A stretch of DNA of 36,821 nucleotides, taken from the IMG/VR virus record IMGVR_UViG_3300032299_000914, positions 1 to 36,821 of that record; one strand, given 5' to 3'. Below the pieces are notes generated by a model. It saw nothing but the letters and a program-made list of their open reading frames with translations, searched no databases and was not told where the DNA came from. A program made the position numbers and the translations under genes. This DNA comes from a virus. Positions 1-36,821 of this stretch are shown here, piece by piece. Each line of letters starts with the position of its first letter. Positions within the stretch are counted from its first letter, which is position 1.

Positions 1-68
1 TCTTTGTATGTGCAGGTGATTAAGAAATCAGAACCTTGATCGATTGTGAAATTATAGATAGCGGCCAT
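1..68 (-). CDS. Structural protein, N-terminal fragment (runs off window)
   Basis: The ATG is at 68-66, preceded by AAGGAAC, and 22 codons are visible before the window edge. The peptide begins MAAIYNFTIDQGSDF, a pattern I associate with the N-terminal beta-sandwich of phage baseplate/tail-fibre-associated proteins (BppU or Gp6-like), which often precede a long fibre gene. It follows the head genes on the same strand, 42 bp after the head-associated gene. Function is inferred from the short N-terminus and position only. If position 1 were joined directly to 36821, the frame would stop after one more codon, so the true gene continues in sequence not present here. Confidence 0.6.
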   Translation of the reverse strand, partial: MAAIYNFTIDQGSDFLITCTYK

Positions 69-83
69 GTAGTTCCTTTGAAA

Positions 84-105
84 TGGGTGAGATTTAACCC
101 ACCCA
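84..105 (-). terminator. Hairpin between head-associated gene and next structural gene
   Basis: TGGGTG (84-89) pairs with CACCCA (100-105), a 6-bp perfect stem with a 10-nt loop. On the minus-strand RNA it is followed by only a short TTTC, so it would be a weak terminator or a processing/attenuation structure between adjacent late genes. Confidence 0.35.
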
Positions 106-110
106 CCATT

Positions 111-536
111 TTAGTAACGTCTACATTTAAAGATGAATTTAGCTTTTCCAGCAGTTAATGCCTGAGTGGCAATAGTCATAAGAGGTACAGCAGATGCAGC
201 GTCAGGAATTACATAACTAATCTCATGATCGTTAGTGTCGTCCCAAAGAAGTGATCCTGCAACGGTTCCATTTCTGATTGCTGCGCCGGCAGATGCGAGT
301 GCGAAAATGTCTGCCATGAATCCTGCTGTTGTTCCTGCAATACCAATAGTGCATGTTGGAGTTGCAGTACCAGCGAAAGCAGTTTCAACGTAAACTTGCA
401 ATTCTTCAATTACAAGACCAGCTTCAAGATCATTTAAGTTTAAACATCTTAGTGTCTTTGCACCAGTTGAGCCACCATCTATGGCAAAGTCATACTCATA
501 CACAACTTCAAATTCTTTGAATTTAGGGAATCCCAT
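111..536 (-). CDS. Head-associated (decoration-like) structural protein
   Basis: This 141-aa protein is encoded directly after the major capsid gene, with a GGAG ribosome site 8 nt before its ATG. It is rich in Ala, Gly, Thr and hydrophobic beta-type segments, has a charged start (MGFPKFKEFE), and has no signal peptide or membrane segment. Small proteins of this composition just downstream of the capsid gene are commonly decoration, head-stabilising or head-fibre proteins. I do not recognise a specific family, so the call rests mainly on position and composition. A stem-loop at 552-575 separates it from the capsid gene, which could set different expression levels for the two. Confidence 0.55.
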   Translation of the reverse strand: MGFPKFKEFEVVYEYDFAIDGGSTGAKTLRCLNLNDLEAGLVIEELQVYVETAFAGTATPTCTIGIAGTTAGFMADIFALASAGAAIRNGTVAGSLLWDDTNDHEISYVIPDAASAVPLMTIATQALTAGKAKFIFKCRRY

Positions 537-551
537 TTAGTTCTCCAAAGT

Positions 552-575
552 AAGAGAGGGCCTAAGCCCCCTCTT
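552..575 (-). terminator. Stem-loop after the major capsid gene
   Basis: The arms 552-561 and 566-575 form a 10-bp stem with a 4-nt loop. The single imperfect pair is G-U on the minus-strand RNA but A-C on the plus strand, which suggests the structure works in the late minus-strand transcript. No T-run follows on the minus strand, so it is more likely a partial terminator, an mRNA 3'-end stabiliser for the capsid message, or a processing site than a strong terminator. Confidence 0.5.
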
Positions 576-592
576 GTTTTAGTTTAATCTGA

Positions 593-1444
593 TTACGGAG
601 TTTCTTCGATAACTACACATCTCTTACCAGAATCAAGGATAGATGCACCGTAGATTGTATCTAGTGACCATCTGTTACCAAGTTCTTTAAGATCGTAGAA
701 GCTTTGTACTCTAGCCTCTTGAGAGAATGCAAAACCAAGAGCACTTGGGTGAGCAAATACAGTCTTGGTAGATAGACCAGTGTGAAGAAGAACCTTCATA
801 CCGTAAACCATACCGATTTCACCATTCATGATTGGAGCGTTTGATCCATACTTAGATGCATCAATGAAGTCTGAAATCTTAAGCATGTTTCTTTCTTGTG
901 AAGAACCAATCATCATAACACACTCACGTGGGTCGATGTTTTGATCAACGAGAAGTTTACGAGCATTGAGTACGTCTGCCAACTCGATGTCTTCATTAGT
1001 GGCGTCTGTGTACTGAATTATATGATCTGGAGCAGAAGCAGAAGCACCAGCGATCAAAGTAGAAAGAACGAAAGTATCGAAGTCTAAAGCAAGATCTTTA
1101 GATGCTTTCATCAATGCGTCTGAAACAACATCAACCGAAGCAACACCAGAGGCGTAATCTTCGAGAAGGAATTGAATGTAGCGGTGGCGGTTAAGGTTGA
1201 TTGTATCAGCAGCGTAAGTGATGATTGAAGCATCAGCACTTGTGTTTTCTGATTTAGATGCAACAGAAAAACCACCAGAGCGTGGTACTTTAATGCTTGA
1301 TGCGCCCTTAACAACTAGGTTTGAATAGTTGGCAAAGAATGGCAAAAGTTTAGCCTCTTGAACGAGGTACTTTTGTGCTAGTGAATCAACAATTGCTTTA
1401 GAGGTAGCAGATACTTCTGTGTTCCCCATTAGTGCGTCGGCCAT
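593..1444 (-). CDS. Major capsid protein
   Basis: This 283-aa protein would be the main shell subunit of the head. It reads as an HK97-fold phage coat protein: a helical N-terminus (SATSKAIVDSLAQKYLVQEAK), a segment VPRSGGFSV likely to be the E-loop region, then RHRYIQFLLEDYAS and a long helical stretch DALMKASKDLALDFDTF resembling the spine helix. Near residues 185-230 are REC-VMMIGS and GMVYGMKVLLHTGL, typical of the A and P domains of such coats. It lies directly after a scaffold gene and has a strong AAGGAG ribosome site. There is no N-terminal delta domain and no protease gene nearby, which fits a separate-scaffold assembly route. Confidence 0.88.
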   Translation of the reverse strand: MADALMGNTEVSATSKAIVDSLAQKYLVQEAKLLPFFANYSNLVVKGASSIKVPRSGGFSVASKSENTSADASIITYAADTINLNRHRYIQFLLEDYASGVASVDVVSDALMKASKDLALDFDTFVLSTLIAGASASAPDHIIQYTDATNEDIELADVLNARKLLVDQNIDPRECVMMIGSSQERNMLKISDFIDASKYGSNAPIMNGEIGMVYGMKVLLHTGLSTKTVFAHPSALGFAFSQEARVQSFYDLKELGNRWSLDTIYGASILDSGKRCVVIEETP

Positions 1445-1453
1445 GAAAACTCC

Positions 1454-2038
1454 TTATTTTTTAGCGAGTGCTTGTGCCATCGCTTTTTTTATGTCTTCTT
1501 TCGTTTTAAGACTCTCAAAGCTAAAGTTATTTTCAAACTGTTTAGCAGCAGCATTAGGTAGCTTCCCTTGCGAGAACTCAACCAAGTGAGAGTGCTTCTT
1601 TGTAAACTCAGCGGCTACTGCCTTAACTGAGCCTTCATCAATCTCTTTTGTTTCAGGATTGATGATAATTTTATCAAAAGGAACGTGAGCCCTATACTCA
1701 TCGTCTTTCAATTTGCCACCCAGATGCTTCTCGAATGTCTGATACTTCAATCCTCTAATAATGGCTTCATTCTGCTCATTCAAAACTTTGTCAGTCTCTA
1801 AGAGCTTAGAGTTAGCTTGTTCGTAAAGTTGCTTCCATTGATTTTGTTCCTTCAATGAAGCTTCTTCTCTGCCAGCTTTCTCTTCTGCTAAAAGCTTATT
1901 AGCTTCTTTCAGTTTCTTTGCTTCACTCAAAACCTTTTTATAGGTTTCGTATGAAACTTTGTCATTACTGTTGGTTTGATTCTCAGTTGATCCACTGGAT
2001 TCTTGAGTTTGGACACTGTCCTGTACCTGGTCGGTCAT
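1454..2038 (-). CDS. Head scaffolding protein
   Basis: This 194-aa hydrophilic protein has the usual hallmarks of a phage scaffold. The N-terminus is Ser/Gln/Asp-rich and probably disordered (about residues 1-30). A long charged coiled coil follows (about 31-95, many K, E, L, A), and the C-terminus is short, basic and helical (EDIKKAMAQALAKK). It would fill the procapsid, guide coat assembly and then leave. It ends 10 bp upstream of the capsid gene and has an AAGGAAG ribosome site. Sequence identity among scaffolds is low, so the call rests on composition and its place between connector-like genes and the capsid. Confidence 0.8.
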   Translation of the reverse strand: MTDQVQDSVQTQESSGSTENQTNSNDKVSYETYKKVLSEAKKLKEANKLLAEEKAGREEASLKEQNQWKQLYEQANSKLLETDKVLNEQNEAIIRGLKYQTFEKHLGGKLKDDEYRAHVPFDKIIINPETKEIDEGSVKAVAAEFTKKHSHLVEFSQGKLPNAAAKQFENNFSFESLKTKEDIKKAMAQALAKK

Positions 2039-2067
2039 TTTAATCTTCCTTGTTTATGTTTCAAGCG

Positions 2068-2574
2068 TCAAGTATTTCTTAACGCATCCTTTATTTCACG
2101 TTCAATTATCTGAGTTGCTAAGTCTATTGCTTCTTCACGCTCTTGTTTATTTAGCTCTAAAAACTCAATCCCAATCTCTTCTTCTATTATCTTTTGAAGC
2201 TGTTTATTGGTTAGTTTTGACTTTGCACCACTCAATTCTTTTTTTCTTTTAGTATTCTTTATCTCAATACTAACCTTTGAACCAACAGCTTTGCCAGACA
2301 TTGCGTCTATCATTTGGCCTGTTGCTGTTAAGTTTGATTCATTTGGTGATGTGTCACTGGATAGTAATGGTGACTTTGATCTTAGCTTTATATATTGTTC
2401 TGATGTTAGTGGTGGAAGGCTTCCGTTAACGCCCTTACCCTCTAGTCTTATTCTTATCTTTAAGACATCCATTATATAAACTGCCATTTCCTTAGCAGCT
2501 TTTTTAATAGCTTCACGAGTAGCAATCTTTAGCTTTATCTTAATATTGCTTAGTTGTGTACTAGCCTTGGCCAT
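2068..2574 (-). CDS. Connector/neck-like head morphogenesis protein (168 aa)
   Basis: I take the ATG at 2574 (MAKASTQLS) as the start. A TTG nine bases upstream is in frame but has no support. The gene overlaps the end of the preceding gene by 14 bp. It is a basic helical N-terminus (REAIKKAAKEMAVYIMDVLK) followed by LTATGQMIDAM, then a Lys-rich section and a helical C-terminus (EEIGIEFLELNKQEREEAIDLATQII). The order helix - Gly-rich/TGxMxxxM - LTNKQL - FLxLxxxE recalls HK97 gp10 and Mu gpG-type neck/tail-completion proteins. It and its upstream neighbour share this plan and may be distant paralogues. The family assignment is by pattern only. Confidence 0.45.
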   Translation of the reverse strand: MAKASTQLSNIKIKLKIATREAIKKAAKEMAVYIMDVLKIRIRLEGKGVNGSLPPLTSEQYIKLRSKSPLLSSDTSPNESNLTATGQMIDAMSGKAVGSKVSIEIKNTKRKKELSGAKSKLTNKQLQKIIEEEIGIEFLELNKQEREEAIDLATQIIEREIKDALRNT

Positions 2575-3073
2575 CAAAATCAATACCGTCGATTAACTCT
2601 CGAGCAGCATCCCTTGCTATTTGTTCGATGTCCTTATCAGTAAGGTCTTCGTCTTCTATTTCGTTCTCGTATGAATCCATTAGTATTTCTAAATCATCGT
2701 CCGACAGTCCCAAAAAGTCACGTGCTTTACCTGGAATTGGATCATCTTGTCCATATGTTCCGAGTATGTTTCCCTCAACCTTGCCAGCTAGTTCTTTTGA
2801 TACTCTTGGATAGCCTATCTCTAATTTGTCACCATTAACCTTAACCTTAAGACTATCAAGCATCTCGCCATCTAAAACTAGATCAACCTCGTTAACCCCA
2901 ACACCTTTTTTATCAGCGTATCCTTTAGTGTACTTCTTAAACTTAGCATTGTCCTTGTCGTAACCTGCTAAAGTTCTCGCCACGATCAGATCGTAAACAA
3001 CTCTCTCAAAGTTGCTCTTGTCCTTCTGTTTGATCGGTTGAGGAAGTGTCAGGTTCACTACGTATTTGGCCAT
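2561..3073 (-). CDS. Virion morphogenesis protein (Mu gpG / Phage_tail_S-like)
   Basis: The best start is the ATG at 3073 (MAKYVVNLT) with GAGG 6 nt upstream. An in-frame TTG sits six bases earlier. The gene overlaps the end of the portal gene by 68 bp. The protein (170 aa) contains GEMLDSL in the middle and PGKARDFLGLSDDDLEIL near residue 120, very like the RPFLGLS-DE motif of the phage virion morphogenesis family (Mu gpG, P2 gpS). Those proteins help join or complete head and tail. The C-terminus is strongly acidic (ENEIEDEDLTDKD). Position between portal and scaffold is compatible with a connector role. Confidence 0.55.
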   Translation of the reverse strand: MAKYVVNLTLPQPIKQKDKSNFERVVYDLIVARTLAGYDKDNAKFKKYTKGYADKKGVGVNEVDLVLDGEMLDSLKVKVNGDKLEIGYPRVSKELAGKVEGNILGTYGQDDPIPGKARDFLGLSDDDLEILMDSYENEIEDEDLTDKDIEQIARDAARELIDGIDFDGQG

Positions 3074-4391
3074 TAACAACCTCGTCTACTTGTTCTTGTG
3101 AGTATTCAGGGTGAAGCATCATTATCGCTTGCTCTAAAGTCATTGTACCTAATTCTCTCTCAGCTTTGATGTCTGATATTTGCTGAGTTCTTGAAATGTT
3201 CGGCTTAGGTGCTTCGAATATAACTTCAACTTCCATCTCAGTATTAACAATTGGTGGATATTCAGAAGGATTAATTTGCCCTGTCTTGATCCAGTAGTTG
3301 TGCATGGCAGGAAGTTTAATATTCCACAACTCTTCTTCATCACGTTTAAACCATGATTGAGATTTCTTTTTAAGTTCCCACACATCCATTTCATCAATCA
3401 CTTTAGATATGCCTGAAGCAAATGCAGCACCGTCCGTTGATCCTACTGACCCAACACGCACACCCTTAGTCTCTAACCAAAGAGTAAAGATATTCATAAT
3501 GAATGCCATGGCTTTATCAGTATCAGACTGTGGGGTAAGTGTAGTTATCTGTGGAGTTTTTTCTGCATCGGATTTAAGTGACCAGAATGAATTTGGTGAC
3601 ATTGCCAAGTTCTCAGCATTAACATCAACACCCACAATGATAGGGAATCCACTAAACATCTGAGCACCGGCAGTATCAGTTAAAAGAACTGGAATCGCCT
3701 TAGTGATGTTTAGAATATCAGTATCAGAAGTAGGTATCAGTTTATTCTTTTGTCTCTTACCATAAATAAATGGGATTACCCCAATAGGGTTTACCCCACC
3801 ATTATCTACAAGGTATTCGTTAGCTGTTTGACCATTAAGATAAAACGCATCAAATTCTTCATTTGTATAAACAAACAAAAGCATTGAATCAGCATCTTCA
3901 GACTTGCATCCCATGAACTTAATGAAAATAGTTTCTTCTTCAGGATTAATTTCTGAATCACTCATCACTAGGAATCTGTCAAAGCTCAACTCTCTTAAAG
4001 ATGGCTCACCATCAATATTAACGTATGGCTCCCAAGCAAATCCCTTAAATAAATGCGAGTATGAATCAGCAATCTGACCACTCGTGTTTAAGTCTAACTT
4101 CTTAACGTAGAAGCTAACAAACTCATTTGCCTTCTCATCCATCGATTCTCTTCGTGGAGGATTTGAATAAGTTGTAGATACCTTATCAATGTACCTTTGA
4201 AGAATGTTAATCGGTAAAATCCTGTCCTTGATTGCATGATAGTATTGATCTGATAATGAACTCTTGAGAATTTTATCAACGTAAGTAAGTAAGTTACCTT
4301 CGTAAATATCTAGTGCCTCAGCATTTCTTTCAATGAAATGAGCGTTTGATTTAACGTAGGCAATGATTTCTTTCCGCTTATCCTTAAGCAT
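3006..4391 (-). CDS. Portal protein
   Basis: This 461-aa protein is encoded directly after the large terminase with an AGGA ribosome site. Its size, position and sequence character match phage portals, the dodecameric ring at the head vertex through which DNA passes and on which terminase docks. The N-terminal helical part includes LPINILQRYIDKVSTTYSNPP, typical of the portal wing before a Tyr/Pro-rich bend. The middle carries beta-rich segments (SFDRFLVMSD, GVIPFIYGKR). Near residue 310 a helix (KAMAFIMNIFTLWLETKGV) may form the crown/stem helix. The C-terminus is hydrophilic and disordered (SEPDTSSTDQTEGQEQL). The start at 4391 is the only good ATG. Confidence 0.85.
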   Translation of the reverse strand: MLKDKRKEIIAYVKSNAHFIERNAEALDIYEGNLLTYVDKILKSSLSDQYYHAIKDRILPINILQRYIDKVSTTYSNPPRRESMDEKANEFVSFYVKKLDLNTSGQIADSYSHLFKGFAWEPYVNIDGEPSLRELSFDRFLVMSDSEINPEEETIFIKFMGCKSEDADSMLLFVYTNEEFDAFYLNGQTANEYLVDNGGVNPIGVIPFIYGKRQKNKLIPTSDTDILNITKAIPVLLTDTAGAQMFSGFPIIVGVDVNAENLAMSPNSFWSLKSDAEKTPQITTLTPQSDTDKAMAFIMNIFTLWLETKGVRVGSVGSTDGAAFASGISKVIDEMDVWELKKKSQSWFKRDEEELWNIKLPAMHNYWIKTGQINPSEYPPIVNTEMEVEVIFEAPKPNISRTQQISDIKAERELGTMTLEQAIMMLHPEYSQEQVDEVVNGQIRSEPDTSSTDQTEGQEQL

Positions 4392-4400
4392 GGTGATTCC

Positions 4401-5663
4401 TTATAGTTTAATTATAGATGATTTTGGTTGTTCAGGCTTAAGAGGATCAATTGACCAACACCAGTATCCTAAAGCATCAGAAATGTGTGTAAGCATTTTA
4501 TCCGTCTTTTGATCTAGTGATCCATCTTTCCAAGAAACCTTTTCAAGATCATTGATTAGTTTTCTACATGATGGGTCAATTATAATTCTACCTTCCCTTA
4601 ATAGTCTATTCACGTTGTTCACTCTGTCAATTACAAGAGGGTTTCTAGTCTGGACTATGTTAAATCCATCATTCTTTAATATGGTGTGATCTGAAATTCC
4701 TGATGTCTTACGGTTTGAACCTGTACTGTCTGGGTATATGTTGGCACCACGATGACCTGACTTAATTAAGTGTGATGACATTTTAAATGTGTCTGAGTTC
4801 TCAAGGAATGCTTCAGACATAACATAGAAAGTTTTATTAATGTAATAGCCTATCACTGCTGTCATTGGTTGGACGTTAAAGTCACATCCTATACACAACT
4901 GGCCTTGCTTGAATGATGCATCCACTTCTTTAACATGAGCTTCACGATCAAAGCTGTAGTAAGCTGATCCATCACTGTCATCACTAAACTCACCATCTCT
5001 AAATCTCTTCCTTTGAGCCTCTGGCATATTGTCTAATATTTCTGATATGTACTCTGGATCAATGTTATCCAGGTTATCTTTTGGATTCATTAGAACATGA
5101 ATATACTTTGATGGATCCACTGGTACGTTATCAACAGGATCAAGATGCTTAATGAATAACCAGTATGACCAATGCTTCTTTGAAGGCGGATTCATATCAT
5201 ATAGAGCTTTCTTTTTCAGGTCGCTCTTTTCTGCTAATCGAGTAAGTGCTACCTGCACAGACTTGTATGGAATTTGTGAGCACTCATTAAAATAAACTGT
5301 GCTGTATTCCTTACCCAGAATCTTCTCAACTCTCTTCTCATCATCAAGTCCTGCTATCCAGATTTCTGATCCGTTAGTAAGTGAAATATAATAATCTGAT
5401 TTATTAAATTCAACAGGAAGGTTAGGAAAGCAAACTTTTAAAACCTTTGGAAGTGTGTCCATCCATATTGATGTTTTAGCATGATTGAAATTTAATCTAA
5501 GTATAACGTGCCTGGACTTTACTTTTGCTGCTCTAATTATGATTGATCTTACTATCTGAAACGTCTTACCACTTCGACCACCGCCCATTGCCATTACGTG
5601 CCTTGCATCTGACTGCATTGCAATTGCTAGATCACGTTGACGTGGGTTTGGTTTATATTCCAA
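4401..5663 (-). CDS. terL: Terminase large subunit
   Basis: This 420-aa ATPase-nuclease packages DNA into the prohead and cuts it. Walker A is GGGRSGKT (27-34). A Walker B strand with the catalytic acid follows (STVYFNECS, E127), then the coupling segment LYDMNPPSKKHWSYW. The nuclease half has the three acidic sites expected of an RNase H-like terminase: D261 in CIGCDFNV, D312 in IYPDSTGS, and D396 in ISDALGYW. The start is an unusual TTG at 5663 inside the end of TerS. No ATG is available before Walker A except at codon 16, which would crowd the ATP site. Initiation is probably coupled to TerS translation via AGAAGAAG. Confidence 0.95.
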   Translation of the reverse strand: MEYKPNPRQRDLAIAMQSDARHVMAMGGGRSGKTFQIVRSIIIRAAKVKSRHVILRLNFNHAKTSIWMDTLPKVLKVCFPNLPVEFNKSDYYISLTNGSEIWIAGLDDEKRVEKILGKEYSTVYFNECSQIPYKSVQVALTRLAEKSDLKKKALYDMNPPSKKHWSYWLFIKHLDPVDNVPVDPSKYIHVLMNPKDNLDNIDPEYISEILDNMPEAQRKRFRDGEFSDDSDGSAYYSFDREAHVKEVDASFKQGQLCIGCDFNVQPMTAVIGYYINKTFYVMSEAFLENSDTFKMSSHLIKSGHRGANIYPDSTGSNRKTSGISDHTILKNDGFNIVQTRNPLVIDRVNNVNRLLREGRIIIDPSCRKLINDLEKVSWKDGSLDQKTDKMLTHISDALGYWCWSIDPLKPEQPKSSIIKL

Positions 5664-6027
5664 CTTCTTCTTCTAGTATCTTTATTTCTATTTTTGTTGT
5701 ATCTATGTCTAATTTGCTTTCTATTTTGTCACTCCATCCACAAAGATTCTTAAGAGAGAAAATAAGCATTGGAACATTCCCTGACTCTGCCATTTTCAAA
5801 GCCTTGTCCATTAGTTTAAATTTAGTGATAGACATTTTTCTGTTACTATACTCTGTGAATGTTTCACCAAATCTATCTTTTATATGTAGCTTAATTGTGT
5901 TTTCATGAACGCCAAGAATTTCAGCACAGATAACTAGTGTGGCGGGTCTTGCTAATATTCCATCAAGTTTATCCCAACTAAAAGGCGTCCTTTGAGTGTC
6001 GTACTCTTTTTGTGGTTTTTCAGACAT
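5653..6027 (-). CDS. terS: Terminase small subunit
   Basis: This 124-aa protein overlaps the start of the large terminase by 11 bp, the normal gene order. It carries a helix-turn-helix around residues 28-55 (TLVICAEILGVHENTIKLHIKDRF), consistent with recognising the packaging site. It then has an oligomerisation segment KLMDKALKMAES, and the sequence GNVPMLIFSLKNLCGWSDK that is typical of many small terminases. Start is the ATG at 6027. It would bind phage DNA and hand it to TerL. The preceding HNH gene overlaps it by 8 bp, placing HNH, TerS and TerL in one coupled packaging unit. Confidence 0.85.
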   Translation of the reverse strand: MSEKPQKEYDTQRTPFSWDKLDGILARPATLVICAEILGVHENTIKLHIKDRFGETFTEYSNRKMSITKFKLMDKALKMAESGNVPMLIFSLKNLCGWSDKIESKLDIDTTKIEIKILEEEVGI

Positions 6028-6619
6028 GAGAGCTGCCCTTCCTAAGATTCTCCACCCTGTCTAGTGGCCGCAAATTATCTAAACTCCAAAGAATACCAAA
6101 TGACTCGTCACGAAATGACCTATATCTTAGCTTTGCGCAAGGGATGATATGGTCAATATGCCATGAGCTCCCCTGATTTTCCCAAGACCATCCATCCTTG
6201 AATTGAGCTTCAATGTGGCCCATATATGTATCAATTGAAAACCCTAGTATTAGCTCCATCATTGACTCGGAAAGAGTATTTACCAGTGCACCATTTTTTT
6301 CAATGTTTGTTCTGAGGTTTGTTCTAAGTCTGTTCTTTGCTGCTGTTCTATTGTTTCTATATGGTGGTCTATACCCTATAAATTTTCTTTTTATTGAGTA
6401 TTTGTGTTCAGGGTAAAGCCAGCAGTAAAATCCTGCTAATTCTTTACCTGAAATGGATTCATCGTGTTTTTTCGCTTCATATTCATTTAAACCTATGTCT
6501 ACCAATTCATTTATGGCCCATGAAGGATACCCATTCTTTTTAGCTAATAATAAGACTGTTTCTTTAAGGTCTTTTTTATCTATTTTAGTATCATTAAGCT
6601 CTTTACGTGGTCTGGCCAT
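6020..6619 (-). CDS. HNH endonuclease beside terminase
   Basis: This 199-aa protein ends with a complete HNH nuclease core: WHIDHIIPCAKLRY, then LWSLDNLRPLDRVENLRKGS, supplying the His, Asp/His and Asn residues. The N-terminal part (residues 1-110) is basic and helical and has no family I can name. HNH proteins next to terminase genes are known to be needed for cos cutting or packaging in HK97-like phages, and others are homing enzymes. The coupled position (overlapping both the methyltransferase and TerS) favours a packaging role over a recent insertion. The ATG at 6619, preceded by GGAG, is preferred over the adjacent GTG at 6622, which would be too close to the ribosome site. Confidence 0.8.
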   Translation of the reverse strand: MARPRKELNDTKIDKKDLKETVLLLAKKNGYPSWAINELVDIGLNEYEAKKHDESISGKELAGFYCWLYPEHKYSIKRKFIGYRPPYRNNRTAAKNRLRTNLRTNIEKNGALVNTLSESMMELILGFSIDTYMGHIEAQFKDGWSWENQGSSWHIDHIIPCAKLRYRSFRDESFGILWSLDNLRPLDRVENLRKGSSHV

Positions 6620-7805
6620 CACGCTCCGCCTTTAGTTCTTCGTATGTTTGATTTGTTATTTCTAGCGTAGCTTTCTTGCCAGTGTATTGTTCCCAGCGCT
6701 TAATGATTACATCGTTAAACCTTGGGTCAAACTCCATGATGAAAGCAGTTATTCCGTTTTTTTCTGCAGCAATGAGGGTTGAGCCGCTTCCGCCAAAATA
6801 GTCGGCTATCGTTTTTGCGCTCAATTTAAACCTGTGGATAATCCACTCGGTTAATGACACTGGTTTTTGCGTTGGGTGAACCCTGTTTGTTTTCTCGGAT
6901 GACTGGGTAAACTGTCTCACAACACTTCTAAAGTTTGCCCACGCAAGCTCGCAGTCTGTTTGGTCGCTCTGTCCGTTGTTCTTGTCCCAAACCAACCAAC
7001 ACTCAGAGTCAGGAAGTGCGCTTGAGTAATAATTTGCTCCCCACCATATTTGCTTTGATTCTGGATACAATCCATTTATTAGTTGGAAGGAGTCCTTTGC
7101 CACGTTTGTATTATCGTCACCCATAATGTCAATTTTGTAATTTTTGGACAATACTCCGCTTTTTGACACAGCGCTCATTCCGTAGGGTGGGTCGGTGTGG
7201 ACAAGGTCAGGGTATGTACCATTCATTAGCTTCTCAACGTCATCAATCATCGTACTGTCACCGCACATTAAACGGTGGTTACCGAGTAACCAAACATCAC
7301 CACGCCTAGTTATAGGATGAACCACCTCTGGCACATTATCCTCATCACCTTGTGGTTCAAACTTTTCGATAGGTTCAATGACAAAGTCTTTTATTCCCAA
7401 CATATCAATATCAAAATCCGGCCCAAGGTCAAGCATCTCAGCATTAACCGCACCAAGATCCAAATCACTCCAGGATGCAATGGCATTGTCACTGGTTAAA
7501 TAAGCATATTCTTGAGCTTCACTATCAAATTCCTGGTACATAACAGGAACCTTTTCCATCCCTATCTTACGTGCTGCCATAATTCTTCCATGCCCAGCAA
7601 TAACAAAGCCGCTTCTCTTTGAGACAATTACAGGATTTCTGAATCCATTATATTTAATTAGCTTAACTAATCTTTCTATTTGATCGTCAGGGTGTGAATT
7701 ATTGTTTTTTGGATTAAATACTAGGCTGGCAACATCTACCATTTCGATAGATTCTGATTGAATTTTAGCTGACACATTACCCACTAGGTTGATGTTTCGC
7801 CTCAC
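6603..7805 (-). CDS. ParB-like domain fused to DNA adenine/cytosine-N4 methyltransferase
   Basis: This 400-aa protein has two domains. Residues about 20-105 are a ParB/Srx-type domain with IAGHGRIMAARK (GHGR at 71-74). Residues 168-390 are an amino-methyltransferase with catalytic DPPY (205-208), HPTQKP (310-315) and SAM-binding FGGSGST (337-343). Having DPPY before the SAM site marks the beta class (CcrM-like). ParB-methyltransferase fusions are common in phages, where they methylate phage DNA against restriction or mark it for replication/packaging. Here the gene heads the packaging operon. The start is a GTG with no clear ribosome site, and an ATG at 7742 is an alternative that would shorten the N-terminus by 21 residues. 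The target sequence cannot be read from the gene. Confidence 0.9.
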   Translation of the reverse strand: MRRNINLVGNVSAKIQSESIEMVDVASLVFNPKNNNSHPDDQIERLVKLIKYNGFRNPVIVSKRSGFVIAGHGRIMAARKIGMEKVPVMYQEFDSEAQEYAYLTSDNAIASWSDLDLGAVNAEMLDLGPDFDIDMLGIKDFVIEPIEKFEPQGDEDNVPEVVHPITRRGDVWLLGNHRLMCGDSTMIDDVEKLMNGTYPDLVHTDPPYGMSAVSKSGVLSKNYKIDIMGDDNTNVAKDSFQLINGLYPESKQIWWGANYYSSALPDSECWLVWDKNNGQSDQTDCELAWANFRSVVRQFTQSSEKTNRVHPTQKPVSLTEWIIHRFKLSAKTIADYFGGSGSTLIAAEKNGITAFIMEFDPRFNDVIIKRWEQYTGKKATLEITNQTYEELKAERDGQTT

Positions 7806-7811
7806 GGAGGC
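7799..7811. repeat. Small inverted repeat at the methyltransferase start
   Basis: GCCTC (7799-7803) and GAGGC (7807-7811) form a 5-bp stem with a 3-nt loop that covers the GTG start codon at 7805. TTTT follows on the plus strand. It could hide the start codon in the mRNA or serve as a protein-binding site. It is too short to be sure. Confidence 0.3.
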
Positions 7812-7820
7812 TTTTAATCA

Positions 7821-7849
7821 GGCTAGTTTATGATTGTGTTAACTGTCAA
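7821..7849 (-). promoter_or_regulatory. Candidate promoter for the packaging/late block
   Basis: A perfect -35 box TTGACA lies at 7849-7844 immediately after a terminator-like hairpin and upstream of the methyltransferase. At 17-bp spacing the -10 (CTAGCC) is poor, so host sigma-70 use would be weak or helped by an activator. The sequence TTTGACAG followed by CAATCATAA also occurs before the exonuclease gene at 10.9 kb. Confidence 0.35.
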
Positions 7850-7896
7850 ATAAAAATGTGGTGCAAGGTGACTTTCAAGGAGTTCCTCACACCACA
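7848..7896 (-). terminator. Rho-independent terminator after small accessory genes
   Basis: On the minus strand TGTGGTG (7896-7890) pairs with CACCACA (7863-7857), with additional internal pairing in the loop. It is followed at once by TTTTTATTT (7856-7848). It lies after the stop of the gene at 7937 and before the methyltransferase, separating the accessory cluster from the packaging genes. Confidence 0.6.
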
Positions 7897-7936
7897 AATA
7901 GACATTCACAAGGTTATTTCAATCCCTTGAGAAACT

Positions 7937-8098
7937 TTAAATCTTTTTCCATCCAAGCAACTTAGCTGCCTGGTAACTTTCAAAACTTAGCTCTATGCTC
8001 TTATAAATAAGGTTAAATATCCTCTGACCATTAGGCTTTCGCTCATATGATCCATTGAATATTTTACCCTTGTACTTCTTTGTGTGTATCCATTTCAT
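7937..8098 (-). CDS. Small basic protein, unknown function (53 aa)
   Basis: The ATG at 8098 follows the strong leader AAGAGGTTTAAA, so I prefer it to an upstream in-frame TTG. The protein is basic and aromatic (MKWIHTKKYKGKIFNGSYER) and ends SFESYQAAKLLGWKKI, a Trp-Lys ending seen in many small phage DNA-associated or AP2-like proteins. There is no membrane segment. It is the last gene of the accessory cluster before the 7.87-kb terminator. I do not recognise its function. Confidence 0.7.
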   Translation of the reverse strand: MKWIHTKKYKGKIFNGSYERKPNGQRIFNLIYKSIELSFESYQAAKLLGWKKI

Positions 8099-8112
8099 TT
8101 TAAACCTCTTAT

Positions 8113-8496
8113 TCAGCAATATATACTTGCATCAGTTGAGAACCAACAATCATGCTTATCTTGCTTGTGCTCATACTTGTCAGCTCGTGGTTTGTCTTTG
8201 TAGTTTGTCATCCTTCTTAGATTGCTTGCATGGCAGTTATCCTCATTGCCATCTATCGCTTCTACAAATTCGCCCTTGGCAAGTTTTTGCTCTTTAACAA
8301 AGCTCTCATACACAAGACTCCTTAACCCTAATTGCTTTATCTTCTTATCTTTTCTGAAATAAACTAGAGGCCCTAGCACTGATGTTGAGTGATTAGAATT
8401 AACGGCACATGCTTCCTTGGTGTCGGTCATTCTGACTTTGCCGCATCTTGAAACTTCTATTATTGGATGAGATAAGGATTGTCTATATTCAATCAT
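8113..8496 (-). CDS. Degenerate HNH-family protein
   Basis: This 127-aa protein keeps the frame of an HNH/NUMOD homing endonuclease: LRSLVYESFVKE, then VEAIDGNEDNCHASNLRRMT. The normal pattern is H-R-L-V and N-H-I-D-G-N. Here the first His is replaced (R-S-L-V) and the catalytic His before IDGN is Ala (E-A-I-D-G-N). It probably cannot cut DNA and may have been kept as a DNA-binding protein, or be a decaying homing gene. The start ATG at 8496 has AGGTG upstream and overlaps the preceding small gene's stop by 4 bp, so the gene looks actively translated. Confidence 0.65.
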   Translation of the reverse strand: MIEYRQSLSHPIIEVSRCGKVRMTDTKEACAVNSNHSTSVLGPLVYFRKDKKIKQLGLRSLVYESFVKEQKLAKGEFVEAIDGNEDNCHASNLRRMTNYKDKPRADKYEHKQDKHDCWFSTDASIYC

Positions 8497-8669
8497 AGCT
8501 CACCTATATACGAAATAACCTCAAGTATTTCATCCTCAATGAGTTTGTTAACATACATAATGCCTATATTTACCCTCCCTTCAAAATGGTAATATCCCTT
8601 CATTGATTTTAACTTTTTGATTATCAGAAATTGATTATTGACTAAATCTAAGTAGACACCCTCTCGCAT
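8493..8669 (-). CDS. Small unknown protein (58 aa)
   Basis: An open frame with ATG at 8669, preceded by GAGGTGAGAA, ends at a TGA that overlaps the next ATG (ATGA at 8496-8493). The translation starts MREGVYLDLVNNQFLIIKKL, contains MKGYYHFEGRV, and ends in an acidic helix NKLIEDEILEVISYIGEL. There are no cysteines or clear membrane span. The strong ribosome site and 4-bp coupling make it a convincing gene. The first half (a beta-hairpin-like DLVNNQFLIIKKLKSMKGYYHFEG) may be a small beta fold. Function unknown. Confidence 0.7.
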   Translation of the reverse strand: MREGVYLDLVNNQFLIIKKLKSMKGYYHFEGRVNIGIMYVNKLIEDEILEVISYIGEL

Positions 8670-8694
8670 TTCTCACCTCGCAATTTAAGATAGG

Positions 8695-8946
8695 CTAAAG
8701 ATTTATTATCTTTTGATCTTCTTGTAAAGTGGCTTCTTTGCCTCCTTGTAATAATGTCCACGTATCACGGACTGCCTGGTGAGAATTGTTTCTAAACACA
8801 TAATTTTGAAACCTTGAAAGACCTCTTGTTCCGTAGTCTAGCTCTGCATGATAGATCTCATACTGCTCTTGGTACCATGCAAGCTTTACTAATAGGTGAG
8901 ATGGGGGAAACCACTTGACAGGAAAAAAAAGAACTCTGCATTTCAT
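8695..8946 (-). CDS. Unknown protein (83 aa), aromatic-rich
   Basis: The ATG at 8946 overlaps the stop of the upstream HExxH gene by 4 bp, indicating translational coupling. No strong ribosome site is seen. The sequence is rich in Trp, Tyr and Phe (FFPVKWFPPSHLLVKLAWYQEQYEIYHAEL) and then basic/polar (YGTRGLSRFQNYVFRNNSHQAVRD). It contains no signal peptide, cysteine pairs or known motif. The coupled partner suggests it works with, or at similar levels to, the metallopeptidase-like protein. I do not recognise it. Confidence 0.6.
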   Translation of the reverse strand: MKCRVLFFPVKWFPPSHLLVKLAWYQEQYEIYHAELDYGTRGLSRFQNYVFRNNSHQAVRDTWTLLQGGKEATLQEDQKIINL

Positions 8947-9248
8947 TTCTTAAACTCAATATCAAAATTAGTTTTAATGAACGTGATTATAGAATCAATT
9001 ATAACATGCTCTTGCGCTAGAGAAATGTCTTGGGTTATCCCATTTTTTAATAGCACGCCATGGCAACATTCATGCAAAACAGTTTCTAAGTATTCGCTTG
9101 CATCTGTGATCTGATTGCATATTTCAATTCGATCCTCGCCTGGATAATAATATCCACTCGCCTCATCTAAATGCTTGTGAGTGATCTTGTGCTTCACTCC
9201 TAAAATGTCTATTGATCTCTTTCGCTTTGCTTTTCTTAAACGTGCCAT
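8943..9248 (-). CDS. Small HExxH metallopeptidase-like protein
   Basis: Taken from the ATG at 9248 the protein is 101 aa. It has a basic start (MARLRKAKRKR), a short beta-rich part (VKHKITHKHL, DRIEICNQI), and a zinc-type motif LHECCHGVLL with H59, E60 and H63, followed by AQEHVIIDSI where E75 could be the third ligand. This layout is like small SprT/IrrE-type or phage zinc-peptidase domains. An in-frame TTG at 9323 would add 25 residues that overlap the previous small gene heavily, so I reject it. The role is unknown; anti-repressor cleavage or host protein turnover are only guesses. Confidence 0.6.
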   Translation of the reverse strand: MARLRKAKRKRSIDILGVKHKITHKHLDEASGYYYPGEDRIEICNQITDASEYLETVLHECCHGVLLKNGITQDISLAQEHVIIDSIITFIKTNFDIEFKK

Positions 9249-9403
9249 ATATCTAAGTAATGCCTTTGAGTTCCGAGAATGTTTTGAATAAGTGTTTCCT
9301 GGTAGATTGGCAAAACAATCCAATCATACTTAACATAACGATAGGGCGATATGCCTGAAAGTCCTCTTCGTTGTGCGTAGTATGGCATTTTTACAAACTC
9401 CAT
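9236..9403 (-). CDS. Small unknown protein (55 aa)
   Basis: An open frame starts at ATG 9403 and stops at 9236, overlapping the next gene's ATG by 13 bp. It reads MEFVKMPYYAQRRGLSGISP and continues with YRYVKYDWIVLPIYQETLIQN. It has many Tyr and hydrophobic residues and no obvious motif. The ribosome site is weak (TAAAGAAA). It would be the first gene of the leftward accessory cluster, with a possible promoter just upstream. The overlap layout matches neighbouring genes, but there is no family support. Confidence 0.5.
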   Translation of the reverse strand: MEFVKMPYYAQRRGLSGISPYRYVKYDWIVLPIYQETLIQNILGTQRHYLDIWHV

Positions 9404-9413
9404 TGTTTCTTTA

Positions 9414-9440
9414 TTTTTACATGATAAGCACTTTAGTCAA
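9414..9440 (-). promoter_or_regulatory. Candidate promoter for the small accessory cluster
   Basis: On the minus strand TTGACT (9440-9435) is followed 15-17 nt later by an A-rich TAAAAATA segment, 10-20 bases upstream of the ATG at 9403. It resembles a sigma-70 promoter with a near-consensus -35 and a loose -10. No experiment supports it. Confidence 0.3.
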
Positions 9441-9449
9441 AGGGTATAA

Positions 9450-9941
9450 ATGAAAAATGAAATTATAGAAGTTGACAAAAATGTATCTGGTGTCGTTATT
9501 TTTTCTAAAAAATACGGCAAAGTTGTTACCGTTATTGACAGTGAAGACATACCAAGAATAAGGGCTTTTAGATGGTGTGTCAGGGGTGATGGGAATAACC
9601 TTGTAGTTCAGTCATCCGTTATGGGATTTTATATGCATAGGCTCATCATGTCATTCCCTGTTGGTGGTGTGATCGATCACGCCGACGGAAATACCCTGAA
9701 CAATACAAAAGCAAATCTTAGAATAGCCACACACAGTCAAAATGCCATGAATAGAAGTTTAGCAATCAACAACAAACTAGGAGTAAAAGGAGTTAGTTTG
9801 TATAGGGGTAAGTATAGAACTCAAATTTTTGTTAAAGGAACTCCTGTTTTTATAGGTGACTTTGAATCTATTGAAGAGGCCAGTCTTTGTTACATGTTGG
9901 CATCTGTTGAATATTTTGGGGAATTTGCCAGACCTATTTAA
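9450..9941 (+). CDS. HNH homing endonuclease with AP2 DNA-binding domain
   Basis: This 163-aa protein has an intact HNH core (MHRLIMSFP, then VIDHADGNTLNN and NLRIATHSQNAMNR, about residues 61-106). An AP2-type DNA-binding domain follows (GVKGVSLYRGKYRTQIFVKG to ASLCYMLASVEYFGEF, about 112-160). This is a standard free-standing homing nuclease architecture. It is the only plus-strand gene inside a minus-strand region and its end overlaps the tail end of the facing exonuclease gene by 8 bp, as expected for a mobile insertion. The ribosome site AAAGGG precedes the ATG. The likely target is a nearby phage gene in related genomes lacking it. Confidence 0.88.
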   Translation: MKNEIIEVDKNVSGVVIFSKKYGKVVTVIDSEDIPRIRAFRWCVRGDGNNLVVQSSVMGFYMHRLIMSFPVGGVIDHADGNTLNNTKANLRIATHSQNAMNRSLAINNKLGVKGVSLYRGKYRTQIFVKGTPVFIGDFESIEEASLCYMLASVEYFGEFARPI

Positions 9942-10899
9942 AGAATCCGCTTCTTATATCTTTTGAAATTTCATTCTCTTTTCCAGTATAGCACTTGGAG
10001 CAATTTGAGCATCTGTGGATTTGAAATCTTCCATTTCTAGTGTATTTAAAACCATTCTTATAAAATTTCTCGTTTCCACACGAGCATACAGTTTTATAGT
10101 GATTGGATTGAAAGTTTATATTTGGCTCCCAGGGCATTAGCTTTTCTAGTATCTTTTCTGTGACAACTGAATCTGTCTTGCAGTAGTGCTCCATGCATTC
10201 AAAAGCCTCCTGATTCCCCTCCATTGCTTGTGTAAACAATGATATTCCTGGAAACTTACTGTGCTCATCTTTATTGGTGTCACATCCAAGGTACTTTGCC
10301 AAATCACCAAGCTTGTTAGATGTAAACTTAAATAGCCTTTTTGCAATCCTTAAAGTGTCTATTACTGGAAGCTCTGGAATTGGAGCAACACCACTCTGAA
10401 TCATTCTTACCCTTAGCGTGGGTAGATCAAACCTTGCTAAATTGTGCCCACATACATGAGTAGCTTCATTAATAAGATGACTCAGTGATTCCAGTATATG
10501 AAGGTCACATTTTGGAGAGTATCTAGTGTCCAAATAGTAGATTTTGTCTTCACCAACAAACTTAGCTGAAAAGGCCAGTATGTAGAAATCTTCTAGTACA
10601 TTGTTTGCACCAATGTTTGCATCCCACATCTGATAGGTGTAAACAACTTTAGCTGCTACCTCTAAGTCAAATACAAGAATCTTTGGTGGTCTGATTATAA
10701 CATCAATCGGATCAGTTGTTTGTGCATGATGATTAGGCTCAAGGCCAGCTTGCTTGACTAGGTTTGAATATTTGTACTTGTCTATTTGTCTGCGTGAATT
10801 ACCTGATGCTATGAATTGAATTAAGGTGGGTGTTTTACCAAGCTCACTAGCAAGTATCTTTAACTTAGAAATAAGTTCATGCTCACTAATTTTACTCAC
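9934..10899 (-). CDS. 3'-5' exonuclease with N-terminal homing-type repeat and C-terminal zinc ribbon
   Basis: This 321-aa protein has three parts. Residues 5-55 (ISKLKILASELGKTPTLIQF to YSNLVKQAGLEP) look like a homing-endonuclease-associated DNA-binding repeat. Residues 73-255 form a PolB/RNase H-like exonuclease with D78 and E80 (VFDLEVA), N153/D158 (CGHNLARFDLP) and Y239-D243 (YCKTD). Residues 270-305 are a zinc ribbon with C272, C274, C297, C300 and C303. The exonuclease would trim DNA in replication or recombination, with the outer domains targeting DNA. The start is GTG, with no clear ribosome site and a TTGACA-containing element upstream. The combination is unusual. Confidence 0.8.
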   Translation of the reverse strand: MSKISEHELISKLKILASELGKTPTLIQFIASGNSRRQIDKYKYSNLVKQAGLEPNHHAQTTDPIDVIIRPPKILVFDLEVAAKVVYTYQMWDANIGANNVLEDFYILAFSAKFVGEDKIYYLDTRYSPKCDLHILESLSHLINEATHVCGHNLARFDLPTLRVRMIQSGVAPIPELPVIDTLRIAKRLFKFTSNKLGDLAKYLGCDTNKDEHSKFPGISLFTQAMEGNQEAFECMEHYCKTDSVVTEKILEKLMPWEPNINFQSNHYKTVCSCGNEKFYKNGFKYTRNGRFQIHRCSNCSKCYTGKENEISKDIRSGFFK

Positions 10900-10902
10900 T
10901 TA

Positions 10903-10934
10903 ATTATGATTGAATTAAGTTTAGTATCTGTCAA
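10903..10934 (-). promoter_or_regulatory. Candidate promoter or operator before the exonuclease
   Basis: In the short gap upstream of the GTG start there is TTGACA (10934-10929) and, 16 nt further, CAATCATAA. Both words also occur upstream of the methyltransferase gene (7849 region) but 9 bp closer together. The -10 spacing is not ideal for sigma-70. Confidence 0.3.
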
Positions 10935-10936
10935 AC

Positions 10937-11200
10937 TTAGTTAATGTGCCTCCATTTACCGACAGTGAAAGTCCACCCATTTTCAATCAACCAAATCTTT
11001 ATGCTCGGATATTTTATTGCAAAGCTATTCATGCCAATTAGATGTGTTTCATTATGGTGCTTTAAACACAAAGGCATCAAGTTAAACTTCTCCTCTGATA
11101 ATTCAGGATGAGCTTTTCTGGTGTAGATGTGGTGGTAAGTGACTTCATTGTCAGCGTAATGACCACAGCAGCAACAAGGTTGATTTGATTTGTAATTCAT
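10937..11200 (-). CDS. HNH domain protein of the replication region
   Basis: From the ATG at 11200 (MNYKSNQPCCCCG) the protein is 87 aa, overlapping the previous gene's stop by 4 bp (ATGA). It has the zinc-type HNH pattern CCCCGHY, then TYHHIYTRKAHPEL, then FNLMPLCLKHHNETHLIG. This supplies two Cys pairs and the His/Asn catalytic set. Small HNH proteins between phage replication genes resemble NinG/Rap-type junction nucleases or DUF968 proteins. An in-frame start at 11326 would overlap the previous gene by 130 bp and is unlikely. It probably processes branched DNA, but this is inferred from context. Confidence 0.75.
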   Translation of the reverse strand: MNYKSNQPCCCCGHYADNEVTYHHIYTRKAHPELSEEKFNLMPLCLKHHNETHLIGMNSFAIKYPSIKIWLIENGWTFTVGKWRHIN

Positions 11201-11688
11201 CCGAATTGTCTTCTGAATGCTTGGTAAACTTCTGTGTAGTTTCCTTTTTGTGCGGCACTTATTAAAGCAATTAAATGAGTTGATCTCGCAATGGCATCCT
11301 CCTCTAAAAGCTGCCTGTCTTCGCACATGTCTTTAATTAAAAACCTGTGATACTTTCCACCTCTGAAAAAGAAATAATTTCTATTCGCCCAAACATTTTC
11401 TTTTACAGGATATTCCCAATCCATTGAGTTGTTAGCCGATTGTGTCGTTGGTTCTTTAGCAACTCCAAGCGACCTGATATTTAAGTCCCTTATCGCCTGT
11501 CTAAAGTCAGGAACCAGTGGTGCTGCCTTGCTTCCGCCGACAAAATGTAAAATCATTTTATCAAAATCACTTGAAGATATTCCACGCACCTCGTTAAAGA
11601 TTAGGTTTATCCTGTCCTGGGAATAACTCTTTGCACCAAACTGATTAATGATTTTCATGAAACCATTTTCAAATTCAGATTTATTCAT
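11197..11688 (-). CDS. Replication protein, possible helicase loader
   Basis: The ATG at 11688 follows GGAGGCTTAAA, a near-perfect ribosome site that overlaps the stop of the initiator gene, so the upstream in-frame codons are rejected. The 163-aa protein has a helical N-terminal domain, MNKSEFENGF then KSYSQDRINLIFNEVRGISS and FDKMILHFVGGSKAAPLVPD. This recalls loaders such as SPP1 G39P, where a helical domain is followed by a flexible tail. The second part (YHRFLIKDMCEDRQLLEE) is not recognised. Placement directly after the initiator, as lambda P follows O, supports a loader role. The homology is weak. Confidence 0.5.
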   Translation of the reverse strand: MNKSEFENGFMKIINQFGAKSYSQDRINLIFNEVRGISSSDFDKMILHFVGGSKAAPLVPDFRQAIRDLNIRSLGVAKEPTTQSANNSMDWEYPVKENVWANRNYFFFRGGKYHRFLIKDMCEDRQLLEEDAIARSTHLIALISAAQKGNYTEVYQAFRRQFG

Positions 11689-11689
11689 T

Positions 11690-12430
11690 TTAAGCCTCCA
11701 TGGTCTGTGTAGAATCGTCTTTAATGCCGTCAAATAAGCCCGAGGTGACGTTTTCACCATTGAACTCATCTGCAAGTACCCTTAATGCGTTATCGTAGTT
11801 TATAAGCCAATACAGCCCTACTTTCCAATTTGATGGATTATCGCCTTTTAAAAACTTTGAAGCCATTGCCTTTGTAAAAAGTTCATCCCACTTTTGAGTA
11901 GTGTCCAATATTTTGACGCTTTCAATCACTCGCTCCAAATGTTTACCACCACCAAACCCATGACAGTAACCAAATTCTTTGCCGTATGCATTATTCCAAA
12001 GATTGGAAACATCATCCGGTGTGATTGTGTTTACTTTACTTTCTTTTTCTTTTATTTCTTTTTCTTTTCTTTTATTAGGGGAATTTGGAGATAATTTGGA
12101 TTCATACTTACCCATATATTTTGATAGGTTAGGTATGCTAATGTTGTAACTTTGTTCATCCGAGGTATAACCAAGGAGCAACATTGCCTGAAGGTCGGCT
12201 AAACCTTGGTCAACCTTTGGTCCAACCTTCCTCCAACTTTGCCTCAAGGTTCGTCTAGCTATGGTTACACTTTCCTTGAACTCATTTTCACATTGCCTGG
12301 CGCACAATTCGAGAAGAATGAAGAACATTGCATAGCCTGCCAGACCATGCTTTTCCATTAATGCCATTATTTTTGGGTCTTCGTGTGCGTTAAAATTATG
12401 TCTAAAGTAGTTCTTCTTTCCACTGGCCAT
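11690..12430 (-). CDS. Replication initiator protein (contains candidate origin)
   Basis: This 246-aa protein begins NYFRHNFNAHEDPKIMALME and GYAMFFILLELCA, typical of the winged-helix N-terminus of phage replication initiators (Lin1244/DUF4373 or DnaD-like). A Lys/Glu/Ser-rich linker follows around residues 114-132 (NKRKEKEIKEKESKV). The C-terminal helical domain is DVSNLWNNAYGKEFG to GLYWLINYDNALRVLADEF, like the DnaD/initiator C-terminus with a WKVGLYWLI core. The start is the ATG at 12430 with GGGGGA upstream. The gene carries four 11-bp tandem repeats and an AT-rich tract, as expected if it encodes its own origin in the way lambda O does. Confidence 0.75.
   Translation of the reverse strand: MASGKKNYFRHNFNAHEDPKIMALMEKHGLAGYAMFFILLELCARQCENEFKESVTIARRTLRQSWRKVGPKVDQGLADLQAMLLLGYTSDEQSYNISIPNLSKYMGKYESKLSPNSPNKRKEKEIKEKESKVNTITPDDVSNLWNNAYGKEFGYCHGFGGGKHLERVIESVKILDTTQKWDELFTKAMASKFLKGDNPSNWKVGLYWLINYDNALRVLADEFNGENVTSGLFDGIKDDSTQTMEA
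12031..12077. other. AT-rich, strand-biased tract in initiator gene (possible unwinding element)
   Basis: The plus strand is almost pure pyrimidine here (runs of CTTTTT/TTTATT), giving an A/G-only minus strand. It encodes the Lys/Glu-rich linker. Its closeness (about 120 bp) to the 11-bp repeats is like the AT-rich unwinding tract beside lambda ori iterons, although a charged linker would also create it. Confidence 0.4.
12197..12240 (-). repeat. Four 11-bp tandem repeats (iteron-like) inside initiator gene
   Basis: Read on the minus strand the units are AAAGTTGGAGG, AAGGTTGGACC, AAAGGTTGACC and AAGGTTTAGCC. They are four contiguous imperfect copies around AAGGTTGGACC. The 11-bp period is not a multiple of three, so it cannot come from a protein repeat. 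It is close to one helical turn, which would place bound proteins on the same DNA face. This is the best origin candidate in the window. Confidence 0.55.
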
Positions 12431-12694
12431 CAATCCCCCATATAAAAGAACCCCCTACCCAGCAGTCATGCATAAACATGAAAGAACGACCCGGGTTAGA
12501 GGGGAATGCCTTTAAGGCAATGGATAAAACGTAAGATTTCGGTGGTCGTTACACCTTTATATTTCCGCAAGACTAACTATAGCCTACCGCAATTGTAAAC
12601 TTAATATTCATGTAAAATTATATTGTAAATCTTACAAAGAAGGGGATTTAAATATAAAAATGCGTTACAAATAAATAAAAAAAAGAGGTTTAAA
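12431..12694. promoter_or_regulatory. Divergent control region between leftward and rightward blocks
   Basis: This is the longest gene-free stretch. It separates the leftward replication genes from the rightward early operon, so both sets of early promoters should lie here. Seen directly: a 7-bp inverted repeat (12485-12491 with 12544-12550) enclosing a smaller hairpin (TGCCT/AGGCA, 12508-12520), and three TGTAAA words (12594, 12611, 12624). The last of these is part of the palindrome TTGTAA-ATC-TTACAA (12623-12637). An A-rich stretch leads to the first rightward gene. Several weak -10-like AT motifs occur, but I cannot fix exact promoters. Confidence 0.5.
12623..12637. promoter_or_regulatory. 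Operator-like palindrome
   Basis: TTGTAA-ATC-TTACAA is a perfect 6-bp inverted repeat with a 3-bp centre, 58 bp before the first rightward gene. Two further TGTAAA half-site-like words lie at 12594 and 12611. It could bind a dimeric regulator, but no repressor gene is in the window. Confidence 0.35.
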
Positions 12695-12787
12695 ATGAAA
12701 GCGCACTTAGAATTGTTCCTGTCAGCAACAGCACCCTTCATGCTGGTTGCATTTTTAATGTACATACTGTGGATGAGACAGCTTTAA
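12695..12787 (+). CDS. Membrane micropeptide (30 aa)
   Basis: An ATG with the leader AAGAGGTTTAAA (12683-12694) opens a 30-residue frame beginning MKAHLELFLSATAPFMLVAF. The frame continues LMYILWMRQL and is mostly one hydrophobic helix. The ribosome leader is identical to that of the next gene and of the small gene at 7937-8098, which argues strongly for real translation. It is the first gene of the rightward operon and would insert in the inner membrane. An early host-takeover or superinfection role is possible, but nothing proves it. Confidence 0.6.
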   Translation: MKAHLELFLSATAPFMLVAFLMYILWMRQL

Positions 12788-12801
12788 TAAAGAGGTTTAA
12801 A

Positions 12802-13005
12802 ATGGTTTACAGGTCTTGCGTTTCTTTGCTTGTGTCAATTATAATTTATTTTTTTAGCGATTTTAAAACAGCATGTATATGGTACTTGTTCGGATACTTG
12901 TACCTGTATCATATAGATTTGGAAGATAGAATAAGCTCAATGCACCACCTTATATACAAGATCAATCAGAAAAACGAATTTAAAAGCAATAACAATGACA
13001 TCTGA
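12802..13005 (+). CDS. Small membrane protein (67 aa)
   Basis: The ATG at 12802 has the same AAGAGGTTTAAA leader (12790-12801). It lies 14 bp after the previous stop, so I prefer it to an earlier in-frame ATG. Two hydrophobic segments, VSLLVSIIIYFF and ACIWYLFGYLYLY, suggest a helical hairpin in the inner membrane. A basic/polar tail follows (LEDRISSMHHLIYKINQ). It could be an early membrane-acting protein, with size and shape like a superinfection-exclusion or antiholin protein. It sits far from the endolysin gene, so I do not call it a holin. Confidence 0.6.
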   Translation: MVYRSCVSLLVSIIIYFFSDFKTACIWYLFGYLYLYHIDLEDRISSMHHLIYKINQKNEFKSNNNDI

Positions 13006-13216
13006 AATAATAAGAAAATGTAAATTATGTGGTGTTGAAATTGAGCTTCAATACAAAAATGATTTGCCAGTAAGTGAGTCACGTTGTAACTGTGTTAGAA
13101 CAAAAAATAAAGCATTTGATAAAGCGGTTAAAAAACTAAAAGAGGTGTTAAATGAAAGAGCTAATTACAGCACTCGTAAAGTTCCAGCAACAAGTTCAAA
13201 AGATTCCAAAAGATAA
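12995..13216 (+). CDS. Small zinc-finger-like protein (73 aa)
   Basis: The start ATG lies inside the end of the membrane gene (11-bp overlap), and the end overlaps the ERF gene by 65 bp in another frame. The N-terminal third has CKLCG and, about 20 residues on, SRCNC, giving a CxxC...CxC zinc-ribbon pattern. The rest is a basic helix (KNKAFDKAVKKLKEVLNER). No strong ribosome site is present. Its place directly before the recombinase suggests a DNA-linked accessory role. The family is unknown. Confidence 0.5.
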   Translation: MTSEIIRKCKLCGVEIELQYKNDLPVSESRCNCVRTKNKAFDKAVKKLKEVLNERANYSTRKVPATSSKDSKR

Positions 13217-13691
13217 AAAGAATCCATTTTTTAATAGTATGTATGCTCCGCTCGATACCGTGATAGATGTTTGTATGCCGGTTCTCAATAAGAATGGTCT
13301 GGCAATATCTCAGGTTATGCTTGTTGAAAAGTTTGAAGGTGGAAAACTGGATGTGCTAGTAACATCTCTTTGGCACGAAACTGGCCTTAGAATTGACTCA
13401 TCGATAGCATTGCCAGCAATTAATGACCCTCAAAAATTGACTGCGGCCATTACATACCTGCGCAGATCACAATACTTGGCTATTTTGGGAATTGTTGCTG
13501 ATGATGACTTAGATGGGAATGAAAACTCTGGTTCAATCCCAAAAACACCAAACACACACCCATTAGCAAAGTCATCAGCAACGCCGAACCAAGTTGCAGC
13601 ACTTAAGAAAATGTTTCCAGGCAAGGATTTAACAGGCATCACATTTGAAGAAGCAAGCAAGCTCTTCGCTGAATATAACAGGGGAAAATAG
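13152..13691 (+). CDS. erf: ERF-family single-strand annealing protein
   Basis: This 179-aa protein carries the ERF signature. FFNSMYAPLDTVIDVCMPVL appears near residues 26-45 and LTAAITYLRRSQYLAILGI near 94-112, followed by DDDLDGN. ERF proteins form rings on single-stranded DNA and anneal complementary strands in phage recombination and genome circularisation (P22 Erf, Sak3-like). A ribosome site AAAGAGG precedes the ATG. The C-terminal part (KNTHPLAKSS to FEEASKLFAEYNRGK) looks like a linker plus a small helical domain. It is followed after 1 bp by the SSB gene, the usual partner. Confidence 0.93.
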   Translation: MKELITALVKFQQQVQKIPKDKKNPFFNSMYAPLDTVIDVCMPVLNKNGLAISQVMLVEKFEGGKLDVLVTSLWHETGLRIDSSIALPAINDPQKLTAAITYLRRSQYLAILGIVADDDLDGNENSGSIPKTPNTHPLAKSSATPNQVAALKKMFPGKDLTGITFEEASKLFAEYNRGK

Positions 13692-13692
13692 A

Positions 13693-14022
13693 ATGGCAAA
13701 TCGGAACAGTGTAGAGTTAATGGGCAAGGTTTATTCAATGAAATCAATTGAAAGAAAAAGCGGAAAGACTATGGTGGTTTTTTCTCTTTTAACATTCTCG
13801 TACCAGGGAAAAGAAAAGGAAGATAAAGCTCAGTTCCATAAATTAGTAGCTTACGATTCAAGGGCCGATGTTCTTTTAAAGTATGCATCAGTTGATGGCA
13901 GGGAGCTATTTGTTGAAGGCACTATTGATTATTATAAGGATGAAAAAGAAGTGGTTCGCACTCAGATTATTGTTAACAGTTTTGAATTCATTGATGGCAA
14001 AAAACCGGAAGCAGTAGCTTGA
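13693..14022 (+). CDS. ssb: Single-stranded DNA-binding protein
   Basis: The ATG at 13693 (MANRNSVELMGKVYSMKSIE) follows GGGGAAAATAGA, so upstream in-frame codons are rejected. The 109-aa protein is an OB fold of the SSB type: N-terminal RNSVELMGKV, then SGKTMVVFSLLTFSYQG, FHKLVAYDSRADVL and GRELFVEGTIDYY. It lacks the usual acidic C-terminal tip (DDxIPF), ending GKKPEAVA, so it may not recruit host partners through that tail. It would coat single strands produced during replication and support the neighbouring ERF protein. Confidence 0.88.
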   Translation: MANRNSVELMGKVYSMKSIERKSGKTMVVFSLLTFSYQGKEKEDKAQFHKLVAYDSRADVLLKYASVDGRELFVEGTIDYYKDEKEVVRTQIIVNSFEFIDGKKPEAVA

Positions 14023-14699
14023 TAGTCGTTACTGATCTTGAGAGCAGCAACATATCCCCACTAAATGCCGAGCTTCTACAGGCAGCATTTATTGTGTGTG
14101 ATGATGATTTAAATGAGATTGAAAGACGATTGTTCAAGTCTCGTGTCCAGGTATGGAATAATTATGCACAACAGGCATCACTTATACACGGTATAACTAA
14201 AGAAGAAAGCGACACCTATCCCCACTATAAAGACACTGCTAAGGAAATGTTTGGATGGCTTTTGTCATTTGATAAAAATACACCCCTTGTAATGCACGTA
14301 AACCAGTCCTCTAATCGTTCTTATGATGGAGCGATACTTAGGGTGCTGGCACTTGATAATGGGGTTTATTTTGATTTCAATCAAACTTTCCCAGAGAGTA
14401 AGTATATATCGACTCATACTATGGCAAAGTTTCTAGGTGTCACCAGTAAGCTTAATCTAAAAGACCTCGCCACTTATTATGGTATAGGGGAGTTCTTACA
14501 TCATGACGCAATGTCAGATTGTCAGGCAACGCTAGAGATATTAAGATACATGAATAAAGAAATGAAGATTCGAGGTTTAAAATTAAATGACTTTTATGAG
14601 TCAAGGAAGGTTAAAAATGAAGCCGATATTTCTACTTCTACAAAAGCTAAGACTAGCAAAAAACACACCGGAAACACTTCGACAGCATTACATTTCTGA
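14019..14699 (+). CDS. DnaQ-like 3'-5' exonuclease
   Basis: The TTG at 14019 overlaps the SSB stop (TTGA), and the reading begins MIVVTDLES, so the catalytic D6 and E8 would be lost with any later start. Further motifs are D103 (RSYDGAIL) and H162/D167 (LHHDAMSDCQATLEIL), completing the DEDDh set. This is a complete exonuclease of the DnaQ/epsilon kind, with a C-terminal extension that is basic and Ser/Thr-rich (EADISTSTKAKTSKKHTGN). No phage polymerase is present, so it probably acts in recombination or end processing with ERF and SSB rather than as a proofreader. Confidence 0.88.
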   Translation: MIVVTDLESSNISPLNAELLQAAFIVCDDDLNEIERRLFKSRVQVWNNYAQQASLIHGITKEESDTYPHYKDTAKEMFGWLLSFDKNTPLVMHVNQSSNRSYDGAILRVLALDNGVYFDFNQTFPESKYISTHTMAKFLGVTSKLNLKDLATYYGIGEFLHHDAMSDCQATLEILRYMNKEMKIRGLKLNDFYESRKVKNEADISTSTKAKTSKKHTGNTSTALHF

Positions 14700-14994
14700 T
14701 TCAATTAATACATTTCTATCATTAGAAACTGACCCTAAAAACATAGACTTTGTTAATGGCGTAAAGAACTTAGACCTTTTTTCACAGGTTAGATTCCTTG
14801 AAAGATTTGTAAGTGATGAGGTTGAATGGACTATTAAAGAAATAGTTGAGGATGGATCAATTGTTATGTTTGAATTGAATGAACAGACATACGAGTTTAG
14901 TGGATTTAGAACTGGCTTTCCGCTGTTTAGGAAAATCGGAACAACCGAACTTATTAGCTTAGATTTGTCACCAACTGTTAAACGAATATTTTGA
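14617..14994 (+). CDS. Unknown early protein (125 aa)
   Basis: The best start is the ATG at 14617, with AAGGAAGG 6 nt upstream; another ATG at 14587 is weaker. It overlaps the exonuclease end by 83 bp. After a basic helical start (MKPIFLLLQKLRLAKNTPE), the protein has a compact domain with KNLDLFSQVRFLERFVSD, EVEWTIKEIVEDGSIVMFEL and YEFSGFRTGFPLFRKIGT. That is an acidic, beta-rich core. No motif is recognised. Its position in the recombination operon points to an early or DNA-related role only by context. Confidence 0.65.
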   Translation: MKPIFLLLQKLRLAKNTPETLRQHYISDSINTFLSLETDPKNIDFVNGVKNLDLFSQVRFLERFVSDEVEWTIKEIVEDGSIVMFELNEQTYEFSGFRTGFPLFRKIGTTELISLDLSPTVKRIF

Positions 14995-15001
14995 GGTGCG
15001 T

Positions 15002-15172
15002 ATGGAATTTTTTAAGGGTCTTATTTTCACAACATTAATATTTTATGGATTTTGTGGAATGCTTATTTATTTTTCAAAAGAGTACGGAATAAAAAGAGGA
15101 AAAGAACTGGCAATGAGAGAGGCAAGTGCGAAGCTGGATCAGTGTAATAAGTTAATCGTGGGGAATAAGTGA
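15002..15172 (+). CDS. Single-span membrane protein (56 aa)
   Basis: The ATG at 15002 has TGAGGTG upstream. One hydrophobic span at the start (FFKGLIFTTLIFYGFCGMLIY) is followed by a basic, helical cytoplasmic tail (FSKEYGIKRGKELAMREASA), giving a type II-like topology. Its TGA overlaps the GTG start of the metzincin-like gene (GTGA), so the two are translationally coupled. Their products may act together at the inner membrane. Function unknown. Confidence 0.65.
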   Translation: MEFFKGLIFTTLIFYGFCGMLIYFSKEYGIKRGKELAMREASAKLDQCNKLIVGNK

Positions 15173-15672
15173 AAGTAATTAACTGTACCAAGTTCTCCAA
15201 AATCGACCTAGCAATTGAGCTTTTTTATAAACGAGCCAAGCCAGTAGCGGAGTCATTGCTGGAGTTACCACCAAATGAAAAAGATTTTACCTATACTGTA
15301 TTAACTAATCGAGAGATTGCTTTAAGCATTTACTCTTCATTGAGTAGAAATATTGAGGTTAAGGTTTATTCTTACAAACCATGGAATCCGTGGAGCGTTG
15401 TGATTGGATACTCTAATGGCTCTGGCAATATTTACGTCAATGAAAGAAAGATCAACTCACTCGACGTTGAGGAGTATGCTGGAAATATTTTTCATGAACT
15501 ACTCCACGTATTGGGATTTTCTCATGGCTCGAACAAGATTACGGAAAAGAAAAAGAAGTCCGTTCCCTACGCTGTAGGTTATTTGATGAGCGGAAAGAGT
15601 CGGTACCCATTAAGCAAATATCCAAACCCATTAAGCAAATATCCAAACATTAAACAAAAGGAAATAGCATGA
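15169..15672 (+). CDS. Metzincin-like zinc metallopeptidase
   Basis: This 167-aa protein carries an exact metzincin motif HELLHVLGFSH (H109, E110, H113, G116, H119), and about 20 residues later an M140 in VGYLMSGKS that could be the Met-turn. This is the layout of matrixin/astacin-like enzymes, unusual for a small phage early protein. It has no signal peptide, so it would act in the cytoplasm. The C-terminus ends in two copies of PLSKYPN. The start is a GTG at 15169 overlapping the previous stop, with GGGG upstream. The substrate is unknown; cleavage of a host regulator or defence protein is a plausible guess. Confidence 0.75.
   Translation: MKVINCTKFSKIDLAIELFYKRAKPVAESLLELPPNEKDFTYTVLTNREIALSIYSSLSRNIEVKVYSYKPWNPWSVVIGYSNGSGNIYVNERKINSLDVEEYAGNIFHELLHVLGFSHGSNKITEKKKKSVPYAVGYLMSGKSRYPLSKYPNPLSKYPNIKQKEIA
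15606..15647 (+). repeat. Perfect 21-bp tandem duplication in the metallopeptidase C-terminus
   Basis: Two identical 21-bp copies (15606-15626 and 15627-15647, each starting CCCATTAAGC) encode the 7-residue unit PLSKYPN twice. Perfect identity including third codon positions means a recent duplication, probably slippage. The copy number may vary between relatives. Confidence 0.85.
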
Positions 15673-15827
15673 AATACTTAATCGAAGACTTCAAATCACT
15701 AACATCCGAAAAGTTTATTGAACAACGCTATCACTACCACACTGGATTAGGTGTGCAAATTGGAGATGAAAGAAATGACAATACACTCAGAAGATTACCA
15801 CTACACTACTCTTCAATTAGAGCTTGA
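15669..15827 (+). CDS. Small unknown protein (52 aa), overlapping next gene
   Basis: The ATG at 15669 overlaps the metallopeptidase TGA and has AGGA upstream. It reads MKYLIEDFKSLTSEKFIEQR and continues YHYHTGLGVQIGDERNDNTL. Its last 53 nt overlap the next gene in a different frame. The 4-bp coupling favours real translation, but the composition of the last 15 codons may simply reflect the other gene. It could also be a gene shortened by a frameshift. Function unknown. Confidence 0.45.
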   Translation: MKYLIEDFKSLTSEKFIEQRYHYHTGLGVQIGDERNDNTLRRLPLHYSSIRA

Positions 15828-16014
15828 GAAAAAACTTGCGATTTCAAAAGAGGCTTTGGAGTTTTATGCAATAACGTCAAGCTGGGATAATCGGGATGAA
15901 TTAATCGAATCACCATGTATTGCAAAAGACGATATGGAGCTATTTGAAAAATGGGATGAACACATTGGCGGAAAACGAGCGAGAGAAGCACTTAAACAGA
16001 TTGGTGAACTATGA
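15775..16014 (+). CDS. Small conserved-type phage protein (79 aa)
   Basis: The ATG at 15775 with GGAG 9 nt upstream is preferred over an in-frame GTG at 15751 and an ATG at 15766. The protein has a coiled-coil-like LQLELEKKLAISKEALEFYA, then SSWD and, near the end, EHIGGKRAREALKQIGEL. The combination ALEFYA ... G-K-A-R-E-A-L recurs in small proteins of many phages of unknown role, from memory. It has no membrane segment. It is coupled to neighbours in the rightward operon. Confidence 0.7.
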   Translation: MTIHSEDYHYTTLQLELEKKLAISKEALEFYAITSSWDNRDELIESPCIAKDDMELFEKWDEHIGGKRAREALKQIGEL

Positions 16015-16053
16015 CTGAATATTTATTTAAAATTCATGCAAACGTAAATAATA

Positions 16054-16092
16054 GCACCCACTCGCTATGTTAGGGTGCAGATTGTGACATAG
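16054..16092 (+). other. Hairpins in the gap before the HNH gene
   Basis: GCACCC (16054-16059) pairs with GGGTGC (16073-16078), and CTATGT (16065-16070) can alternatively pair with ACATAG (16087-16092). These are two mutually exclusive stems. ACATAGGTTA is followed by a second ACATAGGTAA at 16100. No T-run follows, so I read this as a possible attenuator or mRNA structure before the HNH gene. I see no other gene in the 115-bp gap. Confidence 0.35.
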
Positions 16093-16130
16093 GTTAATTA
16101 CATAGGTAAGAAATAAAAAAGAGAGCATAA

Positions 16131-16841
16131 ATGAATAATTCAAATAAGCCTGAGTCAAGGCAGATATTTCTAAAAACAAAAATAGATGAATTTGAATCTC
16201 AGATAATCGAACTAAAGAGCAATATTGAGTTGTTAAAAAACAAGATAGGTGTGCTTTTTAAAAATAATAAAAACTGTAAAATTGTGCCTTTTTGCGAGGA
16301 AAGATATCGAGTATGTGACGGTGGTTTGGTTTACGATATGAGAGAAGATAAAATGGTAACTCTCACAAATTTAGCAGGGTACAGAATCGTAAGGATTAAA
16401 AGAAGAGGTAAGGTGGAGACTATAAGAGCGCACAGGCTTTTAATGGAGTGCTTTCTTGGTGAGTCAAAATTAGAGGTAAACCATATAAACGGAATAAGGA
16501 GTGACAACAGGATTGAGAATCTTGAATACTGCACTAGAAAAGAAAATTTTATGCACGCACAAAATATGCTTGGTGTTGGTCCATCGCCTTATGGAAAAAG
16601 CAAAAAAAGAAGATTTGATGATGAGCAAATTTTAACGATATTAACCATGAAAAATATGACTCGCACAGATATTGCCAATCACTACAGAACCTCAGCATCA
16701 AAAATCGGGGATATAATAAGGGGATACGCCTACAAAGAATTTATGGGGTTTGGTGGGGATTATAAATATAAAGAAGGTAGGGGGCAGTACCTTAAAAAAA
16801 GACAAGATTTATATAAAAACCATCATTTTATTGGTTGTTAA
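16131..16841 (+). CDS. HNH homing endonuclease with coiled coil and C-terminal HTH
   Basis: This 236-aa protein has an N-terminal coiled coil (KIDEFESQIIELKSNIELLK, about 17-40). An HNH domain follows with RIVRIKRRGKVETIRAHRLL, LEVNHINGIRSDNRIENLEY and CTRKENFMHAQ (about 85-145), complete with catalytic HRL, NHINGI and N residues. The C-terminal part contains DDEQILTILTMKNMTRTDIA and SASKIGDIIRG, a helix-turn-helix for DNA recognition. This is a homing-type nuclease inserted in the early operon, with its own 115-bp leader and AAAGAGAG ribosome site. It is a second intact homing-type HNH in the window. Confidence 0.85.
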   Translation: MNNSNKPESRQIFLKTKIDEFESQIIELKSNIELLKNKIGVLFKNNKNCKIVPFCEERYRVCDGGLVYDMREDKMVTLTNLAGYRIVRIKRRGKVETIRAHRLLMECFLGESKLEVNHINGIRSDNRIENLEYCTRKENFMHAQNMLGVGPSPYGKSKKRRFDDEQILTILTMKNMTRTDIANHYRTSASKIGDIIRGYAYKEFMGFGGDYKYKEGRGQYLKKRQDLYKNHHFIGC

Positions 16842-16855
16842 AATAAAGGAAAGTT

Positions 16856-17050
16856 ATGACTGAGATTAGAATTGAGAAAGTGATGAATGGATATATCGTA
16901 AGATGCTTTGGAGGTAAAGACCATGACAGTTATGATGATACGTTTGTCTACTCAGATATTTTGCAAGTTGTTAGCTTCATGGCAGATCAGTTAAATGAAC
17001 CAGAGTTTAATTATAAGCTATGTGAAAAGATGGGAGCAGATGAATTATGA
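16856..17050 (+). CDS. Small acidic unknown protein (64 aa)
   Basis: The ATG at 16856 has AAAGGAAAG upstream. It begins MTEIRIEKVMNGYIVRCFGG and has an acidic centre (KDHDSYDDTFVYSDILQ) and a helical end (SFMADQLNE). The layout (short beta-hairpin, acidic loop, helix) resembles small phage host-interaction or DNA-mimic proteins, but this is not a family match. It is coupled to the next gene by an ATGA overlap. Confidence 0.65.
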   Translation: MTEIRIEKVMNGYIVRCFGGKDHDSYDDTFVYSDILQVVSFMADQLNEPEFNYKLCEKMGADEL

Positions 17051-17181
17051 GCTTAGTATTTTACAATAATTTAACCAATCAATTATACGTTTTTGAGTCT
17101 GAGTTTGAAGCTATGTTTAATCTGTTGATTGGGATTAAAGCCAGCAAGAAACAATATTGGGAATATTTGGGGGAGCTATGA
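17047..17181 (+). CDS. Small unknown protein (44 aa)
   Basis: The ATG overlaps the previous stop (ATGA at 17047-17050). The frame reads MSLVFYNNLTNQLYVFESEF and continues FEAMFNLLIG before a Lys/Trp-rich end that includes KKQYWEYLGEL. It ends in TGA overlapping the next ATG. Tight coupling on both sides and neighbours of the same kind support it as a real gene. No function is recognisable. Confidence 0.6.
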   Translation: MSLVFYNNLTNQLYVFESEFEAMFNLLIGIKASKKQYWEYLGEL

Positions 17182-17303
17182 GAACAAGGTTAAAAATAAA
17201 CAGAGATTGTTTTTTATGGCTACCTATTAAACACAGCATGGATAGAACCACTTGGTACGAGTGGCTATTTTTAACCTTGGAAGTAGATAATGAGAACAAA
17301 TAG
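17178..17303 (+). CDS. Small unknown protein (41 aa)
   Basis: The start ATG is preceded by GGGGGAGCT, a strong ribosome site, and overlaps the previous stop. The peptide reads MRTRLKINRDCFLWLPIKHS and MDRTTWYEWLFLTLEVDNEN. It is rich in Trp and basic residues at its start. Its end overlaps the next gene by 14 bp. I find no motif. Confidence 0.6.
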   Translation: MRTRLKINRDCFLWLPIKHSMDRTTWYEWLFLTLEVDNENK

Positions 17304-18069
17304 AAATAATGTAACTGAGGTCGCCCATATACGGACAGATTTAGATAAGTATGCATCCAATTATGACTCAATAAAATGGAACTATTCGGAAATTCCGACT
17401 AGTTCAAAAAAGGACAGTATGAATAATTACTTTGATAAATACGGAAGGGTTCACGACAAGCCAGTTACGGAGTCAAATCCTTGTCCGTGTAATAATGCTT
17501 GGCTATATACCGCATTTTTATGCAAGCTGGACTACTCAAGAACGTACCAAGACGAACCTCTAAACTTTTGCGCCTACCATCTCACAAGGCACCCATTAGA
17601 TTTTGTAAATGAAACCAAGTCACCAATGAGCAGAGATGAGATTTTAGGAATGGCATACCTCGATATGTTTGCAGCTAGAAGATTTATAAATAAAAACTTT
17701 TGGATGACTAACGACCTACCTAAGTTTGAACTATTCGGATTTATCGAGCAGTTGATTGAGCTAATTAAAAACAACGACAATAGAAATTACTGGTGGAAAA
17801 ACAACTTAGACCAAATGAAGTTTTTAACCATGAGGCTGCCGTTGCAAGACAGAGCGTTTATCTATCGTACGGCTGGATTAAAAGCACCACTTTTCTACGT
17901 TCTATATGAGAAGCTGTCCAATATTAAAAAGCCTAAAGGGTATTCAAGTGAGCATTTAGCGTTTTTAAAAACGAACTATCCGGTAAGTCCAGAAAGTTGG
18001 TTAGAAGCATTTCCTGATGTCAATCACCCAATCTACATTGCAGCAAAGGCAAAACTTAAAGAACCCTAA
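17290..18069 (+). CDS. Conserved phage protein of unknown function (259 aa)
   Basis: The ATG at 17290 overlaps the previous gene by 14 bp. After a polar N-terminus it has PCPCNNAWLYTAFLCKLDYS, then FCAYHLTRHPLDFVNETKSP and MSRDEILGMAYLDMFAARRF. The order LYTALF... - R-H-P... - S-x-D-E-x-x-G-x-A recurs in long hypothetical proteins of diverse phages (from memory) and may be an enzyme core with conserved Asp/Glu. The C-terminal half is helical and basic (KKPKGYSSEHLAF). It is the last gene of the rightward operon, immediately before the convergent hairpins. No named function is justified. Confidence 0.65.
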   Translation: MRTNRNNVTEVAHIRTDLDKYASNYDSIKWNYSEIPTSSKKDSMNNYFDKYGRVHDKPVTESNPCPCNNAWLYTAFLCKLDYSRTYQDEPLNFCAYHLTRHPLDFVNETKSPMSRDEILGMAYLDMFAARRFINKNFWMTNDLPKFELFGFIEQLIELIKNNDNRNYWWKNNLDQMKFLTMRLPLQDRAFIYRTAGLKAPLFYVLYEKLSNIKKPKGYSSEHLAFLKTNYPVSPESWLEAFPDVNHPIYIAAKAKLKEP

Positions 18070-18099
18070 ATCTATCATCCTTGACGTGATCTAGGGTTC
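18061..18099. terminator. Convergent terminator hairpin 1
   Basis: GAACCCTA (18061-18068) pairs perfectly with TAGGGTTC (18092-18099). The stem extends four more base pairs (with one A-C/G-U step) to about 12 positions. It overlaps the stop of the last rightward gene and lies just beyond the end of the leftward gene at 18144. No long T-run follows on either strand. Confidence 0.5.
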
Positions 18100-18101
18100 A
18101 G

Positions 18102-18137
18102 ACAGGGATTACAAACGAGCAACTGAAGGCTCCCTGT
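18102..18137. terminator. Convergent terminator hairpin 2
   Basis: ACAGGGA (18102-18108) pairs with TCCCTGT (18131-18137). A competing inner pair GAGC/GCTC (18117-18120, 18129-18132) overlaps it. Placed between converging operons, it probably forms a two-way stop with hairpin 1. Confidence 0.45.
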
Positions 18138-18143
18138 AATTGT

Positions 18144-18512
18144 CTATTGAATCTTAGATTGCGTCAAATCGAGGAGTTTTGAAATAGCATCTTCACATCC
18201 TCTAGCGATAATTACTTTTGCATTGCAGTGATCTTCTAGGTATCTATGCCATGACTTTTGATCTTCTGAAACCACTCCACCCCGAACCCTTTTCATCTCA
18301 ATATAAATATTATAGTGAGGAATAAAAAGATCAGGAAATCCAGCACTAACACCTTCTGCCTTAGCTTTAACTGCCTGTCTAATGGATGTTCTCATTCCAT
18401 TGGGTATTGCTGCTATTCTTATATGTGGGAAGCTTAATTTAAACCATTTCACAAACATAACCTGCTCATCATGTTCTTTTGGTACTGCTATTTTACTCTT
18501 TAGTGCTTTCAT
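18144..18512 (-). CDS. VRR-NUC domain endonuclease
   Basis: This 122-aa protein matches stand-alone phage VRR-NUC nucleases: a helical start (HDEQVMFVKWFKLSFPHIRI), PNGMRTS, then GFPDLFIPHYNIYIEMKR and EDQKSWHRYLEDH. The catalytic pattern is D in PDLF and E-x-K in IEMKR, with Q in the last motif. Such enzymes cut branched or Holliday-type DNA in phage replication and packaging. It is the last gene of the minus-strand block, and its ATG overlaps the previous gene's stop by 4 bp. It may resolve DNA before packaging. Confidence 0.88.
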   Translation of the reverse strand: MKALKSKIAVPKEHDEQVMFVKWFKLSFPHIRIAAIPNGMRTSIRQAVKAKAEGVSAGFPDLFIPHYNIYIEMKRVRGGVVSEDQKSWHRYLEDHCNAKVIIARGCEDAISKLLDLTQSKIQ

Positions 18513-18658
18513 AGTTTTGGGGGTTTCCCACCTAACTTAATTATTAGTGCTTCAAACATTTTAGTTTTTGTTTTATCACCATTAACCTTAGCTTGAAGGT
18601 ATTGCTCTATCCAGTGATCTATTTGTTCTTTTTTAGTTAAGCACTTTTTAGGTTTCAA
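18509..18658 (-). CDS. Small basic protein (49 aa), TTG start
   Basis: An open frame begins at TTG 18658, overlapping the lipoprotein stop (TTGA), and ends at a TGA overlapping the nuclease ATG. It reads MKPKKCLTKKEQIDHWIEQY, then LQAKVNGDKTKTKMFEALII and ends KLGGKPPKL. AAGAGAA lies upstream. The double coupling and a Lys-rich, helical, soluble composition favour a real gene. It may be a partner of the VRR-NUC nuclease. Family unknown. Confidence 0.6.
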   Translation of the reverse strand: MKPKKCLTKKEQIDHWIEQYLQAKVNGDKTKTKMFEALIIKLGGKPPKL

Positions 18659-19002
18659 GGATTTATTCTTTTCTTTAGTCCAAAGTCGTTAGCTTTAAAG
18701 AACTTCATTGCCTCTTGATTGTTGAACTTAAAAGAAACTTTTTTAACTCCCCACTTGATACAGATGACAATCCTCTTCTCGCATTCTCTCCACGAATAAT
18801 ATACACCGGACAAATCTTTTTCGATCGGGAAGAACGCATCGTCAGTAGGGAAAGGAATATCAGGAGCAAAATGAACAAGTGAAACAGAGTCACTTTTTAC
18901 CAGGGTGTTTGATGAAATTGGAGGCGATGATTCCAAGCTCGTGCAGCCGCTCATCAAGATAAAGTTGAGAACGAGAATCTTCAGGCTTAGAAAGCTCTTC
19001 AT
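18655..19002 (-). CDS. Predicted lipoprotein (possible outer-membrane spanin)
   Basis: This 115-aa protein starts with a signal peptide and lipobox (FILMSG-C20), with Thr at +2, which favours outer-membrane delivery by the E. coli rule. The mature part is 95 residues with SSPPISSNTLVK, then a compact domain (GVYYSWRECEKRIVICIKWG). It starts inside the previous gene in another frame, as Rz1 does in Rz, and lies near an endolysin gene. This makes an o-spanin plausible. However, it is longer and less Pro-rich than classical Rz1, and the gene overlapping it lacks a membrane span, so it is not a standard Rz/Rz1 pair. Confidence 0.6.
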   Translation of the reverse strand: MKSFLSLKILVLNFILMSGCTSLESSPPISSNTLVKSDSVSLVHFAPDIPFPTDDAFFPIEKDLSGVYYSWRECEKRIVICIKWGVKKVSFKFNNQEAMKFFKANDFGLKKRINP

Positions 19003-19111
19003 AGTATTGCTTCTCTAGTTTAATAACTCGGTCTAGCCACTTAGTTTCCTGTTGATTGTTACGCAAGCGCAAACCCTCTTTAAGAACTCCAAGGAATAGA
19101 CCGAGCTCCAT
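18890..19111 (-). CDS. Small helical protein (73 aa) overlapping the lipoprotein
   Basis: It begins MELGLFLGVLKEGLRLRNNQ, with an amphipathic helix rather than a clear membrane span. A coiled coil (WLDRVIKLEKQYYEELSKPE) and a second helix (ERLHELGIIASNFIK) follow. Its 3' end overlaps the lipoprotein gene by 113 bp in another frame. It lies 2 bp after the previous gene with a weak ribosome site, so coupling is likely. Overlap with a lipoprotein gene resembles Rz/Rz1, but the missing membrane anchor argues against an i-spanin. It could work with the lipoprotein or simply share DNA. Confidence 0.6.
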   Translation of the reverse strand: MELGLFLGVLKEGLRLRNNQQETKWLDRVIKLEKQYYEELSKPEDSRSQLYLDERLHELGIIASNFIKHPGKK

Positions 19112-19113
19112 AA

Positions 19114-19371
19114 TTATTTAACTTCGTTGTAAGCTGCGTATGCTTTTTGAATCAGCTTGAAACCTTCCATCGGATCAACATCTTTAATTTCTGCTAGAAG
19201 ATCAGGTTTTGACTGAACGAATTCTACGATCTCTTTGATGTTAGCGATTGCTTCCTCAGCGTGAGCAAGGTCGTCCCAGTTAATTCCACCATCAGCTACT
19301 TTTTTACCGAACTTATAGTTTTTTACACTAAGATCGATGCACTTTTCTAAATTCTCAATTCCAAGGCTCAT
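19114..19371 (-). CDS. Small helical phage protein of lysis/tail region (85 aa)
   Basis: The ATG at 19371 follows GGAGAACATA. The protein reads MSLGIENLEKCIDLSVKNYK, then GGINWDDLAHAEEAIANIKE and DVDPMEGFKLIQKAYAAYNE. This matches a widespread small phage protein that often sits between tail genes and endolysin. From memory its pattern is an N-terminal amphipathic helix, D-L-x-H near the centre, and ELKDxD-like end helices. Its function is not known. It shows no membrane span, so it is not a holin. Its 2-bp spacing to the downstream gene suggests co-translation. Confidence 0.65.
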   Translation of the reverse strand: MSLGIENLEKCIDLSVKNYKFGKKVADGGINWDDLAHAEEAIANIKEIVEFVQSKPDLLAEIKDVDPMEGFKLIQKAYAAYNEVK

Positions 19372-19380
19372 TATGTTCTC

Positions 19381-19758
19381 CTATTTTTCACGATACGGCT
19401 TTATGCCAACGTGAATATGTTTCATTGATCCTATTCCATGCCAAAGTATCAGGTTAGGCAATCCAGTCGTGGCTGATATAGATGCCCATTCTGAATACTT
19501 ATTCTCGAAATGCTTCTCGAAGCTAGATATAAACTCTAACGGAAGCCCACGTGATCTTATGTCGACACATCTACCTTCTTGGTGTCCTTTTGAAACCCTA
19601 TTGTACAAAGCATCCTCTGTGGCATCACTCAAAACATCAGTTATAATTAGCTCATGACCATGCTGAGTAAAGTATTCATCCATGTCATTTAACACCACCC
19701 ATAATCGATGGCGTATTTGCGTAATCTCTTCTTCTTCTTTTTTAGACTTAAACTGCAT
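19381..19758 (-). CDS. M15-like peptidoglycan peptidase (endolysin)
   Basis: This 125-aa protein has the M15/Hedgehog-type zinc pattern: S-x-x-H-Q-E-G-R-x-x-D around H59-D66 (VSKGHQEGRCVDIRS) and a second site H114-x-H116 (MKHIHVGI). The first half is helical (EEEITQIRHRLWVVLNDMDE), followed by ELIITDVLSDATEDAL. Such enzymes cut peptide cross-links of peptidoglycan as D-Ala or L-Ala-D-Glu peptidases. It lacks a signal peptide, so it would need a holin or be used from within the virion. It lies at the end of the tail block just upstream of the lipoprotein, fitting a lysis enzyme. Confidence 0.82.
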   Translation of the reverse strand: MQFKSKKEEEEITQIRHRLWVVLNDMDEYFTQHGHELIITDVLSDATEDALYNRVSKGHQEGRCVDIRSRGLPLEFISSFEKHFENKYSEWASISATTGLPNLILWHGIGSMKHIHVGIKPYREK

Positions 19759-20264
19759 TATGTAATCTGTGGATAAAGTTCAACTATGTATCTTGATCCG
19801 TCCATCACAGTTCCTGTCTTAACCCAGAACTGACTATTATTTGGTGTGGATGTCCATAACTGTAATGACCATGGCCCTTCACTTGCTGTTCCTGTGTACG
19901 TCATAGAAACAGTGGATGCAAAGTTTGTCGGAACAAGAAGAACTGATCCTGATGCTGTATTGTATGGTGCTGTTCCACCTCTTCCGTAGTTAACACCGTT
20001 TATTGTATAGTAATCAGTACCAGAACCAATCAATGCCCAATTGAAAATGTACGGCTGTCCGGCATGAATGTTAAGTGTCAAATTTGTAGTATCACCTGAC
20101 TGAACAGTTAATGGGCCATTATTTATATAAACACCGTCGACACTAATGTTATTTAGCATTGGTGTTATGCGAGCGTAATATCCTGCTGGCACTGTGTAGG
20201 ATGCTGTCTTTATAGTTGTTGAGAATGGCTGAAAATTAAAAGGAACTACAAAAGGTGCTGCCAT
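19758..20264 (-). CDS. Tail or receptor-binding-like structural protein (168 aa)
   Basis: The ATG at 20264 has CGGAGAATAAT upstream. The protein is beta-rich, with Thr/Asn/Gly content and segments TASYTVPAGYYARITPML, GPLTVQSGDTTNLTLNI and SGSVLLVPTNFASTVSMTY. It reads like a jelly-roll or tumour-necrosis-factor-like receptor-binding domain. No signal peptide or membrane span is seen. Its position after the minor tail protein and before the endolysin suits a small tail-tip protein. The fold is inferred from composition only. Confidence 0.5.
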   Translation of the reverse strand: MAAPFVVPFNFQPFSTTIKTASYTVPAGYYARITPMLNNISVDGVYINNGPLTVQSGDTTNLTLNIHAGQPYIFNWALIGSGTDYYTINGVNYGRGGTAPYNTASGSVLLVPTNFASTVSMTYTGTASEGPWSLQLWTSTPNNSQFWVKTGTVMDGSRYIVELYPQIT

Positions 20265-20265
20265 A

Positions 20266-20781
20266 TTATTCTCCGTAGCAAGTGATTAGAAATTTTCCAA
20301 TCACTCCGTTAGTTGGTAATTCAGTTACATCTAGCCTCAAATAATCTCCTGGTGCTAATGCAATTATTCCAGGATTAAAAACCTGATTTGTAGACAGGTC
20401 ATAATCTGATGCTGTTGAAAAAACTATCTTAGGCTTGGTGGTAAAGATTGATGTGAATGATGGATTATCTAAATCTGTTGTTGATCTTTTAATATCAATC
20501 TCAAGGTTTCCAGTTAATGAACCTTTTTCAAATATAGTAATAAATGCGTTCGTGATCGTTAGTGTGTCTTTAATTGGAAGGTAGTACATACCAGTAAACG
20601 AGCTTGCTGCAGTTGCATTTGATACTTGAAACTCAATAAGCTCAATTCTTTTAGCTGTAGTCTCAAGTGAGTTGATTCTGGATTCGTGGTCATCAAGCCC
20701 ATTTTTTATATTCTGGAAAAGTTCGGCCTTGATTGGGTCACCCACTTCAATGCTCAATGGGTCAATTGTAACAAATGGCAT
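20266..20781 (-). CDS. Minor tail protein with N-terminal trimer-type stalk (171 aa)
   Basis: The N-terminus (DPLSIEVGDPIKAELFQNIK) followed by DDHESRINSLETTAKRIEL reads as a small attachment segment and coiled-coil stalk. A beta-rich domain follows with TGMYYLPIKDTLTITNAFI and FNPGIIALAPGDYLRLDVT, typical of phage tail-tip or fibre proteins. The start codon lies 3 bp after the hub gene's stop. It may sit on the hub and be followed by the 168-aa protein. Its shape resembles short tail-fibre proteins, but no named family is assigned. Confidence 0.6.
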   Translation of the reverse strand: MPFVTIDPLSIEVGDPIKAELFQNIKNGLDDHESRINSLETTAKRIELIEFQVSNATAASSFTGMYYLPIKDTLTITNAFITIFEKGSLTGNLEIDIKRSTTDLDNPSFTSIFTTKPKIVFSTASDYDLSTNQVFNPGIIALAPGDYLRLDVTELPTNGVIGKFLITCYGE

Positions 20782-20784
20782 AAA

Positions 20785-23319
20785 TCATCCGATAATGTTA
20801 TTGCCTAAACTAACCTCTGATGTTGGATCAGGTGTTAAGACGTTATTGTCTAATATGTAACCATATCTTATCAAATCATCTTTTATTTGTGCTGAATAGT
20901 CTAGTGTGGTGTTTGGAGCTATGGCAGGGATTCGGTTATAAACATTCCCTAGGTCAGTGAAAATAATATCAGTATCAAAACCGTTCTTTTTAACACCAGT
21001 AATAGTTCCGATCTTCCTTTTATCTTTTCCACCATACCGCTTATAAAGCCTGTCTAATGAAAGGAACATTTTATCACTGACAGCAAGCAGGGCAAGATTG
21101 AGCTTTGCCTTGACCGTAACAACGGTGCTAGGAAGGCTGTTAAACAAGAGTATCCTCTGAGCTATGATCTTGGCTTTATCAGCCTCATAAAGGTAAAGGG
21201 TTCGCTCTGATGATGCCTTAATTCCTATCAGGTTATTAACAAAGTCTGAAGTCTGGGAATATGATTCAAAAGCAGCCTCTCCACTAAATATGTCAGTGAA
21301 TGGGCGATAGTTTACTTTAATATTATTTATGATCCTTTGCGTCGATGTTGAATCAAAAGATATTATGTCATCATCTTTTAAAATCTGTGTATCCTGTGGT
21401 TTACGTGCGTTTAAAATATTGTACGCAATATCAAGAGATGCATTTCCACAAAGTGAACCGAATACAGATTGATTAATTTTAGTTATCACATCTCTAATAA
21501 GCGGCTCTGAGTCACCAATGTTTTCTGGAATTGGCATTGAAAGAATATAGTCACAATCAGCATTTGCCTTTGTAAAACTATCCTCATCAATTGCAGTCAA
21601 CTCAGCATCATTCAAGATAAGATGCCTAACCGCATCTGATGGTGTTTTAATCCACTCCCCATCAACCTCTATACCCAGACAATCGCAAGTGACAATTGAC
21701 TCATCGTTAATCACATCTATGTTTTTATATGTGGCTGCTTTGGTAGCTGTTGCGCCAGTAAAGTTTGATCTTAATATTATCTCTTGTTCCTTAACTTGAA
21801 GAATCTCATAGTAAGATGGTTCTGTTATAGTTGAGCTTCTTATAAAGTCATTTGGCTTTAATATCGATCTAAAATCAACAACGGATGAGGTCGTAAGTGA
21901 TCTTGATCCATTTGTGAACAATAAATTAACACCTAAACTTCTTTCTTTTGCCACGTTAAATTCTGCAAACTCATCAAATATAATCTTTGATTCTGTTGTG
22001 TTTTCAAATGTCCAATCTCTTAAATAAATATATTCTTCTGAACCAACATAAACTTTTTGAATAGGTAGCTTTATGATTTCATCAGTAACAACAGGCAAAG
22101 GTGACACTGCGTTTTCAAGAACTATTTCATTCCCTGAAACTCTCCTGACAGATATTAAGTCACCGTTTATTTCTATTTGGTCACCTGAATATATGTCTGA
22201 AACATCATCAACCAAGTATCTATTCTCTGATATTACGCTTGTGATTGTGGCAAGTGGTGATCTTAGTTTATGTCCAGCTACACTCCAAACCCTGTTTTTA
22301 AATCTTCTCGGAAGTGAAGGTCTTATAATTATTCCGCTTTTATTTACAATAGATATTTCTAGTTCATTACCAAGTGTGGCTGATGTGTCTGATTGAATTG
22401 AATCAACTGTAAGCCTGAAATCTTCATCGTTAAACGTAACAACTAACTCATCACCTGGACTTAAATCAGTTAGAAATCCTGACGTTGTTGTTATCTGATC
22501 TGTTTCAATTGCACCGTTAATGGATTGTCCAAACTCATATCCACCTAGTATTTTTCTTAGACCTACGCATTTAAGTTGCTTAACCTGTCCGTAAATTCTT
22601 CTTTTCGGTCTGTCTATAAGTGAAGGATCAATCTCACCATCAGCTAAAGAAAACTTTCCGAGGTTAACAAAATCCCTAAGTCTGAATATGAAGTCTTTTA
22701 CTTTAAAGTTAACGGCTGAAACAGAAAAGTCTTTTGACTCTATAACACCATTAAATATCTTTTTTATTTCTGTGATCGGTGTTCCTGTTATGTACGAATA
22801 GAATTCAACAGTTTGATTCTCCCAAATGAGAGTGTCATAAATCTCATCCCAGTAGCCATGATTATTTATCATCGAGATTGATGATGACGACTCGAGTACA
22901 ATTCCGGTTGATTCCTCATCCAGTTGCTGGCCTATTGATCCTATAGAATTTATCAATGGTTCCCACTCAACCTCTTCACCAGTTGCTAAATCATGAGGCA
23001 TAACAATCGGTGCTGTTGAATAAAATAACTTATACGTTAATGATAGACTTCTAGTTTTTGGATCTGAGGAGTTCGATGTTCTTACGTATAGCTTTTTAGC
23101 TACAGAATCAAAGTACCACTGACCTGCGCTTAATGATGTTGAGAATGCCTGTGTTAAGTGTGTTGCACCGTCTTTGACATTGGATACAAAGTGTAAAACA
23201 TCTCTTACATAAACCGATCCAGAATGAACCGTAAATAACTTAACCTGCTCAACTGCACCCATCGTAACGAGTACAATCTTTTCTGATCTTAATTGATTTG
23301 ATGCTTCTTGATAGTTCAT
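20785..23319 (-). CDS. Large baseplate/tail-hub protein (844 aa)
   Basis: The longest complete gene in this part of the late block. Its N-terminus (NYQEASNQLRSEKIVLVTMG) is followed by a beta-rich region with WYFDSVAKKLYVRTSNSSD. Middle segments such as GYWDEIYDTLIWENQTVEFYS, SGDQIEINGDLISVRRVSGN and LILNDAELTAIDEDSF suit the layered barrel domains of tail-hub (gp27/Tal-like) proteins. Cysteines in VTCDCLGIEVDG may form a local metal or disulphide site. It follows the envelope cassette (ATGA overlap at 23319) and precedes the small tail-tip proteins. It may be the hub that holds fibres, although I recognise no exact family. Confidence 0.65.
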   Translation of the reverse strand: MNYQEASNQLRSEKIVLVTMGAVEQVKLFTVHSGSVYVRDVLHFVSNVKDGATHLTQAFSTSLSAGQWYFDSVAKKLYVRTSNSSDPKTRSLSLTYKLFYSTAPIVMPHDLATGEEVEWEPLINSIGSIGQQLDEESTGIVLESSSSISMINNHGYWDEIYDTLIWENQTVEFYSYITGTPITEIKKIFNGVIESKDFSVSAVNFKVKDFIFRLRDFVNLGKFSLADGEIDPSLIDRPKRRIYGQVKQLKCVGLRKILGGYEFGQSINGAIETDQITTTSGFLTDLSPGDELVVTFNDEDFRLTVDSIQSDTSATLGNELEISIVNKSGIIIRPSLPRRFKNRVWSVAGHKLRSPLATITSVISENRYLVDDVSDIYSGDQIEINGDLISVRRVSGNEIVLENAVSPLPVVTDEIIKLPIQKVYVGSEEYIYLRDWTFENTTESKIIFDEFAEFNVAKERSLGVNLLFTNGSRSLTTSSVVDFRSILKPNDFIRSSTITEPSYYEILQVKEQEIILRSNFTGATATKAATYKNIDVINDESIVTCDCLGIEVDGEWIKTPSDAVRHLILNDAELTAIDEDSFTKANADCDYILSMPIPENIGDSEPLIRDVITKINQSVFGSLCGNASLDIAYNILNARKPQDTQILKDDDIISFDSTSTQRIINNIKVNYRPFTDIFSGEAAFESYSQTSDFVNNLIGIKASSERTLYLYEADKAKIIAQRILLFNSLPSTVVTVKAKLNLALLAVSDKMFLSLDRLYKRYGGKDKRKIGTITGVKKNGFDTDIIFTDLGNVYNRIPAIAPNTTLDYSAQIKDDLIRYGYILDNNVLTPDPTSEVSLGNNIIG

Positions 23320-23540
23320 TTTAATTCTTTAATTAATACTTCTAGCTTATCAAATCTTCTATTTAAGTGCTCCATGTCAGCACTTCTCACAGCTATAACT
23401 CTCTTCTCAATTCCTTCAGCTTCAGACCTAGCAATCATTACAATTCCACCGTAAGCAATAGCCACCGTCGTAAACATTAGACCTAGCACTTTTGTTATTG
23501 CCTGGAATGTTGGTCCGATTAATTGCCAGAGGATTTTCAT
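23316..23540 (-). CDS. Single-span membrane protein with coiled-coil tail (74 aa)
   Basis: The ATG at 23540 follows AAGGGCGCAG and overlaps the previous stop by 4 bp; its own TGA overlaps the hub ATG. It has one transmembrane helix (FQAITKVLGLMFTTVAIAYG and following residues to about position 36), then a charged helical tail (ARSEAEGIEKRVIAVRSADM and LNRRFDKLEVLIKELK) likely to form a coiled coil. This is the layout of an i-spanin or of a one-span holin. It is the innermost member of a coupled envelope-directed group and the best spanin/holin candidate in the window. Confidence 0.65.
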   Translation of the reverse strand: MKILWQLIGPTFQAITKVLGLMFTTVAIAYGGIVMIARSEAEGIEKRVIAVRSADMEHLNRRFDKLEVLIKELK

Positions 23541-24115
23541 TCTGCGCCCTTCAACTGTAGAACAGTTTGCATAACGTGCCATAAAAGATTGTTTTTCTGT
23601 GCTGCAGTTAAAGCATCAAATTCTGATTTTGAAAGATTCTTCATTGCTTCAAGTGCTGCTATAGCTCTTGATTCTCTTTGGTCACGCTTAGCTTGTCGTG
23701 CAACTTGCTTAGCTTCTTGAGCTGCTTTTTTAGCTGCTGATTCCTGTAGCTTCTTACCATCTACTTTCATAATGTCTTTGGCACAATAGACTTGAAGGAG
23801 GTCGTAGTTATTAATTGCAACACCTTCAGCGCATACCAGTGCTGCAAACTTGATGTCACAGTCTGCAATATCAAGACACGATTCTTCTTGAAGTTTAGCT
23901 ACATAGTCGAGAACGATGTTGTCTACTTCTTCTGTTGTCTTAGCTGAAGGTAAACCTAGTATGCTGATACATTCAGAGGCTTTAATCTCTTCACATAGTC
24001 CCTTGTTTGCAAATGAAGTGTACTGCTCGTCTGCGATAAACAATTCAACATCTGACTTTGCAATAAAGGATGCGTTAGCGTTAGTTGCTAGCAACAGGAA
24101 AATTAAAAATTTCAT
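23537..24115 (-). CDS. Secreted helical protein with six cysteines (192 aa)
   Basis: The ATG at 24115 gives a typical signal peptide, MKFLIFLLLATNANA, with A13 and A15 fitting a signal-peptidase I cut after A15. It overlaps the previous stop by 4 bp. The mature N-terminal half is acidic with six Cys (LCEEIKASECISIL, EESCLDIADCDIKF, VCAEGV, VYCAKD), suggesting three disulphides formed outside the cytoplasm. The second half is a long basic Ala/Lys/Arg-rich helix (ESAAKKAAQEAKQVARQAKR) and ends FDALTAAQKNNLLWHVMQTV. No family is recognised. It would be in the periplasm. Confidence 0.7.
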   Translation of the reverse strand: MKFLIFLLLATNANASFIAKSDVELFIADEQYTSFANKGLCEEIKASECISILGLPSAKTTEEVDNIVLDYVAKLQEESCLDIADCDIKFAALVCAEGVAINNYDLLQVYCAKDIMKVDGKKLQESAAKKAAQEAKQVARQAKRDQRESRAIAALEAMKNLSKSEFDALTAAQKNNLLWHVMQTVLQLKGAE

Positions 24116-26403
24116 AGTTTTTGTCCGTAGCAAAAGAGTTTAAATGGAGTGAGGGCATCTGATCTATCTACGTTTACTGTTGTAGTGGATTCACTGTAAG
24201 CAATACCTGTGTTTCCGTCAGTGTTTGCGTTTGCCCAGCACTTAGGAGTAGCTGCCCAATAGTTAGTTGTAAATGTACAAACTGAAGGATCGGCATTGGT
24301 GCATGAGGAAAGGAATGTTCCATCATTGTCTGTAATAGCTTCCGTTGATGAAACCCTTGCGCTTACAATTACGGCATTAGCTACAATAGCTGGCATGGTC
24401 GGTACGTTTGCAAACGACCCCACGATTGTTCGAGTCGCTACAAAGTCGGTACCTTGTTTTTGACAGATAATCTGTACAGGGTAAGCCGTTAATGTTCCGG
24501 CAGATGCTACCGAGGTTCTATAAGAAGTATTGGTACTTGAAGACCCATTTAATTTTTGAGAAACCGTATCCCCTGTACCTTTTGTTATAAAAGTACAGTT
24601 TGGTTCGACCGTGAATATTCCGGTATTGTGTGTGCAAGTGAAGTCAGAAGTAGATAAAGAACAGTTACCATTAATCCAGTCAACATTTTCTCCTGAAACT
24701 GTCCCTGTATTTGAAACAGAAGCACTAAACGTATCAACACAATTCGCACCACATGAAGCGGAGTAGATAGAGGAATTAGCAGGTGGAAAGAAATATACCG
24801 AAAACTTTAATGGTTGAGAGTCTGCTGCTATTGTTACAGAGTCAGTAGAGGGAGATAGTATTTGTGAGGTAAAGTTTACTGATCCTAACGATGAACTTGA
24901 AGCCTCGATAGTCTGTGTAATAGATCCTTGGGAAGCATTTGTTGCTCCTACGTTTATTACTGCTCCGTTAGAGTCGTTTGTTCCGTCAGAGAATCTTATT
25001 CCGTGAATTGTTTGGTTTCCACCTGTCTCATACATTCTACCAGTGGCAACAATTAAATAAGAGCCAGCCTCTTTGTTTGCTACGTTAAATCCGGGAATTT
25101 TTGTAGAAGGTGCTGTTATTGATCCCGTCACTGTCGGAGTCGGACAGTCAGAGTCAGCCGAAGGAGTAGTGTAAGAAGCATTTGTAACAGTCCATGCGCA
25201 GTTTGTTGTTGCTGCCCATGTAATAGTTCCAAGAAGTTTTGCTCCAGAAATATCCTGTTTTAAATTCTCAGCACCAACAAAAGCGTCGTCAATGTATGTA
25301 GTTCCGGCAGTTGTTCCGGTTGAAATTGAAATACCGTTAGACGTAGCTCCACAAATAAAGGGAATCTTATAAAGCCCCCACTTGCTGTCAGTGTTAGCTG
25401 TTACGCAAGTAGATAGATTTGAACCGGCTACCCTAGGGCATATAGAAACCCCGGGAGTAGATGTTTTAACTCTTACCGTTGCTAAACATTGTACACCGTC
25501 AGCAAACTGAGCTGCGTAGAGAGTAGAGTCTTGAGACAAAGAGAAAGAGTTTCCAGCCGCTGTAAAGAGTAATGATTTTTTTCCGCTGATAACTACACTT
25601 GCCTCAGTCGCTTGTGTTGCCGACCCTGAAACTGTCCATCCGGTGGATGCAGTAGAATGTTCAAAACTTGGATTTACTAAAATGTTAGTATTTCCTGTTT
25701 CTATTAATTGCTTATTGGTATCAGTTTGAGTTAGTTGATTATTGGAAACTTGAAACTCTTCAGCGGTTACGGCAGTTTGGTTTTGCGCTTTACCTGATAT
25801 TGATTTATTAACAAAACTTGGCGCACCTGCTCCATTAGTTTGAAGGATTTGACCACTTGATCCTGGTGCTAGTAACTCAAAAGAATCAGCATCAGTGTAA
25901 GCGATTGCGCCATTGTTGGCCGTAGCATTCTTATTCGTACCACCATTAGAGAGTGATAAAACACCTGTTGAATCTGAAACATCATTTGAAATTATAAGCC
26001 ATCTTGATGCAGCTAGGTCTGTTGCAAATGTTCCTGATGAGTGAGCTATTAAGCAAATATAAAACTTGTTTGACTGGATGACTACATCATCAATCTGATA
26101 TGCCTGAGATGTTGCCCATTTATTAACACCACCGCCAGCAGCTTTCCAAGTTGTTCCATTGTAGACGTTTAATGAAAGTGCATTTGTGTTGTATATGCAT
26201 GATCCATTAGCAGGAGATACGATTGCATCCCTTTGTGTCTGAGTCATTGCAGGACATGGCTTAGATGATTTTGTTATTGATGAAACATTTAATTGTGAGC
26301 TAACTGCAAGGTCTTTAACATTCAAAGAATTGTAAGACTGTTGAGCTTTTACGTTTAACGATAACAAAAAAAGTAGGAAAAATATTAAAAAAGCAGTTTT
26401 CAC
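24112..26403 (-). CDS. Secreted fibre-like protein with Sec signal (763 aa)
   Basis: A clear signal peptide (hydrophobic core LIFFLLFLLSL, cut after V18-K19-A20) is followed by a segment around residues 48-87 with CPAMTQTQRDAIVSPANGS. From memory this is like the start of many large secreted proteins in Bdellovibrionota. Residues 95-140 look like a small carbohydrate-binding module (W..-AYQIDDVVIQ-FYICLIAH-W). Residues 149-197 are a tail-fibre 'S-N-G-G-T' repeat unit. Residues about 240-375 (ILVNPSFEHS to YIDDAFVG) resemble a CBM4/jelly-roll carbohydrate-binding domain. There are 19 Cys residues in all, suggesting disulphides. It is fibre-like in content but exported, which is odd for a virion fibre. 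Confidence 0.75.
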   Translation of the reverse strand: MKTAFLIFFLLFLLSLNVKAQQSYNSLNVKDLAVSSQLNVSSITKSSKPCPAMTQTQRDAIVSPANGSCIYNTNALSLNVYNGTTWKAAGGGVNKWATSQAYQIDDVVIQSNKFYICLIAHSSGTFATDLAASRWLIISNDVSDSTGVLSLSNGGTNKNATANNGAIAYTDADSFELLAPGSSGQILQTNGAGAPSFVNKSISGKAQNQTAVTAEEFQVSNNQLTQTDTNKQLIETGNTNILVNPSFEHSTASTGWTVSGSATQATEASVVISGKKSLLFTAAGNSFSLSQDSTLYAAQFADGVQCLATVRVKTSTPGVSICPRVAGSNLSTCVTANTDSKWGLYKIPFICGATSNGISISTGTTAGTTYIDDAFVGAENLKQDISGAKLLGTITWAATTNCAWTVTNASYTTPSADSDCPTPTVTGSITAPSTKIPGFNVANKEAGSYLIVATGRMYETGGNQTIHGIRFSDGTNDSNGAVINVGATNASQGSITQTIEASSSSLGSVNFTSQILSPSTDSVTIAADSQPLKFSVYFFPPANSSIYSASCGANCVDTFSASVSNTGTVSGENVDWINGNCSLSTSDFTCTHNTGIFTVEPNCTFITKGTGDTVSQKLNGSSSTNTSYRTSVASAGTLTAYPVQIICQKQGTDFVATRTIVGSFANVPTMPAIVANAVIVSARVSSTEAITDNDGTFLSSCTNADPSVCTFTTNYWAATPKCWANANTDGNTGIAYSESTTTVNVDRSDALTPFKLFCYGQKL

Positions 26404-26831
26404 GAAACGATCCTTGTTATGTCCATTTTAATTTTACTAGAAACGTGTGATGGCATATTTCCAGACTTGTAAGTTAGTGATCCAACACCTACTGAAGTAG
26501 TGATTTGAAACTGTACGAATGTTGGGCTTGCTACGTTATCTTGAATCAGATCATTACCTTGATAGTTTCCTAGGTTAAGTACCCAATTGGTTCCATCAAA
26601 TGAAAGTATTAATGTTCCTGACTGTCTGTACTCTGTTGTTGCATCAATTCTTTCAAGCTCGTAATTAACAAAAGCAGAAGCGAACCCTGCTGAATCAATC
26701 GTGAATGGTGAAGAGAATGAAACAAAAGCAGCTTGGTTGTTTAGTATAGTGTAATCTTCCTGACTACCACCTGAGATAGACGGTGCAGAAGATGATGTGA
26801 AGCTATCCGTAAAGTTTATTATTAGAGGCAT
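26400..26831 (-). CDS. Baseplate/tail structural protein (143 aa)
   Basis: The ATG at 26831 overlaps the end of the previous gene by 10 bp, and its stop overlaps the next ATG (ATGA). The protein is beta-rich and hydrophilic: INFTDSFTSSSAPSISGG, FTIDSAGFASAFVNYELERI and TLILSFDGTNWVLNLGNY. It is likely a jelly-roll or beta-sandwich subunit following the distal tail genes. No motif of catalysis or export is seen. Function is inferred from position. Confidence 0.55.
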   Translation of the reverse strand: MPLIINFTDSFTSSSAPSISGGSQEDYTILNNQAAFVSFSSPFTIDSAGFASAFVNYELERIDATTEYRQSGTLILSFDGTNWVLNLGNYQGNDLIQDNVASPTFVQFQITTSVGVGSLTYKSGNMPSHVSSKIKMDITRIVS

Positions 26832-27280
26832 TTTATCCCTTCTTTATAAATCTTAACTCTAAAAGCTAAAGGATTCTGTGAATCATTAATAGGATTGTAT
26901 GATATGGAATTTTGAATGTCTTCATGTTGTTGAATCCACCCGATAAATGATGATCCACTGGCCGTATATCCTGATGTTTTAAGCCTTAATATGTAATCAC
27001 CCTTCTCAATTTTTAAAGGATTTGTGGGTATCACTGGATAAAAAGAGTATAGATAGTTGTCCGTAGTTCCTGATGCTGCTTTTATGTCTGCAGAGGTAAA
27101 TGACTTAGACATAACAACACCACCGGGAACCTTCTCTAATTCTAAAGTAAAGGTCCCGGCAGCATTGTTATGAAGGTATATCGCAGGTAATATGCAAGCA
27201 ACATGAAACCTTTCATTTACATCAATCGTAAACTCTTGTTCTAATTCGCTGATTATCTTATTTACAAGTAAGGTGCTTAT
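26822..27280 (-). CDS. Tail protein with a probable AUA start codon (152 aa)
   Basis: A canonical ATG at 27112 would give only 96 residues, yet the same frame stays open for 56 codons upstream. That upstream part reads like the missing N-terminal half: STLLVNKIISELEQEFTIDV, ERFHVACILPAIYLHNNAAG and TFTLELEKVPGGVV. No ATG, GTG, TTG or CTG occurs in that part. The codon overlapping the upstream stop is ATA (27280-27278), with AAAGAGG 4 nt before it and an ATAA overlap like the ATGA overlaps nearby. I take ATA as the start. A -1 frameshift from the preceding gene or a G-to-A error would also explain it. The product is a beta-rich structural protein. Confidence 0.6.
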   Translation of the reverse strand: MSTLLVNKIISELEQEFTIDVNERFHVACILPAIYLHNNAAGTFTLELEKVPGGVVMSKSFTSADIKAASGTTDNYLYSFYPVIPTNPLKIEKGDYILRLKTSGYTASGSSFIGWIQQHEDIQNSISYNPINDSQNPLAFRVKIYKEGIKCL

Positions 27281-28041
27281 AAAGCCTCTTTGAGTGAAAT
27301 AGACATATTATATTTATTAAAATTAGAGTTTGTTATTGTTGGTACATTATCAAAGTAAACCATTCCGCTAAATCTGCGATTATCATTAATCATATTGTCA
27401 CAACCAATCTTTACAAAGAATGGCTTAGACTCTCCGCATAGATCATATATCTCAAAGATCTTATCGAGCTGATCCTTTGTAAGGTAGCTGAGACTTGCGT
27501 TAATTGTTTTCTGTCTTGAAATGATGTCTGAAAAGATTTGGCCATACCTATTGGACTTCTGAGAAACTATTTCAGAATCCTTATAAGACCAGCCAAAATT
27601 GATCGATCTACCTAGCTCCATCTTAGTACCTAGATAAATCTTAGAAACCTCACAGTAGCCAAGTGTGGACGTTAAAACGGCACGACAGAAGCGGTATGAG
27701 TGAGTTGTTGTGAATTCTAAGAATCCTAGTCCATGCTGCTCGCTAAATGTAATTGTTTCCGTAGCCGCTGGCGCACCCCAAGAATTTGTTCCATTAAACT
27801 GCAGTGTGAGTGTCGATATACCAAAGCCATTTCTTTTATCAGCAACTATAAAGCAAGTATTAACATCAGATGTTTCACCAAAATCAAATACAACTGAATC
27901 AGAGTTTGAAGTTGATCTGAATACCTTAGACCTTCTTGCGTCTTGAATGTTTGACTTAGGGAATAGAGCATTCTCACTTGATGCAGTGATTACTGATTGA
28001 TCGACTAGGTTTTTTGTGTACATCTCAAATGCATCTGCCAT
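27277..28041 (-). CDS. Distal tail/baseplate protein (254 aa)
   Basis: This 254-aa protein follows the tape measure gene, where distal tail (Dit-like) proteins normally lie. It starts MADAFEMYTKNLVDQSVITA and contains a beta-sandwich region DSVVFDFGETSDVNTCFIVA to TLTLQFNGTNSW, which resembles an F5/8-type-C-like fold in such proteins. It then has LGFLEFTTTHSYRFCRAVL and MELGRSINFGWSYKDSEI, and a C-terminal region (ISRQKTINASLSYLTKDQLD) typical of tail-tip Dit C-domains. It would link the tail tube to the baseplate or fibres. Its stop abuts the AUA-start gene. Confidence 0.7.
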   Translation of the reverse strand: MADAFEMYTKNLVDQSVITASSENALFPKSNIQDARRSKVFRSTSNSDSVVFDFGETSDVNTCFIVADKRNGFGISTLTLQFNGTNSWGAPAATETITFSEQHGLGFLEFTTTHSYRFCRAVLTSTLGYCEVSKIYLGTKMELGRSINFGWSYKDSEIVSQKSNRYGQIFSDIISRQKTINASLSYLTKDQLDKIFEIYDLCGESKPFFVKIGCDNMINDNRRFSGMVYFDNVPTITNSNFNKYNMSISLKEAL

Positions 28042-28048
28042 AAATTCC

Positions 28049-30331
28049 TTATGCTAAAACGAATCCACTTCTAACTTGATTCCTTACTGCTCTTGCCACT
28101 TCTCTTCCATCAACTTGAATGACAATATCTCCACCGCCAAAATTTCCAGACTTGATTGCATCGTAAAGGTTTTTTTGGTCATTAGCATTAAGTACAACCT
28201 CGCCATCACGTACCGATGCAAGCCTGTTATCTCCACCCATCGTAGCACCCTGACCAATAATTCCACCATCTGCGTAACCTTTTATTGCAGAAGCTGCCAC
28301 GGCTGAAGATGCAAGAACTGTATTTGATGTAATGAGTGCTGCTGACCTAGCGTATAGTGCCTCTGCTGCTCCTGGTGGACCACCAATAGAAGCAATTTGT
28401 GCTGCTGTCATAGCTGCTGTTCTGGCTTGGGCATCTTGTATTACAATTCCTGCTACCGCTGCTGCTTTTTGTATGATAAAAGAAGCTGCACTTCCGTCTT
28501 TAGCTATTGCACCTGCCAAGTTTGCCGATGCTTGTATATAGTTGCCCTGCACTTGTAGCTGTCTTTGTTTTTCATTAGATTCAGCTTGAAGTATTTTTGC
28601 TTTTTCTGAGTTTGCGGACTTTGCCAATTCAAGCTCTTTCTTGAGTGCTATGGCTTGTTGTGCTTGTCTTTTTGCCGTCTCATCTGCTATTAGCTTTGTT
28701 TGCTGTTCCTCAAATAAAAACTTAGCATCAATTCTTGCTTGTTCTGCAAGTAGGAATGCTTCAAAATCAGCTTGAGTGCTAACCCCTAAAGCCGCCTTTA
28801 TTTCTAAATCTCTCTGAGCATTAAAAGCATCGAACTCAGTCCTTGCCGCTAAAAGCTGTGCGAATGTTTCTTTTCTTTTTGCTACTGCAATTGGATCATC
28901 TGAAACACCCAAAAGGTCGGCTGCTACTGCTGATTCTTCCGGTGCTGCTGTTGAACCTCTTAGTGCCTGTCTTTCTTTTAAAATTTGATTTTGTTTTTCT
29001 AGTATATCAGTTATCTGCTTTTGAGTTATTGCGGCACCACTGTCAGCACCTATTGCTTGCTCTGATGCAAGCTGTGAATTAAGCCTAGTTAAAGAATCTA
29101 TGTTTTTATTATACTGAGCACCCAGGGCTTGCAGCTTATTTCTAACCTCGTCTGCCGATGTTGCTTGACCACCTACAATACCATTAAAAAGCTTAAGTGC
29201 ATTTGTAGCATTAACAATTGCCGGTGTTAGTTTTTCTCCAATGGTTATAAATAAACTATTGAATGAGTTTTTTGCCTGATCTAACTTAAAGTCTAAACTT
29301 TCCCTAACCGTAGACGATGCTCTTGCTGCTTCACCTTGAGAATTAGTTACTTTATTAATTACCTCTTCGTATTTTGAAAATTCACTAGTAGCAATAGCTA
29401 TGACTGCGTTTGCCGATCTTTGATCTGCGAATAATTGTCTGAGAGAAGCCACGTTTCCATTAGTCTTCTCGGTAACATCTTTAAGAAACCCTACAAGCCC
29501 CTTAGATTGGAGTGCCGCCACGTTAAACTGAAGACCTAATCTTGCTGCTTCTGACGCTGCTTCTTTTGTAGGTTTTGATACATCGCTTAAAACACCTGCT
29601 AGCCCTGTAATTGCTTGCTCAGATGTTAATGATCTTGAGTTTAGAAATGCAATAGATCCACCAAGCTCACCAATGGTGACACCTGATTGTGCGGCTATAT
29701 TAGTAACTCGACCCATTGATTGAGCTAGCTCTTCAAACTTAACGCCAGATGCCTGTGTGACTGCAACCAGCGTATCAGTAACTTCCGCAGCCGTTGTTCC
29801 TGAAGATGAATAGGCATTGAATGTAGAAGTAATTAATCTGGTTGCGGTATTAATATCAACCAATCCAGATAGCGCAGCATTATTAGCTGCCTTTAAAATA
29901 TTAAAAGCTGTTGCTGTATTTTCTACACCATTTGAAACTACTTCAAAAAAACCCTTAGCCTGGGCAGTTGCAGATGTTCCGAATCTTTCAGACAACTCTG
30001 CTAATGCTTTTTTCTGATTGTCAGTAACTCTGCTTGTTGCTGGTAACGTAGAGTTAATCTCTGCTATTGCTCTTGAAAATTCCCGACCATCTCTAATGAC
30101 TTTACCAAATGCATCTGATAACAAATCAAAAGATTTTGTTACAAGGTTTGCTCCAAGATTACCAATGAAAGATGCCTTGATTGAGCCAAGTTCTTTTCCT
30201 ACATCCCCAAAAGCATCAGATAAGCCCCTAATCTTCTTCTCGGTTTTACCCGCTTCTGCTCCTGCTTTTTCTAATATGTCAGTTAGTTGGTCTTTTGTGA
30301 CTACTACCTGAAACTCGATCTTCTCTGACAT
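28049..30331 (-). CDS. Tape measure protein
   Basis: This 760-aa protein sets tail length. It is rich in Ala, Ser, Gln and Lys, with long helices and a central TP901-type minor tail domain (MSEKIEFQVVVTK, then LFADQRSANAVIAIATSEFS, ASSTVRESLDFKLDQAKNSF and ITIGEKLTPAIVNATNAL). A coiled-coil stretch QQTKLIADETAKRQAQQAIA and Ala/Gly-rich segments at the C-terminus are also typical. At about 0.15 nm per residue, an unprocessed protein would correspond to a tail near 110-115 nm. The N-terminus overlaps the chaperone frame by 53 bp. It lacks an obvious lytic domain, so DNA entry probably uses other proteins. Confidence 0.9.
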   Translation of the reverse strand: MSEKIEFQVVVTKDQLTDILEKAGAEAGKTEKKIRGLSDAFGDVGKELGSIKASFIGNLGANLVTKSFDLLSDAFGKVIRDGREFSRAIAEINSTLPATSRVTDNQKKALAELSERFGTSATAQAKGFFEVVSNGVENTATAFNILKAANNAALSGLVDINTATRLITSTFNAYSSSGTTAAEVTDTLVAVTQASGVKFEELAQSMGRVTNIAAQSGVTIGELGGSIAFLNSRSLTSEQAITGLAGVLSDVSKPTKEAASEAARLGLQFNVAALQSKGLVGFLKDVTEKTNGNVASLRQLFADQRSANAVIAIATSEFSKYEEVINKVTNSQGEAARASSTVRESLDFKLDQAKNSFNSLFITIGEKLTPAIVNATNALKLFNGIVGGQATSADEVRNKLQALGAQYNKNIDSLTRLNSQLASEQAIGADSGAAITQKQITDILEKQNQILKERQALRGSTAAPEESAVAADLLGVSDDPIAVAKRKETFAQLLAARTEFDAFNAQRDLEIKAALGVSTQADFEAFLLAEQARIDAKFLFEEQQTKLIADETAKRQAQQAIALKKELELAKSANSEKAKILQAESNEKQRQLQVQGNYIQASANLAGAIAKDGSAASFIIQKAAAVAGIVIQDAQARTAAMTAAQIASIGGPPGAAEALYARSAALITSNTVLASSAVAASAIKGYADGGIIGQGATMGGDNRLASVRDGEVVLNANDQKNLYDAIKSGNFGGGDIVIQVDGREVARAVRNQVRSGFVLA

Positions 30332-30841
30332 TCTCGATTTCCTCTTTTATCCATGAGAAAAGCATAACTTTATCGAAATCTATTTCAGAGTGGTGTATTT
30401 GTAGTCCAAGGTTTTGAATGGCCTTAACATCTAAATACTCCTCAATGATTCCTTTTACCTCAAATATCCTGTCCAGCTTTTCTGGTTCTTTCACAAACCT
30501 TTCTAGCATTTCCCTGTTAAGCTTCTTACGAATAACTTCTAAAGCATCAGGGATTAAGCTTTTTTTGCGAAAGCCTCGCCAACTTTTCCTAGGATAACAT
30601 CAGCTATTTCAGAGAGTGGTTTAGTCATCTCAAATCCTGCGTTGTTTAGCTCTGTGAAGTTTTTAATTCCATTCATCTCAGAGTAATCAAGCATAGGTTC
30701 TAAGAATTCTATAACTGCAATCTTTGCACCAATATCATCATTATTTATGTAGTGCTCCCTTACTGCCTTGAGAATTTTTAGGTTCTCAAGAACAGTAGGA
30801 AATCTATATTTTAAGTTACCATTTGGCGTTTCAATGAACAT
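30279..30841 (-). CDS. Tail assembly chaperone, frameshift product (gpGT-like, 187 aa)
   Basis: Ribosomes that slip back one base at A-AAA-AAA (30566-30560) leave the short frame (stop at 30554) and continue in the frame that reads SLIPDALEVIRKKLNREMLE and on to the stop at 30279. This gives 94 residues of the shared part plus 93 new ones. It is the classic gpG/gpGT arrangement before a tape measure gene. Both forms hold the tape measure and recruit tube subunits. The downstream frame contains FVKEPEKLDRIFEVKGIIEE, and its last 53 bases overlap the tape measure start. An internal ATG at 30509 could also start it alone, but the upstream frame is open. Confidence 0.85.
30554..30841 (-). CDS. 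Tail assembly chaperone, short form (gpG-like, 95 aa)
   Basis: This is the unshifted product of the same gene, ending at TAA 30554. It reads MFIETPNGNLKYRFPTVLEN and NLKILKAVREHYINNDDIGA, then VIEFLEPMLDYSE and ends DVILGKVGEAFAKKA. The Lys-rich ending is the slippery run. It is acidic and helical with a short beta start, typical of gpG-like tail chaperones. It lies between the tail tube gene and tape measure, the standard site. Its ATG is preceded by AAGGAGATACAG, a strong ribosome site. Confidence 0.8.
   Translation of the reverse strand: MFIETPNGNLKYRFPTVLENLKILKAVREHYINNDDIGAKIAVIEFLEPMLDYSEMNGIKNFTELNNAGFEMTKPLSEIADVILGKVGEAFAKKA
30560..30566 (-). promoter_or_regulatory. Programmed -1 ribosomal frameshift site
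   Basis: Seven consecutive T on the plus strand give the heptamer A-AAA-AAA with frame-0 codons GCA AAA AAA GCT TAA. A -1 slip keeps the reading frame open to 30279, while frame 0 stops after two codons. The heptamer is of the X-XXY-YYZ type. Confidence 0.85.
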
Positions 30842-30859
30842 CTGTATCTCCTTTATCGT

Positions 30860-32353
30860 TTAGATAAAGTTAACAAACACGTCCTTGCCTGTCGAGCTTA
30901 CAAAGCCTTTAACACTTACAGTTGCAGTTATGAAGCTATCACCACTTACGCTAAACTCACTTACTGTTGCATTCTGTAAATAGAAGTTTGCACATTTTGC
31001 AGGAGTCCAGTTACCCGAAGATTTAGGACCTACATTTAACATAGCAGCAAGAGAAGTATTATTAAGAAGAGCGTTAAATAATGCAACCTGGTGTTTCTCA
31101 AGAACAAGCTCGGCTTCAAGAGTAACCTCACGTTTAGTTGCAACTTTTTCTTTTGTACCAGTCTCTTCACAAAGACAATCAACATCCTCAACCTCTTTAC
31201 TAATAGTAATAGAAGCAGAAGAAGCACATAAACAAATATTGTCAGTGCTGTTACCAATGAACAACTCAGCATCTTTAACTACTATAGGGTCTACTGAGTC
31301 ATAGGATGGTGTGTATGGAGCTACATATGATTGCTCTGTTGCAGAAACATGTGATGTTGCTGAAGTTGAGTCTGATACTGCGAATCCGATCTTTGTTGCA
31401 ATTGTGTTGGCGGTATTAGCACCTGTTGCAAACTCAATTGAGAATGAACTATTACCTGCAATTGTGAACTTACCTGTAGAGCTAGAGAAGTTTACTGTGA
31501 ACACAATAGTTGATGGAGAGTCATTTAGGGCTGTTTGAAGTGCAGTAGCTAGCTCCATTGGATCTCTGTAAAACCCTTCTGCAACACTAACAGACTTATC
31601 GGCACCGTCATTAAAATCAAGAAATTTTGTCGAAGAAGTAATTTCGATTGGATTAAGGAAGTACTTTGTTCCCTGGTAAGAGAATTCAACTGATGCGAAT
31701 TCATTAACAGCAAACTCTGCCGATAATTCGCTAACAGTACACCCAGCGGCTGCTTCTACAGCATGACCGTTTCCATCATACTTCCATCCTGAGAATGTAG
31801 GATGCCCAGATCCTGTTGGTTTATAGAGTACTGCCCTTCCCAAATTAACAGAAGATGCGGGTGCATTATCAAGCCTGAAGTTTAGAGTTAAATCATCGCC
31901 ACTGATTGATTTAATATTTCTGATTGAGTATCCATTAGTTCCATCTTTAATTAACAATGCCTCACCCGCTTCAAATGTGGCACCCTCACCAGTGTTTACC
32001 TTTATAAGAGAAACTGTGCTTGATGATACAGTGTCGTATTCAGTTGATGCGATAGATTTATCACCCATTACTGATTCGTATAGAATACCGATTTGTGGCT
32101 CTTGCCCCTCAACACCTGAATGCTTTATATAAGCAGAGTGTGATCCCTCAACGCCCTCTTTACCCTTGAAAGATTTAGCGGAACCAATATCAGCTAAAAG
32201 CTCCTCGTTCTCGAGAGTCTCAACTGTGTAACTCATTTCAGCACCTGGCCGAATTGGTACAAACTGAGTAGCAGAGTTTGGCTTAACCAATGTTCCTGCT
32301 GTAGACTCTTCTCTTAATGCGAAAACACTATTTTTTGTTACACCAACTGCCAT
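30860..32353 (-). CDS. Major tail tube protein with inserted domain
   Basis: This 497-aa protein is the likely tube subunit: N-terminal ALREESTAGTLVKPNSATQF and IRPGAEMSYTVETLENEELL, then VEGSHSAYIKHSGV, with ISKEVEDVDCLCEETGTKEK and a final beta-rich end (ATVSEFSVSGDSFITATVSV). Such tails are usually 200-250 residues. Here an extra region around residues 240-345 (YRDPMELATALQTALNDS and FSSSTGKFTIAGNSSFSIEF) looks like an inserted beta domain displayed on the tube surface. Three Cys lie close together (ICLCASS, DCLCEE), possibly a metal or disulphide site. It is preceded by a tail terminator-like gene. Confidence 0.82.
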   Translation of the reverse strand: MAVGVTKNSVFALREESTAGTLVKPNSATQFVPIRPGAEMSYTVETLENEELLADIGSAKSFKGKEGVEGSHSAYIKHSGVEGQEPQIGILYESVMGDKSIASTEYDTVSSSTVSLIKVNTGEGATFEAGEALLIKDGTNGYSIRNIKSISGDDLTLNFRLDNAPASSVNLGRAVLYKPTGSGHPTFSGWKYDGNGHAVEAAAGCTVSELSAEFAVNEFASVEFSYQGTKYFLNPIEITSSTKFLDFNDGADKSVSVAEGFYRDPMELATALQTALNDSPSTIVFTVNFSSSTGKFTIAGNSSFSIEFATGANTANTIATKIGFAVSDSTSATSHVSATEQSYVAPYTPSYDSVDPIVVKDAELFIGNSTDNICLCASSASITISKEVEDVDCLCEETGTKEKVATKREVTLEAELVLEKHQVALFNALLNNTSLAAMLNVGPKSSGNWTPAKCANFYLQNATVSEFSVSGDSFITATVSVKGFVSSTGKDVFVNFI

Positions 32354-32364
32354 ATAAACTCCTG

Positions 32365-32817
32365 TTAAATTAACTCACTGATTGTTATTGTAAAATTTAC
32401 TTCACTAAAAAGATATTTTTTTTCACCAGATACAAGTTCCTGTATTCCAGAAACGTCAGTGATGTTTATGATGTCTATGATTGATTCTTGACCTAACTCA
32501 TCAGGAGAGTTAAGTAACTGCATAGCTGATTGCTGATCTTCTAAAATGCCTATTGTAGCAGCATCAAATCCATCTTCCTTGCTTGCTAAGCTTACGAACT
32601 GCCTCATTAATATAAGGGTAAAGCTTCTCTCAATACTTAGATTACAAAATTCCTGGTCTTGCCTATTGGCAGAATCAACTTTTAATCCCCAGCTATTCTT
32701 GCGAACAATGTCTGGGTTTTCATCTAATGAATAAGGATTATGCAATCTAGTTTTATCCAGGTATATTCCAGATAATTCTTCAACCAATGCATTGTAGGCC
32801 GTAGTTATTTTACTCAC
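32365..32817 (-). CDS. Tail terminator-like protein (150 aa)
   Basis: The 150-aa protein begins MSKITTAYNALVEELSGIYL, followed by LHNPYSLDENPDIVRKNSWG and NLSIERSFTLILMRQFVSLA, then DIINITDVSGIQELVSGE and the end FSEVNFTITISELI. A helical start, a central helix between strands and a final beta strand match gpU/gp17-type tail terminators. These cap the tail and set its end. It overlaps the previous gene by 4 bp and precedes the tail tube gene, which is the standard gene order. The assignment rests on layout and composition. Confidence 0.6.
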   Translation of the reverse strand: MSKITTAYNALVEELSGIYLDKTRLHNPYSLDENPDIVRKNSWGLKVDSANRQDQEFCNLSIERSFTLILMRQFVSLASKEDGFDAATIGILEDQQSAMQLLNSPDELGQESIIDIINITDVSGIQELVSGEKKYLFSEVNFTITISELI

Positions 32818-33638
32818 CTAGAGAGCCATCCTTGCCTAGTAACCATCTCATGAGGTTCTAATATTGCATTGTTATTAGTATCAACATTGAACTGCGACAT
32901 GTCCATTCTTCTATTGTACTCGTCTTTTGCATCCTGTTTCTGATCCACATAATCCCTTCCGAAGGCTGTATAAATAAGCTCAGCAACCTTGGCAACAGAT
33001 GCAGGATTGAGGATTGACCTGTCTAATATCTGTGATCCGCTTAGGATAACTCTTTTACGTTTAAGGTCTTGAATAATTAAATCAGCAGCTCTAATATGCT
33101 GTTCTTCCCATGACTCTTTGGATGCCTCAAAGGCTGTGATGAAAGTCACATCGTTAAATAGTGGGTATTCAGAAAAAAGATCATCATCATCTGAGAATTT
33201 ATTTCCAATATACTCAAGCTCAATATTATTTGTAAGTGTTGTGCCCACTGTCAATCTGATCCAGTATGAATCATAAACTGAAATTGAAGTTAGACCGTCA
33301 ACACTTTGACCTGATGAGTTAGTATTTTCTCTGATCCATCCATTATCAATGTCAGGAGTAAATTCAACAAAACCACTCTGTGAGAATGCTTCTGTGTAAT
33401 CATTCTGGTGAACTGCTGGAACCCATCCCTGAGATGACCAATAATCGATTACGATTGAAGATGAAACGGCATTGACTACATCACCCATCTTTACGAAGAA
33501 GTGATTTAAAGGAAAATCAGAGGCTATATAAATCGCATCAGTTGTTGCCAATGACATCAAGTAAGTATCAGATCGATACCTGTTAATCTCTTTAGTTATT
33601 TCTGTTACGTTAGAACCTTCTTTAAAGAAAACTCTCAT
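32814..33638 (-). CDS. Head-tail joining or tail structural protein (274 aa)
   Basis: This protein starts MRVFFKEGSNVTEITKEINR and has ISVYDSYWIRLTVGTTLTNN and YPLFNDVTFITAFEASKESW, with a helical middle-to-late part (EEQHIRAADLIIQDLKRKRV) and an end rich in Asn/Asp. The second half resembles the helical core of head-tail adaptor (gp6-like) proteins, while the first half is beta-rich. Its position before the tail terminator and tube genes fits a neck or completion protein. The exact family is not recognised. Start is the ATG at 33638 with a moderate upstream AAAGGG. Confidence 0.55.
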   Translation of the reverse strand: MRVFFKEGSNVTEITKEINRYRSDTYLMSLATTDAIYIASDFPLNHFFVKMGDVVNAVSSSIVIDYWSSQGWVPAVHQNDYTEAFSQSGFVEFTPDIDNGWIRENTNSSGQSVDGLTSISVYDSYWIRLTVGTTLTNNIELEYIGNKFSDDDDLFSEYPLFNDVTFITAFEASKESWEEQHIRAADLIIQDLKRKRVILSGSQILDRSILNPASVAKVAELIYTAFGRDYVDQKQDAKDEYNRRMDMSQFNVDTNNNAILEPHEMVTRQGWLSR

Positions 33639-33653
33639 TATAAAACCCTTTTA

Positions 33654-33998
33654 TTAAGCGTCTATTTCCCAATCATTTGAAGTCAATCCCCAATATGCCG
33701 CCACACCTAGTCTATATAAAGCTACTTTTGGAATAAGGTCAAAAAGCTGTTCGTCAAAATTAGCTCCGTTTGCACCTAGCAAAGTAAATAACTGTACAGA
33801 TTGCTCTCTAGTAAAAGTCTTAGAGTCTTGTTTAATAATCTCTTTACCCTCACCTGTTACGACCCTATATGTACTGTTTGATACATATCCAGAATCTGAT
33901 ATAGATACATTATCAACTTCCATATAAACAATTGAAGAAGCTCCGGTCATTGAGTCGATAACTACAGGTTGTTTTGTTCTAAGCTTTACAAGTGCCAT
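33654..33998 (-). CDS. Small structural protein between fibre and neck genes (114 aa)
   Basis: The 114-aa protein reads MALVKLRTKQPVVIDSMTGA, SSIVYMEVDNVSISDSGYVS and TYRVVTGEGKEIIKQDSKTF, then a helical end (FTREQSVQLFTLLGANGANF and FDLIPKVALYRLGVAAYWGL). A beta-rich N-terminal half and helical C-terminal half resemble small head or tail accessory proteins. It lies 9 bp after the fibre gene and 15 bp before the next gene, in the coupled late block. Function unknown. Confidence 0.55.
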   Translation of the reverse strand: MALVKLRTKQPVVIDSMTGASSIVYMEVDNVSISDSGYVSNSTYRVVTGEGKEIIKQDSKTFTREQSVQLFTLLGANGANFDEQLFDLIPKVALYRLGVAAYWGLTSNDWEIDA

Positions 33999-34007
33999 AT
34001 TAATTCC

Positions 34008-36821
34008 TTATTTACTCACGTTAACTTTAAAAGTTCCGGATGCAGGGTCGAGTGCTGTGACTAAGTTTGTGTTTGTGAATCTTACTTTGACAGTATCCGC
34101 AGCACTAACCCATGCTGAAAAAACACCGTTTGCCAGAGTTGAACCATTGGGAACACCTAGGGAAACAACGTCACCATCGGCTGCACCAGTTACGGTAATA
34201 GTTAAATCGGAACTTGTTCCGGCGGCTGTACTTGGGAAATCTAAAGTAGCTGAGCCTTTTAAAACTTTGTCTATGATGTAAGTAGTAGCCGACTGTCTAA
34301 AGCCTAGCTCTGTTCCAGTGTTCCAGATGTCGCCATTTACAGGCGAAGAAGGCGCTGTACCAGATGGAATATTTAAACTAGCTCTAGTTGTTGTTGACGG
34401 TGCTAGAGTTGTCACCCCAGCGGCAATCAAGACTGCATGTTGATTTGTTCCACCTGCGGATGCTCCATCAACATAAAATGAAGTTGAGTTTGTAACCGCT
34501 GCTCCACCGGAAGTAACTGTTCCGAGTGGGGTGATTGATAAGTTTGCAATTGTTGCATGAGTACCAGATGCGGCTGTAGTTAATGGTGCTCTTGCTACAA
34601 TAATATTTGCGTGGTTGTCGGTCGCAGTTAACGCTGAAGAAGTATTTCCATAAAATGTCGTCCTTGCTGAAGTCGTAACTCCACCAGTAAGGAACTGAGC
34701 TTCTGTACGTCTAGCAAATGCTGTCGCAGAAATTACAGAAAAGTTAGCGTTGGTTCCAGTTGTTGCTGACTGCATTGGGCCGTTTATAACTGCGCTATTT
34801 GCACTGAATGAGCCAGTGCTTAGTGCTACCGGAGATAATACCCCAGCGTTAGAGAGAGTCATTTGCTGAGCGAAAGCACTCCCATTTATAGATGATAGGA
34901 ACCTAAGTGCAGAGGTTGGACTTGTAGTACCTTGCACAGGAATTACATCAATTATAAATTCCACAGGTTGAGATGCTGCGGTCGCTGTAGTCTTCCATCC
35001 GTTACCTTGAAATCTTAACGCCGGAGACAGTTGCTGAGCTGCTGCTGCTGCTGCGGTTGCGTTTGTTAAAGCTATACCGCTTGATGTATTCTGTGTTCCG
35101 CCAATGGAGTTAGTTTGAATTTCTAGTTTAGATGTAGGTACTGTCTGAGTAATTCCGAGGCGATTATTTACCTCGTCATATGCGCTTGTACCAAAAAGAA
35201 TCTTGCCCTTAGTTGCGTTAGTTGTACTTGAAAGGGTTAGTGTTCCGCTTGCTAAAGTTGAGCCGGTAACTGTCTGGTTTGCTGAAGCTATACCAGTTGA
35301 GAGGTTATTCGTTACAGTATTTACTGAGCGAGTTAATCCGGTTGAAATAGTTAAAGCGTTTTCTTTAGCACTCAATCCAGTGTCAACGTAGGAGGTTGTA
35401 GCTATTTTTGTTGAGTTATCGCCTTGGGTCTGAGTGATTGATGTTGGTCCAGCAGGATTGGAGAAGTCGATTGCCGTTGTTGTTCCATCACTCGCTACTA
35501 ACCGTCTATCAAAATAATCAACAGCAACAATCCCGTTATCATCTTTTAATTTTCTTGCTTGCCACTCAATAGACCTTTCTCCATTATTGTCTAATAGTTC
35601 AAGGTCTGACCAATTTGCAACATCTGAACCTGACCGGTTTACAAGTGTTCTATTTTCCCAATCGACTGAATCAACAATGAAGCTATCTTTTAATTTTCTT
35701 GATTCCCAATTTATAGATTCAATTTCGAAAGAATCTAAAGCGGTTCTACTTTCCCAATTTAAAGATGTTTTATTGCCAGAATCAATTAAGTATCTAACTT
35801 GCCAGTTTACTGCGCTAGTTCCTGTATTGTCTGTTAGGCTTAATCCTGCTAAATCAATGACTGCATTTCCGCTGTCATCATGAAGTGTTCCTGCTGCAAT
35901 ATTAAAACGCATTACCGCTGCATTATAAAGTTCAGATATATATGCTCCAACCCATCTCAAGGCACTTGAACCTAAGCTTCTCGAAACATCCGTGTCTGCA
36001 ATTAAATCTTGGTTTATTGCTACGGATGAAAGATTACTTAGTGATGTATTTGCCTTTCCTGACAAACCACTATTAACAAGCTGAATACTAGGGTATAGAG
36101 TGTCGTTAATAACTGCGAACGAAGTAGCCTTATTGGCTACGTTCTCAGGGACATAACTTAATGATGACCCTGCAATTTGAAATCTTGAATCTGTATTATC
36201 ATCCCATCTAAGTGTGATTGTGTCTGAACCAGTTACCGTTCTAGCGTAAATTTTAACTATTATTCTATCAGTTGCAAGTAATGGAATTATTGATCCAGAA
36301 AATGCAGTAACATCAACCTGAGTGACTGTGTTTGCACTAACCTGTGAAGAGTTATCACTTGTTAATAAAAGGGTTTCTGTACCACCTGCGCTGCGCTTGA
36401 AAAGTTTTGCATAGGTATAATAGAATCTCGGGCCACTTGATTTCTGTGTTTCCCAATGAAAAGAAAACAATCCTACAGGAAAAGCTGTGGAATTAGGGAA
36501 TCCTAAATTGGTTGCAAACTCTTCTAGTAATGTCTCCGCTGTTGTAACTGTTTGAGAAGTAGTTGCCAATGCACCAGCGGTGTATGAAGACAATGCAACT
36601 GCTGATTCGTAACCAGAGATGTCGGAGTTAGTTCCACTCAACATATAAACAGGAATTACAGGCGTGATAGAATTTAATGAATCAGATAATAATTGAGTAG
36701 TTGGATAATCGTTATTATTAGGGGATGCAAGCGTAGTTACCTTATTACTTAGCAGCTCGTATGGACTTAAATCAACATTTATCCATTCAGTATCATAATC
36801 TGTGTTTGAATTCTTAGCTAA
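34008..36821 (-). CDS. Giant tail-fibre-like protein (C-terminal 937 aa; runs off window)
   Basis: The frame is open to the window edge (36821), so the gene is cut at its start; the ATG at 36644 is internal. The new upstream part reads DLSPYELLSNKVTTLASPNN and QLLSDSLNSITPV, typical of tail-fibre attachment regions. The middle holds a 16-residue repeat array (W-x-x-R pattern). A 'DGDVVSLGVP-GVFSAWVSAADTVKVRF' type domain ends the protein (C-terminal 60 residues), a fibre-tip pattern often seen in phages. It is probably a trimeric receptor-binding fibre. No signal peptide is visible in the known part. Confidence 0.85.
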   Translation of the reverse strand, partial: LAKNSNTDYDTEWINVDLSPYELLSNKVTTLASPNNNDYPTTQLLSDSLNSITPVIPVYMLSGTNSDISGYESAVALSSYTAGALATTSQTVTTAETLLEEFATNLGFPNSTAFPVGLFSFHWETQKSSGPRFYYTYAKLFKRSAGGTETLLLTSDNSSQVSANTVTQVDVTAFSGSIIPLLATDRIIVKIYARTVTGSDTITLRWDDNTDSRFQIAGSSLSYVPENVANKATSFAVINDTLYPSIQLVNSGLSGKANTSLSNLSSVAINQDLIADTDVSRSLGSSALRWVGAYISELYNAAVMRFNIAAGTLHDDSGNAVIDLAGLSLTDNTGTSAVNWQVRYLIDSGNKTSLNWESRTALDSFEIESINWESRKLKDSFIVDSVDWENRTLVNRSGSDVANWSDLELLDNNGERSIEWQARKLKDDNGIVAVDYFDRRLVASDGTTTAIDFSNPAGPTSITQTQGDNSTKIATTSYVDTGLSAKENALTISTGLTRSVNTVTNNLSTGIASANQTVTGSTLASGTLTLSSTTNATKGKILFGTSAYDEVNNRLGITQTVPTSKLEIQTNSIGGTQNTSSGIALTNATAAAAAAQQLSPALRFQGNGWKTTATAASQPVEFIIDVIPVQGTTSPTSALRFLSSINGSAFAQQMTLSNAGVLSPVALSTGSFSANSAVINGPMQSATTGTNANFSVISATAFARRTEAQFLTGGVTTSARTTFYGNTSSALTATDNHANIIVARAPLTTAASGTHATIANLSITPLGTVTSGGAAVTNSTSFYVDGASAGGTNQHAVLIAAGVTTLAPSTTTRASLNIPSGTAPSSPVNGDIWNTGTELGFRQSATTYIIDKVLKGSATLDFPSTAAGTSSDLTITVTGAADGDVVSLGVPNGSTLANGVFSAWVSAADTVKVRFTNTNLVTALDPASGTFKVNVSK
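35469..35855 (-). repeat. 16-residue (48-bp) repeat array in the fibre gene
   Basis: Eight units have the pattern (N/D/E)-W-x-x-R-x-L-x-D-(x)7. Examples are NWESRTALDS, NWESRKLKDS, DWENRTLVNR and EWQARKLKDD, spaced 16 residues apart (the last 17). The period shows a regular stacked fold such as a beta-helix or triple beta-prism shaft. The first unit is weaker (DLAGLSLTDN). Confidence 0.85.

Follow-up and report, generated by a model that had tools for sequence, protein, structure and literature searches.

Genes of the locus

The window, i.e. the whole stretch of DNA analysed here, is an IMG/VR virus record of 36.8 kb. Its ORF list contains three consecutive genes on the minus strand (23316–26403), which a preliminary description had presented as an envelope-directed cassette inside the tail operon. 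These genes, their neighbours and the features recognised in the longest of the three proteins are the following.

26400..26831, minus strand: putative virion-side stub or docking protein, 143 aa, type C, no Cys; 4-nt overlap with the fibre start
24112..26403, minus strand: fibre-like protein, 763 aa, predicted to be Sec-exported (ORF with GTG start; 19 Cys; strict signal-peptide test)
26344..26403, minus strand: predicted signal peptide of the 763-aa protein, residues 1–20, cleavage probably between NVKA and QQ (sequence inspection; heuristic test; hydrophobic helix 2–17 in the model)
26035..26118, minus strand: CBM5/12-like segment, residues 96–123 (Pfam PF02839, E 9e-5, below the curated cut-off)
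25264..25686, minus strand: carbohydrate-binding-module-like jelly roll, residues about 240–380 (AlphaFold pLDDT about 80–94)
24964..25239, minus strand: TNF-like tip homology to the Bdellovibrio MAT protein Bd2734, residues 389–480 (phmmer to 8okw, E 1.9e-7)
24439..24744, minus strand: SGENVDWINGNC...CQKQGxD module, residues about 554–655 (alignments; pLDDT about 90 over most of it)
23537..24115, minus strand: predicted exported protein, 192 aa, 6 Cys, helical C-terminal part; homologues directly after the fibre in the myovirus-type contigs L025 and L041
23316..23540, minus strand: predicted one-span membrane protein, 74 aa, C-terminal coiled coil; L029 homologue (E 4e-15) directly after the L029 fibre
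20785..23319, minus strand: tail protein, 844 aa, found after the cassette in related siphovirus-type phages (39–45% identity over the full length to L006, L007 and L026)
19381..19758, minus strand: putative endolysin, 125 aa (46–48% identity to genes of L003, L006 and L013; peptidase-like motifs by eye only)
18655..19002, minus strand: lipoprotein, 115 aa, o-spanin-like by position (lipobox MSGC; 63% identity to an L013 gene)

The coordinates of the three ORFs and the cysteine counts given in the preliminary description (19 in the 763-aa and six in the 192-aa protein) were found to be correct; the 74-aa protein has no cysteine. Four ATGA overlaps had also been reported, and 4-nt overlaps are indeed present at 26403, 24115, 23540 and 23319, being ATGA at the last three positions and GTGA, with the GTG start codon, at 26403.

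Two other genes of the window deserve mention. At 26822–27277 (minus strand), the 96-aa gene is preceded in frame by about 50 open codons that show homology but no ATG, GTG or TTG start; its relatives have 142–149 aa, which suggests that the gene uses an uncommon start codon or that sequencing introduced an error. The 400-aa protein encoded at 6603–7805 (minus strand) looks by eye like a fusion of a ParB domain and a DNA methyltransferase.

Signal peptides and cysteine content

By sequence inspection, the start of the 763-aa protein (MKTAFLIFFLLFLLSLNVKAQQ) is a canonical, textbook Sec signal peptide, and its N-terminus MKTAFLIFFLLFLLSLNVKA, followed by QQ, passes a strict heuristic Sec test (signal peptides were called by simple home-made rules with internal controls). 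The strict test is passed by 21 of 21 fibre family members versus eight of 224 other genes, the comparison set consisting of other same-strand genes of at least 100 aa on the same contigs; the eight are mostly lipoproteins, and one is a member of the 192-aa family. The N-terminus of the 192-aa protein (MKFLIFLLLATNANA, followed by SF) passes a looser test and is similar in its two relatives, and in the 74-aa protein a single hydrophobic stretch reaches a mean hydropathy of 2.1 over 19 residues, so that the signal peptides and the single span described earlier are all borne out. Median cysteine content is 2.43% in the fibre family versus 0.47% in other genes of at least 200 aa (p about 1e-11, phylogeny ignored).

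Conservation of the predicted signal peptide over about 50 divergent contigs is far beyond chance. Export of the fibre-like protein through Sec, as proposed before, is strongly supported by the signal peptides predicted in all 21 tested relatives, and the proposed chemistry of an oxidising compartment is supported by the cysteine content. A mis-called start was considered as the source of the signal peptide and rejected, since in the window the same start gives the 4-nt overlap, and the conservation agrees.

Domain composition of the 763-aa protein

The AlphaFold model of this protein is a monomer prediction (pTM 0.33) that is reliable for separate domains only. It suggests the modular, beta-rich, sugar-binding-like domains expected of a tail fibre. 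For the CBM5/12-like segment, the PF02839 match is better in the relative L006 (1.2e-7); for the jelly roll, Foldseek matches CBM61/CBM16 and tailspike domains with E of 1e-6 to 1e-5. The 8okw tip is also matched by L011 and L053, in the latter over 128 residues (E 2e-15), and in the window protein this domain is internal, not terminal. In the alignments, conservation within the family is highest in the SGENVDWINGNC...CQKQGxD module.

Distribution among phages

Scans of viral contigs with the 763-aa protein and its alignments yielded over 20 phage contigs, and fibre homologues were present in 22 of 22 phage records searched. Relatives of the exported fibre are found on about 50 contigs: the 21 strictly tested ones, 22 and five found through type A and type C upstream genes (see below), L087 and L089. 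By gene content, from which the types were inferred, the window, L005–L007, L011 and L026 are siphovirus-type, L002–L004, L019, L020, L024 and L029 podovirus-type, and L017, L025, L041 and L045 myovirus-type; in all three types the fibre gene occupies the tail-fibre slot of the late operon, as judged from gene order.

No cellular relatives of the fibre were detected in two scans of 84,980 species genomes with fibre alignments, a motif-limited method. When 50,697 phage records were searched by TBLASTN, the window fibre gave weak matches, a full match was obtained only for L058 (to MW202898) and for gp68 of phage phi1422 (to itself), and there was no match for L029, L064 or the L045 stub. Viral contigs probed with the window tail-tip protein or the 192-aa protein gave no matches.

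Two contigs contain natural variants without a signal peptide. The fibres of L057 and L058 stand with the same stub domain and are full-length homologues (31–37% identity) of the exported fibres of L061 and L087; they have no signal peptide, nor is there room for one upstream. The L058 fibre starts with MSLTARDKAELGLPINYITNGGAES, which matches the mature start of exported members, for example LTEVDKAIYTERNILKNPGFENG after the cleavage-site A in L017. Since L058 starts at the mature N-terminus, the signal peptide appears to be a discrete add-on; the conserved mature N-terminus behind it may serve as the docking peptide.

The upstream stub gene

The gene next to the fibre on its upstream side in the myovirus-type contigs L041 and L017 resembles tail fibres in their N-terminal docking region alone (phrog_2617, positions 1–79 of 659, E 7e-20); past this match of about 80 residues, the stub ends within about 100–150 residues. 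For the type A search, the C-terminal domain of the stub was aligned and then used alone as the query. The C-terminal domains of type A stubs form one cluster (30/30), while their N-terminal modules fall into 15 distinct clusters, several of which match tail fibre or tail spike families, two of them T7-type. Among 26 assessable type A loci, two of which (L050 and L069) were judged by eye, 24 have an adjacent signal-peptide fibre, 23 directly and one after a tandem second stub; without the two loci that seeded the query, the count is 22 of 24. A Fisher test of the type A loci against the background of 8/224 gives about 2e-24; since these loci are related to one another and the strict rule was the one used to call the background, the value serves as an illustration only. 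Two stub genes in tandem, each ending in a type A docking domain, precede a single exported fibre in L072 (3470–5298).

A search with the 143-aa gene of the window (type C) showed that the next gene is an exported fibre in 11 of 11 assessable loci. The evidence for a stub is best for type A; the link of the window stub to tail-fibre stubs is weak, a match to the L041 C-terminus with E of 0.001–0.004. A partner gene with a predicted virion-docking N-terminus is adjacent to the fibre in the type A relatives and in L041 and L017; the 143-aa gene of the window is a putative docking partner, by homology and position only.

Further comparison of the siphovirus-type L011 and the podovirus-type L029 shows that their upstream proteins are unrelated except for the last 91 residues, which are 75% identical. 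At the DNA level the two contigs have a single stretch in common (67% over 804 bp), which comprises approximately the last 80 codons of the stub gene and the first 180 of the fibre gene. Such an island fits a module of stub end and fibre start that is transferred as a whole, although mere adjacency could have the same result.

Companion and lysis-related genes

The three-gene cassette of the preliminary description is conserved only in part: the recurring unit consists of the upstream stub gene (143 aa in the window) and the signal-peptide fibre. Members of the 192-aa family were detected in three phages only (the window, L025 and L041), each time directly after the fibre, and a search with its alignment returned its own members only; the structure model of the 192-aa protein (pLDDT 46) is unusable. 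In several other siphovirus-type relatives this slot holds a cytoplasmic protein, weakly similar to tail-fibre-assembly proteins (phrog_4912), which sits oddly beside periplasmic folding.

Small proteins with a span and a coiled coil follow most fibres, and are also found beside endolysins and near a signal-peptide-free fibre (L057). Since they also adjoin endolysins, we read the 74-aa protein as lysis-related; it more likely belongs to a lysis module than to the fibre. With the 192-aa gene rare and the 74-aa type also located near a signal-peptide-free fibre and endolysins, the trio was rejected as a single cassette.

A strongly conserved protein of about 55 aa with the start MNNDQEWR (L002 11213–11380, L006 9050–9217, L011 8696–8863, L026 9302–9469 and others) has a coiled coil and a C-terminal span, adjoins the exported fibre in sipho- and podovirus-type contigs, and is hemolysin/XhlA-like by its layout. 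The putative peptidase endolysins of about 125 aa (window 19381–19758; L003 9933–10331, near the fibre; L006 13677–14078; L013) have no Pfam match, the window member giving no convincing one, and no relative among the 50,697 phage records. The L017 gene at 11099–11593 has, by eye, a thioredoxin-like N-terminus (VVKVWMDNCPKC); the same phage has a Cys-rich exported fibre.

Cultured phages and hosts

One member of the family belongs to phi1422 (NC_019525), a lytic phage of Bdellovibrio bacteriovorus (PMC3391216). Its genes are ordered gp66, gp67 ("tail fiber protein"), gp68 ("hypothetical") and gp69. The 614-aa gp68 has a predicted signal peptide (MKFMIAFIIALFSVTMATA, followed by QIKG) and is homologous to the fibre family (L006, E 7e-9; L072, E 7e-8), and gp69 has one span and a coiled coil. 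In phiPLPE, a relative of phi1422 with another host, the gp66 homologue (E 7e-15) is followed by a single tail fibre without a signal peptide, which is annotated as "virion component confirmed by MS".

The layout of stub and exported fibre also occurs in MW202898 (L087), with an unannotated internal signal-peptide start. Here the annotated start of the "caprin-2 domain protein" (5101–7854) is probably 11 codons early, and the internal start gives the signal peptide MFNKILIAIVFIITCLNAFS.

The resemblance to proteins of predatory bacteria noted in the preliminary description gains support from phi1422 gp68 and from the homology to the Bd2734 tip. The two together point to Bdellovibrionota hosts for at least a part of the group, not for the window phage specifically.

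Interpretation

Tailed phages are taught as assembling entirely inside the cytoplasm, and we know of no tailed phage that mounts a Sec-exported fibre. We found no description of Sec signals on tail fibres in the literature searched, which includes few subscription papers, hence this is weak evidence.

At the level of sequence, a predicted exported, Cys-rich, sugar-binding-like fibre occupies the tail-fibre slot and is inherited with a virion-docking stub on about 50 contigs. The suggestion that the exported proteins form a system distinct from tail fibres is not supported, since synteny and the coupling to the stub gene indicate that the 763-aa protein is a distal tail fibre or derived from one. 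We consider it probable that the tail fibre is split in two genes, of which the one for the 763-aa protein encodes the distal half that binds the receptor; this half would be exported, oxidised in the periplasm and joined to virions at lysis. The upstream gene would provide a short cytoplasmic virion-side stub with a docking domain at its end. The distal half would leave through Sec and, judging from its cysteine content, acquire disulphides in the periplasm; holin and lysis proteins would then let virions meet the exported pool, and the mature N-terminus of the fibre would attach to the stub. The 192-aa protein with its six cysteines may assist, as an optional factor, in folding or assembly; its gene is located in the slot normally taken by tail-fibre assembly proteins. 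Periplasmic folding and mounting at lysis are the steps that we infer. Against this reading, co-inheritance of stub and fibre could result from adjacency alone, and the further fibre-like genes carried by some phages (e.g. L002) could provide the real receptor binder.

In an alternative that we regard as unlikely, the exported protein is an adhesin that works away from the virion: set free, or exposed in the envelope of the infected cell, it would occupy receptors (thereby excluding superinfection or keeping progeny off debris) or alter the adhesion between host and prey; it would have originated from a tail fibre and kept its slot. The signal peptide and cysteines, the carbohydrate-binding-like domains and the tip homology to Bd2734, a surface-displayed member of the Bdellovibrio MAT fibres (PMC10769870), agree with such a role. 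The fibre is, however, tightly coupled to a virion-docking stub across morphotypes, its signal-peptide-free homologues behind the same stub domain resemble ordinary virion fibres, and neither Pfam nor the fold search recognised an outer-membrane anchor or autotransporter-like domain.

The fibre could also remain cytoplasmic, its signal-like hydrophobic N-terminus serving as an anchor to the stub or virion and not for export. Position and stub coupling are as in an ordinary two-piece fibre, but the family retains every feature of a cleavable Sec signal with hardly any sequence conservation, the cysteine content is high, and the hydrophobic segment is missing from L058 although its mature N-terminus is the same, which makes this reading very improbable. 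Least probable of all is a moron-like accessory adhesin that benefits predatory hosts, for example in prey binding, and has no role in infection: despite the Bd2734-like tip domain and the known MAT family (PMC10769870), the gene is linked by 4-nt overlaps to its neighbours within the late tail operon and is carried by phi1422, a phage listed as lytic, and the two motif-limited scans (84,980 species genomes) revealed no cellular relative.

If the split fibre with an exported distal half is real, the export and oxidation of a receptor-binding fibre before its addition to the particle would represent a new assembly route, would account for the Cys-rich fibres of these phages and would suggest fibre exchange in a mixed lysate. 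As a broader and tentative proposal, which we hold with somewhat less than even confidence, a widespread class of tailed phages, at least partly on predatory Bdellovibrionota, may build capsid, tail and stub in the cytoplasm and a disulphide-bonded fibre in the periplasm and join them at lysis, and the exported fibres may be the source or the offspring of the MAT fibres of the predators. The cultured phage phi1422 is one in which the idea of an exported fibre is testable.

Comparison with known systems

Tail fibres made of two or more pieces, exemplified by the long tail fibre of T4, likewise have proximal and distal receptor-binding parts, adjacent genes in the tail-fibre slot and modular tips. 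They differ from the window type, whose distal part has a predicted Sec signal peptide and many cysteines and therefore should fold outside the cytoplasm.

The genes gp67–gp68–gp69 of phi1422 show the same order of tail fibre stub, signal-peptide fibre and span plus coiled-coil protein, whereas gp68 is annotated as hypothetical and has other tip domains, and the phage is a lytic myovirus. Sec-exported and SAR endolysins (PMC6116005) are also phage proteins of the lytic cycle that are exported by the host Sec system before lysis, but they are lysis enzymes and not fibres.

All 21 members of the mosaic adhesive trimer (MAT) superfamily of Bdellovibrio have a conserved beta-rich domain of about 130 aa directly behind the signal peptide (Caulton 2024, PMC10769870). 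The phage fibres share with this superfamily the signal peptide, the fibre-like nature, the mosaic tips and a homologous TNF-like tip (E 1.9e-7 in the window, 2e-15 in L053); they differ in being phage-encoded and located behind a virion stub. This comparison rests on PDB tips, and the region after the phage signal peptide varies by subgroup, many fibres having only about 15 residues before the first carbohydrate-binding-like domain. The phage fibres offer a tangible link from tail fibres to the secreted fibres used by Bdellovibrio for prey recognition.
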